Source of the DNA: Candidatus Thorarchaeota archaeon | GTDB lineage: Archaea > Asgardarchaeota > Thorarchaeia > Thorarchaeales > Thorarchaeaceae | Direction: 5' to 3' | Length of the DNA: 64,000 bases | Assembly (NCBI GenBank): GCA_029858305.1 | Contig: JAOUFI010000006.1 | Location: 1-64,000, forward strand | Shown: one piece after another, positions 1 through 64,000 of the stretch | How the letters are laid out: each line of letters opens with the position of its first letter | Numbering within the stretch: the first letter of the stretch is position 1 | Notes under the pieces: generated by a model | The model's database searches: none | What the model saw: only the letters and a program-made list of their open reading frames with translations | Told to the model about the DNA's origin: nothing | Made by a program: the position numbers and the translations under genes

Positions 1-2
1 CC

Positions 3-542
3 TCCCGGGGAGCATCAGTGACACTTGTATTAGGGCCCACTTCTCAAAAACCCCCAGGACTTGCTGAAGTTGTTAATGTTCAGACAGCAGAGGAGATGAT
101 GAATGCAGTGATGAATGCACTATCGTCTCGGAAGACCGATGGTCTCGTGTCTGCAGCAGCTGTTTCTGATTATGTGCCTGCAAAGAAGGAAGAAACCAAA
201 CTTGCCTCTGGAAAAAGCGGTCTAGTGATTGAGTTTTTGCCTACAAAGAAAATCATAGAGGAAGCTCGTAGCAAATACAAGAGCCTCTTCATTGTGGGAT
301 TCAAGGTTGAGTCGGGCATCAGTGACGAAGAGCTAGAAAAACGGGCAAGAGCCAAAATTAAGTCGGGAATTTGCGATTTGGTTGTTGCCAACGATGAGCA
401 GAAGAAGGGTGCTGCTTTTGATGTCGATACGAATGAGGTCCTCATAGTCGGAAAAAAGGATTTTGTGAAGCAAATACCACTTGCACCAAAGAGAGAAGTT
501 GCTCATCACATTGTTGACGTGATGATTACGAGTATGAAGTAA
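3..542 (+). CDS. coaBC: CoaBC C-terminal part (phosphopantothenate-cysteine ligase), 5' truncated by window
   Basis: The open frame enters from the left edge, so only the C-terminal CoaB half is visible. CoaB joins cysteine to 4'-phosphopantothenate in coenzyme A synthesis; in the fused protein the missing N-terminal CoaC half decarboxylates the product. Visible family marks are GPTSQKPP near the start, AAAVSDYVP, the KSGLVIEFLPTKKI stretch, GFKVES and DLVVANDE. The start is outside the window; an internal GTG at 18 is not a convincing start because the frame is open and CoaB-like before it. It ends 11 bases before the convergent roadblock gene. Confidence 0.9.
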   Translation, partial: SRGASVTLVLGPTSQKPPGLAEVVNVQTAEEMMNAVMNALSSRKTDGLVSAAAVSDYVPAKKEETKLASGKSGLVIEFLPTKKIIEEARSKYKSLFIVGFKVESGISDEELEKRARAKIKSGICDLVVANDEQKKGAAFDVDTNEVLIVGKKDFVKQIPLAPKREVAHHIVDVMITSMK

Positions 543-553
543 ATCCGCTTCAG

Positions 554-916
554 TTAGAGAATCTCAAGCAGAGCTTCAGCCATCCGTTTCATGTCCATGA
601 AAATAAGTCCCAGTTGAGCATCAACCTTTGCAAGTACCAAGAAGACGGCACGATCTCCGACTGAGGTGATGAGTGTATATCCCTTGTCGCCCTTTACATA
701 TATTTCAAGAAGATTCCCTCGATCTAACTCCATTGTTGCTTTCTCACCAAGAGAAGTGATTGCAGCGCTTATCGCAGCAACGTTTTCCTGCTCACTCTCT
801 GGTAAAGCAGAAGCAATCATGAGGCCATCGGGGGATACAAGCGCAGCGCCTTCAACACCGGGAACGGTTTCAAAGTCACGGATGATTTTGTTGATACTGT
901 CAACACGAGTAGACAT
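554..916 (-). CDS. Roadblock/LC7 domain protein (MglB-like)
   Basis: A 120-residue protein that is almost entirely one roadblock/LC7 domain: an N-terminal helix (STRVDSINKIIRDFE), then GVEGAALVSPDGLMIAS, a central helix around EQENVAAISAAITSLGEKA, strands around YTLITSVGDRAVFLVLAK, and a C-terminal helix. In bacteria and eukaryotes this fold dimerises and partners Ras-like GTPases (MglB, Ragulator, dynein light chains). Asgard genomes carry many; the GTPase at 5953-6654 is a nearby potential partner, which is inference. I prefer ATG at 916 over an upstream TTG at 943: GAGGG lies at good spacing, and the TATA box at 960-972 places transcription start at about 940. Confidence 0.85.
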   Translation of the reverse strand: MSTRVDSINKIIRDFETVPGVEGAALVSPDGLMIASALPESEQENVAAISAAITSLGEKATMELDRGNLLEIYVKGDKGYTLITSVGDRAVFLVLAKVDAQLGLIFMDMKRMAEALLEIL

Positions 917-959
917 GCTGGGACCCTCGGCTAATCCAAACAAAGGCTAGTCGGTGCAG

Positions 960-972
960 TATATATAAAACC
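960..972 (-). promoter_or_regulatory. TATA-box promoter of the roadblock gene
   Basis: On the minus strand the sequence reads GGTTTTATATATA, a good archaeal TATA box preceded by purine-rich bases (BRE-like). It lies about 45-55 bases before the ATG at 916, giving a short leader. Confidence 0.6.
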
Positions 973-1016
973 TTATTGTAAGCACATGGATTGCGCATTT
1001 AGTTAAAAGGAACAAA

Positions 1017-4000
1017 TCAGACACCGAAGTACTCCTTAGGGTCAAATTTGCCATCTTCTTCTTTGCGTTTCTCCTCTTCTTCCTTTAGACGCTTTTTCGG
1101 TTTGGACTCTCCTTTCTTTTCTCGGCGGAATGAGAATGAATCACCACGCTTTCGTTTGATATAGACCCAACCGACAATAACTGTAGCAACGATACCGCCC
1201 AAAATGATAATCACTACCCATGGGAATGGTCGCACTAACAGATATTGCTCAAAGACCAGAGAGAGCGTGTCAAATCCACTTTTACTAATGTAAAACCTCA
1301 AGTCAAAAACGCCTTGATTAGCAGAAGTCCATGCTTCAGATACTACTACAGTATAATAGCCATCGCCATTTTCTACTACATCCATTTCCGTTTCATTCAA
1401 CCAAAGATGTAGATTGACAGATTCAATAGGATTACCTTCAAAATCTGAAAGACGAATTGTGAATGTGACATGGTCACCTGCCCAAATAATGGATTGGCTC
1501 TGTGAAAGCTGTCTTAGACAGATTGATGGCATAGAACTCCACATTACAATGTTCTCGATGAATGCATCTCTGATTGAACCCGTTGGGTTTGTGGTGGTTA
1601 GTGTAACCTTTCCAGAACCATAAGTACCAGCGACTATCACAGGATTAGAACCAGTTGTTGCTAGTACGGTCAGATTAGCCCAGACTGACGTGAAATGACC
1701 AGTGTGACCAGTTGTTGTGTTTATTGTGTTAGGTGCCATCAACAATGGGTGTGTTTCCTCAACATATGTAACAGGGTCGCTATCCGTAAATGAATCATAA
1801 GACATTGGCCAAGGAATCCAAGGAAGGGATTCTGTTACTCCTAGTACGGCCAGGACACCTCCACTACGCATGTAGGTATCAAATCCACTTGTATATGATG
1901 ATAGATTCTCTGTGAACAATGAGAGTGTAGATGGTTCAATAATGACAGTATATCGAAGCGAAAGAAGAGGCAAGAATTCAGAAAAATTAGATGGCTCATA
2001 GTAATCATAGTCTACCATTAGAGGAGATAGTGCATCAGGAAGATACGTAGAGCTACCTAAAGCCGCAATCGAAGGAACACCTCGTGTGGGAACATGATTT
2101 CCAAAAACCTCAGTTGTAGGATCCACTGCAGAGATATGAGGTGATGCACTTGGTTCATAGAGTTGAATGGATGGGTCTCCAAAGAGTATCTGCTGATTGG
2201 CATAATCACGCGGATCTCTGCCAACAAGAGGATCTGCAAAGTCTGAGGATGTAAGAGATAGACCATATGAAAGGGCTTCTCCGATTGTATCGCCCTGACT
2301 CAGAGATTGTGCCATTAGTACTGAGAGCATTCCAGCAGGCTGAAAATAAACGGTTCGTGGCGAAGCGGTCACGGCTACAGCTCCGTGTTTCATAAGCATA
2401 AGGGGCATATCTGTGCCTCCAAGTAGACAGGCTGTGAGAATAACGATGGGAGAGCCAATGTTGCCAATTGCAGAGTCTAGCTCTTTTGTCGATCTTGTTA
2501 CATGATTCGAAGCTTCAGCCGTGAATACGACTGGGTTTACCAATTTATCGGCATCAGATGAACTCTCTCTCTCTAACTCACTTACTTCGAATCCAAAAGG
2601 CGTGTCCCCATTTCTCATTGAGAAATAGCCCGGTCCGTATGGTCGATTAGGAGGATCTCTAGGCAAGTGTGTTAATGTTCCGTGTGTGGAAAGAGACCAT
2701 AATGCGACTTGAGAATTTAACTGTGCGAAAGTCTCTGTGGCACCAACGTGACTCTCAATACCGAATCCAGCCGCTTCAAGGGCATCGGTGGAGTTCTCAA
2801 TCTGGAATAAGACTGAATAATGAAGTGCATTATCCACAAATTGTGCACCGTCCGTGTATGCATACATGCTAATCAGAGCTGTGTCAGAGGACTCAGCTGT
2901 GAGGAATAGATATCTGTGAAGTAAACCCCGATTGATGAGTACTGATGCTGTGGATGGCTCCTCAGCGGGTATTCGACCGGGATTGAAAGCACACTGTAGA
3001 GATCTGTCAAAACTTGAAGGAAGTAGCGACATTGGTGCCACAATAACACAAGATTGCGCTTCTGTTGCGTTGCGAGCTCCGCGTACGGAAAGAAAACTCT
3101 CAAAGTCATCCACAGACTTCATCATGGAGTATTTGTTTGGGATTCTCTCATCATACCATCCATTCTCAGCACGGTTCTCATACTTGTTAATAACATAGAT
3201 GTTATTGATCTCAGGTCCAATGAGATATGGAGCCCAAGTTTCTTGAGCACGTGTTATCATTTGATTATCATTGCTGCTAAGAGAGAATATAGGAGCACCA
3301 TGAACTGCTGCTGAGTAAGCCGCTGGTCCGATGAACTCACTATTGTCCCCAGTAGGGACTGTAACTACAATGTCTGAACTCTTGGATAATTCAGTGATAT
3401 TTCCAGAAATTGCACTATAGCTATTTAGATTCAATACTGTGGCAGAAGCTGACAGTTCAGTTATGAGTGATGTCTGCTGCAGGTCCCCTACATCAACAAA
3501 CCAGACTGTTGATACATTTAATCTGTCAAGTGCCCATTGAGTGATTTGAGGGACTTGAGTGGGTTCTGCATAGAGAAGTGGAGCATTGAGGAGAGAAGCA
3601 AGAACTGCGCCATTTGAAGCAGATTCCAAATAATTCTGTAAATCTATTGGAAGTCGTGATATCCTCCATGAAAGATTGATGTTATTCTGTTCATTCGTTG
3701 CACCCATCCAAGATGCGATGATATTCCAATTGCCTTCCATAGGGTATGGGAGCTGAATGGTTTCTCGTCCAGGATTAGATAGGATGCTACCAGCAGGTGC
3801 CCACATGACTAAACGACCATTGGGATCTACTAAGGCAAGGTTGAGGTCAGTAGCAACATTATCCCAGTTCATTGTCACATTCAACCATTTTGCGTTCGAA
3901 GGAATAGAAACCGATTGAGAGTATCCGGGATGATAGAGAACTTCGCAATTCATGCTTGTGGTTCCGGGAGTAGCCCTAGTTACATTCATGGTCCAAACAC

Positions 4001-4841
4001 CATCAGCTGTCTTTGGAAGCCAGAAATGTAGTGGAACAGGACTTGCTACATACCCGGGATGCCTTGAAAAATAGACTTGGTTATTCACGGAATAATCTAC
4101 TATCTCTCCATTTGGATCAATTAACTCATGAGTAAGAATCTCAGTACCTGTCCAATTGAAACTGCCTTCGAGCCAGCCTGCCCAAGTAGGGGGCGTGAAA
4201 GTTATGCTGGAGGGGGTGGTAACTCCTGTTACAGAACCTCCAAAGGTATCAAGTTGTGAAGCATCATTTAGAAAAGTATGACTACTGTTTCCTGTGATGA
4301 CTCCACTTGTCTGAAAATCATCCCTCGCCAGAGAGATTACTGCAATGTCAGAAGTGTGCCATTCTGAAACAGCTATTTTTGCCGCAATCTCAGCTGATGT
4401 CGTTCCGGTGAGTCGAGGGTATATCTTCTGCCCAATGCTGTACTGCAGATTTGTGAGATAAGATTCTGAGAAGTCACCAACAGAGATTGCTTGGGTCAGC
4501 CCTCCATCGGTGCTCAGATAATCGATCCAGTCTTCAAGAAACCAGCTCTCACTATTGGAACCAGTCGAATAAATCAGTGGAGAGATATATTGAGTCCCGT
4601 TTTCGTTAAACACGGAGGCTGAAATGGCAGAGATATAGGCGAACTCGTCGATGTATGAATTTGAATCAGGAGCGACGAAAACAATTCTTCTCAAAGGTGT
4701 CTGATTTCCATCAGCACTAGTTGAGAAGTGTCTGAGATTCGTAAATGAACTGGAAGAACTTGGGATAGCTATTGTGACGATGGACCCAAGAAGAACGACC
4801 ATAATGGTGAATGTCAATATCTTTGTTCGCCAGTGTTTCAA
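1017..4841 (-). CDS. Giant membrane-anchored surface protein with a C25 (gingipain/caspase-like) peptidase core
   Basis: The 1274-residue protein begins with a signal peptide (residues about 8-30, hydrophobic, followed by a Ser-rich stretch) and ends with one transmembrane helix (about 1206-1228) and a highly charged Lys/Glu cytoplasmic tail of about 46 residues. Between lie two beta-rich segments resembling pre-peptidase or Ig-like domains (about 180-390). A caspase/gingipain-like region follows, with His720 in SLSTHG and Cys805 in VILTACLLGG, the expected catalytic pair of clan CD peptidases. Later come a GATase-like or Ig segment with VAGTYGSGKVTL (about 1000-1110) and a beta domain before the membrane helix. 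The family match rests on the His/Cys motifs and the FGDPSIQLY motif typical of peptidase C25. It probably processes or displays proteins outside the cell; substrates are unknown. No neighbour shares its frame or strand context closely. Confidence 0.7.
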   Translation of the reverse strand: MKHWRTKILTFTIMVVLLGSIVTIAIPSSSSSFTNLRHFSTSADGNQTPLRRIVFVAPDSNSYIDEFAYISAISASVFNENGTQYISPLIYSTGSNSESWFLEDWIDYLSTDGGLTQAISVGDFSESYLTNLQYSIGQKIYPRLTGTTSAEIAAKIAVSEWHTSDIAVISLARDDFQTSGVITGNSSHTFLNDASQLDTFGGSVTGVTTPSSITFTPPTWAGWLEGSFNWTGTEILTHELIDPNGEIVDYSVNNQVYFSRHPGYVASPVPLHFWLPKTADGVWTMNVTRATPGTTSMNCEVLYHPGYSQSVSIPSNAKWLNVTMNWDNVATDLNLALVDPNGRLVMWAPAGSILSNPGRETIQLPYPMEGNWNIIASWMGATNEQNNINLSWRISRLPIDLQNYLESASNGAVLASLLNAPLLYAEPTQVPQITQWALDRLNVSTVWFVDVGDLQQTSLITELSASATVLNLNSYSAISGNITELSKSSDIVVTVPTGDNSEFIGPAAYSAAVHGAPIFSLSSNDNQMITRAQETWAPYLIGPEINNIYVINKYENRAENGWYDERIPNKYSMMKSVDDFESFLSVRGARNATEAQSCVIVAPMSLLPSSFDRSLQCAFNPGRIPAEEPSTASVLINRGLLHRYLFLTAESSDTALISMYAYTDGAQFVDNALHYSVLFQIENSTDALEAAGFGIESHVGATETFAQLNSQVALWSLSTHGTLTHLPRDPPNRPYGPGYFSMRNGDTPFGFEVSELERESSSDADKLVNPVVFTAEASNHVTRSTKELDSAIGNIGSPIVILTACLLGGTDMPLMLMKHGAVAVTASPRTVYFQPAGMLSVLMAQSLSQGDTIGEALSYGLSLTSSDFADPLVGRDPRDYANQQILFGDPSIQLYEPSASPHISAVDPTTEVFGNHVPTRGVPSIAALGSSTYLPDALSPLMVDYDYYEPSNFSEFLPLLSLRYTVIIEPSTLSLFTENLSSYTSGFDTYMRSGGVLAVLGVTESLPWIPWPMSYDSFTDSDPVTYVEETHPLLMAPNTINTTTGHTGHFTSVWANLTVLATTGSNPVIVAGTYGSGKVTLTTTNPTGSIRDAFIENIVMWSSMPSICLRQLSQSQSIIWAGDHVTFTIRLSDFEGNPIESVNLHLWLNETEMDVVENGDGYYTVVVSEAWTSANQGVFDLRFYISKSGFDTLSLVFEQYLLVRPFPWVVIIILGGIVATVIVGWVYIKRKRGDSFSFRREKKGESKPKKRLKEEEEKRKEEDGKFDPKEYFGV

Positions 4842-4945
4842 TAAGGTCTACTCCATTGGAAGATACATGAATGAGAAAAACTATGCAAATAGAGTTTTCC
4901 CGTTGAGAGACCTAGCAGGTCTGACTTCTGATTTCATGTGAGAAA

Positions 4946-5833
4946 TTAATCATCTTCGATACCAAGCAAATCTGGGTCAAAATCCTCATCAACATCATCG
5001 TCATCTGAGATCTCTTCTTCCTCAGGTAATGCGTCACGCAGATCATCTATCACGCGTCTGAGTCTCCGTCGAGTAGCCTTTGGTATATCCCACATCTTTT
5101 GCTCAGCCCTATCAAGAACCTCTCGACTGATATCGAAGATTTCTGCCTCGAAATAGTTCTGAGCTGCATCTACAAATAACTCAGCAGCCCTTCGTTCATC
5201 CCCACTAGTTTCTGCAATGTCTCCAAGCAATGAGAGTGCATCTGCAATACCAGATTTGTCGCCCATATCCTCGTATAGCTTCAATGCCTTCTTGATCGTT
5301 GCTTGGGCATTTGTCCAGTCCTCTTTATCGGCATATGCGGCGCCCATATCCATAATAACACTCGCCATCCCTTGATCATTCTCAAGAGTTTTGTAGGCTT
5401 TCTGCGCTTTCTTGAAGTACTCCATTGCTTCGTCAAAATTGCCATGACCAAGGCTTGCCAATGCCAAGCCGTATATAGCATCTGCAACACCACTATTATT
5501 TGAAACCTTCTCGAAGAGCTTCATTGCTGTTTGCAGTGATGTTAATGCCTCATCCCATCTTTCCAAGTTTATACTTGCTACTCCAAGATTGTACATTGTA
5601 TCGCTAGTGCCATTCTCATCCTTCAGATCCTTGTAGATTCGTTGGGATTCTTCAAAACACTTGTGAGCCTCATCAAACTCCGCAACAGACATGTAGATGT
5701 TACCTGCTGCATTAAACATTTTTGCAGCTTCATCTTTTTCCCCAGCTTCAAGGGAAGCTGCGGCCTGTTCTAAAAGTTCTGCTGGATCAATATCATCAAT
5801 AGCGAGTTCAGGTTCTTCAGTCATCGGGCTCAC
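4946..5833 (-). CDS. TPR-repeat protein with acidic ends
   Basis: About six tetratricopeptide units of roughly 40 residues fill residues 30-245; repeated pieces such as YNLGVASINLERWDEAL, YGLALASLGHGNFDEAM and MGAAYADKEDWTNA show the pattern. Spacing of 40 residues resembles kinesin light chain or SNAP-type solenoids more than classic 34-residue TPRs. The last 30 residues are nearly all Asp and Glu. It is predicted cytosolic (no signal or membrane segment) and likely a protein-binding scaffold; the partner is not shown by the sequence. GTG at 5833 and ATG at 5824 are both possible starts; AGGTGA before the ATG favours 5824. Confidence 0.75.
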   Translation of the reverse strand: MSPMTEEPELAIDDIDPAELLEQAAASLEAGEKDEAAKMFNAAGNIYMSVAEFDEAHKCFEESQRIYKDLKDENGTSDTMYNLGVASINLERWDEALTSLQTAMKLFEKVSNNSGVADAIYGLALASLGHGNFDEAMEYFKKAQKAYKTLENDQGMASVIMDMGAAYADKEDWTNAQATIKKALKLYEDMGDKSGIADALSLLGDIAETSGDERRAAELFVDAAQNYFEAEIFDISREVLDRAEQKMWDIPKATRRRLRRVIDDLRDALPEEEEISDDDDVDEDFDPDLLGIEDD

Positions 5834-5952
5834 CTATCAATTATGAGTGGTTGCGGCCTATATCGCTTTTGATTCTTTCTAAAGAAACAACTTCCCTATA
5901 TCTCAATTGATACTAGAAGTGAAAATACGGATAAGAGTCTTTGAAAACTTCA

Positions 5953-6654
5953 TTATTTCTGCATAATACTGACTGGATTTTCTAGAAGGGCGCGAACTGA
6001 GTCCTTGACAACAAACTGTTCATCACCGACTTGAACTTCAAGGAGTTTTCGGAGTTCAAACCGTCGCAGATAGCCTACAGCCTGCTCCCGCTCAAGGTTG
6101 AGATCTTTCATCAGTTTCTTGAGACCATCTTTGGCCCCACTGTACTGAGCAAACTTAGCAAAGACAGAACTCCATTGCATCATTACTAAATAGAGTAAAG
6201 TTCTGAGCATACTATCAACATTGGCTCCCGTCTTTGCAGATACTGGAAAGACAGGAAGACCAGCTAGAAATCGAAGGTTCATTCTGAGAGAGTCAACAGG
6301 TCGGGATTCCTGTACATCTTGCTTATTGGCTGCTACGACACAGGGTACTCCTGGTAGAAAGAATGCAATTTCACGGAAGAATAGCTTGGCTCTAGCATCA
6401 GACTCTGGATCTACAGAATCAACGACAAAGATGATACCATCTGCTCCTGAGCTTAGTATTTTACGCATAGTTCGAAATCGTAAGAGCCCTGGTGTGCCAA
6501 ACATGAAGACGCTCATACCAGCTACATTGGCTAGGCCATGATCCATTGCAATGGTTGTGCCCCTACGTTCAATGTTGATACAAGCTCCATTTGTAATATG
6601 GTGTATCATCTGACTCTTACCAGCTTCATAAGGTCCAGTCACAACAATCTTCAT
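5953..6654 (-). CDS. Ras-superfamily small GTPase with C-terminal extension
   Basis: The 233-residue protein has all GTPase motifs: P-loop GPYEAGKS (7-14), switch Thr34 in RGTTIAMD, G3 FGTPG (52-56), G4 NKQD (110-113) and G5 SAK (139-141). G3 has TPG instead of the usual TAGQ, so the catalytic glutamine of Ras/Rab is absent, as in several Asgard and bacterial MglA-like or SRPRB-like GTPases. The last 60 residues (about 165-233) form an extra helical or winged domain of unknown role. There is no C-terminal Cys for lipid attachment. With the roadblock and TPR genes it forms a cytoskeleton- or signalling-like neighbourhood, though they are not one operon. I cannot assign a subfamily. Confidence 0.85.
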   Translation of the reverse strand: MKIVVTGPYEAGKSQMIHHITNGACINIERRGTTIAMDHGLANVAGMSVFMFGTPGLLRFRTMRKILSSGADGIIFVVDSVDPESDARAKLFFREIAFFLPGVPCVVAANKQDVQESRPVDSLRMNLRFLAGLPVFPVSAKTGANVDSMLRTLLYLVMMQWSSVFAKFAQYSGAKDGLKKLMKDLNLEREQAVGYLRRFELRKLLEVQVGDEQFVVKDSVRALLENPVSIMQK

Positions 6655-6783
6655 TCCTAAACACCAGCGTCTTTCTTCTTGAATGGCATATTCCGTGTAA
6701 CCTGATGGGCGTTAAATGGTTTGCCGTTATTAAGCCTGAATCGTATAGCCTCCCATTATAGATGGCGCGTCCATAACCCAAGA

Positions 6784-6793
6784 GTATATATCG
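6784..6793 (+). promoter_or_regulatory. TATA-box upstream of the small gene at 6842
   Basis: GTATATATCG lies about 50 bases before the ATG at 6842 and would start transcription near 6815. It supports the reality of the short gene, since no other plus-strand gene follows. Confidence 0.45.
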
Positions 6794-6841
6794 ACAATAA
6801 GCGAACTATTGAACAGAATACTAATAGAAGTGAAGTAAGTC

Positions 6842-7006
6842 ATGTCGGAATCAAGGACAACACCCATCGAAGAGTTTTGGCTCTTTCATGATTTAGAAAA
6901 GGAAGAGATAATCGAGCTTCGTAAGTTCATAGATCCAGAGCTTGACCTCAAATGTGTTGAAGGAATAGATGTTCTTCTAGAAAAATTAAATCATTTGCTC
7001 GGTTAG
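6842..7006 (+). CDS. Small acidic protein, 54 residues, unknown
   Basis: ATG to TAG encodes a 54-residue protein beginning MSESRTTPIEEFWLFHDLEK. It is acidic and looks helical, with amphipathic segments around EEIIELRKFIDPEL and GIDVLLEKLNHLL. A TATA box sits about 50 bases upstream; the ribosome site is weak. It runs convergent to selD, with 69 bases between the two stops that hold two hairpins. I do not recognise the family. The composition and promoter suggest a real gene, but no homology is visible. Confidence 0.45.
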   Translation: MSESRTTPIEEFWLFHDLEKEEIIELRKFIDPELDLKCVEGIDVLLEKLNHLLG

Positions 7007-7023
7007 AATATGAGTGGAGACCG

Positions 7024-7072
7024 GCTACTCGCAGTAGCTATCCTCGAACGCCACGCCAGATGGTTTTTGGCG
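7024..7072 (-). other. Two stem-loops in the selD 3' region (candidate SECIS and/or terminator)
   Basis: Reading the selD mRNA, the stop codon is followed after 3 bases by hairpin A (positions 7072-7054: CGCCA, 9-nt loop, TGGCG), then by hairpin B (7038-7024: GCTACT, loop GCG, AGTAGC, a perfect 6-bp stem). Archaeal selenoprotein genes generally carry their SECIS in the 3' untranslated region, so this is where one is expected. I cannot confirm the conserved GAA/A internal loop by eye. Alternatively the hairpins separate the two convergent transcripts. Confidence 0.35.
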
Positions 7073-7075
7073 CTC

Positions 7076-8110
7076 TCACGGGAATTCGGTCTCAATAAAC
7101 TGAACATCTTGTGCCAATGTGGCACGTGGTGATCCGTCATGTTTTGTAGCTTTACCAACAGTCCAACAGGGCAGACCTTGGTCTGCTAGGAGCTCCTGGA
7201 ATTGATCAACTTTTTCAGGTTCCATAAACACAAGCATTCCGCCTGCAGTTTCAGCACCATATCCAGTTGATAATTTGTGACCAAAGAAATTGGCAAGTTC
7301 AAGCGTTCCTTTAATCACTGGAACTCGATTGATTACAACATCAACACCACTTAGAGAGCTCACATTACTTGCATGACCAAGTAGACCAAATCCAGTGATA
7401 TCAGTTGCAGCATTGACCCCGACTTTGTTCATCGCTTGAGCAACTTCAAAATTGCTCTGGGTCATAATGCGGACTGCATTTTCTTGCATTCTTAGCAAAG
7501 CAAGTTCGTCAAACTCAGCCAGCAGCATTTCACGTTTCTCATCCTTAAGGTCCCTGTAAGACCTCATAGCAGACTGAATACCAAGTGGTTTTGTTAGCAC
7601 TGCTATGTCGCCAGGATGTGCCCCACTAGAGTAAACAACATTTCGTGGATGGGTCACTCCTAAGGCGATTCCACCAAAGACCGGACAAGGATTGGTGATC
7701 GTTTGACCCCCAGAGAGTTTCGAACCAAGATCCGTCATAAAGCTGTTCATCCCCTTTAGGACATTAGCAACAATATGCTCGGGCAAGTTGTCGGGATATG
7801 CGAGGAACGCCTGTAGCGAGAGAATATTGGTAACTCCCATCGCAAACACATCGTTTGTGGCATTGCACGCGATGATTTTACCCTGAATGATGGGGTCATC
7901 GTGAATGGGTGTAAAGATGTCGACGTTCTCTACGACTGCTACTTCATCATTGACGATGCGGACCACAGCATCATCGCCCACCTCACCTTCACAGGTTGTT
8001 CCTTGTGAGAGAAGGCCAGCAGCCTGTAGAAGTCTTATGAGATCATCCTGTTTGACCTTACAGCTTCAACCATGAGTTGTTACCATTGCAGTGAGTCGCA
8101 CTTCAGCCAC
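7076..8110 (-). CDS. selD: Selenophosphate synthetase, probable selenoprotein (in-frame TGA = Sec15)
   Basis: SelD makes selenophosphate from selenide and ATP, the selenium donor for selenocysteine tRNA. A plain reading begins only at residue 36 (GTG, 7981), but the frame continues upstream with SelD-like sequence through one TGA at 8066-8068. The upstream residues read RLTAMVTTHG-TGA-SCKVKQ, aligning with the catalytic GCGCK segment of other SelD proteins, where the first Cys is often Sec. Thus TGA is Sec15, followed by Cys17 and Lys18. Downstream GDDAVV, DIFTPIHDDP, GQTITNPCPVFGG and DITGFGLLGHA are canonical. The start is GTG at 8110, with AAGGAGGA at 8123-8130; an in-frame ATG AGT CAC TAG precedes it directly. 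Total length is 344 residues. It is divergent from rtcB. This implies the organism has the Sec machinery; no other part of it is in this window. Confidence 0.88.
8066..8068 (-). other. In-frame TGA codon, predicted selenocysteine 15 of SelD
   Basis: TGA lies between GGT (Gly14) and AGC (Ser16), two codons before the conserved Cys-Lys of the SelD active site. All other codons from 8110 to 7079 are sense codons, so this is the only interruption and it sits exactly at the known Sec/Cys position. Confidence 0.85.
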
Positions 8111-8133
8111 CTAGTGACTCATCCTCCTTATTT

Positions 8134-8159
8134 TGTTCAGGTTTTTTCAACCCTGAACA
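8134..8159 (-). promoter_or_regulatory. Perfect stem-loop in the selD leader
   Basis: An 8-bp perfect inverted repeat (TGTTCAGG / CCTGAACA) with a 10-base A-rich loop on the mRNA strand ends 4 bases before the Shine-Dalgarno AAGGAGGA. A 6+4 bp pairing with one bulged G is an alternative. Its place next to the ribosome site suggests translational control or a 5' SECIS-type element; the function is not proven. Confidence 0.5.
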
Positions 8160-8195
8160 CTTCCTCCCATGGCAGGGAATAAGCCTTTCCCCATC

Positions 8196-8208
8196 GTTAT
8201 AATAAACA
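8196..8208 (-). promoter_or_regulatory. Putative TATA box of selD
   Basis: On the minus strand CTGTTTATTATAA is the best TATA-like match in the 176-base divergent region. It would start transcription near 8178, placing the 8134-8159 stem-loop inside the leader. Confidence 0.35.
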
Positions 8209-8232
8209 GTTTGTACAAGCTCACTTCACAAG

Positions 8233-8242
8233 CCTTATAGCG
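8233..8242 (+). promoter_or_regulatory. Putative TATA box of rtcB
   Basis: CCTTATAGCG lies about 45-55 bases before the rtcB ATG, predicting a start of transcription near 8262 and a short leader. Confidence 0.35.
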
Positions 8243-8286
8243 AGTCTAGCAAAGAAGGTCATAATTGGACATTGAGAGTGTGTTAG

Positions 8287-9732
8287 ATGGACATCAAGAA
8301 GGTCGCTGAAAATATCTATGAAATTCCGAAGGGCACGCAACCATGCATGAGAGTACCTGTTAGAATCTACGCATCAGAAGATCTTGTTAAGAAGATGAAA
8401 CAGGATGCAACTTTCACCCAAGCAACCAATGCAGCTTGTATCCCAGGAATCTACACACATAGCATTGTACTCCCTGACGGACACCAAGGCTATGGGTTCC
8501 CTATTGGTGGAGTTGCAGCAACTGATTATGAGAATGGTGTCATCTCCCCAGGCGGAGTTGGGTATGATATCAACTGTGGAGTCAGAGTGTTGAGAACGAA
8601 TCTTGACGAGAAAGATGTCAGACCTAAAATCAGGCAGCTTATTGACCAACTTTTCGCGGATGTTCCAACAGGTGTAGGAAAACAGGGCAAGATCAATCTA
8701 CAATCTCACAAGGGTGTGGATGAGGTGCTCAGCGGAGGGGCGAGATGGGCTGTTGAAGAAGGTTATGGTTGGGAGGATGACCTTGAGAATCAAGAGGCTA
8801 ACGGTAGGCTAGATATTGCTAATCCTGCAGATGTACCAGGTACTGCAAAGGAGAGAGGGCTCAAGCAAAGCGGAACACTTGGTTCTGGCAACCACTTCCT
8901 TGAGATTCAGCTTGTTGATGAGATATACAATGAGCAGGCCGCTAAAGTGATGGGCATTACGAGGAAAGGACAAGTCATGGTTATGATCCATAGTGGTTCT
9001 CGTGGACTTGGACATCAGGTCTGTTCTGAATTCATACGTGTTATGACTCAAGCTATGAGGAAGTACAAGATTGACTTGCCTGATAGAGAGCTATGCAGTG
9101 CACCTACAACATCGCCAGAGGGACAGGCCTATCTAGGTGCAATGAGCGCTGCAGCAAACTATGCTTTTGCCAATCGCCAAGCAATGATGCACTGGACAAG
9201 AGAAGCTTTCTCAAAGATCATGGGTCAGTCGCCCGAGGATTTAGACATGGGACTGATATACGATGTCGCACATAATATGGGAAAGGTAGAGGAGCACGAA
9301 ATTCAAGGAAAGAGGACCAAGGTTGTGGTTCACAGGAAAGGTGCAACTCGAGCATTTCCACCAGGGCATCCCGATATTCCTTCAAAATATCGAAATATTG
9401 GACAGCCAGTAATTATACCAGGCACAATGGGAACTGCATCATACATTCTATTGGGAAATCAACGTAGCATGGATCTCTCATTTGGTTCGACTGCACACGG
9501 TGCTGGACGCTTTCTTAGTCGCACACAGGCAAAGAGGAAGTTCTTTGGAAAAGAGGTACAGGACCAGTTGGCTACTGAAGGTATTATAGTAAAAGCTACT
9601 CAAGGAGTGGTCATAGCTGAAGAAGCTCCAGGAGCCTATAAGGATGTAGACGAGGTGGTTCGGGTTTCAGACTCTGTGGGGATTGCAACCATGGCAGTGA
9701 GACTACGTCCCATTGGCGTCATCAAAGGATAA
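8287..9732 (+). CDS. rtcB: RtcB RNA ligase (tRNA-splicing ligase)
   Basis: RtcB joins a 2',3'-cyclic phosphate end to a 5'-OH end using GTP and Mn2+. In archaea it seals tRNA exon halves after the splicing endonuclease cuts. The 481-residue protein has full family length and no intein. Motifs seen: LPDGHQGYGFPIGGVAA (62-78), GGVGYDINCGVR with the metal-binding Cys97, GSGNHFLEIQ, MIHSGSRGLGHQV, YDVAHNMGKVEEH, HRKGATRAFPPGHPD (His-guanylation region) and FGSTAHGAGR near the C-terminus. The ATG at 8287 follows a leader with a TATA box. Its 3' end overlaps the convergent EamA gene by 30 bases. A tRNA gene with an intron lies in the same window at 61741-61858, a natural substrate. Confidence 0.97.
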   Translation: MDIKKVAENIYEIPKGTQPCMRVPVRIYASEDLVKKMKQDATFTQATNAACIPGIYTHSIVLPDGHQGYGFPIGGVAATDYENGVISPGGVGYDINCGVRVLRTNLDEKDVRPKIRQLIDQLFADVPTGVGKQGKINLQSHKGVDEVLSGGARWAVEEGYGWEDDLENQEANGRLDIANPADVPGTAKERGLKQSGTLGSGNHFLEIQLVDEIYNEQAAKVMGITRKGQVMVMIHSGSRGLGHQVCSEFIRVMTQAMRKYKIDLPDRELCSAPTTSPEGQAYLGAMSAAANYAFANRQAMMHWTREAFSKIMGQSPEDLDMGLIYDVAHNMGKVEEHEIQGKRTKVVVHRKGATRAFPPGHPDIPSKYRNIGQPVIIPGTMGTASYILLGNQRSMDLSFGSTAHGAGRFLSRTQAKRKFFGKEVQDQLATEGIIVKATQGVVIAEEAPGAYKDVDEVVRVSDSVGIATMAVRLRPIGVIKG

Positions 9733-10653
9733 CTTTGAGCGTTCTATGCGTTCCTTGGAAGCAATGTCAGCGAGTACAGCAGCTACACCAATGAGAATGA
9801 CACTAAAACCAATCAATTCAGCTGGTTCGATAATCCTTCCAAGAATAACTGCGGCTAGAATAGTAGCTCCTACTGGTTCACCAAGAACTGCAGAAGAAAC
9901 CACGTATGCTGGGACTTTAGTGAGAAGATAGTTATTGACAGAGTGTCCAAGTACTGTTGGGAAAATTGCTAATGCTATGAAAATTAGAACCTCAGATGGT
10001 TCAAAGACCAATACGTTAAATCCGCCTAAAAGACAGAAACCTAGAGTGGTAATCGCAGCTACAAGATAGATAATTGAAGTGTAGACCGTGATGGGCATTC
10101 CTTGAGCATATCTTCTTCCGCCAATGAAATATATAGCAAGGAAAACAGCACCTGCAAGTGCTAACAGGTCTCCAGCCAATGCTCCTAATTCTAGGCCATA
10201 ATCAATCCACACTAGGAAAATCGCGCCAGCTATAGCAACAAAGATGCCAATCCAAGAACGCCTTCGAAGAGATTCGCCCAAGAATACAGTGGATAATATG
10301 GCAGTAAAAACTGGTGACGAATCAACAAGAACAACGCTTGCAGGAATAGAGGTCATCTCGAGCGATTGAAACCAAGTCGAAAAATGGAGAGAGAGGATAA
10401 TACCTATCCCGATAAGCCAAGGCCAATTGTTACGTACCTGCGGACTTCTGAGCTTTGAAAGATCTCCTCGGATTGCACCTATTATCGCCATGAAGAGTGA
10501 GCCATAGAGAGTTCTCCAAAATACCTTTACCAATGAGGGTGAAACACTAATTGTGATGAGGATACTTGCGCTCGAAACCATTGAAACAGAGAGCGTTAAT
10601 AATAGAACCACCCTCAACCTACTCGTTGATACATCAAACAATGGCATAGGCAT
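9703..10653 (-). CDS. EamA/DMT-family transporter
   Basis: About 316 residues with ten predicted membrane helices arranged as two EamA repeats of five: the first runs to about residue 150, and the second includes TVYTSIIYLVAAITTLGFCL and VLGEPVGATILAAVILG. DMT-family proteins export or import small metabolites; the substrate cannot be read from sequence. The open frame extends upstream of 10653 into the preceding gene, but ATG (MPMPLFDVS) at 10653 comes just 4 bases after that gene's TAA, the natural start. The two genes form an operon with the DNPH1-like protein. The 3' end overlaps rtcB convergently by 30 bases. Confidence 0.85.
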   Translation of the reverse strand: MPMPLFDVSTSRLRVVLLLTLSVSMVSSASILITISVSPSLVKVFWRTLYGSLFMAIIGAIRGDLSKLRSPQVRNNWPWLIGIGIILSLHFSTWFQSLEMTSIPASVVLVDSSPVFTAILSTVFLGESLRRRSWIGIFVAIAGAIFLVWIDYGLELGALAGDLLALAGAVFLAIYFIGGRRYAQGMPITVYTSIIYLVAAITTLGFCLLGGFNVLVFEPSEVLIFIALAIFPTVLGHSVNNYLLTKVPAYVVSSAVLGEPVGATILAAVILGRIIEPAELIGFSVILIGVAAVLADIASKERIERSKLSFDDANGT

Positions 10654-10657
10654 AGTC

Positions 10658-11158
10658 TTACACCACAATATCATAATCAGAATGACCACATGACACACAA
10701 CGGATCTCGTCTTCCAAGACTTCTGCCACCTGACTATCACAGATTGTACATTTTTGAACAATTAAATTCTCAAGGTTCAGAGAATGTAGAATCTTGCCAA
10801 CTTCTATTAGAGATGTATACTCAAACAAAACTTTTCCATCAGCCCCCATAACCATTTTCGAAATAGAATCAGAATCAGATTGATGGAATAATAAAACTGG
10901 TTTCATCAGGTCAATAGCCAACATGATCTCCATTCCAACTCCAAGCGATGGACTTGAAATCTCAGCAATTAGAAAATCACACAATCGAACGTATTCGACA
11001 TCACGTTTGAATATTAATTTTGGTTCTCTTTCTTGAAGTAGCTGAGGTGCAAATACTCTAATCCCCTTATTCTCTAAAACTTTAATCACAGTAGAACAGA
11101 AATCATCCCTGCGTAGTGACGGATGAATGATAGGTGCTGAGAGATATACAAAGACCAT
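10658..11158 (-). CDS. DNPH1/nucleoside 2-deoxyribosyltransferase-like protein with C-terminal zinc ribbon
   Basis: Residues 1-110 look like the nucleoside deoxyribosyltransferase fold: MVFVYLSAPI at the N-terminus, the helix with a conserved Asp (RDVEYVRLCDFLIAEIS) and the family signature SPSLGVGMEI, close to PSLGVGYE of human DNPH1 (5-hydroxymethyl-dUMP N-hydrolase). The C-terminus (about 135-166) adds CTIC and CVSCG, a zinc ribbon not usual for this family. A hydrolase cleaning the nucleotide pool is the likely role; the ribbon may add nucleic-acid or protein binding. It precedes the EamA transporter by 4 bases in one operon. Confidence 0.7.
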   Translation of the reverse strand: MVFVYLSAPIIHPSLRRDDFCSTVIKVLENKGIRVFAPQLLQEREPKLIFKRDVEYVRLCDFLIAEISSPSLGVGMEIMLAIDLMKPVLLFHQSDSDSISKMVMGADGKVLFEYTSLIEVGKILHSLNLENLIVQKCTICDSQVAEVLEDEIRCVSCGHSDYDIVV

Positions 11159-11190
11159 AACATTTCCGCTCTGTGGACATTTCTTATGCT

Positions 11191-11550
11191 CTATTCTTCA
11201 AAAATCGTTGATTCCTTAGAAGCCCCTAGTTCTGTTATTGAAGGAACTGAGCCATCATCAGCGATATGTTCGTATTTTCCCGAGCGACCTAGCGAGAGCT
11301 GTACTTTTCCCTGCCATTCCTTCGCCCAACCATCCTCTATCTTTATGACCATTCCTGCAGAGAGATCGTTACCTTCATTAAAACCCCAAAGAGAGAGAAT
11401 TGCGGATCCAGAATCATCAGCCACCAGGACTTCTTTTAGCATAGTTTTACGTCCCGCTCGAGTCTGAATAATTCTAGGAGATGCGATTGATATTATCCGG
11501 ACGATAAGATCAGATACGCTTTTACTAGGCTCAACATCAGATAGCTTCAC
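11191..11550 (-). CDS. OB-fold nucleic-acid-binding protein (RPA/SOSS-B-like)
   Basis: The 119 residues form one OB-fold: V-x-RIISIASPRII strand, VLVADDSGSAILSLWG (the DxTG/DDSG-type turn and W of RPA/SOSS-B single-strand-binding folds), GMVIKIEDGWAKEWQGKVQLSLGRSGKYE. Single-domain proteins of this type bind single-stranded DNA or RNA in archaea. The last 20 residues are a likely flexible tail. It lies 65 bases downstream (in transcription order) of the large GTPase gene and 32 bases before the DNPH1-like gene, so an operon is possible. Confidence 0.75.
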   Translation of the reverse strand: MKLSDVEPSKSVSDLIVRIISIASPRIIQTRAGRKTMLKEVLVADDSGSAILSLWGFNEGNDLSAGMVIKIEDGWAKEWQGKVQLSLGRSGKYEHIADDGSVPSITELGASKESTIFEE

Positions 11551-11615
11551 GACGACTCACACTATTACCAAATTCATACATCTAAATCAGTCTATCGCCA
11601 AGACCACAAATCTAG

Positions 11616-13643
11616 TTAATCCTCATCTTCACCTGAATCGACGAAATCTAGTAGACGACTCAGTTCATCTAATGATTCATTATTTATAGGTGAGTTCTCA
11701 GAGTGCTGCTTAGTGTCATTAGAATCTTTTTTCTTGGTTCCACCTACAGCACTATCCAGAGGGCCGAGAATAAGCTCTAACTCCTCAAGTGACTCGGCAT
11801 CAATCTCTTCTCGAATGTCGGACTCCCCCTCGGTAGGAGTAGCCTCATCACTCTTAAATGCTTCAAGAGCTTCATCGATTTCAGTATGAGAAACAAGATC
11901 AAGTTCTGCGGAGATGAATTCATCGGCCTCGAGAGCTTCGAATATAATTTCTTTGGCCATTTTTACGCCTCCGTTGTTTTCTTCAGCAATCGGTTCTATT
12001 CCGAGTTTCTCTTCAGGTGGAAGTTCCTCTTCAGCAAAATCGATTTGTGGTAATTGTTCTTCTACTTCTATCGAAGATTCTTCCTTTGGCAATTCAATGG
12101 AAATATCCATGGAGATTTCATCAATCTCTTTCGACTCCTCCATGTGGGAGGGTTCAAATCCTTCACCCTCTTCCAATTGCATGCCTGTCGCAAAAGCATC
12201 TTCTTCTGTAGTCTGGTCCGGTCCTATTGCTTCACTGAGAGCATCAGCTTTAGCAAGTTCGACTTCTTGGTGTATCAAATGTTCCTCAGAGAACTCTACT
12301 TCTAGAGGAAATGATTGAATCTCTGCTTCAAGCGGAGATACAGAGATTTCTACTTCCTCCTCTACTTCCTTAGTTTCCTCTATAATGGCCTCAGGAATCG
12401 GTTCAGAAGATGCAATCTCATCTTCGACTTTTACTTCAGGCTCGGGTTCAAAGAATTCTACTTCCGCCTCTGCTTCCTCAATCTCCTCTAACATCACATC
12501 AGGAGCTAGTTCCGGAGAAACAATCTCTTCTTTTGTTTCTTCTTCTTCAAAGAGATCTTCATCTACTTCTTCAATGACTTCTTCAATTATCTCATAGTCA
12601 TTTAGGTTCTCAATGACATGTCCATCTTCGTCAACCAAGACTTCCTCGACCACTTCAATAGTCTCGAATTCAGATTCTTCAATCTCTGCAGTTTCCCTTC
12701 GTTCCTGCATCGCATCTGTCTCAGCTATCGCTTCCTTGGTTGCGGCATCTGTAAACTTCAAGAGCTCGGATGCCGGAAGATCCGGAAGAGCAACACCAAC
12801 ATATTGTGCTGCAGCAGTCATCAAAATCCTTAGCATCTCATCACGCCTAGCCTTGTCAATTGCAACCATTGGAAAGGTAGGAATTCCTAGTATCTTCTGA
12901 ACGACCTCAGGTTTCATAGCGTTTGGTTTATCCTGTTTATTAGCCAGAGCAAAGACGGGAACCTTCGGAGCGTCTCGTTTAATGAGCTTGAGAATGTCCT
13001 TACTGATTATCACGTTACGAAGAGCTGAATCACAAACTAAGAAGATTACATCAGCTCCATGGAAATAGAATCGCCATAGTGTTCGAAAGCGCTCTTGTCC
13101 TGCAAAATCCCAGAGGACAAGACTGTAGTTGCCAAATCTGATGTTTTCAACAGTTTCAAGATTGAGAGCTATTGTTGGGACATATTGCAGTGGTGGTGTG
13201 TCTCCAAGTAAAAGGTGGAGTGTTGTTGTTTTTCCAACACCACCCTCTCCAACTAGCGCAATTTTCAATCTGGTGGTCACAGATGGTTCAACAAGTTTTT
13301 CATACCCTTGCTTCACAGCGTCAAGTCCTGATTTTTTCAGCTCCTTTCTCATGAGCTTCGATGCAGCTTCAACCTTCTCGAATATGCTTGATTCGTCTTC
13401 TCCTTTATCAGTAACAAACAGTAAAAGAAGGTCTGAAACCAAGTCCACTCCATGAAACTTGTGATCTCCTAATATTAGTGCTAGACTTTCTAGATGCGTA
13501 TCATTGCTCTTTTCAGAACGAAGTTCTTCCCTTGTTTTGACATATTCGCTAAGAATCTCATGTGACACATCAACGGGCCAATATTTAGTGAATGCAATTA
13601 TTTCTTGTGTTGAGATGCGTATAAGGAAGGTGTTGTGAATCAC
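11616..13643 (-). CDS. Ras-like GTPase with N-terminal domain and 360-residue acidic tail
   Basis: Three parts are visible in 675 residues. Residues 1-120 form a mixed alpha/beta N-terminal region (FLIRISTQEIIAFTKYWPVD, then LALILGDHKFHG and LLLLFVTDKGEDESSIFEK) that looks longin- or roadblock-like. Residues 125-290 are a GTPase with P-loop GEGGVGKT (132-139), WDFAGQE (178-184, catalytic Gln present) and NKQD (235-238). Residues 310-675 are an extremely Glu/Asp-rich, presumably disordered tail with short loose repeats (such as EEVEISV and VEEVLVDEDG). The start is GTG. No lipidation Cys is seen. The Gln in G3 makes it a normal hydrolysing Rab/Arf-type switch; the tail may bind membranes' or proteins' basic surfaces (inference). 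Confidence 0.85.
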   Translation of the reverse strand: MIHNTFLIRISTQEIIAFTKYWPVDVSHEILSEYVKTREELRSEKSNDTHLESLALILGDHKFHGVDLVSDLLLLFVTDKGEDESSIFEKVEAASKLMRKELKKSGLDAVKQGYEKLVEPSVTTRLKIALVGEGGVGKTTTLHLLLGDTPPLQYVPTIALNLETVENIRFGNYSLVLWDFAGQERFRTLWRFYFHGADVIFLVCDSALRNVIISKDILKLIKRDAPKVPVFALANKQDKPNAMKPEVVQKILGIPTFPMVAIDKARRDEMLRILMTAAAQYVGVALPDLPASELLKFTDAATKEAIAETDAMQERRETAEIEESEFETIEVVEEVLVDEDGHVIENLNDYEIIEEVIEEVDEDLFEEEETKEEIVSPELAPDVMLEEIEEAEAEVEFFEPEPEVKVEDEIASSEPIPEAIIEETKEVEEEVEISVSPLEAEIQSFPLEVEFSEEHLIHQEVELAKADALSEAIGPDQTTEEDAFATGMQLEEGEGFEPSHMEESKEIDEISMDISIELPKEESSIEVEEQLPQIDFAEEELPPEEKLGIEPIAEENNGGVKMAKEIIFEALEADEFISAELDLVSHTEIDEALEAFKSDEATPTEGESDIREEIDAESLEELELILGPLDSAVGGTKKKDSNDTKQHSENSPINNESLDELSRLLDFVDSGEDED

Positions 13644-13724
13644 TATTACTTCACCAGATTATCTAATAGATTATACACTGTTGTGGAGAATCCACTCAAT
13701 ATAGAGTAGGATATTACAGGCTTG

Positions 13725-14048
13725 ATTAACTTGTTTTGTGTGTACAATCTTTGATTTTCAAGAAACAAGTTAGATGTTGGGGGTTCAGAGAACCCCAAAC
13801 ATCCGTTGGAGCGTGTTCTTCCACAGGAGCGGCAAAATTCGTTTATGCGCAAGAACAGTAGCAGTTCACACTGCAATTAGGGACTAGAACTCGTGGGACC
13901 GTGTATTGCGAGTTCCTGACGGGGGAAGACCGCCACCTGTGTGAAGTTCACAATGGATGAAACCCTAAATCGCCATAAGAAGCTTTCTGGTTTACCAAAA
14001 AAAGTTAGATGTGTCTATTTTCTTGATTCACAACTTATAGGTCTCTTT
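13725..14048. ncRNA. Candidate structured non-coding RNA in a 497-base intergenic region
   Basis: No credible gene fills 13644-14140. The region is rich in pairing: TAACTTGTTT (13727-13736) with AAACAAGTTA (13763-13772); a long hairpin 13773-13803 (13 of 14 pairs, triloop AGA); TGTTCTT (13814-13820) with AAGAACA (13851-13857); GCAG/CTGC 13861-13874; GAACTCG (13887-13893) with CGAGTTC (13909-13915); TTAGGG (13877-13882) with CCCTAA (13963-13968). It is G+C-richer than the flanks, and a T-run at 14045-14051 could end a plus-strand RNA. Strand is uncertain. I do not find the landmark sequences of SRP RNA or RNase P RNA. Confidence 0.4.
13767..14012. repeat. 11-bp direct repeats flanking the structured region
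   Basis: AAGTTAGATGT occurs at 13767-13777 and again at 14002-14012, 235 bases apart, bracketing the G+C-rich hairpin region. They could be a target-site duplication of a small non-autonomous element or chance; no terminal inverted repeats are evident. Confidence 0.4.
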
Positions 14049-14140
14049 TTTGTAATATTCGCAAGAAAATATATTGGAATTGTGAATTTAGCAATACTGC
14101 TAATGTGTCAATAGTAAGCCCGCAATAGAATTTTCATAAC

Positions 14141-15280
14141 TCATCGAGGGAAGTTATCTCGTAGGAGCCTGAGATGCTGATGAACCATCTCCATTGCCTT
14201 AGGATCATCGGGAGTCTTTTCCAAGTCAGTTACAAGAGTTTGCAAGAAATACTCTGGGAAGAATAGCCGAACCCTAATATCATTCAGAAGAAACAGCCAT
14301 TTATCATATTCACCAGAAGGTCCTTTCCTACGCTTCTCTGAAACAACTCTGAATTTCTTGAGAGTCTGAATTGCCTCCTTCAGCTCCTTTGGAGGAATAC
14401 CTAGTGTAGCTTCCAATTCTGATATGTTAGCAGGACGCCTTCTGAGTTCACTAAGTGTATCATAACAATCGGGGTCTGCTAATACTTGAGCCACAGATAC
14501 CGTATCCTCAGGTGTCTTCTGCCATTCAGTGAGAAATTCAAGAACCTCCGATTTGTACTCAGCTGCAAGTTCTGGATCGAGAACACTGCTTGCGGATTCC
14601 ATTGCAACAAGCGGTGGGGCTCTAAATACTTCGAGGTCCTTAATCATAAAGACACAAGTACGGCCAATCTCATCGACCCATTCTGTCTTTACGAGTCCTA
14701 GTTCTTCAAAAGGAGCGATAATTGAGTCCACACTAACACTTGGAAGACCAGTGACCATCTTCAACCATTCTTCAAGTTCTTCTTTGGATATGCCTCCTTT
14801 CCAAAGTTTGGGAAAGACAGCCCTACTCACCTCATCGGAGAAAAGCCGTGCTAGTCGAGACTCATCGGTCATACCAGCAAGTCTGATAATTCGCCTGTAG
14901 GTGTTGTCCAGTTCATCCTGAAGTTCTGCGTCAGTCAATGCAACCACAGCATTCGTAAGAGGAGTCACAATCGAGGTGATTGCAGCCTCGTACATCTTTG
15001 GATCCTCTGAGGGAGTAAGCAAGAGAGACACACAATACTGTTCCTCCTCCCTCACTATTCCAGTATAGTAGGATGCAACACCATACTCTTCACCACCAAT
15101 TCGAATACTAAGTGATGAAAAACCAGCTGTGGCATCGCCCATGGCGTGAGAAGTGAAGATACGCATAATTTCTGTATTTAGATCTTCGCGATAATAATCA
15201 GCAAAGTCTGCAGGTACCTTCGCCTTCAGTACAGCTCCAATCTTTGAGTCCCAATCTATAAGCAGCATTGCAACCGGCAT
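14141..15280 (-). CDS. Putative longin/roadblock-like domain protein with winged-helix regions
   Basis: 379 residues, family not recognised with certainty. Residues 1-130 alternate strands and helices (MLLIDWDSKIGAVLKAKVP, SSLSIRIGGEEYGVASYYTG, EEQYCVSLLLTPSED) in a way that resembles the longin or profilin-like fold. The middle and C-terminal parts contain predicted winged helices: SKEELEEWLKMVTGLPS...LGLVKTEW and RRPANISELEATLGIPPKEL...FRVVSEKR, followed by a short helical end. There is no membrane segment. A TATA-like GGTTTTAATATG about 70 bases upstream supports an own promoter. It resembles other Asgard proteins that join a trafficking-type fold to HTH modules (inference). Confidence 0.6.
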   Translation of the reverse strand: MPVAMLLIDWDSKIGAVLKAKVPADFADYYREDLNTEIMRIFTSHAMGDATAGFSSLSIRIGGEEYGVASYYTGIVREEEQYCVSLLLTPSEDPKMYEAAITSIVTPLTNAVVALTDAELQDELDNTYRRIIRLAGMTDESRLARLFSDEVSRAVFPKLWKGGISKEELEEWLKMVTGLPSVSVDSIIAPFEELGLVKTEWVDEIGRTCVFMIKDLEVFRAPPLVAMESASSVLDPELAAEYKSEVLEFLTEWQKTPEDTVSVAQVLADPDCYDTLSELRRRPANISELEATLGIPPKELKEAIQTLKKFRVVSEKRRKGPSGEYDKWLFLLNDIRVRLFFPEYFLQTLVTDLEKTPDDPKAMEMVHQHLRLLRDNFPR

Positions 15281-15425
15281 TTCGCTTCTCTCCCAGTCCC
15301 TGGGGGCTTGTTCTGCATAGAGCCAGAGTATTTACGATTCAGTGAGTCACATATTAAAACCTTGTCACTAGCGAGTTCGCGACCGTATTATTCTGGTATA
15401 TATAGCGCCTAGGGATTTGTGTATA

Positions 15426-16118
15426 TCATTCTTGTGATGGATAATACCTGCTTTTTACTGCCTGTATTATGTGCTCATACACTATTTGTACGACTACATC
15501 AAGAGGTTGATGAGCATCAACTATCTTGAAAACTCCAGTATCCTGTTCTGCTATCTCAAGGTAGGTCTTACGAACCTCAATTAACCTGTCAAGTTTCTCA
15601 AATTGTAGATTTGCTACATTTTCTCGTCCTATTGCTCTCTCAAGTCCAATATCAGCTGCCACATCTAAAATAAAGATAATATCTGGTTCTGGGGCATGAA
15701 TGTCTTCTCGGTTCCTTCGCAGTATTTCTCTCCAAGAGATACCAGTGACTACTGATTGGTAGGCTCCGGTAGCAAAAAAGTAACGGTCCATGAGAACGAC
15801 ATATCCAGCGACCAGTGCTGGCACTATTCTGTTTTTAATATGCCATTCTCGATCTTTCACAAATAACTCAAGCTCTTCAGTAGGAGTGAGTTCACCTCGA
15901 GGAGTTCGTTCTCGGATTTCCTTCCCCCAGGGACTTTCATTTGTCGGCTCTCTCAGGTAAATAACATCATACCCGTCACTATGAAGGATTTCCACCAATT
16001 GGTGACATACTGCAGTTTTACCAGAACCATCAATGCCTTCTAAAACGAATAGGAAACCTTTGCGATCAGATTCTGTTTTCAAATGGTAAATACTCCTGAG
16101 ATAGCGCTGTTGCTTCAC
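15426..16118 (-). CDS. tmk: Thymidylate kinase
   Basis: Phosphorylates dTMP to dTDP with ATP for DNA precursor supply. Motifs: P-loop FVLEGIDGSGKT (24-35), the DRX motif region VLMDRYFFATGAYQ and YLREPTNESPWGKEIR (dTMP-binding Arg region), lid region around AIGRENVANLQFEKL, and a C-terminal helix. The 230 residues are slightly longer than usual (about 205) because of a 20-residue N-terminal extension from a GTG start; a shorter start is not obvious. Divergent to the DUF4430 operon. Confidence 0.88.
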   Translation of the reverse strand: MKQQRYLRSIYHLKTESDRKGFLFVLEGIDGSGKTAVCHQLVEILHSDGYDVIYLREPTNESPWGKEIRERTPRGELTPTEELELFVKDREWHIKNRIVPALVAGYVVLMDRYFFATGAYQSVVTGISWREILRRNREDIHAPEPDIIFILDVAADIGLERAIGRENVANLQFEKLDRLIEVRKTYLEIAEQDTGVFKIVDAHQPLDVVVQIVYEHIIQAVKSRYYPSQE

Positions 16119-16197
16119 CAGAGTTTTACCGTATAGATGCTTCGGTTTAAAGGAGCACTAGAATGTTGAAAAGAGAAACTCTTAAATTCATGAGGCG

Positions 16198-16219
16198 TAG
16201 GATAGGATAACCTATCCTA
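16198..16219. promoter_or_regulatory. Perfect palindrome (operator candidate) before the DUF4430 operon
   Basis: TAGGATAGG, 4-base spacer, CCTATCCTA: a 9-bp perfect inverted repeat ending 4 bases before the GTG start of the first gene of the 16224-18725 operon and just downstream of an A/T-rich stretch (about 16178-16190). Position over the probable transcription start suits a repressor site; it could also act as a leader hairpin. No Shine-Dalgarno is visible, fitting a leaderless or structured start. Confidence 0.55.
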
Positions 16220-16223
16220 GAGT

Positions 16224-16736
16224 GTGGTATCCCTGAAGCCTCGAAAACCAAGCATCATGCTTGTACTGATTCTGGTTGTAGTGATGAGTCTATCAAACCC
16301 ATCGCATGTACAGGGTAGCTCAGATTTCATTTTGGCAGCTGAGAGAATCACACTCACAATAGACTTTGGAAATGGAACAATCAGAGAATACAATGATCTC
16401 AGTGGGTCTACAGTTCTCGAAGTTACATCTTCAGTACTCAATGTCGACGTACAGTGGTTTGGTACTCTTGCTTATATCAGGGAAATAGAAGGACTTGTTG
16501 GCGAAGGTGAGTATGGATGGCAATTTTGGGTAAACGGGGAGTTTGCATCAGTTGCAGCCAATCAATACATACTTGACGATAACGATATTGTTTCGTGGGT
16601 ATATTCCACTCCAACTCAACAGCGACAAGATGATCCATCATTAGTTCCAGGCATACTCCTTGTATCAGCAGCAGGTTTTGGTTTCATTGCTATTGTCTAT
16701 ATGCAAACTTCAAGGAGGATTCACTCGAATGAATAG
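16224..16736 (+). CDS. DUF4430-type surface protein, membrane anchored
   Basis: 170 residues: signal segment or membrane helix (about 10-30), an extracellular domain with the DUF4430 pattern (LTIDFGNGTIREY, then GEYGWQFWVNGEFAS and DNDIVSWVYS) and a C-terminal membrane helix (about 138-158). DUF4430 is related to the transcobalamin ligand-binding domain and is often found with ECF-type vitamin transporters. The ECF S subunit at 17494 supports a role in capturing a vitamin or corrin outside the cell (inference). It overlaps the next gene by 8 bases, so they are co-translated. The start is GTG; ATG at 16257 is an alternative but would cut into the signal. Confidence 0.75.
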   Translation: MVSLKPRKPSIMLVLILVVVMSLSNPSHVQGSSDFILAAERITLTIDFGNGTIREYNDLSGSTVLEVTSSVLNVDVQWFGTLAYIREIEGLVGEGEYGWQFWVNGEFASVAANQYILDDNDIVSWVYSTPTQQRQDDPSLVPGILLVSAAGFGFIAIVYMQTSRRIHSNE

Positions 16737-17472
16737 AAGAATGGCTCTGTCAGTAATTGTCATGATGTTTATGGTTTCAGTAGGTCTAACCACTATAGCT
16801 ACAGGGTATAGTACCTATATCGATAATGAAACAGTAATAACTTGGAATGTTGAGAAAATTACAAACTTCACTATGTGGTACACTGAAGGAGGATACTGCG
16901 CGGCATTAAATGACAGTACTATGGAATTTTCTGCATCCAATGTTGACGATGAGGTTTCTGGCACCCTATCCATTGGAAACGTTTCAGTAGCCACAAACGA
17001 CACAATGATTGCTCTGGATTTGACACTAGGGGTATGGCCAGACTGGCTTCCCGGATTAATTATCGAAGTTGGTCAAAATAATATCAACACGCTGAATGAA
17101 ACAGCATATGCAGCCGCAGAGAGAATCGCAGGAAACTGGATGAATGGAACGATGGTCTCCAAGTATGAGAATATAACTATCGGTTTAAGGACAGAGGAAT
17201 GCATTGTATTTGACTATTTACAGGATTCTCCTGGCACACAAGTAACGCATTTGGCTTATTCACTCTCATCCGGAGTGCTCGTGGAGGCCAACACGACTGT
17301 CACTTTTACTAGTACGTACTTGCTAGTCGTTTCTCTTTCATCAATCAATAATCCTACTATTGTTGATTTGACTCCTCCTCCGTTTCCAGGGATTATCCTC
17401 GCAGGAATTATTGGGGGAGGGCTCATCGCAGTTATTGTTCTAATATTCATTCAAATCAGTCGTCGAAAATAG
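16729..17472 (+). CDS. Membrane-anchored extracytoplasmic protein of unknown family
   Basis: 247 residues from ATG at 16729, preceded by AAGGAGG; the open frame further upstream lies inside the previous gene and is not used. It has an N-terminal signal helix (about 5-24), a beta-rich domain with many Asn-X-Ser/Thr sites (for example NETVITW, NFTMWY, NDSTMEF) and a C-terminal membrane helix (about 222-244) ending in KISRRK-like basic residues. The second gene of the DUF4430/ECF operon, it probably forms part of the same surface receptor. No enzyme motif is seen. Confidence 0.65.
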   Translation: MNRRMALSVIVMMFMVSVGLTTIATGYSTYIDNETVITWNVEKITNFTMWYTEGGYCAALNDSTMEFSASNVDDEVSGTLSIGNVSVATNDTMIALDLTLGVWPDWLPGLIIEVGQNNINTLNETAYAAAERIAGNWMNGTMVSKYENITIGLRTEECIVFDYLQDSPGTQVTHLAYSLSSGVLVEANTTVTFTSTYLLVVSLSSINNPTIVDLTPPPFPGIILAGIIGGGLIAVIVLIFIQISRRK

Positions 17473-17493
17473 GGAACAGGAGACAAATCGGAG

Positions 17494-18099
17494 ATGACCC
17501 GTATGTCATATGGAACTATAAGTGGCAGTAAATGGGTTTCCATAACCGCCATCATGACTGCTCTTGCGCTTGTCGGCAATTATGCATTAGTTGCAGTCCC
17601 CAATCTAGAGCTAGGATCAACAGTTCTTTTTGTCACAGCGTATATCTTCGGAGCTCACATGGCAATCTGGTCAACTTTGATTATGTCGCTACTATTCGGT
17701 ATCATCAATCCATGGGGAGGTTTCATACCTCAGATTTGGGCGTCACAAGTCATAGGGTGGATCTACATTGTCACCATAGCTGCAATTATGGGAAGACATA
17801 GTAAAAGTGGCAAAAGGATAGAACCACGAAAATGGGAGCTAGCCATAACAGGAGCTTTTGTTACCTTCATATTCGAAGAAATCACTAACCTTGGTTATTC
17901 AATCACATTTGGAATACCATTCATTCTTGCAGCTACAGCAGCAATCCCATTTTCAGTCATTCACATCATCTCTAATACAGTGATTTTCTCGCAGGTCGTA
18001 CCAATGTTAAATTCAGCACTGAGAAACCAGCTCAAAGACCTTATCTGGAATACTGAATCAGAAGTAAAAGTCGATATGTTGGAGAGTGATTTAGCTTGA
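17494..18099 (+). CDS. ECF transporter S component (substrate-binding membrane subunit)
   Basis: 201 residues with six membrane helices: ITAIMTALALVGNYALVAVP, VLFVTAYIFGAHMAIWSTL, LLFGIINPWGG, IWASQVIGWIYIVTIAAIMG, AITGAFVTFIFEEITNLGYS and IPFSVIHIISNTVIFSQVVP. Short six-helix membrane proteins with the GAxxG-type pattern and small loops are S subunits of ECF vitamin/metal importers. The ATPase and T-component (CbiO/CbiQ type) at 61936-63995 could be its energising module, or one lies elsewhere. Cobalamin or a related corrin is suggested by the DUF4430 partner, but the ligand is not proven. Confidence 0.7.
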   Translation: MTRMSYGTISGSKWVSITAIMTALALVGNYALVAVPNLELGSTVLFVTAYIFGAHMAIWSTLIMSLLFGIINPWGGFIPQIWASQVIGWIYIVTIAAIMGRHSKSGKRIEPRKWELAITGAFVTFIFEEITNLGYSITFGIPFILAATAAIPFSVIHIISNTVIFSQVVPMLNSALRNQLKDLIWNTESEVKVDMLESDLA

Positions 18100-18725
18100 A
18101 TTGGAAAGAGGAGTTCATCCAATTATCTCAACCAGCTGATGGTAGAGTTGCTCCAGCCTTCAAACCACACCATGCCGCCGTTGCACTAATTCTCATTGGT
18201 CGAGAACAACCTCTTGGGAGATACGATCTCTGCGAAAAAATGTCTATTGGCGAGGGGAGTGTACGAACACTCATGAAACGCCTCTCAGAAGCGAATCTCA
18301 TTGAAGCAGAAGGAAAACAAGGTCAGACTTTAACTAAAAGTGGCCAAGCTCTGTTTGATAGAATTGCAAAAGATGTTCCAATAGGACTGGAACTGGATGT
18401 CAGACGACTTGTAATGTATGATTATGCATTTGCCAATCTAGTCAAAGGGCGAGCAAATAGAATCTCAGACGGAGTGAGACAAAGAGATGAGGCAATCATA
18501 CAAGGAGGCTATGGTCAAGCAGGAGCTACAACTCTCATTCACAAAGCAGGGAACCTCGTAATGCCACCCGACGATTTCAATATACTTCGGGTATATGAGG
18601 AGGAAACGATTCTTGTTGTAGAGAGTCTACGAACTGAAGATGGTGATGTCGTTGTAATTGGATCTGCAAATGAACAAAATCTAGCCCGAGAAGTTGCCAT
18701 GGCTGCAGTGATGACATTATTCTGA
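18096..18725 (+). CDS. DUF4443-like protein with N-terminal winged helix
   Basis: 209 residues starting at TTG, overlapping the ECF gene by TTGA. An N-terminal winged helix (about 25-85: LGRYDLCEKMSIGEGSVRTLMKRLSEANLIEAEGKQG) is followed by an alpha/beta domain (90-209) with VMPPDDFNILRVYEEETILVVESL and a final helix. The DUF4443 family is found in archaea as a presumed transcription regulator. Position as the last gene of the DUF4430/ECF operon suggests it senses the transported ligand and binds the palindrome at 16198-16219 (inference). Confidence 0.65.
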   Translation: MNWKEEFIQLSQPADGRVAPAFKPHHAAVALILIGREQPLGRYDLCEKMSIGEGSVRTLMKRLSEANLIEAEGKQGQTLTKSGQALFDRIAKDVPIGLELDVRRLVMYDYAFANLVKGRANRISDGVRQRDEAIIQGGYGQAGATTLIHKAGNLVMPPDDFNILRVYEEETILVVESLRTEDGDVVVIGSANEQNLAREVAMAAVMTLF

Positions 18726-18736
18726 GGGATTTGCAG

Positions 18737-19576
18737 ATGCAGTCAGATCTTTTTGGTAATGTCCCCGAGATAGTAATTGATGTGCATGAAACTAGTGGAA
18801 AGAGAATCAACTCTGTAAAACATCTCATGTCCATGATGGATAAAGAAGGCATAAAATATACCATTGAGAAGATACCTATTGGGGACGTTCTTGGGACTGA
18901 TGGCATCGCAATAGAACGTAAGACAGTAAGTGATTTAGTAAATACTCTAAAGGGGAGTGCAGCTGGAGTTCCCCGATTTTCGAAACAAATGGACGCTCTT
19001 CTGCAATATGAGAAACCCTATGTGCTCATAGAGAATGTTCTTGCCATAAGAAGGGACCCGGTGAAAGGTTGTGTGTACATTCCCTTTAGCACAAAGCAGA
19101 CAAGAGGAAAGCCATATTTTGTCACAATGGAACGAGCCGCCTATATTCATCCCAATGCCCTTGACGCATTGATACAAAGTGTTAGGGATAAGGGCATTCA
19201 AGTATTGGAGGGGTATAACGCACTTCATTCAGCAGGGCTACTTTATGGTGTATTATTTGGTATTGAAGAACAGAGAAAGCAGAAAGGACAGCGGTTGCCA
19301 ATAGTACGGACTCGAAAAGGTCTTGATTCCATGAATGATGAACAAGAGTTTTTCATTGCGGGTTTTCCTGGTGTCAATGTCGTTCGAGCAAGAGACCTCC
19401 TAAAACGGTTCGGAACACCTCTTGAAGTAATCAATAAGACAGATGAATGGGGACAAATTGCTGGCATCGGCCCAAAAACGATTGCTACAGCAAAGAAGTT
19501 ACTATTCTCCAATTATAATTCAGAAGCGAATTCCACAGATAGTAACACTGTACAGAGAGGCACTGAAGAAGAATAA
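18737..19576 (+). CDS. ERCC4-type structure-specific nuclease (short archaeal XPF)
   Basis: About 279 residues. The nuclease domain (about 15-150) has the family signature GDVLGTDGIAIERKTVSD (with the metal-binding Asp and ERK-x3-D), then FSKQMDALLQYEKPYVLIE; a tandem helix-hairpin-helix domain follows (about 205-260: FFIAGFPGVNVVRARDLL...IAGIGPKTIATA). It lacks a helicase domain, like crenarchaeal XPF, which acts as a dimer with PCNA on flap and branched DNA. ATG at 18737 has GAGGG at good spacing; an upstream TTG at 18731 is too close to that site. It is 11 bases after the DUF4443 gene and may ride on that transcript. Confidence 0.87.
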   Translation: MQSDLFGNVPEIVIDVHETSGKRINSVKHLMSMMDKEGIKYTIEKIPIGDVLGTDGIAIERKTVSDLVNTLKGSAAGVPRFSKQMDALLQYEKPYVLIENVLAIRRDPVKGCVYIPFSTKQTRGKPYFVTMERAAYIHPNALDALIQSVRDKGIQVLEGYNALHSAGLLYGVLFGIEEQRKQKGQRLPIVRTRKGLDSMNDEQEFFIAGFPGVNVVRARDLLKRFGTPLEVINKTDEWGQIAGIGPKTIATAKKLLFSNYNSEANSTDSNTVQRGTEEE

Positions 19577-19646
19577 TGCCTTGACAAAAAGGTTAAATGA
19601 TGTCACTATTCTATGACCAGAGAATATATAGCTAAGGTGATAAGTA

Positions 19647-20735
19647 ATGGGAGACATCCGAGTAGCAATTGCAGGACTTGGAAACTGTGCTTCAGCACTC
19701 ATCCAGGGGACTCATTATTACCGCAACTCACGAGCAGAGGATGAGGTTCCAGGTCTCATGCATGTTGATTTTGGGGGCTATTTCCCGAAGGACCTGAAGT
19801 TTGTTGCAGCCTTCGAAGTTAATAGGAAAAAGATTGGTCTTGACATAGCCGATGCCATATGGGCGGAACCAAATTGTTGTGCTAAGTTCGCGCCAGATGT
19901 ACCAAAGATAGGAGTCAAAGTTCTTCCCGGCCCTATTTCAGATGGTGTAGCACCACACATGAGAGAGTCCTTCTTTGTCTATGATGAAAAGGAAATTGAA
20001 CCAGTTGATGTTGCAGAAGAACTCAGGAAAGCCAAGGCAGATGTTCTAGTAACATACTTGCCTGTTGGCAGTGCTCAAGGTACAAGAATCTATGCGCAAG
20101 GAGCATTGGATGCTGAGATAGGATATATCAATGCTATTCCAGAGTTCGTTGTTTCAGATCCGAAATCTCCAATCGTTCAGGGATTCGAGAGAAAAGGAAT
20201 CCCCTGCGCAGGCGATGATATAAAGAGCCAACTGGGTGCAACAATCCTCCACAGAGTTCTTGCTCAACTCTTCGATCAAAGAGGTCTGATTCTCGAAAAC
20301 ACATACCAGCTAAATATTGGTGGTAACACCGACTTTGAAAATATGCAAGTGGAAGATAGATTGAGCTCTAAGAGAATCAGCAAGACTGAAGCAGTGACAA
20401 GTTGTGTACACTATGAGCTTCCAACCAAGATTGGACCAAGCGATTATGTTCCATTTTTACAGGACAATAAGGTATGTTACATCAGTATGAGGTCCAGAGC
20501 ATTTGGTGACCTACCTCTTGATCTCGATCTTAAGCTCTCCGTGCAAGACTCACCAAATAGTGGTGGTGTCATCATCGATGTTGTAAGAGCAGTAAAAATA
20601 GCCATGGACCGTGGAATTGGTGGAGAACTCTCAAGTATAAGCTCGTATAGCTTCAAACACCCCAGATACCAAATCAACGATTTTGAAGCAAGAGTAAGAG
20701 TCGATGAGTTTATCGAGGGCAAAAGAGAACGTTAG
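19647..20735 (+). CDS. ino1: myo-Inositol-1-phosphate synthase
   Basis: Converts glucose 6-phosphate to inositol phosphate with NAD+, the first step toward inositol-containing archaeal lipids or compatible solutes. 362 residues, the usual archaeal length. Motifs: VAIAGLGNCASALIQG (NAD-binding), YLPVGSAQGTRIYAQGALDA, NAIPEFVVSD, CAGDDIKSQLGATILHR (catalytic Lys in DDIKSQ) and NIGGNTDFENM. A clear ATG follows AAGGTGA. The CDP-alcohol phosphatidyltransferase gene at 32709 could use its product for archaetidylinositol (inference). Confidence 0.93.
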   Translation: MGDIRVAIAGLGNCASALIQGTHYYRNSRAEDEVPGLMHVDFGGYFPKDLKFVAAFEVNRKKIGLDIADAIWAEPNCCAKFAPDVPKIGVKVLPGPISDGVAPHMRESFFVYDEKEIEPVDVAEELRKAKADVLVTYLPVGSAQGTRIYAQGALDAEIGYINAIPEFVVSDPKSPIVQGFERKGIPCAGDDIKSQLGATILHRVLAQLFDQRGLILENTYQLNIGGNTDFENMQVEDRLSSKRISKTEAVTSCVHYELPTKIGPSDYVPFLQDNKVCYISMRSRAFGDLPLDLDLKLSVQDSPNSGGVIIDVVRAVKIAMDRGIGGELSSISSYSFKHPRYQINDFEARVRVDEFIEGKRER

Positions 20736-20796
20736 TCGATAATCAATATAATAGTAAGCCAGCCTAGAAAAAACCTAGGCTGGTTTCACACTATGT

Positions 20797-21936
20797 TTAG
20801 ATGACAGTGAAGCTCGCTACTGCTTTTTCATCGAGTTTCTGCAGAACTTCAATCAAGAGTCTTACTGCGTTCTCCACATCTTCAAAATCAAGCATTCCAT
20901 GATGGGAGTGAATATACCTTGTTGGAATTCCTAAAAACAACGATGGTGCACCTATTCCAGCTAGGTGTATGCTACCTGCATCAGTACCTCCAGCTTTCAG
21001 GAATGCTGGCTGATGTGTGATGTCTTTCTCTTCAGCAATGTCCAACACAAACTTACGAAGTCTGGGATTAGGTATCATTGAACCATCTCCAGCAGATATT
21101 GATACACCTTTTCCCATCTTTTGTACAAGACCGTCTGAGTTTGGCGAATCTCCGGAGATATCAACATCTAGTGCAAATCCAATGTCAGGCTTTATCATCT
21201 GAGATGCAGTCTTTGCACCTCTCAGACCTACTTCTTCTTGGGTTGTTGACACAAAGTATACCTCATTGGGTAGAGAGATGTTCTCCTCAGAGATGCGTCG
21301 CAAAGCCTCAAGAACAATGAAAACGCCAATTCTATCATCAAATGCTTTTGCAACTCCAAGCATCACGTTGTGAATTTTTTCCTCGGTATCATTCTCTTCA
21401 TCTTTCTTTTCTTTACGTGTGCGCTTTATAGTTCGGAAAACTGCATGGGGAACTGCAGGGTCACCAACACGGATGCCAAGTTGTTTTACCTCATCAGCGG
21501 ACGAGCATCCTATGTCAATGTACATCTTTTCTTTGGTCACTACTTTGGCACGATCCTCAGGAGTCAGAATATGCGGGGGTGGTGCGCCAATAACACCAAT
21601 TATCTTCTCTCCGCCTTTATATGGACTAATGACTACTTCCTGTGTCAACAAGGTCTGGTCCCACCAACCACCAAGCTGGTGAAAGGACAGATAACCATCT
21701 TTCTTAATCTCGGTAATCACAAATCCAATTTCGTCTATATGCCCTGCAAGCATAATCTTCGGACCGCTATTTCCCTTCCTGAATATGACAGATCCAAGGC
21801 CATCATGAAGGACCTCGTCAGAGTATTTCTTGCCATAATCGTGAACAATCTTCTGCACTTCATGTTCATGCCCACTTGGACCGAACGCATTACAGAGGGA
21901 TTCTAAGAGTTTCAAATCAAGTTTTAGATTAGTCAT
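20797..21936 (-). CDS. M42-family aminopeptidase (tetrahedral aminopeptidase / FrvX)
   Basis: Zinc or cobalt exopeptidase that trims peptides. 379 residues from ATG (MTNLKLDLKLLES) at 21936; a further open frame to 21996 is possible but not needed. Metal and catalytic signatures: LAGHIDEIGFV (His, Asp), AFDDRIGVFIVL (bridging Asp), STTQEEVGLRGA (catalytic Glu pair), DVDISGDSP (Asp) and a final IHSHHGMLDFEDV (His). A Lys/Glu-rich insert (about KRTRKEKKDEENDTEEK) is unusual and looks disordered. Confidence 0.93.
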   Translation of the reverse strand: MTNLKLDLKLLESLCNAFGPSGHEHEVQKIVHDYGKKYSDEVLHDGLGSVIFRKGNSGPKIMLAGHIDEIGFVITEIKKDGYLSFHQLGGWWDQTLLTQEVVISPYKGGEKIIGVIGAPPPHILTPEDRAKVVTKEKMYIDIGCSSADEVKQLGIRVGDPAVPHAVFRTIKRTRKEKKDEENDTEEKIHNVMLGVAKAFDDRIGVFIVLEALRRISEENISLPNEVYFVSTTQEEVGLRGAKTASQMIKPDIGFALDVDISGDSPNSDGLVQKMGKGVSISAGDGSMIPNPRLRKFVLDIAEEKDITHQPAFLKAGGTDAGSIHLAGIGAPSLFLGIPTRYIHSHHGMLDFEDVENAVRLLIEVLQKLDEKAVASFTVI

Positions 21937-22038
21937 AGGACTCACTTCAAATGCTGTTATTGATGATTTGGAACAATCTATCTCTCCTTTTGTCATTTTG
22001 GGAGGCGCATTGAAATACGTTAGAACAGAAAAAGGTGA

Positions 22039-22575
22039 TTATTGTAGTGTGTATTTAGCCAACATATAGAATGCGTTTTCTACATTTTGCCCCGATAGAG
22101 CACTGGTTTCCAAATAGCCCGATAGGGCATTTTCCTCAACAAACTGCAGCGCCATTTCTCTCGTAATTACTCGATGTTCAACCAAATCAACTTTGTTCGC
22201 TAGCAGGATGATAGGAATCCTTTCACCAAGAGCATCCTCAGTTTCTTGAATCCACTTTGGTAACTCGATCCATGTACTCTTTCTTGTACAGTCAAATAGA
22301 AGTAGAGCTCCTTTGCTTCCTCTATAATAGCTTCCACGAATGAAATCAAAACGCTGTTGTCCTGCTAAGTCCCAGACGAGAAGCTTGACAACAACATTGC
22401 GACCATTTGCAGTTTCAACCTCGACAGTCTTTACAGCAAATTGCGAACCGATAGTGACGATGTACTCTTCAGAGAACTTGTGGGTCAGGAAACGGTTGAC
22501 TAGTGCGGTCTTTCCACTACCTCCTGCTCCGATCATCACGACCTTCCGCATATAGTCGAAACCGCCACTACTCAA
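22039..22575 (-). CDS. Rab-like small GTPase
   Basis: 178-residue Ras-superfamily GTPase of eukaryotic type. P-loop GAGGSGKT (16-23), switch I near FSEEYIVTIGSQF with Thr, G3 WDLAGQQRF (68-75, catalytic Gln present), G4 NKVD (127-130) and G5 TSAL (157-160). It ends in YTLQ with no prenylation Cys, so membrane targeting is unclear. The TTG at 22575 has GAGGTGA before it; ATG at 22551 is an alternative. It is alone on its strand. Confidence 0.9.
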   Translation of the reverse strand: MSSGGFDYMRKVVMIGAGGSGKTALVNRFLTHKFSEEYIVTIGSQFAVKTVEVETANGRNVVVKLLVWDLAGQQRFDFIRGSYYRGSKGALLLFDCTRKSTWIELPKWIQETEDALGERIPIILLANKVDLVEHRVITREMALQFVEENALSGYLETSALSGQNVENAFYMLAKYTLQ

Positions 22576-22786
22576 GTGTTCACCTCACCCAATGATAGGA
22601 CCATATCTGCTCAAGGGCTATTATGGGACAATTCAGAATGTTGACTAGTCAGTTCCATCCTTTCGTGTCCTTATTCAAAGTTGGATTGACCGTATTTAGC
22701 CATTTCTGGGTTTAATGTCCTTGAGAAACATGAACTCAGAAGTTCAATGAGCAGAAGTTGGCGCGTTAATCATATTGAGTCGAATC

Positions 22787-22797
22787 AGTTTATATCG
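22787..22797 (+). promoter_or_regulatory. TATA box of the small RHH gene
   Basis: AGTTTATATCG lies about 40-50 bases before the ATG at 22836 and would start transcription near 22822. Confidence 0.5.
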
Positions 22798-22835
22798 GGT
22801 AATAGTGGTTGCACCGCTGCTGTGAGGCACAAACA

Positions 22836-23021
22836 ATGCAACTAGTGACTGTAAAGATGAGTGATATCTACGTAAATGGACTTGACAAACTCGTGGAAAT
22901 TGGAATGTACCCATCAAGAAGTGAAGCAATTAGAGTGGCAATTAGAGACTTGTTGCGGCGTGAACTTTGGCCTGAAAATGGGAGCCCTCTTTTGAAAGAG
23001 AGTGATTCAGACAAGTCATAG
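22836..23021 (+). CDS. Ribbon-helix-helix DNA-binding protein
   Basis: A 61-residue protein: beta strand QLVTVKMSDIYV, then helices GLDKLVEIG and SRSEAIRVAIRDLLRRE, the Arc/CopG/NikR-type ribbon-helix-helix. Archaeal RHH proteins act as dimeric repressors or antitoxins. It sits upstream of, and possibly in the transcript of, the FtsX-like permease and LolD-like ATPase (23104-24307), so a regulator of that transporter is the simplest reading. No toxin gene is adjacent. Residues before ATG at 22836 in the frame are not needed. Confidence 0.8.
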   Translation: MQLVTVKMSDIYVNGLDKLVEIGMYPSRSEAIRVAIRDLLRRELWPENGSPLLKESDSDKS

Positions 23022-23103
23022 CGATTATCTATGCCCACAATACACATTAGGAAACATATTAAGTTACAGTCACAATCACCTAGTTCAAAGGAGGATTAGT
23101 GGT

Positions 23104-23625
23104 TTGAACTTCAGAGTCTTCTTCAAGAGTTTCAAGTTCGCGTTCCGCGCCAAGAAACGAGTCATCCCATTCATGATAGTTTATGCCATACTGTTTATTG
23201 TGGTTTCAGATGGACTTGTATCATCTAATGCCGCATGGTACTTTCTGATGGCATTTATTGTATCAACATTTTATGCGCTCATCATCTCTCAATCGAGAAG
23301 ACGAGATATGTCAGTTTTCAAATGTATAGGTTGGCAGAATAATGATGTCTTGCTTGTCGTAATTGGGGAAGTAATGCTAGTTACCATTGCGTCATTCCTA
23401 ATTATGCTTCAAATCAGTTTCGAAGTCATTGGAATAATCACCTACTTCAGTATTGATCTGGGTGCGGGTACTTTCTTCCAAGCAGTACATGATTTTGTTG
23501 TCATTGAAGCAGCCCCATTATTCACATCGTTCTTCATAATTCTTGGACTGCAGATACCAGGTTTATTCATAGCTCAGCGAAGAGCCGTTTCTGTTCCACC
23601 AATGAAGGCACTTAGGGAGGAGTGA
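23104..23625 (+). CDS. Short FtsX-like ABC transporter permease
   Basis: 173 residues from a TTG start with AAAGGAGGA 8 bases upstream; the open frame before it is in poor context. Four hydrophobic helices are seen (FMIVYAILFIVVSDGLV, WYFLMAFIVSTFYALII, VVIGEVMLVTIASFLIML, LFTSFFIILGLQIPGLFIA), with the FtsX-typical cytoplasmic stretch SRRRDMSVFKCIGWQ between helices. It is half the length of a MacB/LolE permease and lacks the large extracellular domain, so it probably works as a dimer. It stops 4 bases before the LolD-like ATPase gene, which is its partner. Confidence 0.75.
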   Translation: MNFRVFFKSFKFAFRAKKRVIPFMIVYAILFIVVSDGLVSSNAAWYFLMAFIVSTFYALIISQSRRRDMSVFKCIGWQNNDVLLVVIGEVMLVTIASFLIMLQISFEVIGIITYFSIDLGAGTFFQAVHDFVVIEAAPLFTSFFIILGLQIPGLFIAQRRAVSVPPMKALREE

Positions 23626-23629
23626 GAAG

Positions 23630-24307
23630 ATGGCACAACCAATTATCCAAGTTCAGGAAGTCAATAAGGAATACGGTAAAGGAAAGAACACTGTTGCTGC
23701 TCTTAAGGATGTCAAAATTGACATACAAGCAGGAGAATTCGTAGCAATTGTTGGCCCTAGTGGATGCGGTAAGAGCACACTGCTTCACGTTATGGCTGGT
23801 CTGGAGCAACCTACATCAGGAAGAATCCTTGTAGATGGAGTGGATGTCACGCTAATAAGTGAGAGAGATCTCCCAAAAGTCAGGATGCAAAAAATCGGAT
23901 TTGTGTTCCAATCCTTTTTGCTTATCGAGGACTTAACAGCGTATGAAAATGTAGAAGCAGTTCTTTGGCCGAGCTTTGACTACACAAAGGAGAAGCAAGA
24001 AGCAAAGACTTTGGAGGTGTTGCGAGAAGTCGACATGCTTGAACGACGCGACCACTTCCCCAGGCAAATGAGTGGTGGAGAGCAACAACGAATCGCAATT
24101 GCAAGAGCCTTGGTCAATAATCCACCCATTCTCTTTTGCGATGAACCAACTGGTAATCTTGACTCTAAGACTGGAGAGAATATCATGAAGATAATCGCTC
24201 AGCTCAACAGGGAGAAGAATATGACAGTGGTCTTGGTAACGCATAATGAAGACCTGGTGAAATTTGCGAAGAGAACCTTACATATGAGAGACGGAGTTGT
24301 CAGGTAG
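23630..24307 (+). CDS. LolD/MacB-type ABC transporter ATPase
   Basis: 225 residues with Walker A GPSGCGKST, Q-loop (FVFQSFLL), signature MSGGEQQR, Walker B ILFCDEPTGNLD and the switch His in VVLVTHNED. This is the type-7 (mechanotransmission) ABC subfamily that drives FtsX-like permeases. Partner: the permease ending 4 bases upstream. A SNAP/TPR-like gene follows 33 bases downstream. Confidence 0.93.
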   Translation: MAQPIIQVQEVNKEYGKGKNTVAALKDVKIDIQAGEFVAIVGPSGCGKSTLLHVMAGLEQPTSGRILVDGVDVTLISERDLPKVRMQKIGFVFQSFLLIEDLTAYENVEAVLWPSFDYTKEKQEAKTLEVLREVDMLERRDHFPRQMSGGEQQRIAIARALVNNPPILFCDEPTGNLDSKTGENIMKIIAQLNREKNMTVVLVTHNEDLVKFAKRTLHMRDGVVR

Positions 24308-24340
24308 TAGATAATCTCTGCTTTCGGAGATAGATGGGCA

Positions 24341-25174
24341 ATGCAACCGGCAGATTGCCAAAAGCAAGAAGATCTAGCTGAGAAGCTTGCTGCTAGCGGT
24401 AGCAATGAAGATGCTATGGCACAATTCTTCAAAACAGCCAACTGTTGGAAGGCTTGGGAGGTATACTCAAAGGCAGCACAGGCTTATGAAAGAGCATACG
24501 AACATGGTATGTTATCTCAGCACTACGCAGAAGCTGCGGCAATCATGATAGAAGCTGGATTATCATGGATCAAACAAGGCGAGCATGATAAATTTGAAAT
24601 AAACTGTCAGATTGCTGCGGAAGCCTATGTGTCTGCGGCTGAAGAAGAGAAGGATTTGCTCTATCTTGTTGATGGTGCCTTCTGCGCAATCACTGGAGGC
24701 AATTTAGAATTTGCCCGAGAATTGATCAGTACTGTGAAAGAGGGATCAAAGGGAAAGCTGGATGAGTTGATTTTTGTTGCACTCATGCTAAGTGAGTATA
24801 GATTTGGTGATGCTGATCGCACTATTGAGTCAAAACTTGTCGATATAGTGGATATGAACAGACTTGCAAAGATTAGAAAATCCTTCGCACATGTGCTGGC
24901 CGGATTTGTGCGGTCTTCACTTGAGGCTGAAGCAGCTGTGACGATTGCTGGTTTGGAGGCAAGTACAGGTCTTGAATCGAAAAAATTGAAGAAACTTATC
25001 CAGAAAGGCATTCAAGAGGGATTGATTCCGGCCTATTTGGACGAGGACACTGATGAATTGGTGGTTGATTCTGACCGGTTTGATTTGTCAAGTCTCGAGT
25101 CACGAAAAGGACCAATAATGAGCAGAGATCTCAAGGATCCTGGAGCATGGGATATGGACCTCGAAGACGAATGA
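24341..25174 (+). CDS. Alpha-helical SNAP/TPR-like protein with C-terminal winged helix
   Basis: 277 residues. The N-terminal half (about 8-170) is an alpha-solenoid: repeated helices such as [38 protein letters not shown] and [15 protein letters not shown] resemble alpha-SNAP and related TPR solenoids. Residues 185-260 form a PCI- or winged-helix-like end ([22 protein letters not shown]...[12 protein letters not shown]). No membrane segment or signal. This architecture resembles SNAP/PCI-type eukaryotic proteins; the partner is unknown. It follows the LolD-like ATPase by 33 bases. Confidence 0.65.
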
Positions 25175-25286
25175 CACAAAAATCATGAAAGAATATATGC
25201 AAAGTTGTGGACATCTCTTAGAAAACGTTTTTAGTACCATTGTTGAGTCTGACATTGCCGGCCGATAATACACACAGGTGGTTCTA

Positions 25287-25502
25287 ATGGCTGAAGGGCT
25301 AAAATGGTTCCAGTGTCCGGTTTGTAAGGAGTCGATACACTGGAAAGTTCCTACAGATGAGCTGAAGAACGTGAAACGGTTCCCAGCTCCAGTTGTGATA
25401 AAACACAAGGACCACTATCTTGTCTGTTACCTAGACAGTCATCATCAACTCGCAGATACAGAGGTAGCTATTTCTTATATTGTAGGGAAATCTAAGGAGT
25501 AG
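25287..25502 (+). CDS. Small protein with a CPVC motif
   Basis: About 71 residues from ATG at 25287 (MAEGLKWFQCPVCKE). One CxxC is visible and no second Cys pair, so a full zinc ribbon is not certain; the rest (HKDHYLVCYLDSHHQL) is mixed alpha/beta. Its own A/T-rich upstream region suggests a separate promoter. Function not recognised. Confidence 0.55.
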   Translation: MAEGLKWFQCPVCKESIHWKVPTDELKNVKRFPAPVVIKHKDHYLVCYLDSHHQLADTEVAISYIVGKSKE

Positions 25503-25512
25503 AATTCCCCAC

Positions 25513-26049
25513 CTAGTCTATGCCATTGTCCATTGCCCATTCTAGTACACGTGATGCCTGTGCACTTGCCATTCCCCATGATTTTAGATTAATGACTAGA
25601 TTCCTAATACCGGTGATCCAATCCTCTAACAACTCCTTAATTCTGAGGTGGATTGCGGAGTCGTCGGTCTCCTTATAGATAGGAAGAATCTTGTCGACCA
25701 GACTCTGCGATAGAACAAGAATAGTTTCCAAACGTGCTATCCATTCTTCTCGAGGGAGTCCAGTAAGAGTCTGTGCCACAGCAAGATGATAATCATACTG
25801 AGCTGTATAATAGCGTAGGCGCCACGAAAGGAATTCAACAAAGATTGTCTTGTGAGCTGTACTTGGTGCAGTCTTCATCAACAGGGTAAGAAAACGTTGT
25901 GTCATCTCATCAGCTGATTGACTAGCATCATAATAGAGTGCCATTGCTTGTTGATACTCTTCGCCGCTCAGACATTCGTCAGCGCGGCCAACCGCTTTTT
26001 TGAAGCGCTCAAGAAGCGCTCGCGTTTTGTTGCCTTCAATATCTTCCAA
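25513..26049 (-). CDS. Alpha-helical protein of unknown function
   Basis: 178 residues, all helical by composition: RALLERFKKAVGRADECLSG, EMTQRFLTLLMKTAPSTAHK, SWRLRYYTAQYDYHLAVAQT and ELLEDWITGIRNLVINLKSW. No transmembrane or catalytic motif is seen. It is convergent with the CPVC gene (10 bases apart) and has an independent upstream region with GTTGTCACCTCC-type purine-rich site on its strand (GGAGGTGACAAC) before the ATG. I do not recognise the family. Confidence 0.6.
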   Translation of the reverse strand: MEDIEGNKTRALLERFKKAVGRADECLSGEEYQQAMALYYDASQSADEMTQRFLTLLMKTAPSTAHKTIFVEFLSWRLRYYTAQYDYHLAVAQTLTGLPREEWIARLETILVLSQSLVDKILPIYKETDDSAIHLRIKELLEDWITGIRNLVINLKSWGMASAQASRVLEWAMDNGID

Positions 26050-26226
26050 CCTGTTGTCACCTCCGTTGCACCATTTTACAAAGCCGAAGGATTTTTTCTA
26101 GAAATTTAATGCAATGTAATTGCTGCGCGAATATATACGTGTCAGTGATATTTACTTCGACTCAGATTCAAGTGTGAATGTCTTACACATCAATATGATG
26201 TTATGTAGTTTCTATTAAGAAGCATT

Positions 26227-27201
26227 TCATAGAGGAGGCATATGTTGAATCTTGTAATCTTCACTCGCCTGAGCCCATTTGAGAAACTCCTCGCTTGGGG
26301 AATCGTTCCTGTATAACTCAGCCCGCTCAGCCTCAAGACACCTGTTATCTTCACCAGCGAGTCCAGCCATCGAGATAGTTTTATTCCCAGATTCTGCAGC
26401 GACATTTAGCACCGGACACAACCAATCATTCCATTTCAGATCACGCATGATATGATGGTCGACTACAAGAATGGATATTGTTCTTGCAAGATTTGACAGG
26501 CAAAAGAGAGCAGATTGTAATTCATTTTTGCCCAGATTACTGAGATAGATTGGGGGACCTCCTATGATTGCCATCATTGGGTTCTGAGAAAGAATGTAGG
26601 AGAGACTATCCCGAGCTATCGGGCCTTGAATATCAGGTGCGAAAAGAATTCGCACTCCGTGGTACTCGATAGTTGTAGCAAGAACATAACCGAGGAAACT
26701 GCCCTCAGGACCATGAGGGAGAGGTTTCGAGTAGGTGATAATTGTGTCGCCGAATGTGAATTGTCTGCCATCCACCCATTGAAGTTCCTTAACCACGGAT
26801 TTGATGTCTTTCTGAAAGAAGAATGCTCTTCGCCTCTGAGATGAATTGATGTTCTCGCGATTGTCCTTCGCAAATACAACCTTGCCTATTAGGGCTTGTT
26901 TCCGTTCATCTTGCGTACTAAAGTTGTAGAGATAATTAGTAAATCCTGGTCGAACATGGTCATAATGATAATGGGAGATGGATATGATATCCGCTTCTTC
27001 CACAGAAGTGCGTATTCTTTCGAGTGAATCCTGCAGAGCCAAGTACTCAGCAGGATGTGGTTCAAGGTTATAGCGCTTGGCAAGCGCTGCAGATGGATCA
27101 AAGAGAATACTAACATCAGGTGTACGGATCAGTGTGCATAATGACCGAACACCAAGACTTTCAGCTGCAAGTGGAGATACCTCAATCCCATCAATGTTCA
27201 T
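26227..27201 (-). CDS. UPF0282-family metallo-beta-lactamase fold protein
   Basis: 324 residues beginning with the UPF0282 pattern (SPLAAESLGVRSLCT and EPHPAEYLALQ) and the metal-binding HxHxDH motif ISHYHYDHVRP (about 99-110). Later LFAPDIQGP and VVDHHIMRD supply further metal ligands. UPF0282 proteins are archaeal metal-dependent hydrolases of unknown substrate. The start overlaps the end of the NUDIX gene by 11 bases, so both are in one operon (NUDIX first). Confidence 0.85.
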   Translation of the reverse strand: MNIDGIEVSPLAAESLGVRSLCTLIRTPDVSILFDPSAALAKRYNLEPHPAEYLALQDSLERIRTSVEEADIISISHYHYDHVRPGFTNYLYNFSTQDERKQALIGKVVFAKDNRENINSSQRRRAFFFQKDIKSVVKELQWVDGRQFTFGDTIITYSKPLPHGPEGSFLGYVLATTIEYHGVRILFAPDIQGPIARDSLSYILSQNPMMAIIGGPPIYLSNLGKNELQSALFCLSNLARTISILVVDHHIMRDLKWNDWLCPVLNVAAESGNKTISMAGLAGEDNRCLEAERAELYRNDSPSEEFLKWAQASEDYKIQHMPPL

Positions 27202-27706
27202 TTGCTATCACTCTGTAGTACGTTAGATGATACCCCTTTTCATCATGTAGAAGTTCTGCTTCATGCATTTGAGCCCCCCCACTCTTTTCTCGGAACCGTC
27301 TGAACATCTCAAAATCTGATGGTAAGAAGTGTGAACTATTCGAATCAATCTCTTCAGTTGTAAATAACGATAGAGTACCCTCATGATGATTCATTTTAAA
27401 ATCATCAACAATGGCATGTCCAACGAAAATTAGAAAATGCGCTGAGAGCGTTCCATCCCTATCCACAAGCCGTTCTGAAACAATTCCTCTATAATTGTAC
27501 GCTTGGACCTGCGTGGTCCCCGTTTCTTCAACGATTTCCCTTTTAGCAGCTGTTTGGATATGCTCACCTGTTATAATTTTACCACCAACAAGACTCCAAA
27601 GCCCCTCATAAGGTGGATTTCGACGTTTAAGGAAAATATAGCGGTCTTTGCACGATAGAATTGTTATTGCTATGGGTACCATCTTGGTCATTAGATTCAC
27701 CATCAT
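27191..27706 (-). CDS. NUDIX hydrolase
   Basis: 171 residues. The Nudix box is complete: GGKIITGEHIQTAAKREIVEETGT fits GX5EX7REUXEEXGU. Such enzymes hydrolyse nucleoside diphosphates linked to another group, often for pool sanitation; the substrate is unknown. ATG at 27706 is used here; a GGTGA ahead of the ATG at 27691 makes the shorter start possible. It is first in an operon with the UPF0282 gene. Confidence 0.88.
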   Translation of the reverse strand: MMVNLMTKMVPIAITILSCKDRYIFLKRRNPPYEGLWSLVGGKIITGEHIQTAAKREIVEETGTTQVQAYNYRGIVSERLVDRDGTLSAHFLIFVGHAIVDDFKMNHHEGTLSLFTTEEIDSNSSHFLPSDFEMFRRFREKSGGAQMHEAELLHDEKGYHLTYYRVIANEH

Positions 27707-27800
27707 TTCGAGATAGCAAGAAAAAAGAACCTAATGTGGGCTTTAAACATAAGCACTCTACAGAAGGCTAACATTCTTAGGACATTCAGAAGATGTGTTG

Positions 27801-29300
27801 ATGGCGAAAGAATTGTCTGATTTGTTACCAACCTTTGTCAGAGAAAAGCTTCTCATGCGAATAACTCCAACAGAGGAAGAGATACGAATCCAAAAAGGAG
27901 TGATTGCTCAACTAACGGAGGTTCTAAGCAAACAAGCTGAAAAATGTGAATTTCCATATTCATTTATTGAAGCACAAGGTTCGACAGGTAAAAAACAGAC
28001 ACAATTGAGGGGAACATCAGATATTGACCTCTTCGTGGGGCTCAGACCAGAGGACTATCAAGATACACTGAGTAAAGGGAGAACGGATAGACACAAAGCC
28101 ATCGATTCACTCATGAATGAGTTGGTCGAAAAATGGTTTTACCCTGCTGTAATAAGTCTCAATGCAGAGAGGATTCAGAGGGCGTTTTCGCAGCATCCTT
28201 TTCTTAGTCTAAGAATGAGTGGAATGGAAGTAGATATCCTAGGTTGCTTTGATATTGATGCAGAAACTCTTTCGCATAAAGGACCAATCACAGCAGTAGA
28301 TAGAACTGTTCATCATTCTCGTTACGTGTCAGAACATTTGACTGAGAAGAAGAGAGAAGATGCTCGAATTCTCAAGTCATTTGTGAGAGCATGTCATGCG
28401 TATGGAGATACATGTGCAGTGGGGAGAATGGGACTCACTGGTGTATCTTTAGAATTAATAGTCATATCAACAAGAAATCTGGATAACGCCTTACAGTTTC
28501 TTCAGACTCTGGATATGAACCCTCTAGATCCATTAAATAGGACTTTAGAGGAATTGAGAAGAATCCCAGCTTTTCGAGACGATCATATTTTTTTAATCGA
28601 TCCAACAGATCCAAGTCGGAATGTTGCATCAAGCTTCACACCCAGAGCGTATCGATGGGTTCAATATAGAGCACTAAGACTCCGAGAATTGTTGGTAACA
28701 TCTAAAAATAAGGTCATCATCGACGAATTGATTGAAAAACCAATTCCCGAAGACGATTTACCAACATGGTTTGAACATCATTGTTTCGCATACGAATTCA
28801 AATCAGACGGAGAAACGCATTACACAATACTTCGGGATAAAATCCACAGATTAGCTCGTATGTTGCAGGTCCAGTTAACCATTGAACGAACAGGGGAGCC
28901 CCGGTTTGGTGAAATTCTCACAGAGGTGTATTTCAAGAACGATTTGTATGCTCTTGGACTGTTAATTGAGCAACCTGTGATCACACGAACTTACCTGCGT
29001 AAAGGTCCACCAAGCTATTTGGATGCTGCAGCAAAGGAATTCAGAGCTGCTCATCAGAATGTCATAGAAGTAGATGGATATCTTAGTGTTGAGGAAGAGA
29101 GAGAATGGACATATGCTTCAGCAATGATTGAGAAACTACTTCAAGAGAATCCTATCGAAGGTTTAACCTTGATCACTAACAAGAGCTCCTTGTCAAAACA
29201 GGTTCTAAATGTGCTATACAAGTATGTACTTCCAATAGAATCTGGGTTTAGAGAGAGAATAACAAGAGTTAAGCATACACAATCGAGATTTGACATGTGA
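27801..29300 (+). CDS. cca: CCA-adding enzyme (archaeal class I tRNA nucleotidyltransferase)
   Basis: Adds or repairs the 3' CCA of tRNAs using CTP and ATP. About 499 residues. Motifs: EAQGSTGKKQTQLRGTSDIDLFV (GS then D-x-D metal site), a helical neck domain and a body/tail region ending KYVLPIESGFRERITR. Class I archaeal enzymes have this length. GTG at 27795 and ATG at 27801 are both possible starts; ATG is preferred. The tRNA-Leu in this window already encodes its CCA, so this enzyme would act in repair for that tRNA. It overlaps the next gene by GTGA. Confidence 0.92.
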   Translation: MAKELSDLLPTFVREKLLMRITPTEEEIRIQKGVIAQLTEVLSKQAEKCEFPYSFIEAQGSTGKKQTQLRGTSDIDLFVGLRPEDYQDTLSKGRTDRHKAIDSLMNELVEKWFYPAVISLNAERIQRAFSQHPFLSLRMSGMEVDILGCFDIDAETLSHKGPITAVDRTVHHSRYVSEHLTEKKREDARILKSFVRACHAYGDTCAVGRMGLTGVSLELIVISTRNLDNALQFLQTLDMNPLDPLNRTLEELRRIPAFRDDHIFLIDPTDPSRNVASSFTPRAYRWVQYRALRLRELLVTSKNKVIIDELIEKPIPEDDLPTWFEHHCFAYEFKSDGETHYTILRDKIHRLARMLQVQLTIERTGEPRFGEILTEVYFKNDLYALGLLIEQPVITRTYLRKGPPSYLDAAAKEFRAAHQNVIEVDGYLSVEEEREWTYASAMIEKLLQENPIEGLTLITNKSSLSKQVLNVLYKYVLPIESGFRERITRVKHTQSRFDM

Positions 29301-30388
29301 TTGATGTGCCCGAGGATACTATTGCATTCATCTCCCACCCGAAGGCAATTATGCATCAGATGCCATTTCCAAAGCCGCATCTGGAGTCTTTTGAAAATCC
29401 ATTACGCTACCAGATTGCTGAAAGGTATTTAGAGAAGCGTGGGGCGTTAGATCGGACTATTCGGATTAAGGCTCCTAAGGCAACTGTGGATGATGTTTTA
29501 TTAGTTCACTCTCCATACCTTGTGGATACTGTTAGAATTCTCTCCGACATTGGCAGTGGTCAACTTGGCGAATCAGCATATGCAAGTCCCGATTTACTTC
29601 GCACAGCACTTCTTGCAACAGGTGGTGCGATGAAAGGAGTTGACATGGTTCTATCTGGAGAGGTTAAACACGCTTTCGTGTTCATGAGACCTCCAGGGCA
29701 TCATGCTACAACCTCGAATTCTATGGGCCTCTGCTATTTCAACAATATTGCCATCGCGACAAAACATGCCTTGAAAAATGATAGGATTAAGCGAGTATCG
29801 ATAATAGATTTTGATGACCACCATGGCAATGGCACATCAGAGATATTCTATGCAAATGCAGATGTTCAATACATTTCTTTTCACGAATATGATTATGAGA
29901 ACTTTGGACTTGGTCATTATGCAGAGATTGGACAGGGAGAAGGAAAAGGTACTAACGTAAATATTCCTCTTATTGAGGCATCACCCGATATCTCCTATGA
30001 TACAGCCATTAAACGTATTCTCGAACCTGCTTTGAAAGCTTTCAAACCTCAGCTTGTAATGGTTTCTGCGGGATATGATGCACACTATGCAGATCCGGTT
30101 GGGAATATGAGTGTAGATTCTAGAACGTACTGGAAATTTGGGGATTCGATTAACAAAATTGTCCATTCTCTAAATGCTGTAGGTTCGGTATGGGTTCTTG
30201 AGGGGGGCTATAATCCATTTGCGCTTGGCCCTTCAATCTTTGCAAGTCTTGAAGGGCTTGCAAGAAAACCAAAACCAGAGCTTGAAGATCAAGTAGAACG
30301 GGAGTTAAATGAACTCATTGTCGAATCCAACATCGAGGTAATCGACAAGGTATTGGAAACAGTCACACCATTCTGGTCCAAGAAGTGA
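29297..30388 (+). CDS. Histone deacetylase-family (class II / acetoin utilisation-like) zinc amidohydrolase
   Basis: 363 residues starting GTG within the cca stop (GTGA overlap). Signature blocks: FMRPPGHHATTSNSMGLCYFNN (His pair and Cys of the active site), SIIDFDDHHGNGTSE (Asp and His zinc ligands), SAGYDAHYADPVG (Asp zinc ligand) and EGGYNPFAL. Family members remove acetyl groups from lysines or polyamines; the physiological substrate is not known here. Translational coupling with cca suggests joint expression, not joint function. Confidence 0.93.
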   Translation: MIDVPEDTIAFISHPKAIMHQMPFPKPHLESFENPLRYQIAERYLEKRGALDRTIRIKAPKATVDDVLLVHSPYLVDTVRILSDIGSGQLGESAYASPDLLRTALLATGGAMKGVDMVLSGEVKHAFVFMRPPGHHATTSNSMGLCYFNNIAIATKHALKNDRIKRVSIIDFDDHHGNGTSEIFYANADVQYISFHEYDYENFGLGHYAEIGQGEGKGTNVNIPLIEASPDISYDTAIKRILEPALKAFKPQLVMVSAGYDAHYADPVGNMSVDSRTYWKFGDSINKIVHSLNAVGSVWVLEGGYNPFALGPSIFASLEGLARKPKPELEDQVERELNELIVESNIEVIDKVLETVTPFWSKK

Positions 30389-30466
30389 GGCAATAAACTG
30401 TGGCATGGACAATGTTTTAAGGCTATAAATTTGCGAGCGAATAATCAGTCAAGGTGGTTCTGAAAA

Positions 30467-30742
30467 GTGGGTAAGAAAAGAAAATCTGGCGGCCGAAGCA
30501 AAGGCAGTTCTGGTCATAGTGGAACTGTGCAGTGTTCAAGATGTGGTCGAGTCGTGCCAGCAGATAAGGCTAAGAAATACACTAAGAGAGTCTCTTCTGT
30601 TGAACCACAATTAGCTAGAGAATTGCGACAACAGGGAAGCTACATTCAGACACGACGCGTAACATCCTACTATTGTGTCAGCTGTGCAGTTCACGCAGGA
30701 AGAGTCAACATCAGAGCATCATCTGAGCGTAAATCCGTTTAA
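30467..30742 (+). CDS. rps26e: Ribosomal protein eS26
   Basis: 91 residues from GTG. Small-subunit protein found in eukaryotes, crenarchaea and Asgards. A basic N-terminal KKRKSGGRSKGSSGHSG stretch is followed by CSRCGRVVPADKAKKYTKR, then YYCVSCAVHAGRVNIRA; the four Cys form the zinc site. Its promoter has an A/T-rich stretch before (GGCTATAAATTTG around 30421-30433). Confidence 0.93.
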   Translation: MGKKRKSGGRSKGSSGHSGTVQCSRCGRVVPADKAKKYTKRVSSVEPQLARELRQQGSYIQTRRVTSYYCVSCAVHAGRVNIRASSERKSV

Positions 30743-30829
30743 CAGCAGCATGCTGAACTCACTATGAGCGCTCTCTTGAATTCCTCCGATGACAATTGCC
30801 TTTAATGCATAATCTAGAGGGTATACCTA

Positions 30830-31429
30830 ATGCCCGTTGAATCAAAATCCACCTTGTTAAGATTTATTCAGCTTTTGCCAGAGATTCCACCAACAGGAGA
30901 TTTCCTCCTTAAGGATCTTCCAGGAACAGGTAATCGTATCGATGTTCTGTGTCGTGATTTAGCGGCATGCTTTGATTGGGGTCCAACAAAATGGTCATAT
31001 TCCCAGTTGGAACTAGTTGCGATATTCAGTAACGAAGTTATCCTCACTTTCAACAAACCGTCAAACGATCTACCACTTGGAGAAATGGGATGGGCAAAGG
31101 ACATCAAGGAAGCCCTGCAAGGGAAACCTCCAGATTATATCAAAATCAGTAAGAATTCTTTAGAAACCATAATTAAGAGATTCAACAAGCCACCAAACTC
31201 CCAACTTTGGATTCTTCATGAGGAAGGAAAGCCATTCAGTGACTATAAAATACAGGTTTTCAAAACGCAGAACAGTTTTATGCTTGGAGATTATAGAGGC
31301 TTCGATTCCCAGACAGAAGAGCTCATATCCAAATATGATTTGAGAAGGATGTCACTAGGAAAAATAAGCTATCTTAGTAGTCATTGCGTGGTTTCAATTA
31401 TCTCAAAATTTGAAAGGATGGTCAAATAA
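30830..31429 (+). CDS. trmY: tRNA (pseudouridine54-N1)-methyltransferase TrmY
   Basis: 199 residues of SPOUT-fold family. Recognition: GDFLLKDLPGTGNRIDVLCRDLAACF near the N-terminus and the knotted C-terminal part (SFMLGDYRGFDSQTEELISKY). TrmY methylates N1 of pseudouridine 54 in archaeal tRNA T-loops. The T-loop of tRNA-Leu at 61741 carries an intron, so this modification must follow splicing in that tRNA. It is followed, with a one-base TAATG overlap, by a PadR regulator. Confidence 0.85.
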   Translation: MPVESKSTLLRFIQLLPEIPPTGDFLLKDLPGTGNRIDVLCRDLAACFDWGPTKWSYSQLELVAIFSNEVILTFNKPSNDLPLGEMGWAKDIKEALQGKPPDYIKISKNSLETIIKRFNKPPNSQLWILHEEGKPFSDYKIQVFKTQNSFMLGDYRGFDSQTEELISKYDLRRMSLGKISYLSSHCVVSIISKFERMVK

Positions 31430-31785
31430 TGCCCGAGGGAGAGCAAACAAGTGATGAAAATAAGTCTAAAGCCATTAACAGACTTGTAAGCAAACTTACA
31501 AAAGAAATGCTGTGGATGTACATATTACGACTCCTGCAGGAACGACCTCATTATGGATATGAAATCAAGCAATTGATACGTGAACGATTTGGTTTCTCTC
31601 CAGCAACTGTAAGTGGTTATGCAATAATCTATCGCCTTATCAATGATGGACTTATTGAGGAACAACGTCCTGATGACTCCCCAAGGAAGTACTATGCAAT
31701 TACAGCAAAAGGGAGTGCCGCGATGTCTGATGCCAAGGCATTCCTATCAAGTACTCTCGCCAAAGTTTTTGATCAAACCGATTAA
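31429..31785 (+). CDS. PadR-family transcriptional regulator
   Basis: 118 residues. The winged helix is clear: LRLLQERPHYGYEIKQLIRERFGFSPATVSGYAIIYRLINDGLIEEQ...RKYYAITAKG. A short C-terminal helix would make the dimer. PadR proteins are usually repressors responding to small molecules or envelope stress. Coupled to trmY by a one-base overlap (TAATG), which is not obviously functional. Confidence 0.88.
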   Translation: MPEGEQTSDENKSKAINRLVSKLTKEMLWMYILRLLQERPHYGYEIKQLIRERFGFSPATVSGYAIIYRLINDGLIEEQRPDDSPRKYYAITAKGSAAMSDAKAFLSSTLAKVFDQTD

Positions 31786-31792
31786 AAGATAC

Positions 31793-32704
31793 TTAACGTG
31801 TTTCTGAATCATGAGCTATTTGCGCAGCCCTTCGTTCCACATCAGAACGTATCAAATTGAAATCAAGTCCTGTTCTTTCAACCTTCTCACTAGCTACTGC
31901 AGCTCCTAAAGCCGCGCAATTAACAATGCTTCTCTCCTCTAGTAAACCAAGAGCAAATCCAGCTAGAAAAGAAGCTCCTGCACAGAATGCATCTTTTGCT
32001 TGAGTTGGAAATGCGGGAACGATTGTGAACATGTTTCCATCATATATCAAACTACCTTTCTCTCCTAAGGTGATGATACAACTTTCTGCTAATGACTCAA
32101 CAAGTAGCTCGGCAGCGAGAAACATATCCTCTTCTCCGGTAATTAAGAGAGCCTCGCGTTCATTAGGTTTGATAAAATCCAGAAATGAGCGTGTTTTTTC
32201 GATGACTTGTAGTTCGGATACGACTGCGAGCTTCCCCTCTGAATTGATATCTCGCAGTTGAGGGTCAAGGAGGATAGTTGCATCAGATGAATTACATATC
32301 CATTCAATAAGTTCTGCGCTAATTTCTTGCAAAAGCGGGCTAAGAATAATGATCTGTGAAGATAGAAATTCATCGGGTATATCACGAATACCGATTGTTT
32401 TGGGTACACCCAACACCGAAATATAGTCAGGTTCAATACCCCCATTATAATTGAGTTCAAATCCACCTGTATCTAGCGAGTTTATTGGATAGTATTCAGG
32501 GATACCTAGCTTGTCGAGATAGATAGCATATTGATCCAGGTATTGAGAACTGATTGGACCTACGATTGCCATATTTTCGATTCCCAATTGAACTGCGCAT
32601 CGTGCACTAAATATAGCTGGACCAGACAACTGGCGACCATTATTTGATGATGGTCTTACAAATCTATCATATGAGGGACTACCTATCACAACAAGATCAT
32701 ACAT
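31793..32704 (-). CDS. PfkB/ribokinase-family sugar kinase
   Basis: 304 residues from ATG at 32704 (the GTG 12 bases earlier overlaps the upstream stop). Ribokinase family features: VVIGSPSYDRFVRPSSNNGRQLSGPAIFSARCAVQLG at the N-terminus, QLRDINSEG, NEREALLITGEE and near the end IVPAFPTQAKDAFCAGASFLAGFALG, where the family's GAGD is replaced by DAFCAG (D-x-FCAG), consistent with catalytic Asp. Follows the CDP-alcohol phosphatidyltransferase with near overlap, so the pair is one operon; a phosphorylated polyol head group is a plausible link (inference). Confidence 0.83.
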   Translation of the reverse strand: MYDLVVIGSPSYDRFVRPSSNNGRQLSGPAIFSARCAVQLGIENMAIVGPISSQYLDQYAIYLDKLGIPEYYPINSLDTGGFELNYNGGIEPDYISVLGVPKTIGIRDIPDEFLSSQIIILSPLLQEISAELIEWICNSSDATILLDPQLRDINSEGKLAVVSELQVIEKTRSFLDFIKPNEREALLITGEEDMFLAAELLVESLAESCIITLGEKGSLIYDGNMFTIVPAFPTQAKDAFCAGASFLAGFALGLLEERSIVNCAALGAAVASEKVERTGLDFNLIRSDVERRAAQIAHDSETR

Positions 32705-32708
32705 TAAA

Positions 32709-33449
32709 TCATTCACCTAACTCCGAGGCAAGAATCACTTTACGAGCATAGAGCAATCGTTGGACTACTGTGATATGCGATAGAATACCAACTATCACGA
32801 TACAGAGAGTGAGGATATTTGTGATGTCCAGTGAAATAAAGAAAGCTAATAGTCCAGGTAAAGGTGTTAATAGATCAATCCAAATGTTTGATGTAGGTAT
32901 TGCGAGGAGAAGGATACCTGCAATCTGCAATAGCAATTTCTCTTGCCGCTCTGCTATTCCCACGGTACAGCTCTCCATCCCACCAACAGACTCAGCTTTT
33001 GCTCGAGTGAAACTTGCCATTATCATACCGAAAAGTGCAAAGAATCCCCAGAACCAAGGTATGAATGTATCACCAGCAACCCACCATGAAAGTGTAAATG
33101 GAGCCCAAGGAAGAAGCACTGCATTCAACGGCCCCATCATGAGACCAAGCATGAAGAGATATTCTGCATATCTATCAAGAGTATGGTCGAAAGTAGCTCC
33201 AAACTTTGAGGATAGATTTGCAGCACGTGCAACAGCCCCATCGAACATGTCCATTACCACGGTCAGAATCATAACGAGTAGGCCTGTTATGATCTCACCA
33301 ATAATAAAGAACCAAGCACTAACTAATGCAACTAGCAGCGTCAGTCCTGTAATCATATTTGGTGTAATCCCTGTTTTGGCAAGTACCCTGCCAACAGGCA
33401 TCATAGCACGTTGATATCGCTCTCGAAGACTTCCAAGCATAGGTATCAC
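32709..33449 (-). CDS. CDP-alcohol phosphatidyltransferase
   Basis: 246 residues, about six membrane helices. The family signature is complete: DMFDGAVARAANLSSKFGATFDHTLD, i.e. D-x2-DG-x2-AR-x8-G-x3-D-x3-D. These enzymes attach a head group to CDP-archaeol (for example inositol phosphate in archaetidylinositol synthesis). The nearby myo-inositol-1-phosphate synthase at 19647 and the coupled PfkB kinase support inositol-type lipids; the substrate is inferred. Start may be GTG at 33449 or ATG at 33440. Confidence 0.88.
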   Translation of the reverse strand: MIPMLGSLRERYQRAMMPVGRVLAKTGITPNMITGLTLLVALVSAWFFIIGEIITGLLVMILTVVMDMFDGAVARAANLSSKFGATFDHTLDRYAEYLFMLGLMMGPLNAVLLPWAPFTLSWWVAGDTFIPWFWGFFALFGMIMASFTRAKAESVGGMESCTVGIAERQEKLLLQIAGILLLAIPTSNIWIDLLTPLPGLLAFFISLDITNILTLCIVIVGILSHITVVQRLLYARKVILASELGE

Positions 33450-33512
33450 GATTCCAAGCTGTGGTCAGACGGCGGCCAAAGTTGTGATGCTAATAAACGT
33501 GTTGTGGAATGT

Positions 33513-35180
33513 TCATAACACGCTTTTAATGCGTTCAAGAACCCAATCATTCCCTAGAAGGTTCAAAAAGGGTCCTAGTCTAGGTCCAGAATTCTTCGAG
33601 AGAAGAATTCTATAGAGTATTAGAAACGCTCGTTTAGGTTTGATGCCGATATCCTTAGCTGTATTGAATATTGATGCCTGCATATCATCATCATCTAATG
33701 GCTCGCGTTGGATAGTTTCCACAAATCTAGATAAGAAGCGTCTATCATCTTTGCTCATCGTAGAAACAACATCTTTTGGCACAACATCAGGAACTTCGAT
33801 AATATCTTGCTCACTACCATATTCTCGGGCCCAATTATAGGCTCTTGAAAGCCGTGTGGGTATCAGGGACTTAGCTTTCGGGGGTACATCAGATAGGTTG
33901 TGCTGTTTTTTCAGAACATTATAACAACGCTCCAGAATCATTTCTTCACTTAAGATACCCTTAAGCTGAGATGTTAGAACCGCGAACTTGAAGGACAGTT
34001 TTGGAACAAATTCATCACAAACCGGTTGCACCTCTGTCAAAGGATAGAGTATCTTAGCCAATTCCTGTTTCTCACTATCAACTTCCTCAGGCCTATAGAA
34101 TGTCTGCTCAAAGGATTCGTAAATGTCGACCAAATCGGGGATTAGGTCTGTCTGTATATTATTTGCTTTTTCAGGGTCAATTCTAAGGATCATGTACCTA
34201 AACAACTCGGGTGGAGCAATATTCAGCCAAGATTTGGGAGTAAAGACAAAGCCTCTCGATGTACCCATGTCTTTTCCTCCGAGTCGTACCCATTCAAAGG
34301 GAACCTTTACTGGTCCAGACCAACCAAATACACGTTGAGATATCTCTAGGCCGGTATCATAAGAACCACCTTTCACGGCATGGTCTTTACCAGCTGGTTC
34401 ACAGGTTGTGTTCATTACATACCATTTTGCAGGCCAATCCACTCGCCATGATAATTTCAACCGGAGATTATCGAGTTTTGTAGTGTCAGAATGTCCACAG
34501 TGAGCACACTTGAAAGATACTTCATCAGTTTCTTGATTATATGATGTCACTCGATTGGGAACTATTGAGCCCTTTCCGCCAGATTGAAGTCGACCGCATT
34601 CAGGACATACTACTGATGCCGGATACCAGGATTTCATCGACTCGATGTATTCAGTCCTCTGATTCAGGTCAAAATCCCGTGCAACAAACTCAATCAATAT
34701 CTCTCTGATAGTCTCTGTATGCCTTAGGCAGATACGAACAGCGTTAAGCATCTCTTTTGTCTTGTATAGTTTTGACTGTAGCACGACTTCAGGATCTGCA
34801 CCAAATTCCGGAAATGATTCTACAAGCTCATTTGTCCAGTGGGCGCCCAGACTTTCACAACAACCATATGGATCAGGGGCATCAGAATATGGTACTCCCA
34901 TGTATTCTTCAGGGGATAAAGTGAGACTTGGGGGAAATGAGCGAATCGGATCATAATCATCTGAGATGAACACTGTCTTCGCTCTTTTGCCGTGTTTCTG
35001 AAGTTCTCGCTTAATGACATCTGCAATGATAATCTCCTTCATGAATCCAACATGTACACTACCACTCATACTCTTGCCTGTTACAATTGTGTACTGATCT
35101 GGATCTCGTTCTAATACTTCATCGACTATATCTTTAATCCAGTGAATTGAGAATTCATCTTGAGTTTCTTCAGGCGTCAC
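33513..35180 (-). CDS. lysS: Lysyl-tRNA synthetase, class I
   Basis: 555 residues. Class I LysRS charges tRNA-Lys and is typical of archaea. HIGH-like motif SGSVHVGFMKE (near residue 40), KMSKS-like GGKDMGTSRG, two zinc-finger CxxC pairs in VVCPECGRL and FKCAHCGHS. The end is an alpha-helical anticodon domain. Start is GTG at 35180. A separate transcription unit from the ABC permease downstream in coordinates. Confidence 0.93.
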   Translation of the reverse strand: MTPEETQDEFSIHWIKDIVDEVLERDPDQYTIVTGKSMSGSVHVGFMKEIIIADVIKRELQKHGKRAKTVFISDDYDPIRSFPPSLTLSPEEYMGVPYSDAPDPYGCCESLGAHWTNELVESFPEFGADPEVVLQSKLYKTKEMLNAVRICLRHTETIREILIEFVARDFDLNQRTEYIESMKSWYPASVVCPECGRLQSGGKGSIVPNRVTSYNQETDEVSFKCAHCGHSDTTKLDNLRLKLSWRVDWPAKWYVMNTTCEPAGKDHAVKGGSYDTGLEISQRVFGWSGPVKVPFEWVRLGGKDMGTSRGFVFTPKSWLNIAPPELFRYMILRIDPEKANNIQTDLIPDLVDIYESFEQTFYRPEEVDSEKQELAKILYPLTEVQPVCDEFVPKLSFKFAVLTSQLKGILSEEMILERCYNVLKKQHNLSDVPPKAKSLIPTRLSRAYNWAREYGSEQDIIEVPDVVPKDVVSTMSKDDRRFLSRFVETIQREPLDDDDMQASIFNTAKDIGIKPKRAFLILYRILLSKNSGPRLGPFLNLLGNDWVLERIKSVL

Positions 35181-35227
35181 TAAACAAGCCTCAGGAGTAT
35201 CTAAGGCAATGGTCTAAAGAATATTAC

Positions 35228-37081
35228 TCAAGATGAGAATTCTGACACAGTAAGGTCGCTTCGTCTCATGAAGAAGAGATAGACAGGTATAGAGGATAGC
35301 ACAATCACTGCAAGTATTGCTACAAAGAGTGATAGGATAGAAACTGGGAGATATGATAGGGTTGGAACTGCTGCTTCAGGTATAAGTGAATATACACTCA
35401 GAAACGTCCCAATAACTAATGCAGGGATTCCTGCTCGCACTCCGACATCTAAGCCCTCTGCAATCATCATTTTAGCGATGAATGAGGGTTTTGCACCAAT
35501 GGATTGCATGATGATATAATCTCTCAATCGCCCAAATATCGACACTAACAAGTAATTCATGAGAGCGAGAAATGAACTAACCAAAGCCATTAGAGCTAGC
35601 GGATTCAGGAGAATCCATATTGAGTGGATAGCTAGCATATTCTCATCAAGTACTTCCTGCTGCCTATAGATGCTCAATCCATAATTTTGAGCAAGAGATT
35701 CAATTTGATCAATCACAGAGTCAACATATGAATCAATCTGCACTAGCAGGAGGTTATAGCCAGCTAAGCCATAATAATCCTGAAGAGTGGTCAGATCCAT
35801 AATAGCCATATTACCTCCATTTAGGGTATCAAATGCCAAAGCCTGTATATCTAAAGATCTTCCAGCTACCCTCAGCGATTGGACAAGAGGATCATCAAAT
35901 AGCTCTTGAGCTATTGTACCGCCTATCCAGACCTGTTGGGAACTATTGACTCTTGTTCCTTCATAATACCAATTAGAGAGGGTCGATTGCCAATTAACAC
36001 CAACAAGTACAGCAGAGCCATCTCTCTCTTGGCCAATAATCTCGTATTGCTGAAGTTCTTCGTTCCAGACTATTCCTTGCCCCTCCTCGACATCATCATA
36101 AATGACTAGTCGCGATTCCATTGCTACAATTCCTGAAACACTTTGAAGGTCAGTAACAAGAGATTCGTTTATCATATCTGTTGGTTCAATGAAACTGAAA
36201 GAGTCATTGAGAGATGAACCATAGAAAGAATATGCGTCATAATATTGACCAAGCATATCGGTATTCCCTACTGCGATAATATTAGTACCCATAGAACGCA
36301 TCATATATGACTGAGATGTTGTTTCAACAACTCCACCGCCTATCCAGAGAAGAGACGCAATAGAAAAACTCAGGAAGAGAGAGAGAATTGTTCTCCTTGT
36401 TCCTTTTAACCGACGACCCGTACCTTTAGAAGCGATTTGGAAAGCAAGCCCAAATCCATCTAGAAACCCCGACTTTCGGACACGCATGCCCACATCGGGA
36501 TTCAGCGTGATAGATGGGGATTCTTGTACAGTATCATAGATAGGCTTCTGTGCTGAGAAATAACCAGCGATAATGTAAATGATTGCAAGGAGAGCAAGCT
36601 GAAGCCATGGGAATTCCAAGGAAAATTGAATTCCTGGCATGATTCCTGCGAGCCAAATCATTGCTATAATGTATAAAACAGTACCAAAAGCCAATCCAAT
36701 GGCAATACTTGCTAAAAGGACAATTACCGATTGTGCCATGAAGAAATCAAAGATGGAATCCATGAGTGTACCCATAGCTTTCATGAGTCCAATGTCACGA
36801 CGTCGTGTCACCATTTCAAGGGAAAGCGTAGTGGAAACTACAACAGCTCCCATTACAAAGACAAGTAGTAGAATGGACCAGATAAAGGTCGAGAAGAACA
36901 AACCCATGGATGTTGATAGAGCTCTAGCTAACGAGTATGTTGACACATCGAGAAGAACATTTCCAAAGAGGAAGATGAAGGTTGTCGCTGTCACAGAGCT
37001 GCTAAGAGATATTAGAACAAGAGCACCTCTGAAGGGTCTTCGTTTCAAGTCCTTTGATGCAAATCCTTGAAACTCAGACAT
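35228..37081 (-). CDS. Large FtsX/MacB-type ABC permease
   Basis: 617 residues, two copies of the four-helix FtsX unit: helices near residues 20-40, 55-110, 140-200 in the first half and 490-610 in the second, with a soluble extracellular segment (about 255-480) that includes the VNSSQQVWIGGTIAQELFDD region. Such permeases with the paired ATPase move lipids, peptides or transmit force across the membrane. The ATPase gene (37074-37826) overlaps by 8 bases upstream. Confidence 0.87.
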   Translation of the reverse strand: MSEFQGFASKDLKRRPFRGALVLISLSSSVTATTFIFLFGNVLLDVSTYSLARALSTSMGLFFSTFIWSILLLVFVMGAVVVSTTLSLEMVTRRRDIGLMKAMGTLMDSIFDFFMAQSVIVLLASIAIGLAFGTVLYIIAMIWLAGIMPGIQFSLEFPWLQLALLAIIYIIAGYFSAQKPIYDTVQESPSITLNPDVGMRVRKSGFLDGFGLAFQIASKGTGRRLKGTRRTILSLFLSFSIASLLWIGGGVVETTSQSYMMRSMGTNIIAVGNTDMLGQYYDAYSFYGSSLNDSFSFIEPTDMINESLVTDLQSVSGIVAMESRLVIYDDVEEGQGIVWNEELQQYEIIGQERDGSAVLVGVNWQSTLSNWYYEGTRVNSSQQVWIGGTIAQELFDDPLVQSLRVAGRSLDIQALAFDTLNGGNMAIMDLTTLQDYYGLAGYNLLLVQIDSYVDSVIDQIESLAQNYGLSIYRQQEVLDENMLAIHSIWILLNPLALMALVSSFLALMNYLLVSIFGRLRDYIIMQSIGAKPSFIAKMMIAEGLDVGVRAGIPALVIGTFLSVYSLIPEAAVPTLSYLPVSILSLFVAILAVIVLSSIPVYLFFMRRSDLTVSEFSS

Positions 37082-37826
37082 CTTCTTGTAACGCTCCTGA
37101 CTCCATTCTGAAGCGACGGCATCCAGATTGATTGATTATTCGTTCATCGTGAGTCATCACTATGACCGCTTTTCCTTCCTTGTTCAATTCAAGAAGAAGA
37201 TCCCTTATCATCTGGCCGCTTTCTCCATCTAGATTCGCTGTTGGTTCATCAGCAAGAATTATCGGAGGGTCGTTTGCCATAGCTCTGGCAATTGCAACTC
37301 TCTGCTGTTCCCCAGAACTCAATTGCCACGGCAGATGATCTGCTCGATGCTCCATTTCAACGCGTTCAAGAAGCTTCATTGCTTCGTCTTGAAGTGACTT
37401 GAGACTCTTCGAGGAGAGCTGCATCGGAAATAAGACATTCTCCAGTGCTGTTAGTGTCGATACTAGATTGTAGCTCTGGAAGATAAATCCCGTGTTGCTT
37501 AATCTGAATGAGGACCTGAAGGTTTCATCATAATCATTGATTGGCACATCCATTACAAATAGGCGACCAGATGTTACAAGATCAATGGCTCCAATTATGT
37601 TGAGTAAGGTGGTCTTACCAGATCCTGAACGACCAGAGATTACGATGAGCTCCCCTTGTCGAACCTCCAGATTTACGTTCTTTAGTGCCTCTATTTCCTT
37701 TTTCCCAGTCTTATACACTCTTGAAACATCCACTAGTTTCACAGCATACTTGACTCGTTCAAAGTCATCATCACCGACTTCATCCTTTGTATAATCAATC
37801 GCATCAAGATAATCATGATCAGCCAT
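37074..37826 (-). CDS. ABC transporter ATPase partner of the MacB-type permease
   Basis: 250 residues: Walker [11 protein letters not shown]-loop FIFQSYNL, signature LSSGEQQR, Walker [14 protein letters not shown] and VIVMTHDER. The N-terminal 30 residues are an acidic extension ([24 protein letters not shown]) before the ATPase fold. Stop overlaps the permease start by 8 bases, so translation is coupled. Confidence 0.93.
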
Positions 37827-37922
37827 TGGTAGGTCACCTAATCATCAATCTTTCAACAACTATCTACTGTTGAATTGAGACGGCCATCTTCGAGTTCCTA
37901 GATAAGTATAGAGTTTGTGCCG

Positions 37923-38726
37923 TTATTGTACTAGGATATCCATACTGATTATTGCAGACCGCGCCCAATCTGTGAGTATGACTGGTTTTTCACGACCAAA
38001 TACTTTGATGGATCGAAGAATATCAGCCTTCAAGAGACTACTAGTGTAGTAAGAAATCAAACTCTTGTCAACATCAAGAACCTTGCTAATCTCAGCTTGA
38101 GTTGTCTGTCCATTCTTCACACACTCTGAGAGGATTGATCCTACCGTAGGATTTCGAGAGAGTGCGGTCAGCAGAAGAACTCTATCCTCAAATGAGAAAT
38201 CACTTGGAAAGATATGCCGTACATTTCCATATCTAATTGAAACTACCTCTCCCGCATTTTCCAAGTTGTTGATGTGATATTGCAGCGCACCCATTGCACA
38301 TCCTATATTTCTATGAAGCTCGCGCAAATGTATGCCTGGATTCGCGACGACTTCATCAACAATTCTATCACGTAGTTTGAGAGCTTTCCGGTCCCTTGTT
38401 CGTTCTACAGCTATTGTACCAATAATTAACGCAAATAATCCAATGTCCACTGACTGAGTTGTCCAATGCACCCAATAGTTAATTGTGCCAATAGCAGACT
38501 GAGAAATGGCATCTAGTGTGAAATTAATTGTACCACTACTTACAGTCGCAAGTGTAAATCCAAGATCTAGAGCAACCTGATTATTGTTTTGCGTGATTGG
38601 TAAACTCGGAGAAACAGAATCCAAGTTACCAAAACCTGATTCTGATAGAGCCAAGCCAACTATACCCCAAGTGATAAGGAGAAAAGAGAGTCCAATCAGG
38701 ATTTTTTTAGTGAAATGGCTGCTCAT
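37923..38726 (-). CDS. Membrane-anchored protein with two winged-helix domains
   Basis: 267 residues. Two membrane helices in the first 105 residues (ILIGLSFLLITWGIVGLAL near the N-terminus and VDIGLFALIIGTIAVERT), with a short extracytoplasmic loop between; then cytoplasmic winged helices: NPGIHLRELHRNIGCAMGALQYHINNLENAGEV and RNPTVGSILSECVKNGQTTQAEISKVLDVDKSLISYYTSSL. Such membrane-anchored dimeric winged-helix regulators exist in archaea (Thermoproteota and halophile homologs). Its location next to the ABC operon suggests it senses membrane state and controls that operon (inference). Confidence 0.7.
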   Translation of the reverse strand: MSSHFTKKILIGLSFLLITWGIVGLALSESGFGNLDSVSPSLPITQNNNQVALDLGFTLATVSSGTINFTLDAISQSAIGTINYWVHWTTQSVDIGLFALIIGTIAVERTRDRKALKLRDRIVDEVVANPGIHLRELHRNIGCAMGALQYHINNLENAGEVVSIRYGNVRHIFPSDFSFEDRVLLLTALSRNPTVGSILSECVKNGQTTQAEISKVLDVDKSLISYYTSSLLKADILRSIKVFGREKPVILTDWARSAIISMDILVQ

Positions 38727-38797
38727 ATGTTTTCTACCACCTGACTCCTTAAGATGATTACGCAGTTAAATAGTGCGTTTGTTGAACGGATGCACTA

Positions 38798-39352
38798 TTA
38801 TGTACTGCTTCGTGCAGGATACGTGAGTGTGATTTTAAATGTGCAGGACTCGGCACCAGCGGATATACATGTTTCTTCACTAACAATTAGTTTTTCATAC
38901 TCGATTCTGTTGAAATCTGTAAGATATTCAAGAACCGCTTCGATGAAACCTTTTAGAAAGTAACACGAAGGTTCTTCACTCTCATACCCAGAGGCATAGG
39001 GATTATTTCCCACCTCTATTATTGCTTCTTCATCAAGCCACAATTTGTATAGCTTGGAAATTTTAATGTCACCAAAAGGAACAATCAAAGTTTCTAAAGT
39101 CATCTTAATGAACTCGACTATACCCTTAAAGTCGCCAGGAGGCTTTTGTTTACCCACCTTGAAATATTCTCGTTGAGCTTCAAGACCTGCAAGACGACCT
39201 GCGGAATAATACAAATCACGTACTCGATCCGGAAACATTACAGCAATTCGGCTGCCAATCTTGTTCCAGGTCTTAGCAAAGAACGCGGACATTAAATCAC
39301 GTTCTTTTAGGCGACCTTGCCACCACGGAATCACCCGTTCCTCTTTTGACAT
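38798..39352 (-). CDS. V4R-domain protein
   Basis: 184 residues. The C-terminal half has the V4R (4-vinyl reductase) motif: CYFLKGFIEAVLEYLTDF, then ETCISAGAESCTFKITL with the conserved Cys-x6-Cys-type end. V4R domains belong to the TRAPP/Bet3 superfamily of ligand-binding alpha/beta folds. The first 60 residues are an extra helical part. It heads, in genomic order, the cluster of roadblock/TRAPP-like genes but is separated by 61 bases from the next. Confidence 0.75.
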   Translation of the reverse strand: MSKEERVIPWWQGRLKERDLMSAFFAKTWNKIGSRIAVMFPDRVRDLYYSAGRLAGLEAQREYFKVGKQKPPGDFKGIVEFIKMTLETLIVPFGDIKISKLYKLWLDEEAIIEVGNNPYASGYESEEPSCYFLKGFIEAVLEYLTDFNRIEYEKLIVSEETCISAGAESCTFKITLTYPARSST

Positions 39353-39413
39353 TGGAGAGTCCTCTAACTAATGATTCTACATGCAATTGCGTTAAGTGCT
39401 TTGTTGTTATATT

Positions 39414-39896
39414 TTACACTAGACGCACATTCCAGACACACATGCTTGCACCTGTCGCACGGGATTGCTCTTGAAAGACCCTTGCATCCACACCCTTGAC
39501 TTCAAGGATTGACTCAAGGATGCCACTGAAGACCTCACAATACCCAAAACCACGCATACCCTCAAGATTCACATCTTGACACCAAACACAGCTATGATCA
39601 CTAATGCGGACAGATCCTCGAGCTGTCTTCATGTCAACATCAGCAGGACGTTTATCGTATAGAATCTTAAAGACAACTTCAATCAGTTTTGCAACGTCCT
39701 CACGCGTCGTAACGCTCTCCTTAGTTTTCTCTACAATTTCTGTGTTAAGGTATATCTGTCGACCAATCTCGTAGCCAAGGTCACGCAGCTTCTGATTTGC
39801 TTCATCGATATTTGTTGTTCCAGATAGTATGTTGTCAACGTAGTATGAGTAGAGGCTCACCAGTAGTGGATTTTCTATCTTTGGCATTTCAGGCAC
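39414..39896 (-). CDS. TRAPP/Bet3-superfamily (V4R-like) protein, copy 1
   Basis: 160 residues: N-terminal helices with LGYEIGRQIYLN (compare the G-x-x-IG-x-R pattern of Bet3), LIEVVFKILYDK, strand HSCVWCQDV, helix YCEVFSGILESILEVKG and a final strand QSRATGASMCVWNVRL. This order matches the TRAPPC3/Bet3-type fold and the V4R family. In eukaryotes TRAPP is the Rab1 activator in secretion. The roadblock-HTH gene at 39910 ends 14 bases upstream in the same operon, so the two products probably form a complex. Paralogue: 42248-42754 with CPICEGV and the same order. Confidence 0.72.
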   Translation of the reverse strand: MPEMPKIENPLLVSLYSYYVDNILSGTTNIDEANQKLRDLGYEIGRQIYLNTEIVEKTKESVTTREDVAKLIEVVFKILYDKRPADVDMKTARGSVRISDHSCVWCQDVNLEGMRGFGYCEVFSGILESILEVKGVDARVFQEQSRATGASMCVWNVRLV

Positions 39897-39909
39897 CTAT
39901 TAGTTATTC

Positions 39910-40893
39910 TTAGACAGTTCTGCCAATCATCTTTAACCCAGCTTTTCTATACTTGGCTATTGTCTGAACGACCTTGGGGATTGGCAAGTTGAGTTTTTCA
40001 GCGATTTGCTCGGGTGTCAGATTTCCGTCACACAATCTGATTAATTGGATGTCTTCATTTGAGACCTTTGAGGTATCACCATCAAACATTGGACATTTTA
40101 CATACTTTCCAATGGATGTACCTGCAGCGACAAACTTGGGGCTTTCATCTAATATTGGAACGTCAATTATGCCTTGTGAAGCAGTCCATTTCAGAAGATC
40201 TATGATCCTGTCGATTGGTTGGAACATTGAATCCGCAATCTTCTCAACAGAATTATTACCATCGACAAGCATTAGTACGTCAAAACCAAAGTTGCGATAG
40301 AGTACTTTCATCTCATTATAAAGTGCAGAGTCTAGTAAGAGAGAATTAGCATATTCGGAGCCTCTTTCGGGAACTGTTATTGGCGTGATGTTGAAATCCT
40401 TGGATGACAGTTTTTTCGCAGGCTTACTGGGAACTTCTGGAGCTGGCTTGGACTCCTCTGGAGGCGGGACAACCACTGGGGATGGTACAACAGATGCTGC
40501 TTTGATGGCAATGCTTTCCAGAACTTGAATATTCATCTCAGAGGAGTCTTCAAAATCTTCAGGAGGCGGTGGAAGTTCAATGCCCTCGAGAAGACGTAGA
40601 ACATTCTTTGTCTTGGCAATAGCAAGTCCCAGTTGAAGTTCAGGTACATATAGAACCGTTAGAATCCAATTTTCATCAACAGGAGAAAGAACTACGAGTC
40701 CTTTCTCAGTATCGATGGTCATCAAACGCAAGTCAGCCTTGTAGAGTTTAATGCTGTCTTTTATTCTTGGAAACAGCTCGTCAGGAAATGCGAAACTGAC
40801 AAAGGGTCTACCTATCTTTGTCATCAGAGAATAACCCAAAACCTGATCATCAAATCGTAGTTTAGACAAAGCACGCTCCAAATCTTTGGACAT
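39910..40893 (-). CDS. Roadblock-like domain + helix-turn-helix protein, copy 1
   Basis: About 327 residues from ATG (MSKDLERALSKLRFDDQV). Residues 1-110 read as a roadblock/LC7-like fold: helix ERALSKL, strands GYSLMTKIGRPFVSF and KGLVVLSPVDENWILTVLY, helix LQLGLAIAKTKNVLRLLE. A Pro-rich linker follows (about 140-175). The C-terminal 150 residues contain two helix-turn-helix-like parts (DGNNSVEKIADSMFQPIDRIIDLLKW and CDGNLTPEQIAEKLNLPIPKVVQTI). It is the upstream gene of the pair with the TRAPP-like gene, 14 bases apart. Paralogue at 42761-43720. Confidence 0.7.
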   Translation of the reverse strand: MSKDLERALSKLRFDDQVLGYSLMTKIGRPFVSFAFPDELFPRIKDSIKLYKADLRLMTIDTEKGLVVLSPVDENWILTVLYVPELQLGLAIAKTKNVLRLLEGIELPPPPEDFEDSSEMNIQVLESIAIKAASVVPSPVVVPPPEESKPAPEVPSKPAKKLSSKDFNITPITVPERGSEYANSLLLDSALYNEMKVLYRNFGFDVLMLVDGNNSVEKIADSMFQPIDRIIDLLKWTASQGIIDVPILDESPKFVAAGTSIGKYVKCPMFDGDTSKVSNEDIQLIRLCDGNLTPEQIAEKLNLPIPKVVQTIAKYRKAGLKMIGRTV

Positions 40894-41069
40894 AAGATAA
40901 CACCTCACGAGCACTAGCGTGACCAGGACCTGCTCGTATAATCTCTATTTTTGAGAGTCATCTGAAAAGGATTGTGGTGCTGGAATTTGATTTCTTTATT
41001 GAGTTCATTCGAAAACTGTTAAGAGGGACCGACCAACATCAATGAGGTCAGTTGTCCAGAGGAGATTCA

Positions 41070-41651
41070 ATGAGAAATTTTGCTGGTGGTTTCATAGGGA
41101 TTATCGTTGGTTCCTTTTCATTGGTCATTTTAGCTGGAATATTACCATCTCAGCCCTCATACCCAGACCCGTTCAACGCAATATGGTTTTTGCTAGCTGG
41201 ATCTTGGGTGTTTCAGTCAACTCTTCAGGAACTAGTCAATATGACTTTAGCAGGACCATTGTTACTATCGTGGTTGATCATTGGTATCGTTATTGCTCCT
41301 TTTTCTCGGAAGGGATGGAATCTTCTTAGGTCGACACTATGGGTGGCAGTGTTTCTAACAATTTTCGCATTAATTTTTCAGGTATTAGAGAATCCATCTT
41401 TTTGGGATGTTAATCTGAATCCGACGAGGAACTACGATCTGATATTCCAATTTGCTACATCCATAGTCGTATCTCTCTTTGCCCTTCCAAGTGCAATCCC
41501 AATCACAATTACCATTGAGAGAGCACGCCAGACCGGAGAGCAACCGATTCCAGAGAAGATTGAAACAATATGTGAGTGTGGAGCTATTTTCAAATCAAAT
41601 CCAATTATTTGCTCAGAGTGCGGCCGTATCTTGAGAATGTTGGAGAATTAA
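41070..41651 (+). CDS. Membrane protein with C-terminal zinc ribbon
   Basis: 193 residues from ATG at 41070, with GAGGAGA just upstream. Four to five hydrophobic helices occupy residues about 5-150, and the cytoplasmic end has CECG and CSECG, a zinc ribbon. It sits on the opposite strand inside the roadblock/TRAPP cluster, between the two module copies. Family not recognised. Confidence 0.6.
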   Translation: MRNFAGGFIGIIVGSFSLVILAGILPSQPSYPDPFNAIWFLLAGSWVFQSTLQELVNMTLAGPLLLSWLIIGIVIAPFSRKGWNLLRSTLWVAVFLTIFALIFQVLENPSFWDVNLNPTRNYDLIFQFATSIVVSLFALPSAIPITITIERARQTGEQPIPEKIETICECGAIFKSNPIICSECGRILRMLEN

Positions 41652-42166
41652 CGGTCCCTGGTTATACCCCCACCAAGAATACCACCAATTACACACGCAA
41701 TCGCAGGATAGATTGCTCCTTCGAGTGCAACTTCCATCAGGATCAATGAGCCAGGTGCGAAAATAGCTGCGATATCAAAACCCGGGGATATCACAAGAAC
41801 TAACAACCATGTCAGAAACGCACCTATGATTGCCGCAAAGACTGCAGCTAGAATTGCAGGTAAGAAGTCTTTTGACATAAGACCTGCAATTAGACCACCA
41901 GTGCCCCATGCTAGGAACATGAGGACAGAGGCACCAATAGCACCATAACCCAATACACCGCCAAGACCGGGACCTGCTAGGGCAGAAGGATAGAGTATCG
42001 TTCCAACCACAGCCAATCTGAATTCAAGATCACTATAATTTAGAAATTCTTGCACAACGGTGGGTGAAATTAAATCAGCTGGCATGTAGTTACCAAATGT
42101 CATGACGACGAACGTGATAGCGAATGCAGTTATGAGCCCAAATATCGTACCTAGACCTTGACCCAA
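41648..42166 (-). CDS. Small membrane protein with four or five helices
   Basis: 172 residues, glycine-rich helices: LGTIFGLITAFAITFVVMTF, LAVVGTILYPSALAGPGLGGVLGYGAIGAS, LMFLAWGTGGLIAGLMS, ILAAVFAAIIGAFLTWLLVLV and ALEGAIYPAIACVIGGILGGG. Resembles small archaeal membrane proteins of the DUF-type; no function known. It overlaps by 4 bases the convergent zinc-ribbon membrane gene. Confidence 0.6.
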   Translation of the reverse strand: MGQGLGTIFGLITAFAITFVVMTFGNYMPADLISPTVVQEFLNYSDLEFRLAVVGTILYPSALAGPGLGGVLGYGAIGASVLMFLAWGTGGLIAGLMSKDFLPAILAAVFAAIIGAFLTWLLVLVISPGFDIAAIFAPGSLILMEVALEGAIYPAIACVIGGILGGGITRDR

Positions 42167-42247
42167 TCATTAGGCCTCCATGTAAGGTGCATATACGATA
42201 TTTTCTCGCTTATTGTTTTATACCTATTCCAGATGGCTACAAGGGTA

Positions 42248-42754
42248 CTATTCCCTGAGATTGAGAGTCCAAGTGCACGTATCGTCACCTAGAGCTTTGC
42301 ATGACTCCTGATAGCTCTCAGCTGAAAAACCACGCAATTTCATGACTGCATCAAAGACTCCACTCACAATCACACAGTACTGAAGACCAGGCATGTCCGA
42401 GATTACAACACCTTCACAAATTGGGCAGGCATCATCAGTGAATTTGATTGTCTTCTTGTCTTTGCTAATGTCGATTTTGGTGAAAAATTGCCCAGAGTTC
42501 ACCTTGTATGCTAGTTGTAGTGTCTTTGAGAATGTTGCAAAGTCTACAGCATGCTCTCGTATCCTATCTGCATAGTCCATGAGAAGAGTTTCACCGACTC
42601 GAAAGCCGATGTCTTTCATCTTTCGATTGATCTCTTCGACACTGCCACTTGTACTCATGACTAGATTCATGAGTTCTCGATAGCTGGCTTGGAAGAGAAC
42701 TTTCGAAACTTTAGTCGTCATTAGATTCCACGCGATTTTTCCCTTTACACTCAT
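42248..42754 (-). CDS. TRAPP/Bet3-superfamily (V4R-like) protein, copy 2
   Basis: 168 residues. Same order of elements as the 39414 protein: MKDIGFRVGETLLMDY, TLQLAYKVN, DACPICEGVVIS, QYCVIVSGVFDAVMKLRGF and SCKALGDDTCTWTLNL, with Cys-x2-Cys and Cys-x7-Cys that match the V4R/TRAPP pattern. It ends 6 bases before its partner's start (the roadblock-HTH copy 2 at 42761), showing the same gene pair and spacing style. Confidence 0.72.
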   Translation of the reverse strand: MSVKGKIAWNLMTTKVSKVLFQASYRELMNLVMSTSGSVEEINRKMKDIGFRVGETLLMDYADRIREHAVDFATFSKTLQLAYKVNSGQFFTKIDISKDKKTIKFTDDACPICEGVVISDMPGLQYCVIVSGVFDAVMKLRGFSAESYQESCKALGDDTCTWTLNLRE

Positions 42755-42760
42755 TTCGTT

Positions 42761-43720
42761 TTATTCTCCTGATTTCTTGTCAACACGTACCATTCTAAGA
42801 GTTTTTCCGCGATAGGGGAGAATACTCTGTAATGCATTAAAGTATTGTATGCCTAGCTCTGCTGATATTTCCTGTAGGGTTCGTGTTCCATCACAGAGCG
42901 CGAGGAGTTGGCGATGTTCTTTCTTTACTTTATCAAGCTTGCCTTCAAAGAGCGGTAACTCTACGATTTCTTTCAGACTTGTTTCTTGCGCATCGGGACA
43001 GTCTACGTCGACTATCTTTTCTGCAATACACCATTTTACGACGTCCATGACTCTTTCGACAGGTTTAGTTAAACTTGTAGCTATCTTATAGATCGTCATC
43101 TTTTCATCTATGACTAATAGTATATCAACGCCCAGATTTGCATAGGCTTTCTTGAGAGCAAGATTCAGACTTGATTCAAGAGTCATAGCATCTCTGTATC
43201 TCTCACCTCTAAGAAGAACACATCCATGGGTTAATTCCATGACTTCCATTGGTTTAGATTTGATATCAGCCACGGAAGTGACAACATCTCCTTCAAGAGT
43301 TTCTATTGAAACCTCAAGTAAATCTGGCTCAACGGTTTCAGAGATGAGATTGTCTTCTAACTCAACTGGGATAGGAGGCGGTGGTAGGGCTACTTGTTCT
43401 AAGAGCTCAACGACTGATTTTGCTCTAGAGAGTGCTGTGCCTAGTGTGAGCTCTGGGCTGAAAAGAACTGCAAGAACCCATTGGGGATCAACTCGTGCTA
43501 AGATAACGCTTCCTTGACTGGTCATAATGTTGACAAGTTTAAGGTCAGCAGCATGAATCCGCAGGGTGCCTTTAATCTGTGGGACAACTTCGTCTGGAAG
43601 TGAGAAAGAGAGGAATGGTTGGCCATCATTGGTGATCAGTGCATAACCGGTAACCGACTCATCGAATTTCAGCTTCGTGAGTACGCGCTCTAATTCCAAT
43701 TGATTCACCAAACCTCGCAA
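42761..43720 (-). CDS. Roadblock-like domain + helix-turn-helix protein, copy 2
   Basis: 319 residues; MRGLVNQLELERVLTKLKFDESVTGYALITNDGQPFLSFSLPDE mirrors the 39910 protein and has the same roadblock-like pattern, with LVNIMTSQGSVILARVDPQW and ELTLGTALSRAKSVVELLEQ. The linker is shorter in Pro and richer in acidic residues. The C-terminus has the two HTH-like parts (DEKMTIYKIATSLTKPVERVMDVVKW and CDGTRTLQEISAELGIQYFNALQSIL). Upstream gene of the pair with the TRAPP-like 42248 gene, 6 bases apart. Confidence 0.7.
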   Translation of the reverse strand: MRGLVNQLELERVLTKLKFDESVTGYALITNDGQPFLSFSLPDEVVPQIKGTLRIHAADLKLVNIMTSQGSVILARVDPQWVLAVLFSPELTLGTALSRAKSVVELLEQVALPPPPIPVELEDNLISETVEPDLLEVSIETLEGDVVTSVADIKSKPMEVMELTHGCVLLRGERYRDAMTLESSLNLALKKAYANLGVDILLVIDEKMTIYKIATSLTKPVERVMDVVKWCIAEKIVDVDCPDAQETSLKEIVELPLFEGKLDKVKKEHRQLLALCDGTRTLQEISAELGIQYFNALQSILPYRGKTLRMVRVDKKSGE

Positions 43721-43743
43721 AGGCAGTACTGCTAATTCGTTAC

Positions 43744-44844
43744 CTATTGGTGCATAAGTAGCTTTTTACCATCTATGGACAGCGCAGGATTTGAACGTAG
43801 AAATGTAAGGATATCTTGGCGCGACGGATGTGTTGCAGTTGGTGATGAAACATAGAGAATAGCAACAGCATTGGCAAGGATGATTCGATCCAATGGTGGA
43901 AGGTTAAGCAGGTGCCCGTAAATGTCTCCTGCATTCCATGCATCTCCAGCCCCACAGACTACTTTACTCTCTCTCTGAAATGAGGGTGTTGAGATAACAT
44001 TATCATCATCTACAATAGCTGAGAAATGTTGCGTGTGCAGATCAATCGTGATTCCTAATTCATGGGAAACCATCTTTGCTACGTGTATCCATTCTTTGGG
44101 ATTGGATACGTGATGACGCCAACGTTCATTCTTCCCCTTGAGCTCCCACGCAAGCCAACAAATTTCATTTTCATTCGCCCCTAGAATATCCACAAGACCT
44201 TCGTGTAAGACATCTTTTACCAATGGTGTGAGTAATTCGGAATTACTTGAGGGATCACCAATATCCATGAATGTGATTGTAGTTTGGGTTTCTTTAGCCA
44301 TCTCAAACAGGTCATGCGCAAGCTGTGCACCTTTATGATTGTGATTTAGATTTACTAAAGCAACCAATCCACTTTTCCGGATAAGCTCCAAATCGGCCAA
44401 TGTAAGATCGTCAAATCCGAATGCAGCAGCAGAGCCACTGTCACTAATCATCATATTGATCCTACGTCCTTCAAATTCAGTTTCAATCGAAACCGTTGTC
44501 GATAATCGACCATCTCTATGAACATGATTCATGTCTATATTGGGGGATGCTAGTACTTTGAGAAGTAAGGCACCGTACTCATCTGTGGTAATAATCATCT
44601 GAGCATCCACTCCCAATGCGTGAAGAGCAGAAGTTGTATTCACACAGTTGCCCCCTCGACGAATGAATTGCTCAGTGCCTGTTAAGTTCCCCCCACCCTG
44701 TTTGGCAAGGATGTCTAAACTCTTAAGAAATCCAGTATAACTTGGTAGGATAACAAAATGATCTACAAAGAAGTCTGGGAGAATGACTGGATATGGAACT
44801 ATGGGAGGATTCTCAAGTAGTGAGATAAGCCGAGCATAATCCAA
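43744..44844 (-). CDS. PfkB-family kinase, second copy
   Basis: 366 residues, longer than ordinary ribokinases, from TTG. Family elements: FIRRGGNCVNTTSALHALGVDAQM near the N-terminus, LGANENEICWLAWELKGK and VVCGAGDAWNAGDIYGHLL, which keeps the catalytic Asp in the GAGD-AWNAGD motif. Substrate unknown. It follows the TRAPP-like cluster but is separated by 23 bases from it; a relation is not clear. Confidence 0.82.
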   Translation of the reverse strand: MDYARLISLLENPPIVPYPVILPDFFVDHFVILPSYTGFLKSLDILAKQGGGNLTGTEQFIRRGGNCVNTTSALHALGVDAQMIITTDEYGALLLKVLASPNIDMNHVHRDGRLSTTVSIETEFEGRRINMMISDSGSAAAFGFDDLTLADLELIRKSGLVALVNLNHNHKGAQLAHDLFEMAKETQTTITFMDIGDPSSNSELLTPLVKDVLHEGLVDILGANENEICWLAWELKGKNERWRHHVSNPKEWIHVAKMVSHELGITIDLHTQHFSAIVDDDNVISTPSFQRESKVVCGAGDAWNAGDIYGHLLNLPPLDRIILANAVAILYVSSPTATHPSRQDILTFLRSNPALSIDGKKLLMHQ

Positions 44845-44875
44845 CTCGATTACCCCATTGTACTTTCATAATGGA

Positions 44876-45325
44876 CTAGACTTTCTTGAGTGCTGCTTTT
44901 ACCATTTCTGTGATACGGTCTTCTGGGATTCCAGTCTTGTTTGCAACTTTCGCAATGTCACAGTAAGCAAGATCGGAAACAGTCTTGAGACCAGCCTTTG
45001 CTAGAAGTTTGGCTTCTTCATCCTTCACAGCTTTTAGTGCAGAGAGCTCATCAACAGCCTTGGCAACTGATGCCGTAGCAGTACTCTCTTCAGTAGCTAG
45101 AGCCGCAACAAATTCCTCAAGATCTTTCTGATACTGTTTTAATGCTTCGACATTCTCAGGATATGCAGTTTTCCTTCGGATATCAACAATTAGACCCATC
45201 TTACGAGCATCAACAACTGTGAGTCCAGATTGAATTGTTTCCTCTATACTAAAACCACGGCCACGTCTGGGTTTGGCATCTTTTGGTGACCTCACAACTG
45301 GTTCGGCAATAATATCAAAGCTCAT
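44876..45325 (-). CDS. rpl13e: Ribosomal protein eL13 with extra C-terminal helical domain
   Basis: 149 residues from ATG (MSFDIIAEPVVRSP) with AGGTGGA at good spacing; the open frame further upstream is noise. The first 80 residues match eL13: KPRRGRGFSIEETIQSGLTVVDARKMGLIVDIRRKT and NVEALKQYQKDLEEF. The last 60 residues (LLAKAGLKTVSDLAYCDIAKVANKTGIPEDRITEMVKAAL) form a helix-hairpin-helix-like domain not part of the usual short eL13. It overlaps nothing but is near the DUF72 gene. Confidence 0.87.
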   Translation of the reverse strand: MSFDIIAEPVVRSPKDAKPRRGRGFSIEETIQSGLTVVDARKMGLIVDIRRKTAYPENVEALKQYQKDLEEFVAALATEESTATASVAKAVDELSALKAVKDEEAKLLAKAGLKTVSDLAYCDIAKVANKTGIPEDRITEMVKAALKKV

Positions 45326-45404
45326 TGATTCATCCACCTGACACGGCTTCGAGCCTTCGGACCACTTATCAAGCTTTCGAGATGGCAAAATAAAGAGGAG
45401 AGAT

Positions 45405-46220
45405 TTAGATAAAATCATCAAGTGACATTTGTCTTATTGCTTCACCATCTAGCATCTTCAATAATTTTCGTTCTTGGTGTTGATTGATTGTACCTAAGAG
45501 AGATAGCATCTGAAGTGCGTTCAAAGGAGCGTTTCCTGCGAAATGATTATTGAAATACCCCAAGACAAGGTTTACATTATTCGTCAAATCCTCCAGGCGA
45601 GGAAGCCATTCCTTGAGTTCTTCAAGTGAATATCTGTAGTTGTACCATAACCCTTCATTTTGACCGTGCCACCGTACATATGAAAAATCAGTTGTTATTC
45701 GGAGGTCAATAGGGAGCTTTGGTTCATCAACGATGACATGAGCGATATTATATTGCTCTAATAGACTCCAGACAGACTCTATCAACCAGCTATGGTGTCT
45801 GAACTCGATTGCGTACCGATACGCAGGGTTGAGTGCAGCAAAAAAGGTCTCAAGATTAGCCATGGTCGATATCTCCCAGGGTGGTAACTGAATGAGCAGA
45901 ACATCAATACGGTTTTCAATCGGTCGTAGAAGTTGATAATACTCATCAAGAACTGCACCACCCTCTCCGGTGAGGTCGAGTCGATGGTCATGTGTTACTT
46001 TCTTGGGTAATTTGGCTGTGAAGAACTTATTGGGATCAAGACTAGCCAAGTGTTTAATGAAAGTGGGTTTGGGTAGAGCGTAGAATGTCGAATTAATCTC
46101 TGCCGTGTCGAAGTAGAGCAAGTATTGATGGAGCATGGATCTACCGGAGGTATAGAAAACACCTTTCCAATCCTTTCCATATGACCATCCACTGGTACCG
46201 ATATGAAGCCCCTTTCTCAT
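45405..46220 (-). CDS. DUF72 (YecE-like) protein
   Basis: 271 residues. The DUF72 pattern: HIGTSGWSYGKDWKGVFYTSG at the N-terminus, FDTAEINSTFYALPKPTFIKHL, FFTAKLPKKVTHDHRLD, IDVLLIQLPPW, RYAIEFRHHSWL, VRWHGQNE and LGYFNNHFAGNAPLNALQM. A TIM-barrel-like fold; members bind or cleave unknown substrates. Its 3' end is 80 bases from the eL13 start. Confidence 0.88.
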   Translation of the reverse strand: MRKGLHIGTSGWSYGKDWKGVFYTSGRSMLHQYLLYFDTAEINSTFYALPKPTFIKHLASLDPNKFFTAKLPKKVTHDHRLDLTGEGGAVLDEYYQLLRPIENRIDVLLIQLPPWEISTMANLETFFAALNPAYRYAIEFRHHSWLIESVWSLLEQYNIAHVIVDEPKLPIDLRITTDFSYVRWHGQNEGLWYNYRYSLEELKEWLPRLEDLTNNVNLVLGYFNNHFAGNAPLNALQMLSLLGTINQHQERKLLKMLDGEAIRQMSLDDFI

Positions 46221-46284
46221 TTTATTCGATATCTATAGTTACACATTCATGTTTGTGCTTTATGGATTCTGTATTGTCGTAAAG

Positions 46285-46641
46285 ATGAGGTTCATAAGAG
46301 TGCAAGATACACAAAGAGTTGTGAGTGCTATGAATGCCAATGATGCAAAAGCTGATTTTGAGAATCTAGAAGTCCATATGGGGCCCCTAAAGGATAGCAA
46401 GTTCAAAATGAAATGCTCTGTAACATATGAAGAACAGATGCTCATTATGGATGGAGGAAAGAGAGTAGCACGAATGCATGCTCGTAACATTGGCAATGTT
46501 CACCTTGAAAAGAAAGCAATTCGAATTGCAGCTATGAATTTTGAAGTAAAAGAGGGTGAAGACGTCAGTGTGGCCAGTGGTTCTATAAGACTTGAACTCG
46601 GAGATGCTGCAAAAGACTGGTACCAGGAACTTTGGGGCTAA
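46285..46641 (+). CDS. Small protein of unknown function
   Basis: 118 residues from ATG at 46285 (MRFIRVQDTQRVVSAMNAND). Beta-rich with regular two-strand stretches: KFKMKCSVTYEEQMLIMDGGKRVARMHARNIGNVHL and KAIRIAAMNFEVKEGEDVSV, ending GSIRLELGDAAKDWYQELWG. No known motif; probably cytosolic. It precedes glutamine synthetase by about 60 bases. Confidence 0.5.
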   Translation: MRFIRVQDTQRVVSAMNANDAKADFENLEVHMGPLKDSKFKMKCSVTYEEQMLIMDGGKRVARMHARNIGNVHLEKKAIRIAAMNFEVKEGEDVSVASGSIRLELGDAAKDWYQELWG

Positions 46642-46702
46642 AACAAGACCTTTTAATGAGGTTCGATAAAGCACGGAACGCAGCAACCACGGAGTGAATA
46701 TT

Positions 46703-48010
46703 ATGTCTGAGAAGATTGAGTATATTGAACTTAGATTCACAGATCTGTTAGGAAGAATGAAAGCTATGGTAGTTCCTTGCAAACCTGTGGATGACCTTGA
46801 AGACCTTCAATCTGACCCAACATGGAAGAAGGGAACAAGCTGTGATGGAAGCTCTGTAGTTGGACTGGCAACAGTTGAAGCATCTGATTTACGTCTTGAC
46901 CCTGATGCTTCCACTTTAATAGAGATTCCACTGACATCTCAGCGGACCGCCGCGGCGATGTGCTTTATTAGAGAGAAAGAGGCACACGGAACAAGTACAG
47001 ATTACCACACACTTGACAGTCGTGGAAGGCTTCATCAAGTGTGTGAAGATCTTCTTCCTGGCAATCTACGTTTGATGGTAAAGGTTGAGCCAGAATTTCA
47101 CTTCATCACTCCTGAAGGTGAACACTTCGATAATGCGGGGTATGCAGATACGTATCCGCAGAGCCCAGGAATGGACATTCTCCTCGAGTTGGCTTCAGCA
47201 ATTAGAGAAGTTGGAATGCGACCACGTGTTATTCACCATGAGGCTGGTGAAGCTCAGCAAGAGATAGAGCTTGATTTTGATGATGCAAGGAAAATGGCGG
47301 ACAACATTTTAATTTTTAAGAACCTTACAAGAGCAATCGCACAGAGTCACGGTGTCGATGTTACCTTTATGCCAAAACCATTTGTAAATGAAGCAGGAAG
47401 CGGTCTTCATTGCCATATGCAACTATGGGATGGTAACAAGAACCTCTTTGGTGATGACAAGACGGATGGACTATCTGAAACTGCTCGGAGGTTTATCGCA
47501 GGGTTATTAGAACATGCACCTGCAATAACAGCAATTGCCAATCCCACTGTCAATTCCTACAAGAGATTAGTACCTCATCATGAAGCACCTGTTTATATCA
47601 CATGGGGAGAAAAGAACCGGACTGTACTCGTGAGAATACCTACATTTGGTAAGAGTGAGAAAGCGGCCATTGAGCTCAGATCAGGGGATTCTATGGCAAA
47701 TCCGTACTTGTTCTTTAGTGCAATCATAGCAGCGGGTATGGATGGAATCAATAAAAAACTCGTACCACCAGAGCCTCGTAGTGAAGACATCTTTATGATG
47801 ACAGATGATGATAGATCCGAATACGCAATTAGAACACTACCTACGACCCTTGAAGAAGCCCTTGATAGCTTAGAGGCAGACCCAGTAATTATGAAAGCAT
47901 TGGGATCCGGAATTGCCCATGCGCACATCAAACTCAAACGTGCAGAATGGCGCAAATATGTGAGTCATGTTGTTTCTGATTGGGAATGGGAAATGTACCA
48001 AGACCTCTAG
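46703..48010 (+). CDS. glnA: Glutamine synthetase
   Basis: Joins ammonia and glutamate with ATP. 435 residues from ATG at 46703. Motifs: YIELRFTDLLGRMKAMVVP (N-terminal beta-grasp), KGTSCDGSSVVG, VEPEFHFI (metal-binding Glu in EPE), HHEAGEAQQEIELDFDDA, VTFMPKPFVNEAGSGLHCHMQLW and VNSYKRLVPHHEAPVYITWG with Arg for glutamate binding; RSGDSMANPYL near the C-terminus. Adenylylation tyrosine region of bacterial type is absent. The start GTG at 46694 is an alternative. It overlaps the aminotransferase by 4 bases convergently. Confidence 0.95.
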   Translation: MSEKIEYIELRFTDLLGRMKAMVVPCKPVDDLEDLQSDPTWKKGTSCDGSSVVGLATVEASDLRLDPDASTLIEIPLTSQRTAAAMCFIREKEAHGTSTDYHTLDSRGRLHQVCEDLLPGNLRLMVKVEPEFHFITPEGEHFDNAGYADTYPQSPGMDILLELASAIREVGMRPRVIHHEAGEAQQEIELDFDDARKMADNILIFKNLTRAIAQSHGVDVTFMPKPFVNEAGSGLHCHMQLWDGNKNLFGDDKTDGLSETARRFIAGLLEHAPAITAIANPTVNSYKRLVPHHEAPVYITWGEKNRTVLVRIPTFGKSEKAAIELRSGDSMANPYLFFSAIIAAGMDGINKKLVPPEPRSEDIFMMTDDDRSEYAIRTLPTTLEEALDSLEADPVIMKALGSGIAHAHIKLKRAEWRKYVSHVVSDWEWEMYQDL

Positions 48011-49161
48011 GTTGTAAAGTAACTATATAATCGGTCGAAAGCTTCATCCACTGCCTCAGGAGTGAGAGGACCAATTGATATTCTGATGTGTCCTTCACCT
48101 GCTTCTCCGAATATGATACCAGGTAAAACCAATGTTCCAGTTGATTGAAGAATGTCGAGAACTAGAGCACTAGAATCAGTGCAATCCCGCACCTTCGGAA
48201 ACATATAGAAAGTTCCAGATGTTCGAATAACTTCAAGTTGATCAATCTCACGAATCCGCACATATGCTAGTTCTCGGAGGAGGTTCAGACGTTCAATCTC
48301 TTGTTCTACTGCATCAAGTCCATTCTTCAGTACTTCAAGAGCGAGTAGTTGTCCAGCTGTCGGAGCACAGATTGTCACAGTATCCTGTACTTTGAGATAC
48401 TGTTCGATAAACTGACTAGGTCCAATGACATATCCTACACGCCACCCACTCATTCCGAAATCCTTGGAGAAGCTTCCTATGGTAATTACATTCTCAGTAG
48501 CATCTCTCCGCAATCGAGGACTATAATGACTACTTCCATCAAAGACCATTCGTGAATATGTTTCATCTGAAAAAAGGACAAGATCATGATTGAGACAAAT
48601 ATCTACGATGCTGTCAATTGTTTTTCGCTCATAAACTGCCCCAGTTGGGTTATTTGGAGATACTAAGAAGATACCACGTGTGTTTGCATCAATTGCTTTT
48701 TCAATATCCTCTGAAACAACTTGGAAATTGGCATTAGTGCGTATCTCTTTCACGTTTCCACCTGTAAGCTTGACAGCCATGACTGAATTGAAATAATATG
48801 GTGTTGGCATTATGACATTTTCATTCGGTCCTATTAATGTCTGAGCGGCTCCTGCAAATGCATTATTGGCACCTGCAGTTATTACAAGCTCAGTCTGAGG
48901 ATTGATATCAATACCTGCAGTCTGTCGAAGATATAGTGATAGTTCCTCTCTCAACTCGAGTAGGCCCTGATCAGTAGTGTACAAATGTGTTGAAGGATGT
49001 GACAAGCGCTCGCGTAGGGATGCCAGAGCCTTGTCCGGAGGAATATGCCCAGGAAGCCCTTGACCCAAGTCTAGAAAGTCAGGTGATGCCACATATCTCT
49101 TTGCAGCCTCGGTTAGTTTTAGGATTGGAGGGTACATGATGTCTTCTGTATGAAATTTCAT
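48007..49161 (-). CDS. PLP aminotransferase class I/II (aspartate aminotransferase family)
   Basis: 384 residues from ATG at 49161 (the frame upstream is noise). PLP-lysine motif SFSKDFGMSGWRVGYV; substrate-binding DLGQGLPGHIPPDKAL; NNPTGAVY; final Arg region GEAGEGHIRISIG. Family members transfer amino groups between amino acids and oxoacids; the substrate could be aspartate or another, not determined. Overlaps glnA by 4 bases tail to tail. Confidence 0.9.
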   Translation of the reverse strand: MKFHTEDIMYPPILKLTEAAKRYVASPDFLDLGQGLPGHIPPDKALASLRERLSHPSTHLYTTDQGLLELREELSLYLRQTAGIDINPQTELVITAGANNAFAGAAQTLIGPNENVIMPTPYYFNSVMAVKLTGGNVKEIRTNANFQVVSEDIEKAIDANTRGIFLVSPNNPTGAVYERKTIDSIVDICLNHDLVLFSDETYSRMVFDGSSHYSPRLRRDATENVITIGSFSKDFGMSGWRVGYVIGPSQFIEQYLKVQDTVTICAPTAGQLLALEVLKNGLDAVEQEIERLNLLRELAYVRIREIDQLEVIRTSGTFYMFPKVRDCTDSSALVLDILQSTGTLVLPGIIFGEAGEGHIRISIGPLTPEAVDEAFDRLYSYFTT

Positions 49162-49315
49162 TGGATGGCTCCTCTCGAATGAACCAAATGCAACAAGGAT
49201 TCTCATTGGTCACATCTTACCGAATTCATTTAACCTTACCCAAATCATTGCTTGTTATTCAAGCACACTTAGCAAGGATTATATCGGGCTATAACTGGCC
49301 TCGGTCAGGAGTACT

Positions 49316-50710
49316 ATGGAAACTGATAAGCGAGGTAGAAAGACCGTCAAGAGAGCCGCAGCTCTTTCTGTCCTTGCTGCACTTATACTTACACTATTGA
49401 AAACAGTGATCGGAGTCCTAACTAATTCTATTGGTATCATCTCGGAAGCTCTCCATAGTGGTCTGGATCTATTAGCAGCGGCAATCACATTTGCAGCTGT
49501 GAGATCAGCATCAAAGGAACCAGATATAGAGCACCAATACGGACACGGCAAAATAGAGAATTTCTCAGCACTTGTTGAAACAATTCTCCTTTGGATAACA
49601 TCTGCTTGGATCATATACGAAGCACTACGAAGGATTTTGGGAGAGGAGTTCATAGAGCCTACAATCTGGGGAATAGCTGTTATGCTCACGAGCATCTTCA
49701 TAGATTACGAGAGAAGTCGCATGCTCTATCGTACAGCGCATAAATATAACAGTCAAGCACTCGAAGCAGATGCACTTCATTTCAGCACGGATATGCTCAG
49801 CTCAGTAGTTGTTCTCCTAGGTCTGACCCTCGTATCACTAGGTTTTCCTATCGGAGACCCTCTCGGGGCTTTAGGAGTTTCGATTGTAATCCTATTTGTT
49901 TCCTATAATCTAGCGAAAAGATCCTTCAACTTCTTGGTAGACCGCGCTCCTGAAGGGGTGAAGGAAAAAGTAATCCAGACTTGCTCGAGCATTCCAGGGA
50001 TTTTAAGTTGCTCAAGAGTTCGCGTTCGAACATCAGGACCAGATTTGTTTGTAGATGTTATTGTGAATGTAGATGAAACCGTAACCACGGGTGAAGCACA
50101 TAGCATCACTGAATCTATCGAGTCAGCGTTGGCAGGCCTAGCACCAAGAGTGGATGTTGTTGTACATGTTGAGCCTGCCAAGATGGAGCCTGATGAATAT
50201 ATCAAAATGAGTCTATACGAACAACTCCAGGTTCTAGCCAGAAGAGAGCCCAAGATTCGCAGTGTTCATAATGTTCGGATTTTCACTTTTAAAAAGCAGA
50301 TTGAAGTTGCTGCAGATATTGAGATGTCAGTAGATTTGACTCTAAAACAAGCTCATAGAATATCCGATCAATTCGAGAATGAGATTAAAAAATTCGATCC
50401 AAGAATTAACACAGTCCTATTGCATCTCGAAACAACTGCAATAGAAAGTGAAGCTGTCGATATCACAAACGAATCAGAAGCCTTTGTAAATCAGATTTGC
50501 AAACTTGTAGAGAAGACTATCCCGAATATCAGCTGCTCCAATGTGACTGTGAGGGAAGAAGAAACAGGAGTGTCCCTTTTAATCCAATGTAGTACCGACG
50601 GAGCAATATCTCTAACTGAGAGCCACGAAATTTCAGATGCAATTGAGAAAACCATAATGGAATCGATTTCCAAGGTCACTCATGTCTTTGTCCATGTTGA
50701 ACCGCTATGA
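49316..50710 (+). CDS. Cation diffusion facilitator (CDF) metal exporter with three C-terminal repeats
   Basis: 464 residues. Six membrane helices in about 1-210, with the zinc-site motifs EALHSGLDLLAAAI (His/Asp in helix 2) and ALEADALHFSTDMLSSVV (His/Asp in helix 5). Three CDF-type cytoplasmic dimerisation domains follow in tandem: about 215-290 (CSRVRVRTSGPDLFVDVIVNVD...VVVHVEP), 305-380 (IRSVHNVRIFTFKKQIEVAADIEMS...VLLHLET) and 395-464 (CSNVTVREEETGVSLLIQ...VFVHVEP). Ordinary CDF proteins have one. Start likely at 49316 (ATGGAAACTGATAAG). Confidence 0.88.
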   Translation: METDKRGRKTVKRAAALSVLAALILTLLKTVIGVLTNSIGIISEALHSGLDLLAAAITFAAVRSASKEPDIEHQYGHGKIENFSALVETILLWITSAWIIYEALRRILGEEFIEPTIWGIAVMLTSIFIDYERSRMLYRTAHKYNSQALEADALHFSTDMLSSVVVLLGLTLVSLGFPIGDPLGALGVSIVILFVSYNLAKRSFNFLVDRAPEGVKEKVIQTCSSIPGILSCSRVRVRTSGPDLFVDVIVNVDETVTTGEAHSITESIESALAGLAPRVDVVVHVEPAKMEPDEYIKMSLYEQLQVLARREPKIRSVHNVRIFTFKKQIEVAADIEMSVDLTLKQAHRISDQFENEIKKFDPRINTVLLHLETTAIESEAVDITNESEAFVNQICKLVEKTIPNISCSNVTVREEETGVSLLIQCSTDGAISLTESHEISDAIEKTIMESISKVTHVFVHVEPL

Positions 50711-50757
50711 CCCAAGCTTAATAACAATCTTTCAACACAGTTCCTTTGAGGTTCTTG

Positions 50758-51540
50758 ATGTTGGAGAATAACTGTGATGCAAAGGTATTAGGAGCACCAG
50801 AGGCGCACGTCGTTCAAACTCATGAGATGACACTCAAAACACCATTAATGGTTTGCTGCTTTCCTTCTGCAGGAGTAGTCGGTCCAATAGCAGCACATGC
50901 CATCATCGATCAGTTCAAAATGGACGAGATAGCGCATCTCAGATCTCGGTATATGCCATCTGCTGCTGTATTCTTGGAGGGACGACTCAGACATCCGTTC
51001 AGAATCTATGGCCATGAAGAACTCAATCTCATTCTTGTCACTGCTGAACTTCCAGTCGCTGATGAAGGATTATATGCTGTCAGTTCAGCCTTGCTCGATT
51101 GGGGTGCGAGTATGGGTGTTAGAGAAATAGTGATTCTTGATGGAATACCAGTACAGGGAATGCCATCAGACCGAAAGGTACTCTTTGCAGCGGAGGAGGA
51201 AAAAATCTCCGAACTTTCAAAAGATGAACACATGGAAATTTTAGATAAGGGTATTATAACAGGGATTGCGGGTTCGATTCTCTCTGAAACACTCTGCAGA
51301 TCCATGATTGGCTTTGCACTACTTACACCGGCAATAGCAGTAATTCCAGACCCTGGAGGCGCGCTACAACTCCTTGAAGCCCTTAATAGACTCTACAATC
51401 TAAAAATCGATCTTACCGAGCTTAAGGAAGGGAGTGAAGTAATCCGACGAAAAATGGAAGAGATGGCTCAACAAGTGGATGGGATGCAGCGTCAACAACA
51501 GATTACTGGACGAAGTGGCTACGAACGAATGTATGCCTAG
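50758..51540 (+). CDS. PAC2-family protein (proteasome assembly chaperone-like)
   Basis: 260 residues from ATG at 50758. PAC2 features: MVCCFPSAGVVGPIAAHAIIDQ, RYMPSAAVFLEGRLRHPFRIYG, ILVTAELPVADEGLYAVSSALLDWG, GIAGSILSETLCR and a C-terminal helical tail. Family proteins in archaea assist assembly of proteasome complexes. No proteasome gene is in the window. Confidence 0.85.
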   Translation: MLENNCDAKVLGAPEAHVVQTHEMTLKTPLMVCCFPSAGVVGPIAAHAIIDQFKMDEIAHLRSRYMPSAAVFLEGRLRHPFRIYGHEELNLILVTAELPVADEGLYAVSSALLDWGASMGVREIVILDGIPVQGMPSDRKVLFAAEEEKISELSKDEHMEILDKGIITGIAGSILSETLCRSMIGFALLTPAIAVIPDPGGALQLLEALNRLYNLKIDLTELKEGSEVIRRKMEEMAQQVDGMQRQQQITGRSGYERMYA

Positions 51541-51603
51541 TGTCGAAGAAAGAGGCTCAATGTGTATTAAAAGAAGGTCATGTTCTCCGCACTATTTGTC
51601 AAA

Positions 51604-52161
51604 TCAGTCAATACAAGTGTCGTACGCTTCCCTTGCGCCCTCAGCGTTACGATCGCCAACTTTTCCTTTCCACTTCTCGCGTATTACTTGTTGAATTGTT
51701 TCCAGCTTAACCAAGCCTGTAGCCTTCGCAAAAGCGCCAAGCATGGTCGTATTGATAACAGGTAATCCTCCTACAAGAAGCCCATTCTTCAACGCAATAC
51801 CTGTACCATCATAGGTATAGATATGGCCTTTATTCACTATAATTTCAGCAGCGCGTTTAGGTGTATTGATGATTACCTTACCATCGTCCTTTAGACCCTC
51901 AGTCACATCAATCAAATCGAGAATTGTAGAGTCAAGAACTGCAACAACATCTGGAGTGTAAACCTGACTTCGAACATTTATCTCCTCATTGGCGATCCGT
52001 GTGAACGCCTTTACAGGAGCACCACGACGCTCAGCCCCAAAATAGGGGAATGCTTGTACTCCCTTGTATCCATCAATATATGCTGCCTTTGCGAGCAACT
52101 CAGCGGAAGTAACGCCTCCTTGTCCGCCTCTGCCATGCCAACGAACTTCAATCATTTTCAT
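51604..52161 (-). CDS. 2-oxoacid:ferredoxin oxidoreductase gamma subunit (PorG-like), orphan
   Basis: 185 residues from ATG with TAGGAG upstream. The gamma-subunit motif: RWHGRGGQGGVTSAELLAKAAYIDGYKG, QAFPYFGAERRGAPVKAFTRI and VAVLDSTILD. In pyruvate or 2-ketoisovalerate ferredoxin oxidoreductases the gamma, delta, alpha and beta subunits are usually encoded together. Here neither neighbour (PAC2 on one side, methyltransferase on the other) is such a subunit, so the enzyme's other genes must be elsewhere. Confidence 0.88.
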   Translation of the reverse strand: MKMIEVRWHGRGGQGGVTSAELLAKAAYIDGYKGVQAFPYFGAERRGAPVKAFTRIANEEINVRSQVYTPDVVAVLDSTILDLIDVTEGLKDDGKVIINTPKRAAEIIVNKGHIYTYDGTGIALKNGLLVGGLPVINTTMLGAFAKATGLVKLETIQQVIREKWKGKVGDRNAEGAREAYDTCID

Positions 52162-52303
52162 CCAAAATGACTCCTAAGTTGACCTGTTGGTCAAGCCCTG
52201 CGCGGTATCGGTGAAACATAACCTTTACGTTAGTAGTACTTCCTGAATTTATGATACGATTTTTGCAGGGATATCGGTAGTCACGGATCATACTGACTCC
52301 GTA

Positions 52304-52316
52304 CGATATATATTTT
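52304..52316 (+). promoter_or_regulatory. TATA box of the methyltransferase gene
   Basis: CGATATATATTTT lies about 38-50 bases before the ATG at 52354, giving a leader of about 15 bases. Confidence 0.5.
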
Positions 52317-52353
52317 CAAAAACGACAACAAAGCTCAGGTCGGGAAAAGAGGA

Positions 52354-53163
52354 ATGGACAGACATATCAAGGCAAATCGAGACCTATGGGACGAATGGAC
52401 CCTCATGCATGAGGACTCAAAAGAATATGATGTGGAAGGATTCATCAAAGGAAAACAAACGCTTGATCCAATCGAGGTTAGTGAACTTGGCTCTGTCAAA
52501 GGAAAAAGTCTCTTACATCTTCAGTGCCATTTTGGACTAGATACAATGTCGTGGGCGAGATTGGGTGCAGACGTGACAGGTGTTGACTTTTCCGAGAAAG
52601 CAATTGATTTTGCCCGGAGATTGAGCAATAGAACTGGAATAAAAGCAGAGTTCATTCATGCAAACATCTACGATCTTCCTAACATGTTGGACAAGAGATT
52701 CGATATTGTCTTCACATCCGAAGGTGTTCTTGTATGGCTACCAGATATTGTAGAATGGGCGAAAATCATATCGAGATTTCTAAAAAGAGGAGGGAAGTTC
52801 TACATCCGAGAGGGACATCCGTTTTCAAAAATCTTTGATGATGAAATAAAGACTTGCGAATTCAAGATACGATACCCATATTTCACTCCAAAACATCCGT
52901 TCCATTTCAGAGGTGCAGAAACCTATACTGAGTCCACTCGAAAGATTGAACCTATGGATTGGTATGAATGGAATCACAGCGTATCTGAGATAATCAATAG
53001 TCTCATCAAAGCTGGCTTGAGAATCGATTTCTTCAACGAATATACTTACATCTCAAGTAAGGTATTTCCGTTCTTGATTCGGAGAGAGGATGGTAACTGG
53101 ACACTTCCCAGAGATATGGGAGAGATGCCATTACAATTTACATTACTCGCAACAAAGGTCTAG
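52354..53163 (+). CDS. Class I SAM-dependent methyltransferase
   Basis: 269 residues. SAM-binding motif I LLHLQCHFGLDTMSWARLGADVTGVDFSEKAIDFARRL; then FDIVFTSEGVLVWLPDIVEWA and GGKFYIREGHPF. Resembles archaeal and bacterial small-molecule methyltransferases; the acceptor is unknown. It overlaps the convergent FAD-enzyme gene by 4 bases. Confidence 0.88.
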   Translation: MDRHIKANRDLWDEWTLMHEDSKEYDVEGFIKGKQTLDPIEVSELGSVKGKSLLHLQCHFGLDTMSWARLGADVTGVDFSEKAIDFARRLSNRTGIKAEFIHANIYDLPNMLDKRFDIVFTSEGVLVWLPDIVEWAKIISRFLKRGGKFYIREGHPFSKIFDDEIKTCEFKIRYPYFTPKHPFHFRGAETYTESTRKIEPMDWYEWNHSVSEIINSLIKAGLRIDFFNEYTYISSKVFPFLIRREDGNWTLPRDMGEMPLQFTLLATKV

Positions 53164-54533
53164 ATTACAGCATCTTCCATCAGAGCATGAACTGCACCAT
53201 CTGCGGATTGAGCAGCCTGTTGAAGGCCAACTCCGGAACCTGATGTGTCAGTCCCCACAATGTATAATCCTTTGATAGGAGTTCGGGGTCCAGGTCTGTC
53301 AAGATCCGTCTGACCTGGGATTAGTTTTGCTCTTGTAGCATATGACACCTGAGCATGCTCCATCTCAATATGGTCCAAGATTCTAGGATAATATTTCGCC
53401 AGACCATTTCCTTTCATCATTGAAATATGTTCATCTACTGATTTCCCAGGTTCAGCAATCATGGCGATAGCAACTAATTCTTTGCCTTTAGGAGCACAGC
53501 TTGGGTCGAAGCTTGAGATGGAAACAATCCACCGATTTGGATTGGGGTGAACAAGAACCCTATTTTTCCGATCTCCAATTACCGTCTTATTGAGACCTAA
53601 CCAGAGTGTAACTCCCCTTGTGGGTTCAATAGTACTCCATCTTTCAAAGAACTCTTGTGTAGTGCCTAATGTTGATTGAACAATCTTATCCATAGACCAG
53701 AGAGGAATATTGCTTACAATGGTGGAGTGTTCAATATGTGTTCCAGCTACTGTTAGACCAATAATGCCACCATCTTGCTCATGAATCTGCTCTACAGGAG
53801 CATTAAGCACATAGTCGCCATCAATCGTCTCAATAACTCGTTTGATAAGACCCTCCATCCCGCCAATGACATATCCCTCATCATACTCACTCGAACCAAA
53901 AATCAATCTCTTCGCAGAGGCTAATTTTGATGATTCCCTATCGGTATCCTTCAAAGTCCTTAATGCTTCATATGCCGATGCTTCTGAAATAGGTACACCT
54001 GCAGCCATATAGATGGCACTCTGCATGACATCGAGCATGACCTGGTTTGTCGCCCCTCTAGACTCCATGAACTCTAGAAAAGAGATGTCCTTGTACTTCT
54101 TCATCTCATCGAGTTTCATTGTCTTAATCTTTGCACCAATTCTGACAAGTCCTAATCGACCTCTCCAACCAGTAAGCGGCCAACGTAGAGTTTCTCCAAT
54201 GCTAGAAGGAATTGGTCCAGTCTTATCATAGACACGGAACTCCCATCCATCATGGATAACAAACTCAGGAGGAGGAGAGAGGTAGTTCTTTAGGAACCTC
54301 ACGAAGGCCCCTCGTGTGACTCGCGTTATCACATGAAGACCTTGATCAACCCGAAATCCATCGACCCAATAGCCATGCCAAACACCGCCCAGACGATTTT
54401 CTTTCTCGATAACTAGGACTTTCTTGCCATTAGCAGTCAATGCAAGTGCTGTGAGAAGACCGCCAGCTCCTCCGCCAGTGATAATGACATCATAATGAGA
54501 TGGATCCACTTGGTCGAGGGTTATCTGTTTCAT
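53160..54533 (-). CDS. FAD-dependent oxidoreductase (phytoene desaturase-like)
   Basis: 457 residues from ATG (MKQITLDQVDPSHYDVIITGGG) at 54533; the upstream frame to 54794 is spurious and overlaps the TPR gene. Dinucleotide-binding motif VIITGGGAGGLLTALALTANGKKVLVIEKENRLGGVW, and a C-terminal GLYIVGTDTSGSGVGLQQAAQSAD. The layout matches carotenoid-desaturase-like and related NAD(P)/FAD enzymes; substrate not known. Confidence 0.85.
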   Translation of the reverse strand: MKQITLDQVDPSHYDVIITGGGAGGLLTALALTANGKKVLVIEKENRLGGVWHGYWVDGFRVDQGLHVITRVTRGAFVRFLKNYLSPPPEFVIHDGWEFRVYDKTGPIPSSIGETLRWPLTGWRGRLGLVRIGAKIKTMKLDEMKKYKDISFLEFMESRGATNQVMLDVMQSAIYMAAGVPISEASAYEALRTLKDTDRESSKLASAKRLIFGSSEYDEGYVIGGMEGLIKRVIETIDGDYVLNAPVEQIHEQDGGIIGLTVAGTHIEHSTIVSNIPLWSMDKIVQSTLGTTQEFFERWSTIEPTRGVTLWLGLNKTVIGDRKNRVLVHPNPNRWIVSISSFDPSCAPKGKELVAIAMIAEPGKSVDEHISMMKGNGLAKYYPRILDHIEMEHAQVSYATRAKLIPGQTDLDRPGPRTPIKGLYIVGTDTSGSGVGLQQAAQSADGAVHALMEDAVI

Positions 54534-54708
54534 CGATTGACTCTCGTAAGAAAAGTTACTTGGTCTACTTAAGCATGTCCACATTACGGAACTATTGATG
54601 AGTGTTAATCTCAAGATCGATAGTTTTACGACTGGATGATACGTTCTAGGACGCTCATTAGGACAACTGTTATGAGGAAACAGGGATTCAGCATATTCAA
54701 AGAAATGA

Positions 54709-56544
54709 TTGGTGTTAGATAAAGGAGAAACAGCAACCTTGACCTCTGAAGATGAACTCCTCAAAGAAGCAAGAAAGATACTCGAAGAGGGCAATAAGGA
54801 AGAGGGAGTGAAAAAACTTCTGAAAGTTGCTGAGAAATTAGAAGGAAAAACAGAGTACGACCAAGCTGCAAAGCTCTACGAGGAGGCTGCTCTGATATAC
54901 AGAGATTTGTATCATGCAGATGAATGCTTCAAAATGTTCGATAAAGCCACTATTATGATGATTAGAATGCCCCAAAGCCCAGAGGTCTATAAAGAGATAG
55001 TACGACTAAACATGACTGCAGCCAAGATTGCAGAGGTGGCAACTGAGCACAAGAAAGCTGCGGATTTCTATTTTAGGGCAAAAGATTTCGCAATGACTGA
55101 TGAAGAGAAAAACAACCTCAATATACGCGCAGCTGATGCCTTAGAGAATATTGCAGATATAATGGAGGAGAAGGAGAACTTCTCTGAAACGGTAAGCCTC
55201 TTGCGGAAGGTAGGCAGGCTCTATTATACCGCGGGTGATGATGAGCTCGGAGCAAGAATTAACGATAGAGCAGTTAGAGTAGCTCAAAGATGGGCAAATA
55301 TCTCTAAGAGCAAGGGTGATTATGTATCAGCTGGGAATGCACTCGCAGAAGCAGCGCAAATCATGCAAACAATCGGTGAATCTCCCGAAGCTACACGCAC
55401 CATGATGGAGGCAGGAGACTTCTACGAAGCAGCCCAGCTCTTTGAAAAAGCTGGAAACATCTATGATGCTGCGCAAGAAGCCTATAAACTTCAGCGGCTT
55501 ACCTCTGCAAGAAATCAAGCACTAGCAAAAGCTGCGGAAGCCTATCTAAAGATGGAAGGAAAGCCAGAGGCTGTAGCACCGCTCCTAGTTAAGGGAGGCA
55601 ATATGTTCAACGAGATAGGGCGTGTTATGAAAGCCAAATGGGCATTCAAACGAGCGAGTGAGATGTTTGATGAATTAGCGAAGAAGGCATCAAACGAGAG
55701 AGACACTGAGTCAGAGAAAAAGTACCTTAGATATCAAGCAATGTGTTTGAAAATGTGGGGATATGAAGACCAAGCTAAGGAAATCTATACAAATGTGACC
55801 GAATTTTATCTCGGACAAGCTCAGGATCAGAGTAAGGCAGGTGACAAGGAGCTTCAAGCTGTCGCACTAGAGGAGGCTGCAGAAGTATTTCTAGAGTCAG
55901 GACAGACTGACGAGAGCAACATGTACATCGAGCAAGCAATTAACCTATACGTAGAACTTGCAGAGGAAAAATCGTCTCCTGAGGATTCTGAGGCTGCATC
56001 AAAGCTCTACAGCAAAGCTGCAGATTGCGCAATACGACTCAGCGACAGTGAGAGAAATGAAACTTATCATGGGATGGCTAGTGAGAAAGCAGAACAAGCT
56101 GCTGAATTCTACAACCAGCTTGGAGTGCCAGAATTATCTACAATCTGGATTCGGACTGCAGGAACAGAAGCGCTCCAAACTAATTCCAAAGAAATGCTTG
56201 AGAAAGCAATCAATCTACTTGAAAAATCCGCAGAGGGATTCAAAGCAGCTAATGCACTAAAAGAATCATTCGAAGACCTATTTCTGGTGTTTGAAACACG
56301 ATTCATGCATTATCCTGAAAAACGACGACCAATTAAACAAACAATATCCTCAATGGATGAGATTGCTAAAATATTGCTAGATGATATCATTAATGCATTG
56401 ATGTCTCTGATTCGTGCATTAAATGAAGGGAATCATATTGGCGCTCTTCTCATTCTGCAGGAAAATGAAGAAGATCTATTAGAAAAGGCAGATAGAATCC
56501 GGAAGATGATAGCTCAATCTAAAGTCGTGCGTGCCGCGAAATAG
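54709..56544 (+). CDS. Long SNAP/TPR-type alpha-solenoid protein
   Basis: 611 residues, entirely helical, about 14-15 helical pairs of 36-42 residues. Examples: YDQAAKLYEEAALIYRDLY, AKIAEVATEHKKAADFYFRAKDF, TVSLLRKVGRLYYTAGDDE, YVSAGNALAEAAQIMQTIG, FYEAAQLFEKAGNIYDAA and AAEVFLESGQTDESNMYIEQA. The repeated A-x-x-Y/F-x-x-A pattern resembles alpha-SNAP. A final 80-residue helical bundle (about 525-611) is different. Probably a cytosolic adaptor or chaperone for large complexes. Start is TTG/GTG near 54709; weak ribosome site. Confidence 0.78.
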   Translation: MVLDKGETATLTSEDELLKEARKILEEGNKEEGVKKLLKVAEKLEGKTEYDQAAKLYEEAALIYRDLYHADECFKMFDKATIMMIRMPQSPEVYKEIVRLNMTAAKIAEVATEHKKAADFYFRAKDFAMTDEEKNNLNIRAADALENIADIMEEKENFSETVSLLRKVGRLYYTAGDDELGARINDRAVRVAQRWANISKSKGDYVSAGNALAEAAQIMQTIGESPEATRTMMEAGDFYEAAQLFEKAGNIYDAAQEAYKLQRLTSARNQALAKAAEAYLKMEGKPEAVAPLLVKGGNMFNEIGRVMKAKWAFKRASEMFDELAKKASNERDTESEKKYLRYQAMCLKMWGYEDQAKEIYTNVTEFYLGQAQDQSKAGDKELQAVALEEAAEVFLESGQTDESNMYIEQAINLYVELAEEKSSPEDSEAASKLYSKAADCAIRLSDSERNETYHGMASEKAEQAAEFYNQLGVPELSTIWIRTAGTEALQTNSKEMLEKAINLLEKSAEGFKAANALKESFEDLFLVFETRFMHYPEKRRPIKQTISSMDEIAKILLDDIINALMSLIRALNEGNHIGALLILQENEEDLLEKADRIRKMIAQSKVVRAAK

Positions 56545-56599
56545 AATTTCTCAAATCAGGAAGATAGAAGAGAGTCAATCTAGATTCTTAGAAGTGTAG

Positions 56600-57028
56600 G
56601 TGGATATTTTGAGTACATATCATGAGAGCCTAAGATTTTATACTAAAGGTGACTGTGACATGGTGGACATTACCTCAAGAGTAGAAGCAGTCCTTCAAAA
56701 AAGTGCCCTCACTACTGGAGTGTGCACGATTTTCTGCACAGGTTCTACAGGTTCGGTCACAACCATAGAATATGAAGATGGTCTACTCAAGGACTTTCCT
56801 GAAGCAATGGAGAGAATTGCTCCGAAAGGGGCAGAATACAAACATGATCTTAGATGGAGAGACGGTAATGGTCATTCTCATGTGAGAGCATCGATTGTAG
56901 GGCCTAGTCTTACAATTCCATTTGTGAATAGACAACTAGCAATCGGCACTTGGCAACAAGTAGTTTTCATCGATTATGATAATAGACCTCGCGACAGAAG
57001 TCTGGAGATTGTGATAATCGGAGAGTGA
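56600..57028 (+). CDS. YjbQ-family protein (UPF0047, secondary thiamine-phosphate synthase-like)
   Basis: 142 residues. Family mark: HDLRWRDGNGHSHVRASIVGPSLTIPF with His residues for metal, and VTTIEYEDGLLKDFPEAMER. Members bind a metal and can replace thiamine-phosphate synthase in some bacteria. Start: GTG at 56600 or TTG at 56609 (AGGTGG just upstream). Confidence 0.87.
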   Translation: MDILSTYHESLRFYTKGDCDMVDITSRVEAVLQKSALTTGVCTIFCTGSTGSVTTIEYEDGLLKDFPEAMERIAPKGAEYKHDLRWRDGNGHSHVRASIVGPSLTIPFVNRQLAIGTWQQVVFIDYDNRPRDRSLEIVIIGE

Positions 57029-57298
57029 CTAAGGAATCTCAACATCAGGCATTAAATCCCACGATAACTCACGCAAACTGTGGCTAACTGGTGTCGAGTC
57101 ACGTATCTTAAGTGCAAGGTAATGAATCCTCATGGCTCTTCGTAAACGATGAAGCTGAAAGGGTGCATTCCAAGTTGCTGAAGGAGTTCTGTATCCATGT
57201 GTATCCATGAGGTCTCGGATTGTATCCAATTCCTTCTTGACTTGGAGCTTGATGTCATCGAGGTCTCGTTGAATAGTTAGTGAAGGTCTATCAGTCAT
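57029..57298 (-). CDS. Small conserved-looking protein, unknown
   Basis: 89 residues from ATG (MTDRPSLTIQRDLDDIKLQVKK) with GGAGAG upstream. Two helices LDDIKLQVKKELDTIRDLMDTHG and FQLHRLRRAMRIHYLALKIRDST surround a Pro/Gly-rich connector. It ends on the base next to the convergent YjbQ gene. No family recognised. Confidence 0.5.
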   Translation of the reverse strand: MTDRPSLTIQRDLDDIKLQVKKELDTIRDLMDTHGYRTPSATWNAPFQLHRLRRAMRIHYLALKIRDSTPVSHSLRELSWDLMPDVEIP

Positions 57299-57376
57299 AG
57301 TTGACATCTCTCCACTCTTTTCACAGGGCAAGTACCCATTTTATATGATGTAAGACTTAGGTATTACCTACTTTCA

Positions 57377-57889
57377 CTACTTTCGGGCCTTTCGGGAAAC
57401 CTTTCGAAGCATTTGAGTGCCACAAATAGGACACTCGAGCCCTTCTGTAGACACTTGAGACTTGTGGTTACAAGCAGGGCAAATTAGAATCCAACGAATG
57501 TCATCCTTAAACTTGTGACTGGGGTCGAGAATATCTATCCTCAGATGTCGGGCAGTATTGAGAATAGCCATGTCCGTAGAAACCAATGTTGCACTTATCC
57601 CCGTCATTTTCTTTGCATGTGCTAGAGCAATCAATTCAATATCAGTTTCCGAAAGAACTGGTTTATCGCCAGTTTCAGCTGCGGCTTTCACGACAGCTCT
57701 GATCGAAGCAATCGGAGGTGTTTCTTTTTGGAGCTTGTCAAGGAGCTCAAGTATATCAACACGAAACTTCGTTGGTCTATTACGTATCTCATCCACGACA
57801 CCGGAGGTCGTTGTAAATACTCCGTTTGGTGCTTGCCTGGTCCAATCAGAAAATAACACACCTGAGTCTATCACATAGATATGTGACAT
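57377..57889 (-). CDS. nob1: Nob1 endoribonuclease (PIN domain + zinc ribbon)
   Basis: 170 residues from ATG with AGGTGA upstream. PIN active-site Asp residues: YVIDSGVLF, SETDIELIALAHA and LVSTDMAIL. A zinc ribbon CPACNHKSQVSTEGLECPICG is at the C-terminus. Nob1 makes the final cut at the 3' end of 16S/18S rRNA. It follows the NAD kinase gene directly (stop and GTG-A-ATG within 10 bases), so they are co-transcribed. Confidence 0.93.
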   Translation of the reverse strand: MSHIYVIDSGVLFSDWTRQAPNGVFTTTSGVVDEIRNRPTKFRVDILELLDKLQKETPPIASIRAVVKAAAETGDKPVLSETDIELIALAHAKKMTGISATLVSTDMAILNTARHLRIDILDPSHKFKDDIRWILICPACNHKSQVSTEGLECPICGTQMLRKVSRKARK

Positions 57890-57898
57890 TTCATTCAC

Positions 57899-58768
57899 CT
57901 ACAAGGTTCTTGGAACAAGTCGTGTATTAAGACGGTCGTAATAGTTATCGTAGAGTCGGATGAAGCGAGAGACCTTCTCAGACTTTTTCAACCATACTTT
58001 ATCGTGAGGTTCAACATCCCATCGAGTTTGACCATCGATAACAGCAAGACCTGGGGCTCCTGCTTTCACTAATTCGAGTTCGAAGATTGAATGATTGGGA
58101 ATTACGATTGATTTCAACTCAAACCTTGGAGGGCAGACTGGAACAAAAATAAGACCATTCACATTAGGAGCTAAAATGGAACCTCCAGCGGCTAGTGCAT
58201 AAGCTGTAGATCCACAGGGTGTTGCGAGCATGGCGCCATCTGCACGACCATAGTCTACGCGAACCCCATCAAGAAATACTTGGAATGTCAGAAGTCGGCC
58301 AGGAATCTTTGAAACGATGTATACCTCATTAAGAGCATCAGGAAAGACCCTCTCATCAACGCCAGAGCTGATGTTCACATTGGTTTCGATGATACAGTCG
58401 TTTGCAAGTATTCTCTCAAGAGCACTGAAAGCAGTGGTTGTTCCACTCTCAGTAAGAAACCCAACTGTCCCACGATTGACACAAAACAATGGAGTTTCAC
58501 TATTCTTTAATTTTGACAAAGTGTAGAGAATTGTACCATCTCCGCCAATGGTAATGACAAAATCGACATCCATTTCCTCAATGAGCGTAGGTTTTACCAT
58601 TGTATTAGAGAGATCAGAAGAGCCTGGGTCTACTTGAATCTCGATGTTTTTAGACACAAGAAGCTCAGCTATACGCTCAGCAATACGGACTATCTCCGTA
58701 CGACCAGGTTTGCATACCAATCCCACGGCTCGTTTTTCAGTAAGTATCTGAGGATTCTCTACAATCAC
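57899..58768 (-). CDS. nadK: NAD kinase
   Basis: 289 residues. Motifs: VITIGGDGTILYTLS (GGDG catalytic Asp), VNRGTVGFLTES, ATPCGSTAYALAAGGSIL and VCPPRFELKSIV; phosphorylates NAD to NADP. Transcribed divergently from aIF5A. First gene in an operon with nob1. Confidence 0.94.
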   Translation of the reverse strand: MIVENPQILTEKRAVGLVCKPGRTEIVRIAERIAELLVSKNIEIQVDPGSSDLSNTMVKPTLIEEMDVDFVITIGGDGTILYTLSKLKNSETPLFCVNRGTVGFLTESGTTTAFSALERILANDCIIETNVNISSGVDERVFPDALNEVYIVSKIPGRLLTFQVFLDGVRVDYGRADGAMLATPCGSTAYALAAGGSILAPNVNGLIFVPVCPPRFELKSIVIPNHSIFELELVKAGAPGLAVIDGQTRWDVEPHDKVWLKKSEKVSRFIRLYDNYYDRLNTRLVPRTL

Positions 58769-58850
58769 GAAAGGTCACATCCACGATTGACTCGAGCGGT
58801 CGCCATTTTACTCTTGCTACCGCTTACTCATCACATGAGAACACGCCCCC

Positions 58851-58862
58851 AAATATATATAG
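58851..58862 (+). promoter_or_regulatory. TATA box of the aIF5A gene
   Basis: AAATATATATAG lies about 53-64 bases before the GTG at 58915; transcription would begin near 58885-58890. Confidence 0.5.
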
Positions 58863-58914
58863 ACGAATCGAAAGATGTGTAGCATGGTCTGCGTGACACA
58901 GTTGGTGAATAAAA

Positions 58915-59316
58915 GTGAGTATTAAGAAAGCTGAAGCAAAAAGCTTGAAGCCCGGAGCGTACATGCTGATTGATGACGAGCCATGTAGAGTTGTATCTAT
59001 GGATAAATCTAAGCCTGGAAAACATGGTGCTGCAAAGGCGAACATTATTGCAGTTGGTTTCTTTGATAACAGAAAACGTAATGTCATCATGCCTGCAGAC
59101 CGTATGGTAGATGTTCCAGTAATCGATAAAAGAGCTGCCACAGTGATTGCGGACACTGGAGAAAACTTCAGTCTAATGGACAGTGAAACATTCGAGACCT
59201 ACGACATACCCAAACCCACAGATCCAGAAATTCTTTCACAAATCGAACTCAATACTGCTGTGGAAGTATGGGACTTGATGGGGAGACGTGTTATTACACG
59301 AGTCAAGACTGGGTAA
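58915..59316 (+). CDS. eif5a: Translation factor aIF5A
   Basis: 133 residues from GTG. The hypusine loop SKPGKHGAAKAN carries the modification Lys36; an SH3-like N-terminal half and an OB-fold C-terminal half (ATVIADTGENFSLMDSETFETYDIP). Assists peptide-bond formation at hard stretches such as polyproline. The deoxyhypusine synthase gene is not in the window. An Lrp-family gene follows. Confidence 0.95.
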   Translation: MSIKKAEAKSLKPGAYMLIDDEPCRVVSMDKSKPGKHGAAKANIIAVGFFDNRKRNVIMPADRMVDVPVIDKRAATVIADTGENFSLMDSETFETYDIPKPTDPEILSQIELNTAVEVWDLMGRRVITRVKTG

Positions 59317-59350
59317 ACCAGAAGTGGCTCAAATGAATTGACACGTTGAG

Positions 59351-59803
59351 ATGGTCCAAATGGGGTCGACGGATAGAACTGACGAAAAAGACAAACAGAT
59401 TATTGAGATTCTATCTAAGAACGCACGAATTTCACTGAGAGATATCAAGAAGCAGGTGAACCTTAGTCCTAGCTCTATTCGTAACAGAATGGAACGTCTC
59501 GTAGATATGGGCGTAATCAAAAGGTACACAGTTGAAATTGACTATACGAAAATGGGGCTTGATATTCAAGTCCTCGTTCTGATTACAACGAAACCGGGAA
59601 CATCAAAGAATATCTATAGCAGACTATCGAACTATATGCAGGTAACCGGAGTTATGAGGACAGCAGGTCCTGCAAATTTCATCCTTACGGTCCGTGTTAG
59701 GGACATTGCGGAGCTTACTCGTTTCATCACAGGAGAATTAGAGGGTCTTGATGGAGTGGAGCGAATTGAGACTATGTTTATTCTTCCTGATGAGAAGGAA
59801 TGA
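59351..59803 (+). CDS. Lrp/AsnC-family transcriptional regulator
   Basis: 150 residues. N-terminal winged helix: DEKDKQIIEILSKNARISLRDIKKQVNLSPSSIRNRMERLVDMGVI; C-terminal RAM-like domain with FILTVRVRDIAELTRFITG. ATG at 59351 or 59360. Responds to amino acids or similar metabolites in archaea. Confidence 0.9.
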   Translation: MVQMGSTDRTDEKDKQIIEILSKNARISLRDIKKQVNLSPSSIRNRMERLVDMGVIKRYTVEIDYTKMGLDIQVLVLITTKPGTSKNIYSRLSNYMQVTGVMRTAGPANFILTVRVRDIAELTRFITGELEGLDGVERIETMFILPDEKE

Positions 59804-59832
59804 TATTACCTCTTCACTGATACTTACAAATT

Positions 59833-59845
59833 GTGCGGAGGGCGA
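59833..59845 (+). repeat. 13-bp copy of the tRNA-Leu 3' end (possible att scar)
   Basis: GTGCGGAGGGCGA matches positions 61743-61755, that is, the discriminator base, acceptor 3' strand and part of the T-stem of the tRNA-Leu gene, in direct orientation. The segment between (59846-61742) holds two unknown genes. This is the geometry of integration into a tRNA 3' end, with the intact tRNA on one side and a 3' fragment on the other, but no integrase is seen. Confidence 0.45.
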
Positions 59846-59932
59846 TAATAATGGAAAATTCACCCCAGATTGCTGCGCATCATCTGTAAAGATTTAATAC
59901 AATTTGCTGGTTGAATTATCTCGAGGGTATTC

Positions 59933-61054
59933 GTGGAAATTTTAAAGTTATTGAACAAAAAACTAATCGTAGTGAACATTGTCAAATTAGCTTTTGTCTT
60001 TCTTGTGCCAGTTCAATTCGATATTTCCACTGGAAGAGAAGGAATAAATTATGGAATATCCAGTCAGAGTTATGCCATTCTGGCATTGATAGGACCTTCG
60101 TCATACTCAATATTCCGATGGATAATAGTACGATACCCTATATCGTTGATTCTGGCTCTGATAGCATTAATCTTCACTATTAGGTTACATCAGCTCCAAG
60201 GAAAATCATATCCAATCAGATCTGCTTTTGTAGTAGGTCTTGTATTATCAATTATCCCGATCTATTATTTCATCCAATTCTTCTTGGTGAGTGACCTGTA
60301 CTGGCTTGATATCATGAGGACTGCACCAGTGTCAATTGGTTTTTGTAGTAGTCTATTTCTCATCTTTGTTGTTCTTCCTTCGATAAGCTGGTACTCTGAT
60401 TCAGTATCTGCAGATAGGTCTATCCCGAAGAAAAAAGATGATCAAGAGGATGGAGAAAAGAAAAGAACGATTCTTACTCCGAAGATGAGTAGTTACCTGA
60501 TGTTTCTTGCTGCATTTCTTCTTCCAGGAACGATGATATTAGAAAGTTCTATTTCAATCGATTATTCAAATCTGACTATTAGGCTCGGAGGATTTCTTCT
60601 GCAACTCAATTATGGTTTCTCTACAGAACTTTCTCGGCTGGGATTCGCGTATACTCTTCAAAATATTGATAATTGGAACCTGTTCGGAGTTGCTATTGTT
60701 TGCTGTGCTGCAAGCCTTGTCTTTGCGTGGACCATCATGAGGTATGTTCATGGTAAGGGTACTAAAAGAATTGCGATTTTGATTGGATTTCTTTCCGAAA
60801 TACCTCCAATTCTATACACAATAAGCGAACTTGCATATGTTTCGGTCTGGCCAATTCTTCCACTTCCTGTGGTTCTCGTCATCGGTTTACTAGTATTGCG
60901 ATTCGCCAAAGCAATTGAACCGAGTAGAAAAAGCACTGAACAAGATCAGTCTGAGATTAAGGTGCCTTTAGCATTTCGATTGAAATCCCGTTTCTTTGGA
61001 CATATGAAGATTTCAGACAAACAGCTAGTAGAGAAAACAGGTGAAAGTGACTAA
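59933..61054 (+). CDS. Polytopic membrane protein, unknown
   Basis: 373 residues from GTG, about eight membrane helices (for example ILALIGPSSYSIFRWII, SLILALIALIFTIRL, VVGLVLSIIPIYYFIQFFL, YLMFLAAFLLPGTMILE, LFGVAIVCCAASLVFAW and LPVVLVIGLLVLRFAKA) and short charged loops. It lies between the 13-bp repeat and the tRNA-Leu gene. No family recognised. Confidence 0.5.
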   Translation: MEILKLLNKKLIVVNIVKLAFVFLVPVQFDISTGREGINYGISSQSYAILALIGPSSYSIFRWIIVRYPISLILALIALIFTIRLHQLQGKSYPIRSAFVVGLVLSIIPIYYFIQFFLVSDLYWLDIMRTAPVSIGFCSSLFLIFVVLPSISWYSDSVSADRSIPKKKDDQEDGEKKRTILTPKMSSYLMFLAAFLLPGTMILESSISIDYSNLTIRLGGFLLQLNYGFSTELSRLGFAYTLQNIDNWNLFGVAIVCCAASLVFAWTIMRYVHGKGTKRIAILIGFLSEIPPILYTISELAYVSVWPILPLPVVLVIGLLVLRFAKAIEPSRKSTEQDQSEIKVPLAFRLKSRFFGHMKISDKQLVEKTGESD

Positions 61055-61145
61055 GAAACTTGAATACTTCAAGGTAACTACGAGTGTGAATAATATCTAG
61101 AAAGTTAACAGCTAAAATTGAGATATGCCACTAATATTGGTGCTG

Positions 61146-61235
61146 ATGGCTAGATTTGACATCAGTCTTCATGGATTTCTCCTTGAAAGGATTGCTGATA
61201 GCAAGCGAAAAATCAATACGCTCGCTCCCATATGA
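61146..61235 (+). CDS. Possible 29-codon upstream reading frame
   Basis: ATG at 61146 (MARFDISLHGFLLERIADSK) runs to TGA at 61233-61235, which overlaps the ATG of the next gene at 61232 as ATGA. The overlap suggests translational coupling, but the frame is short and has no clear ribosome site. Confidence 0.25.
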   Translation: MARFDISLHGFLLERIADSKRKINTLAPI

Positions 61236-61660
61236 TATTCCATGGTGGTGTCGTTGAAGATGTGTCCAGCAACAGAGGGTGGGTTGATAGACACAGGAAG
61301 TTAGTTGCGTTAATTATCATCGTACTCGTCGGATCTGGACTGATTAATCTCATACTGCCTCGAGTAGTTCCGTTCCTTCCACTCCCATCGGAAAATCCCT
61401 CATACTCATTCACTGCCTGGATTGCGCCCGAAGATCAGGAATTCATACTACATCTGGATTTCTATGGTTCTGAACAGGATGCTGAGAATAAAATCAATAG
61501 ATACTTCGGATATGGAATACGGGTTGAACCTATGGACAATGAACGGAACGATGGCTACTTTTACAATCTTCCTGAAAACCTATTGAGCGCGTGGGTGAAG
61601 ATATACTTTGATGAGGACACTGAAGAACCCCGCCTTATCATCGATATTAGAATAGGATAA
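61232..61660 (+). CDS. Single-pass membrane protein, unknown
   Basis: 142 residues: short cytoplasmic N-terminus, one helix KLVALIIIVLVGSGLINLIL (about 24-43), then an extracytoplasmic domain SFTAWIAPEDQEFILHLDFYG...WVKIYFDEDTEEPRLIIDIRIG. Not recognised. The start ATG at 61232 overlaps the stop of the small 61146 frame (ATGA). Confidence 0.45.
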   Translation: MIFHGGVVEDVSSNRGWVDRHRKLVALIIIVLVGSGLINLILPRVVPFLPLPSENPSYSFTAWIAPEDQEFILHLDFYGSEQDAENKINRYFGYGIRVEPMDNERNDGYFYNLPENLLSAWVKIYFDEDTEEPRLIIDIRIG

Positions 61661-61742
61661 CAGTGATATTACAAGAGTGGGAGATCAGTATTCTCATCGG
61701 GCCGTGGTCTGGCGACGAAGGTTAGATCTGAGAAAAGAAATG

Positions 61743-61755
61743 GTGCGGAGGGCGA
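61743..61755 (+). repeat. 13-bp tRNA-Leu 3' end segment matching 59833-59845
   Basis: GTGCGGAGGGCGA in the tRNA 3' half, direct repeat of the copy at 59833; possible att-type core. Confidence 0.45.
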
Positions 61756-61758
61756 GAT

Positions 61759-61788
61759 GTGTTCCGACTCGGGGGAATCCCGATTCGC
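61759..61788 (-). other. tRNA intron in the T-loop (bulge-helix-bulge type)
   Basis: Around the splice sites the precursor can form exon GTTC / intron GAAC (4-bp central helix) with bulges AA|G at the 5' site and AC|A at the 3' site, and an intron stem CGA-A-TCGGG / CCCGA-G-TCG. That fits a bulge-helix-bulge cut by the archaeal splicing endonuclease. Intron begins GCGAATCGGG and ends GGAACAC. Confidence 0.85.
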
Positions 61789-61935
61789 TTGAACTCGCGA
61801 ACTCCTACAAGATAGGGATCTGAACCCTACGCCTTTGACCAGGCTTGGCAACCTCCGCGCATTTCGAACTTTTCTGTAAGTACCTTTTAACCATATCGAG
61901 CTTGCTTAATCATTAGTCAGATGTTAGAAAATAAT

Positions 61936-62694
61936 CTATTCAAGCATGTGTGACCGATAGGAGATGATCTGCTCCTGCAAGTAATTCCAATCACCGACAG
62001 TGTCAGCAAGTTCTTTTCGTCTGATTGCGTCCTTGGTTGGTCCATCATAGATTATTCGTCCATCTTCAATCACTGCAACAGAGTCAGACCAGTTCTCAAT
62101 GAAGAATCTGTCATGTGTAGTGAAGAGGATACTGATTCCCTCTTGACGAAGTTTCTGGATTATATCAATCATCGTGTGGACCATCTTGAAGTCCAATCCT
62201 GAGAATGGCTCGTCCAAAACAAGAATACTTGGCCTCATCGCGATGATCCCCGCAAGAGCAACTCGCTTTGCCTGACCATGACTTAGCTGATTAACAGGTC
62301 GATTTGTAAACTTCGACATCCCAACTCGATCTAGCGCCCACTCTACTCGCTCAGAAACCTCTTCTTCAGAAAGACCGAGATTTCGCGGACCAAACGCAAC
62401 ATCCTCCCAGACAGTAGGCGCAAAAAGCTGATCATCTGGATTCTGAAATAGGAAACCAACTTTCTGTCTGACTTCCCAGAGATTATCGCGTGTCACCTTC
62501 CTATCAAAGACGAAGATATCACCAGAAATGGGCTCTAAGAGTCCAAGAATGAGTTTAAAGAGCGTAGTCTTACCAGACCCGTTCAACCCCACAATGGCTT
62601 TTTGCTCACCGACATGGAGGCTAAGTGAAACATCATCCATTTTGAATTCATCATATTTAAAGAACAAGTGACTTATCTCAATAGCACAGGTCAT
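61936..62694 (-). CDS. cbiO: CbiO-type ECF ABC transporter ATPase
   Basis: 252 residues: Walker A GLNGSGKTT, Q-loop FLFQNPDDQLF, signature LSHGQAKR, Walker B ILVLDEPFSGLD and LFTTHDRF. The energising ATPase of ECF metal/vitamin transporters, here the partner of the CbiM-CbiQ fusion with ATGA overlap (62691-62694). Confidence 0.93.
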   Translation of the reverse strand: MTCAIEISHLFFKYDEFKMDDVSLSLHVGEQKAIVGLNGSGKTTLFKLILGLLEPISGDIFVFDRKVTRDNLWEVRQKVGFLFQNPDDQLFAPTVWEDVAFGPRNLGLSEEEVSERVEWALDRVGMSKFTNRPVNQLSHGQAKRVALAGIIAMRPSILVLDEPFSGLDFKMVHTMIDIIQKLRQEGISILFTTHDRFFIENWSDSVAVIEDGRIIYDGPTKDAIRRKELADTVGDWNYLQEQIISYRSHMLE

Positions 62695-64000
62695 GGAAAT
62701 ATCACCTCAAGTAGTATTGAAAACATAAAGGGTAAGCTCACAATCAGAAACACAACAAGAATTGGGAGAAAGACATCAGACTTCCTCAACCCAGCACCTG
62801 GAATTTTTGTTCCTTTGCTGAATCCCCGTAGGCTCATGGATTCATAGGCAGTTATACTTCTATCGAATGATCGATTGATGCTTGTTCCTACCAGATATCC
62901 AAGAGACCGAATTCTCTCAAACCTACGACCTCTGCTGAATCCTCGTAGCTTCTGAGCGTTGTGCATTCGAGAACGTTCTTCTATGAATAGGGGTACATAT
63001 CGGAACATAATCAAGAGGGAACCAACAATGGAATTTGGTACTCTCAATGTACGTAATGCTCCAGTGAACTCGCTTAATGTCATATGCGACAATGCAGTAA
63101 GAAGGGTTAGGAGTATAGCAAACATCCTTGATCCTAGAAGCAGACCTAGGTAAAGCCCCTCGGCATTGGCATTGAGAAATCCCCACGGAAGGTTAATTGT
63201 GAATATGACAGTTGAACCATAAATGAACGGTTCAAGGATAATCCAAAATAGAATAACCACTTCAAACTTCGTTGCGAGTGAGATAACATCACGCCACCTA
63301 GTTCCAGATAACCAGCCTGAGAGTATAATTAATCCAATGAGTATCAGAATGGAGGAGAGGGTGGTTTGAAGAGAGATCACAACTGCAACTGCAATGCTTG
63401 AAAGCAATAAACCGGTTGACGAGAACAATCTCCTTTTTTGTTTGCCTTCGTCAAAGGGTATGAGAAACTTATCAGTATGTTCATGGTCATGTCCATAATG
63501 AGTGCTCTTCCTGAAAATTAGGTACGCGAGCCCAAGTACAGCGATGATTCCAACGGAACCAGTGAACGCATTGACAAACTGGTTCTCGCCTAGAAATGAC
63601 CAGAGACCCTGAAATCCATTTTCGGGTTCTGGAATCCCGGCATACACGAATAAAGCCCACTCAAACCCATCAGGACTCTGCGATGCTAGACCAATGAGGA
63701 TTACAGACGTAATTACAATAATAGAGAATGCTAACACTGAAGCTACCTTTTTTATTGGATACCCAGGTTGGAGTTTATTGTCTTCTTGTTCTTCTACTTC
63801 CTCAGAATCGTCTTTCAGGAAGCTAATAAGGTGGGGATTAGCCTTCACGAAATATAGGAGTATGATAGATGTAAGAATGGCTTCTCCAAGGCCGATGATG
63901 ATATGAACACCAGTTATCGCAGCTAAGGCTTCTATACCAAACCCGGGTACTGTAAGAAGCTCTAGTCCAAGAACAAAGGCAGCAGAAGTTGTCACGATGA
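62691..64000 (-). CDS. CbiM-CbiN(PDGLE)-CbiQ fusion of a Co/Ni ECF transporter, 5' truncated
   Basis: The visible 434 residues cover the C-terminal end of CbiM (VHIIIGLGEAILTSIILLYFV), a PDGLE/CbiN-like segment (LASQSPDGFEWALFVYAG and helix FTGSVGIIAVLGLAYLI) and a complete CbiQ T-component (about 165-434, with the MFRYVPLFIEERSRM and ESMSLRGFSKGT cytoplasmic motifs). The gene runs past the right edge, so the N-terminal part of CbiM is missing here. In most genomes CbiM, CbiN and CbiQ are separate genes; here they form one polypeptide. Function: Co2+ or Ni2+ uptake, energised by CbiO. Confidence 0.87.
   Translation of the reverse strand, partial: IVTTSAAFVLGLELLTVPGFGIEALAAITGVHIIIGLGEAILTSIILLYFVKANPHLISFLKDDSEEVEEQEDNKLQPGYPIKKVASVLAFSIIVITSVILIGLASQSPDGFEWALFVYAGIPEPENGFQGLWSFLGENQFVNAFTGSVGIIAVLGLAYLIFRKSTHYGHDHEHTDKFLIPFDEGKQKRRLFSSTGLLLSSIAVAVVISLQTTLSSILILIGLIILSGWLSGTRWRDVISLATKFEVVILFWIILEPFIYGSTVIFTINLPWGFLNANAEGLYLGLLLGSRMFAILLTLLTALSHMTLSEFTGALRTLRVPNSIVGSLLIMFRYVPLFIEERSRMHNAQKLRGFSRGRRFERIRSLGYLVGTSINRSFDRSITAYESMSLRGFSKGTKIPGAGLRKSDVFLPILVVFLIVSLPFMFSILLEVIFP

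Follow-up and report, generated by a model that had tools for sequence, protein, structure and literature searches.

Adjacent roadblock-winged-helix and TRAPP genes in Thorarchaeota as a candidate two-subunit regulator of small GTPases

No closer relatives of complex cells are known than the Asgard archaea, to which the Thorarchaeota belong, and folds of TRAPP parts are already known in them. TRAPP machines activate Rab proteins in eukaryotic cells, and it is still an open question how eukaryotes came by such Rab-activating complexes. The locus analysed here lies in a window of 64,000 nucleotides (the whole stretch of DNA examined) from a Candidatus Thorarchaeota archaeon, and raises the question whether its two TRAPP genes and the genes directly upstream of them encode a prokaryotic regulator of this kind.

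Gene order and predicted folds

The initial annotation had described two paralogous roadblock-HTH genes, each located just upstream of a TRAPP gene on the same strand, with two membrane proteins between the copies and a third V4R gene adjoining. All of these open reading frames were recovered, both pairs being located on the minus strand:

42761..43720, minus strand: RBb, first gene of pair b; predicted roadblock domain, disordered linker and two winged-helix units (ORF, AlphaFold2, Foldseek)
42248..42754, minus strand: TRAPPb, second gene of pair b; Pfam TRAPP 3.3e-6, predicted fold, four invariant cysteines
41648..42166, minus strand: mem2, predicted multi-pass membrane protein between the pairs, position conserved (crude hydropathy)
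41052..41651, plus strand: mem1, about four predicted membrane segments, with a CxxC pair motif at its C-terminus, position conserved (crude hydropathy)
39910..40893, minus strand: RBa, first gene of pair a, paralogue of RBb
39414..39896, minus strand: TRAPPa, second gene of pair a, TRAPPC3-like, orthologue of 7YH3/7YH2 (phmmer; Pfam TRAPP 5.4e-11)
38798..39352, minus strand: V4R-domain protein following TRAPPa, Pfam V4R 5.3e-9, conserved Thorarchaeota neighbour
37923..38726, minus strand: membrane-anchored HTH protein (HVO_0163-type HTH), Pfam HTH_HVO_0163_N 1.3e-14, conserved neighbour with its position kept

The gap between RBb and TRAPPb is 6 bp, as annotated, while RBa and TRAPPa are separated by 13 bp instead of the 14 bases given before, and the V4R gene follows TRAPPa after 61 bp. 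Since mem1 is encoded on the opposite strand, pairs a and b do not form a single transcription unit.

We use RB-wHTH for genes that combine a roadblock domain with tandem winged helices. RBa and RBb share 37% identity (E 1e-71). The curated Pfam Robl_LC7 score of 23 bits, a detection threshold and no defining trait in itself, was reached neither by RBa (12.4 bits, E 0.14) nor by RBb (no match). A search of the RB profile against the PDB sequences also gave nothing significant, the best roadblock being 7f8m (E 1.5), and the fold was therefore addressed by structure prediction. In the AlphaFold2 model residues ~2-107 of RBb form a helix, two strands, a helix, three strands and a helix, and the top Foldseek matches were roadblocks, namely Asgard roadblocks, LAMTOR2/3 and MglB. 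Furthermore, the RB profile cross-matches the bona fide Robl_LC7 protein encoded at positions 554-943 of the window (E 2e-4). Model, structural matches and profile cross-match support the annotated roadblock fold at the N-terminus. The annotated HTH can be specified as tandem winged-helix units at the C-terminus; RBa matched Pfam HTH_47 below the cut-off (1.2e-5).

Both TRAPP proteins exceeded the Pfam TRAPP (PF04051) cut-off of 27, TRAPPa with 42.9 bits and TRAPPb with 27.4 bits. A Thorarchaeota TRAPPC3-like protein has been crystallised (PDB 7YH3 and 7YH2), 7YH3 being the protein of SMTZ1-45, a sister lineage (Tran et al. 2024, PMC10933270). TRAPPa is its orthologue (phmmer E 8e-85 against 7YH3). 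The predicted fold of TRAPPb, in which four cysteines are invariant, had 7YH3 and Bet3 as top Foldseek matches (TMt ~0.8). The TRAPP fold is thus given for TRAPPa by an orthologous crystal structure and for TRAPPb by prediction. The two proteins are 21% identical (E 6e-25) and were not grouped in the TRAPP tree; a single Thorarchaeota clade was not rejected (p-AU 0.225), so that a duplication of the pair as one unit is possible, yet unproven. The third V4R protein, above the Pfam V4R cut-off, is encoded at the same place in related loci with 77-94% identity.

Conservation of the pairs and their variants in Asgard archaea

Among 42 genomes of the window's family an RB-wHTH gene was detected directly upstream of the TRAPP gene, on the same strand, for 74 of 76 TRAPP matches, and both unpaired matches are located at contig ends. 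Wherever an estimate of dS was possible, the compared gene pairs showed purifying selection. Taken together, pairing frequency and selection indicate that the adjacency is not due to chance. The SMTZ1-45 gene for the 7YH3 protein (locus L007) likewise adjoins an RB-wHTH gene. The accessible portions of the structural report (PMC10933270) treat the TRAPPC3-like protein alone without reporting an operon partner, and contain no description of RB-wHTH proteins, TRAPPb or GTPase-linked cassettes. In the literature searched, whose coverage excludes preprints and most subscription papers, we found no published description of the RB-wHTH/TRAPP pair.

An absence of the pairing from other Asgard genomes, named in the initial annotation as an outcome that would speak against its interpretation, was examined and is not the case. 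The pairing is conserved in the Thorarchaeota and, in varied form, in other families. Partners with a winged-helix tail are encoded beside TRAPP in the families f2, f12, f14, f24, f25 and f27, and their N-terminus varies across Asgard families between a roadblock-like, a longin and a CxxC domain. Longin partners of a Bet3-fold subunit occur in f27 and f28, and the partner in f12 has neither a roadblock nor a longin domain. In other families it is the winged-helix-tailed partner, and not the roadblock as such, that repeatedly adjoins TRAPP. Many TRAPP/V4R genes are solitary or arranged as tandem pairs without a partner, which rules out that TRAPP proteins in general need such a partner.

Adjacency alone does not prove contact, and the two proteins could be made together without forming a complex. 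RBb is indeed kept under purifying selection where TRAPPb has been lost or interrupted (genus g13). An AlphaFold2 model of RBb and TRAPPb, in which the in-frame stop of RBb was read through, folded both parts without a confident interface; with a pTM of 0.34 this model is uninformative on the interface. Mere co-transcription nevertheless seems improbable to us, given the natural single-chain fusions of longin and TRAPP (L086) and of wHTH and TRAPP (L135), and given that the pairing recurs in several families with differing partner N-termini. That RB-wHTH and TRAPP proteins would form a physical complex is well supported by genomics.

Small GTPases, ligands and alternative roles

We consider it an even chance that each RB-wHTH/TRAPP pair represents a two-subunit complex acting as a ligand-responsive, GEF- or GAP-like regulator of a small GTPase. 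In such a complex the TRAPP subunit would form a dimer with a Zn site, and a hydrophobic ligand may be bound in its internal cavity; homodimer, Zn site and cavity are published for the crystallised TRAPPC3 orthologue (PMC10933270). The roadblock domain, replaced by a longin domain in some other Asgard lineages, could serve as a GTPase-binding platform, and the winged-helix tail as a protein-protein adaptor linking this platform to the TRAPP subunit. The two diverged Thorarchaeota copies, each with its own partner, would presumably serve different GTPases or ligands. Complex formation, GTPase binding, ligand sensing and exchange activity are properties that we infer for the pairs.

According to the ORF list and the comparison of related loci, the conserved block of the window contains no GTPase gene. 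The previously suggested link to the GTPases at 5953, 11616 and 22039 found no support; these genes lie beyond the conserved block, at a distance of 16-33 kb. A GTPase link of the pairs is indirectly supported, by analogy, by GTPase genes beside homologous cassettes in other Asgard loci: in two genomes (L083 and L084) they adjoin longin-wHTH and TRAPP genes, membership in the Ras family being confirmed for L083, and a tight trio of GTPase, CxxC-wHTH and V4R genes was detected in eight Thorarchaeota (8/8 genomes holding the trio; L134 is one cassette).

The missing GTPase gene would also fit a GTPase-independent ligand or lipid scaffold at the membrane, in which TRAPP binds a hydrophobic molecule and is docked by the roadblock partner to membrane proteins such as mem1 and mem2, both conserved neighbours. 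The cavity of the TRAPPC3 orthologue and the ligand-binding proposal of its authors point in the same direction (PMC10933270). However, the homologous cassettes elsewhere are GTPase-linked, and roadblock and longin domains are chiefly GTPase platforms, as stated in the same paper, so that we regard such a scaffold as improbable as well.

A split transcription regulator, whose TRAPP/V4R subunit senses a hydrophobic ligand while the partner binds DNA through its winged helices and uses its roadblock only to dimerise, appears somewhat less improbable, though still unlikely. V4R domains are often fused to transcription-regulation domains (PMC2253512), the partner ends in winged helices with a weak Pfam HTH_47 match, the third V4R protein weakly resembles the transcription factor MsvR, and an HTH protein belongs to the conserved neighbours. 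On the other hand, the genes recurring beside homologous cassettes encode GTPases and not regulatory targets, and a regulator of this type would not depend on conserving a roadblock or longin domain. In addition, several partners have winged helices of neutral or acidic charge, a property without diagnostic value for DNA binding.

The genome layout of MK-D1 made it hard to match GTPases to regulators, as the published structural study found (PMC10933270). The cassettes described here name concrete candidate partners, i.e. RBa-TRAPPa, RBb-TRAPPb, the GTPase-longin-TRAPP cluster of L083 and the trio of L134. Whether a prokaryotic TRAPP-like GTPase regulator exists can thus be tested directly on proteins that are small and soluble, and for an orthologue of one of them expression and crystallisation have already succeeded.

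Comparison with known systems

The eukaryotic TRAPP core combines Bet3/Trs31/Trs33 with the longins Bet5/Trs23 and acts as a GEF for Rab1/Rab11. By analogy, the best explanation appears to be that the proposed RB-wHTH/TRAPP regulator resembles a minimal TRAPP core: a Bet3-fold subunit is co-encoded with a roadblock partner in the window or with a longin partner in f27 and f28, and the longin profile searched against solved structures retrieved BET5 first, albeit weakly (E 0.009). In contrast to the multi-subunit eukaryotic complex, the candidate regulator comprises two genes, carries a roadblock instead of a longin in Thorarchaeota, possesses a winged-helix tail and is known from its genes, with a putative exchange activity.

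Npr2/Npr3 of GATOR1/SEAC consist of a longin followed by tandem wHTH units (PMC3521125), and appear to share with the RB-wHTH proteins the order of a roadblock/longin-type domain and tandem winged helices. Foldseek aligned RBb along chains of GATOR1/SEAC entries over both parts, but not globally (rmsd ~20 A), and these chains were not individually assigned to Npr2 or Npr3. RBb differs in its roadblock, which replaces the longin, and in having a TRAPP partner instead of Depdc5.

The Asgard pairs, fusions and nearby Ras-family genes give the impression of a small forerunner of TRAPP in prokaryotes. More tentatively, and with considerable doubt, we propose a modular, pre-eukaryotic Asgard ‘proto-TRAPP’ switch composed of a Ras/Rab-like GTPase, a partner with an exchangeable platform (roadblock, longin or CxxC) on a constant winged-helix adaptor, and TRAPP, which might be ancestral to eukaryotic TRAPP and perhaps to Npr2/Npr3.

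The Mgl system likewise employs a roadblock partner of a small GTPase, and MglB is among the Foldseek matches of RBb. MglB, however, consists of the roadblock alone and acts on MglA, whereas the pairs described here carry a wHTH tail, have TRAPP as partner and lack a neighbouring MglA. A related fold with a Zn site and a ligand cavity occurs in V4R sensors such as PoxR (PMC10933270; PMC2253512); in contrast, sensor and HTH are placed on separate chains in the Thorarchaeota pairs, which additionally contain the putative roadblock platform.

Gene order and predicted folds in the window

The window forms part of contig C180 of a MAG of 3.04 Mb. All genes named in the initial annotation are present, and they lie in a block containing two pairs of a roadblock protein with tandem winged helices (RB-wHTH) and its TRAPP partner:

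42761-43720, (-) strand: RBb, RB-wHTH protein, first gene of pair b
42248-42754, (-) strand: TRAPPb, Pfam TRAPP above cut-off
41648-42166, (-) strand: mem2, membrane protein between the pairs
41052-41651, (+) strand, opposite to the other block genes: mem1, membrane protein between the pairs
39910-40893, (-) strand: RBa, RB-wHTH protein, first gene of pair a
39414-39896, (-) strand: TRAPPa, Pfam TRAPP above cut-off
38798-39352, (-) strand: V4R, Pfam V4R above cut-off
37923-38726, (-) strand: HTH protein

The gap between RBb and TRAPPb is 6 bp as initially annotated, while that between RBa and TRAPPa measures 13 bp instead of 14. The proposed paralogy of the two pairs is borne out by identities of 37% between RBa and RBb and of 21% between TRAPPa and TRAPPb. 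A gene for a protein resembling ribosomal protein L13e (44876-45421; Pfam 2.5e-10) is a conserved neighbour, located upstream of the kinase gene that adjoins RBb.

The assignment of three genes to the TRAPP/V4R superfamily was confirmed by Pfam matches above the cut-offs in all three, by the orthology of TRAPPa to the crystallised Thorarchaeota TRAPPC3-like proteins 7YH3 (phmmer 8e-85) and 7YH2 (phmmer 1e-81), and by a read-through RBb-TRAPPb model, the TRAPPb part of which has its best Foldseek matches in 7YH3 and Bet3 structures. The TRAPPa sequence of locus L007 reads the same as 7YH3. Four cysteines (C103, C106, C120 and C153 in TRAPPa numbering) are invariant in TRAPPa and TRAPPb and presumably constitute a Zn site of the 7YH3 type, a four-cysteine site being described for 7YH3 in PMC10933270.

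According to the AlphaFold2 model, residues 2-107 of RBb form a domain of helix, two strands, helix, three strands and helix, connected by a disordered linker to two units resembling winged helices. The claimed roadblock fold is upheld by this model and its best Foldseek matches, namely Asgard roadblocks, Ragulator roadblock subunits and MglB. Support from the sequence is weaker than from the structure and lies below the Pfam cut-off; the profile of the RB N-terminus matches (E 2e-4) a stand-alone Robl_LC7 roadblock protein encoded at 554-943 of the window (Pfam 6e-21). The nearest architectural parallel is Npr2/Npr3, in which a longin domain precedes tandem wHTH domains (PMC3521125). In Foldseek, RBb aligns, without global superposition, along chains of GATOR1/SEAC entries that are of about Npr2/Npr3 length and are taken to be these proteins.

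The window also encodes a 675 aa protein (11616-13643) with a small-GTPase domain (Arf/Roc/Ras) at residues ~123-262; its N-terminus appears longin-like by eye, yet it did not match a longin profile.

Conservation of the pairs in Thorarchaeota

The relatives of RBb found in public genomes are all labelled Candidatus Thorarchaeota (10/10), and the window's genome accordingly belongs to Thorarchaeota. In related loci the block is collinear as far as the contigs reach, losses of TRAPPb excepted, and in the fully read loci both copies are found with their cognate neighbours. Profile searches of 228 Asgard genomes detected TRAPP in 78 and RB-wHTH in 91. Conserved pairing, a check proposed in the initial annotation, was recovered in f1, the family of the window, where RB-wHTH lies immediately upstream on the same strand of 74 of the 76 TRAPP matches (42 genomes; among the matches listed in both searches, short fragments excluded), and in variant forms in other families. 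Both exceptions are located at contig ends (G208:C58 begins at base 1; G200:C239 has 48 bp upstream).

Conversely, four of the 78 f1 RB matches listed have no TRAPP gene. The match in G204 is at the end of its contig; the other three (G221, G225, G226) belong to genus g13. G221 and G225 are apparently the source genomes of loci L014 and L013, respectively; L014 carries a cyclase-type gene at the position of TRAPPb, which is also absent from L013. In the g13-type locus L011 (3000-3531) TRAPPb is interrupted by a stop while its RB partner persists. Since RBb at these loci is still under purifying selection (omega 0.16-0.24), it has some role without TRAPPb.

Phylogenetically, RBa and RBb are united in a single Thorarchaeota clade with respect to the roadblock proteins of family f12 and separate at the base of that clade. 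TRAPPb groups with partner-linked TRAPPs of several other families with moderate support and TRAPPa is placed on a long separate branch; a single Thorarchaeota clade of both was not rejected (p-AU 0.225).

Winged-helix partners of TRAPP in other Asgard families

A protein with the same winged-helix end is encoded just upstream of TRAPP in families f2, f12, f14, f24, f25 and f27; in L095 and L096 (f27) it immediately follows a tandem TRAPP pair instead. Its N-terminus varies between families. In f2 and f24 (L080, L081) it looks roadblock-like by eye but is not itself matched by a profile, and in f12 it is a small CxxC domain. In f27 it is longin-like, with a weak match of L083 to the TRAPP longin family Sybindin (E 0.028); for a homologous domain in f14 the match is to the longin family MON1/FUZ/HPS1 (E 3e-5). 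Against solved structures the profile of these longin-like domains retrieved BET5 of TRAPP first (E 0.009), followed by other longins, although two designed proteins and further chains of unrelated kinds were also among the hits. As the N-termini differ and the winged-helix end is constant, the recurrent neighbour of TRAPP is a partner characterised by its wHTH tail, its N-terminus being exchangeable. The chance of recurrence in 6/15 families is 3e-7, an order of magnitude only, given that the null of 2% per family (judged generous) and the number of families are our own estimates.

Numerous TRAPP/V4R genes lack a partner of this type, as in the tandem pairs of f3, f13 and f15, and none was recognised near those of f17 and f20. 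Tandem TRAPP-TRAPP gene pairs (L087, L088, L092, L093, L095, L096, L097, L101) possibly encode heterodimers. The L083 longin-wHTH protein has matches in 217/228 genomes, most of the matching proteins not being known to lie near TRAPP; because such proteins are common across Asgard archaea, the TRAPP-linked ones represent a subset.

Natural fusions, GTPase cassettes and the putative complex

In genomics, gene fusions of the kind listed here classically point to proteins that associate physically. In L086 (f28; 3318-4208) a 296 aa chain joins an N-terminal longin domain, which shares 37% identity with that of L083 (E 2.5e-21), to a C-terminal TRAPP. L135 (f29; 321-1736) encodes a 471 aa chain comprising an N-terminal domain of no assigned family, wHTH and TRAPP, and in L102 (f19; 4423-5280) a longin-like domain is fused to V4R; judged by their first residues, L148 and L152 (f19) look like relatives of the latter. 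One Heimdall longin-TRAPPC3 fusion is noted in PMC10933270.

The best reading is that RB-wHTH and TRAPP would form a two-subunit complex, in which the roadblock or longin domain may serve as GTPase platform, TRAPP as ligand-sensing, dimerising subunit, and the winged-helix tail as the junction between them. The leading alternative would be a split transcription regulator of the V4R type. The predicted two-subunit complex is well supported by genomics, and its GTPase step only indirectly supported, catalysis being putative; the read-through RBb-TRAPPb model (pTM 0.34) was uninformative on the interface. The folds and one structure were already known; in the literature searched we found no account of the conserved operon partner, the wHTH tail, the exchangeable N-terminus, a wHTH-TRAPP fusion or GTPase-linked cassettes.

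Such cassettes occur in two f27 genomes, both rated 100% complete, where longin-wHTH and TRAPP have three (L083, 1744-5364; all Ras family, E about 1e-40) or two (L084, 2481-5481) GTPase genes directly upstream on their strand. A second f1 cassette (G187; L134:3304-4864) combines a Ras-family GTPase gene (E 2e-23) with genes for a CxxC-wHTH and a V4R/TRAPP protein, all overlapping by 4 bp. The window's own genus yielded no strong match to this V4R/TRAPP protein; the trio is kept, adjacent or overlapping, in 8/8 Thorarchaeota genomes with a strong match (L138-L145). In MK-D1, according to PMC10933270, GTPase genes do not generally share operons with genes for roadblock, longin or TRAPPC3 proteins; in other Asgard lineages, as the L083, L084 and L134-type loci show, the placement of GTPase genes is different.

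Follow-up and report, generated by a model that had tools for sequence, protein, structure and literature searches.

We judge it very likely that the 64,000-nt stretch of Thorarchaeota DNA analysed here (the window) carries a functional single-copy gene for tRNA-Leu(CAG), that this gene is interrupted in its T-loop by a noncanonical bulge-helix-bulge (BHB) intron at position 58/59, cut by EndA and joined by RtcB, and that the intron belongs to a class common in Asgard archaea. The sequence, position, conservation and pairing of the intron are established, as is the presence of genes for the enzymes.

Gene and intron layout

The pre-tRNA-Leu(CAG) gene occupies positions 61741–61858 on the minus strand (118 nt with the encoded CCA), as judged from the sequence, from ARAGORN on the spliced form and from the orthologues. 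Exon 1 (70 nt, G1 to A58) lies at 61789–61858 and exon 2 (18 nt, A59 to CCA) at 61741–61758, separated by the 30-nt intron at 61759–61788. The anticodon CAG, read from the sequence and called by ARAGORN, is found at 61820–61822, and a putative promoter with the TATA-like motif TTAAAAG, picked out by eye, at 61884–61890, 26–32 nt upstream of G1 (all on the minus strand). Reading along the gene, T54-T-C-A-A58 is followed by the intron GCGAATCGGGATTCCCCCGAGTCGGAACAC, then by ATCTCGC, the acceptor strand and the encoded CCA; removal of the intron joins GCGAGTTCAA directly to ATCTCGC.

Neither ARAGORN nor the Rfam tRNA model found a tRNA in the 64,000-nt window, and ARAGORN made no call on the unspliced tRNA-Leu(CAG) sequence. 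With the 30 nt removed it reported tRNA-Leu(cag) of 88 bases, an ordinary tRNA. The intron coordinates 61759–61788 proposed in a sequence-only reading of the window were correct. When BHB pairing was taken into account, the deletion at 58/59 clearly outscored every other contiguous 30-nt deletion, and it alone restored an ordinary tRNA and a BHB together. The spliced-form call, the deletion scan and the orthologues described below all bear out the proposal that the T-loop of tRNA-Leu(CAG) holds a genuine BHB-type intron.

Proposed precursor fold and candidate splicing enzymes

Exon residues G53 U54 U55 C56 (61791–61794, minus strand) pair with GAAC of the intron (61761–61764) in a 4-bp GUUC/GAAC central helix, flanked by the two bulges that carry the splice sites: the 5' bulge AA^G (61788–61790), where the cut is placed by the BHB rule, and the 3' bulge region AC^AUC (61756–61760), which comprises 5 nt as long as the T-stem keeps its register. 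The intron itself forms an internal hairpin h' of 8–9 bp (61765–61787, pairing 61787–61779 with 61773–61765 and one mismatch). The BHB had first been read with 3-nt bulges on both sides; the 3-nt 5' bulge (AAG) and the 4-bp helix stand, whereas a 3-nt 3' bulge is reached only by a 2-nt slip of the T-stem. The structure therefore departs from strict hBHBh', in which both bulges have 3 nt and the outer helix is stable, and we class it as a relaxed BHB: with the T-stem unslipped the 3' bulge has 5 nt, and for the window sequence the slipped 3/3 form is 3.3 kcal/mol worse than the one in register. The minimum-energy fold, which is 1.8 kcal/mol more stable than the BHB form, does not contain the central helix; the enzyme would therefore need to capture or stabilise the BHB form.

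The window's own genome (G000) carries two EndA genes. The first (alpha) aligns without gaps in the loop to the Aeropyrum alpha subunit and retains Tyr, His and Lys; its K43-P44-K45 stands opposite K44-P45-R46 of A. pernix, and 29 other members of the family all keep this KPK motif unchanged. The second (beta) is without the catalytic His, and an alpha/beta pair is present in most genomes of the family. Judged by these residues, the enzyme is predicted to be an (alpha-beta)2-type EndA, made up of separate catalytic alpha and structural beta subunits, with a lysine motif like that of the 'Crenarchaea-specific loop' (CSL). K44 and R46 act in the CSL, the loop Lys is conserved in CSL enzymes, and the CSL has been linked with diverse introns (PMC12397907). 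As defined there, the motif is a loop Lys with Pro/Val and then a basic residue after it, which KPK matches; as the motif is present in Asgards, the loop is not restricted to Crenarchaea. The window also encodes, on the plus strand, the candidate exon ligase RtcB (8287–9732, PF01139, E=2.6e-176) and a TrmY-family protein, of the family of T-loop position 54 methyltransferases (30830–31429, PF04013, E=5.8e-13), both as the sequence-only reading had it. Adjoining RtcB at 7076–7981 is an AIR synthase-like protein that resembles selenophosphate synthase.

The tRNA-Leu(CAG) precursor is predicted to be spliced. After transcription it would fold into the relaxed BHB, with exon G53-C56 paired to the intron GAAC; both bulges would be cut by the (alpha-beta)2-type EndA with its CSL-like loop, and RtcB would then join the exons. 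T-loop enzymes including TrmY would act afterwards: splicing probably comes before T-loop modification, since U54, U55 and C56 are held in the central helix.

Orthologous locus and alternative readings

The comparison covered 47 genomes of the same family. Matches to the 5' half of the tRNA-Leu(CAG) gene came mainly from Thorarchaeota MAGs. Intronless CUN-type tRNA-Leu genes in the 47 genomes measure 84 nt when the 3' A and CCA are not counted, while introns in this gene type occur at 30/31, 43/44, in the 3' part of the variable arm, at 53/54 and at 58/59. For the Leu(CAG) copies, the 58/59 intron is present in three genomes (G000, G019 and G023); 19 copies have no intron, eight have one at 43/44, four in the variable arm and one at 30/31. 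The gene adjoins cbiQ-cbiO and/or asnC-eIF5A in most family genomes, intronless syntenic orthologues included, and because the neighbors are the same in most genomes we regard it as largely one orthologous locus.

A survey of this tRNA in related genomes had been proposed as a check on the intron, and it located the insert at the identical position in two sister Thorarchaeal genomes, G019 and G023, with hairpin pairs changing together in a compensatory manner. A tree of eIF5A and AsnC places the three 58/59-intron genomes in one clade (0.998 support), sister to intronless genomes. The 58/59 intron of Leu(CAG) probably goes back to a single gain in the ancestor of G000, G019 and G023, where we infer gain as opposed to loss. 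Intron change can also be recent, since within one very close group G041/G042 and G044–G046 differ in the presence of the 43/44 intron. With introns at four positions or more in some genomes and none in others, this one orthologous tRNA gene makes a good study system for intron gain and loss.

Several other tRNA genes showed unusual arrangements. L163 (Leu-GAG of G028) holds two introns in one gene, at 43/44 and 58/59, and L080 (Leu-GAG of G005), L226, L232 and L235 each hold several apparent introns, which brings their precursors to about 150 nt or more. The variable-arm introns of L032 (Leu-CAG of G032) and L102 (Leu-GAG of G023) are nearly identical (28/30 bases) across two genera, a likeness between Leu isoacceptors that suggests intron transfer or gene conversion.

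Three other readings of the Leu(CAG) locus have to be weighed. If it were a dead or decaying tRNA copy with a short insert, CUG would be read by another tRNA; Leu(UAG) of the window's genome could do so by wobble, and truncated tRNA 3' ends with T-loop introns exist, one in G000 (C119:41878–41920) and two in G027. However, the exon stems are all intact, the insert has kept its position at the orthologous locus in three genomes with compensatory hairpin changes, and CUG is in use (64 of the 7238 codons sampled). A second intact Leu(CAG), named in the sequence-only reading as a finding that would speak against the intron, was not found in the genome, which is about 89% complete and in which we identified only three CUN-type Leu genes (CAG, GAG and UAG). 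A dead copy is therefore very unlikely.

A real intron spliced instead at 59/60 would give the T-loop TTCAAGT; ARAGORN accepted this form equally, and position 59/60 is named in PMC4090602. Against it, the cut sites given by the BHB rule are AA^G and AC^A, and A59 is found in nearly all paralogues and intronless orthologues, which makes this register highly improbable. We regard 58/59 as the preferred register on the basis of the BHB rule and the near-universal A59 of the paralogues. Retention of the insert in the mature tRNA, where it would lengthen the T-arm, is scarcely credible: the insert does prolong a stable hairpin stacked on the T-stem, but the D-loop/T-loop elbow would be destroyed, the conserved GAAY central helix would be purposeless unless cut, and the genome encodes the splicing enzymes.

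Introns at 58/59 across Asgard genomes

A covariance model built from four T-arm introns (R1) had matches in 52 of 227 Asgard genomes, nearly all within recognisable tRNA genes and in many isotypes. With a second model (R2), built from 87 R1 matches and applied at E<=0.01, matches were obtained in 131 of the 227 genomes, including 29 of the 45 high-quality ones. The comparison sample was the phylum of G227, identified via its Nitrososphaeraceae record, which we take to be Thermoproteota, and was filtered in the same way as in the Asgard search. There R2 had matches in 14 of 398 genomes; since the model is Asgard-trained, the true contrast is smaller than this ratio by an unknown margin. All 16 matches were again in tRNA context. 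The sequence-only reading had described T-loop introns as rare and mainly a feature of Thermoproteota, and at 58/59 these counts from the Asgard-trained model point the other way: inserts at this position are common, not rare, in Asgard archaea.

The upstream 7-bp acceptor-stem partner, a feature absent from the search model, was present for 102 of the 104 Asgard introns examined. Over 83 distinct sequences 93.9% of pair cells were paired, in an alignment that was fitted to the model and favours structure; in slid controls of this alignment pairing dropped to 33–53%. The same sequences contain 313 double-change cells against 89 expected from shuffles, and the central helix GUUC/GAAC was paired in 98.8% of cells. 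Given this strong covariation in the class and the same position in three genomes, the window insert is beyond chance.

In full tRNAs of G000 we found four 58/59 introns, that of Leu(CAG) and those of Thr(GGT) (C205:190481–190527), Val(CAC) (C95:3051–3097) and Ser(TGA) (C205:206576–206621). Apparent introns at 53/54 were noted in L024 (Thr-CGT) and L029 of the same genome, the latter also with an anticodon-side intron. At C119:41878–41920 of G000 lies a truncated tRNA 3' end, L251, whose T-loop intron is degraded and which has no partner acceptor strand. On contig C64 of G027, L296 comprises two tRNA-Leu 3' ends (11898–11960 and 12377–12439), each with a T-loop intron, arranged as a direct repeat spaced 479 nt around a small ORF. 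They may be remnants, integration scars or split-tRNA halves; no matching 5' half was found, and the split-tRNA reading was set aside.

At 58/59 the exon contributes GUUC to the central helix in essentially all cases, and this pairs with GAAY of the intron, whereas at the other intron positions in Leu genes the exon half varies between genes. An intron ending in GAAY is portable because of this near-constant GUUC, which suggests that 58/59 is a landing site independent of isotype, by way of the invariant G53-U54-U55-C56. Only tentatively do we extend this to a general landing site for a mobile family of Asgard introns of about 30 nt that passes between isotypes. The core of the window intron is 87% identical to the tRNA-Ala(UGC) intron of G028 and 74% and 70% identical to its own orthologues, in a search that favours look-alikes. 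Among introns of dissimilar tRNAs, 24 pairs reached 75% identity against none in the null, although in a few of these pairs both tRNAs are of one isotype and an early intron is present. Because the window intron and its relatives served as seeds for the model, the cross-isotype similarity is biased, and this bias together with shared structural constraint could account for part of it. An integrase-driven origin is not supported in these genomes: Phage_integrase (PF00589) is absent from G000, G019, G023, G027, G002 and G005, and where it occurs elsewhere it was never on the contigs of the introns examined. If the mobile family is real, a hairpin that ends with GAAY and two further bases would yield a cleavable BHB in almost any tRNA, and introns would pass from isotype to isotype, through reverse splicing or gene conversion for instance, without host adaptation.

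T-loop introns as such are already known from Crenarchaeota/Thermoproteota, for example at 56/57 in Pyrobaculum and at 59/60 (PMC4090602). They share with ours the BHB-type structure in the T-loop and a broad-specificity (alpha-beta)2 EndA; here, in contrast, the host is an Asgard archaeon, the site is 58/59, and the frequency is far higher (131/227 against 14/398 genomes, with the Asgard-trained model). Noncanonical tRNA introns of Asgard archaea are likewise known, being abundant in Atabeyarchaeia and Freyarchaeia, many at noncanonical positions, according to the accessible part of PMC11291895; those are other Asgard classes, and in that part the T-loop site and the GUUC/GAAY pairing are not singled out. 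Transposed tRNA introns of Thermoproteales (Fujishima 2010, cited in PMC4033280) also involve similar introns in different isotypes, whereas the Asgard evidence is suggestive only, owing to the search bias. The T-loop-permuted tRNAs of Thermofilum and Cyanidioschyzon have a BHB junction in the T-loop as well, at 59/60 (PMC3218864), but their genes are circularly permuted, while tRNA-Leu(CAG) is in normal order here. In the literature searched, no paper was found that treats Asgard T-loop introns as a class, although one may exist elsewhere, nor any that gives the 58/59 frequency, the shared docking pairing or the Thorarchaeal locus series.

Essential Asgard tRNAs are missed by standard finders, here ARAGORN and Rfam at its gathering threshold, which distorts tRNA counts. 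The shared pairing also points to a simple explanation for the accumulation of introns at a single T-loop site across many isotypes, and does so in the archaea that are nearest to eukaryotes.
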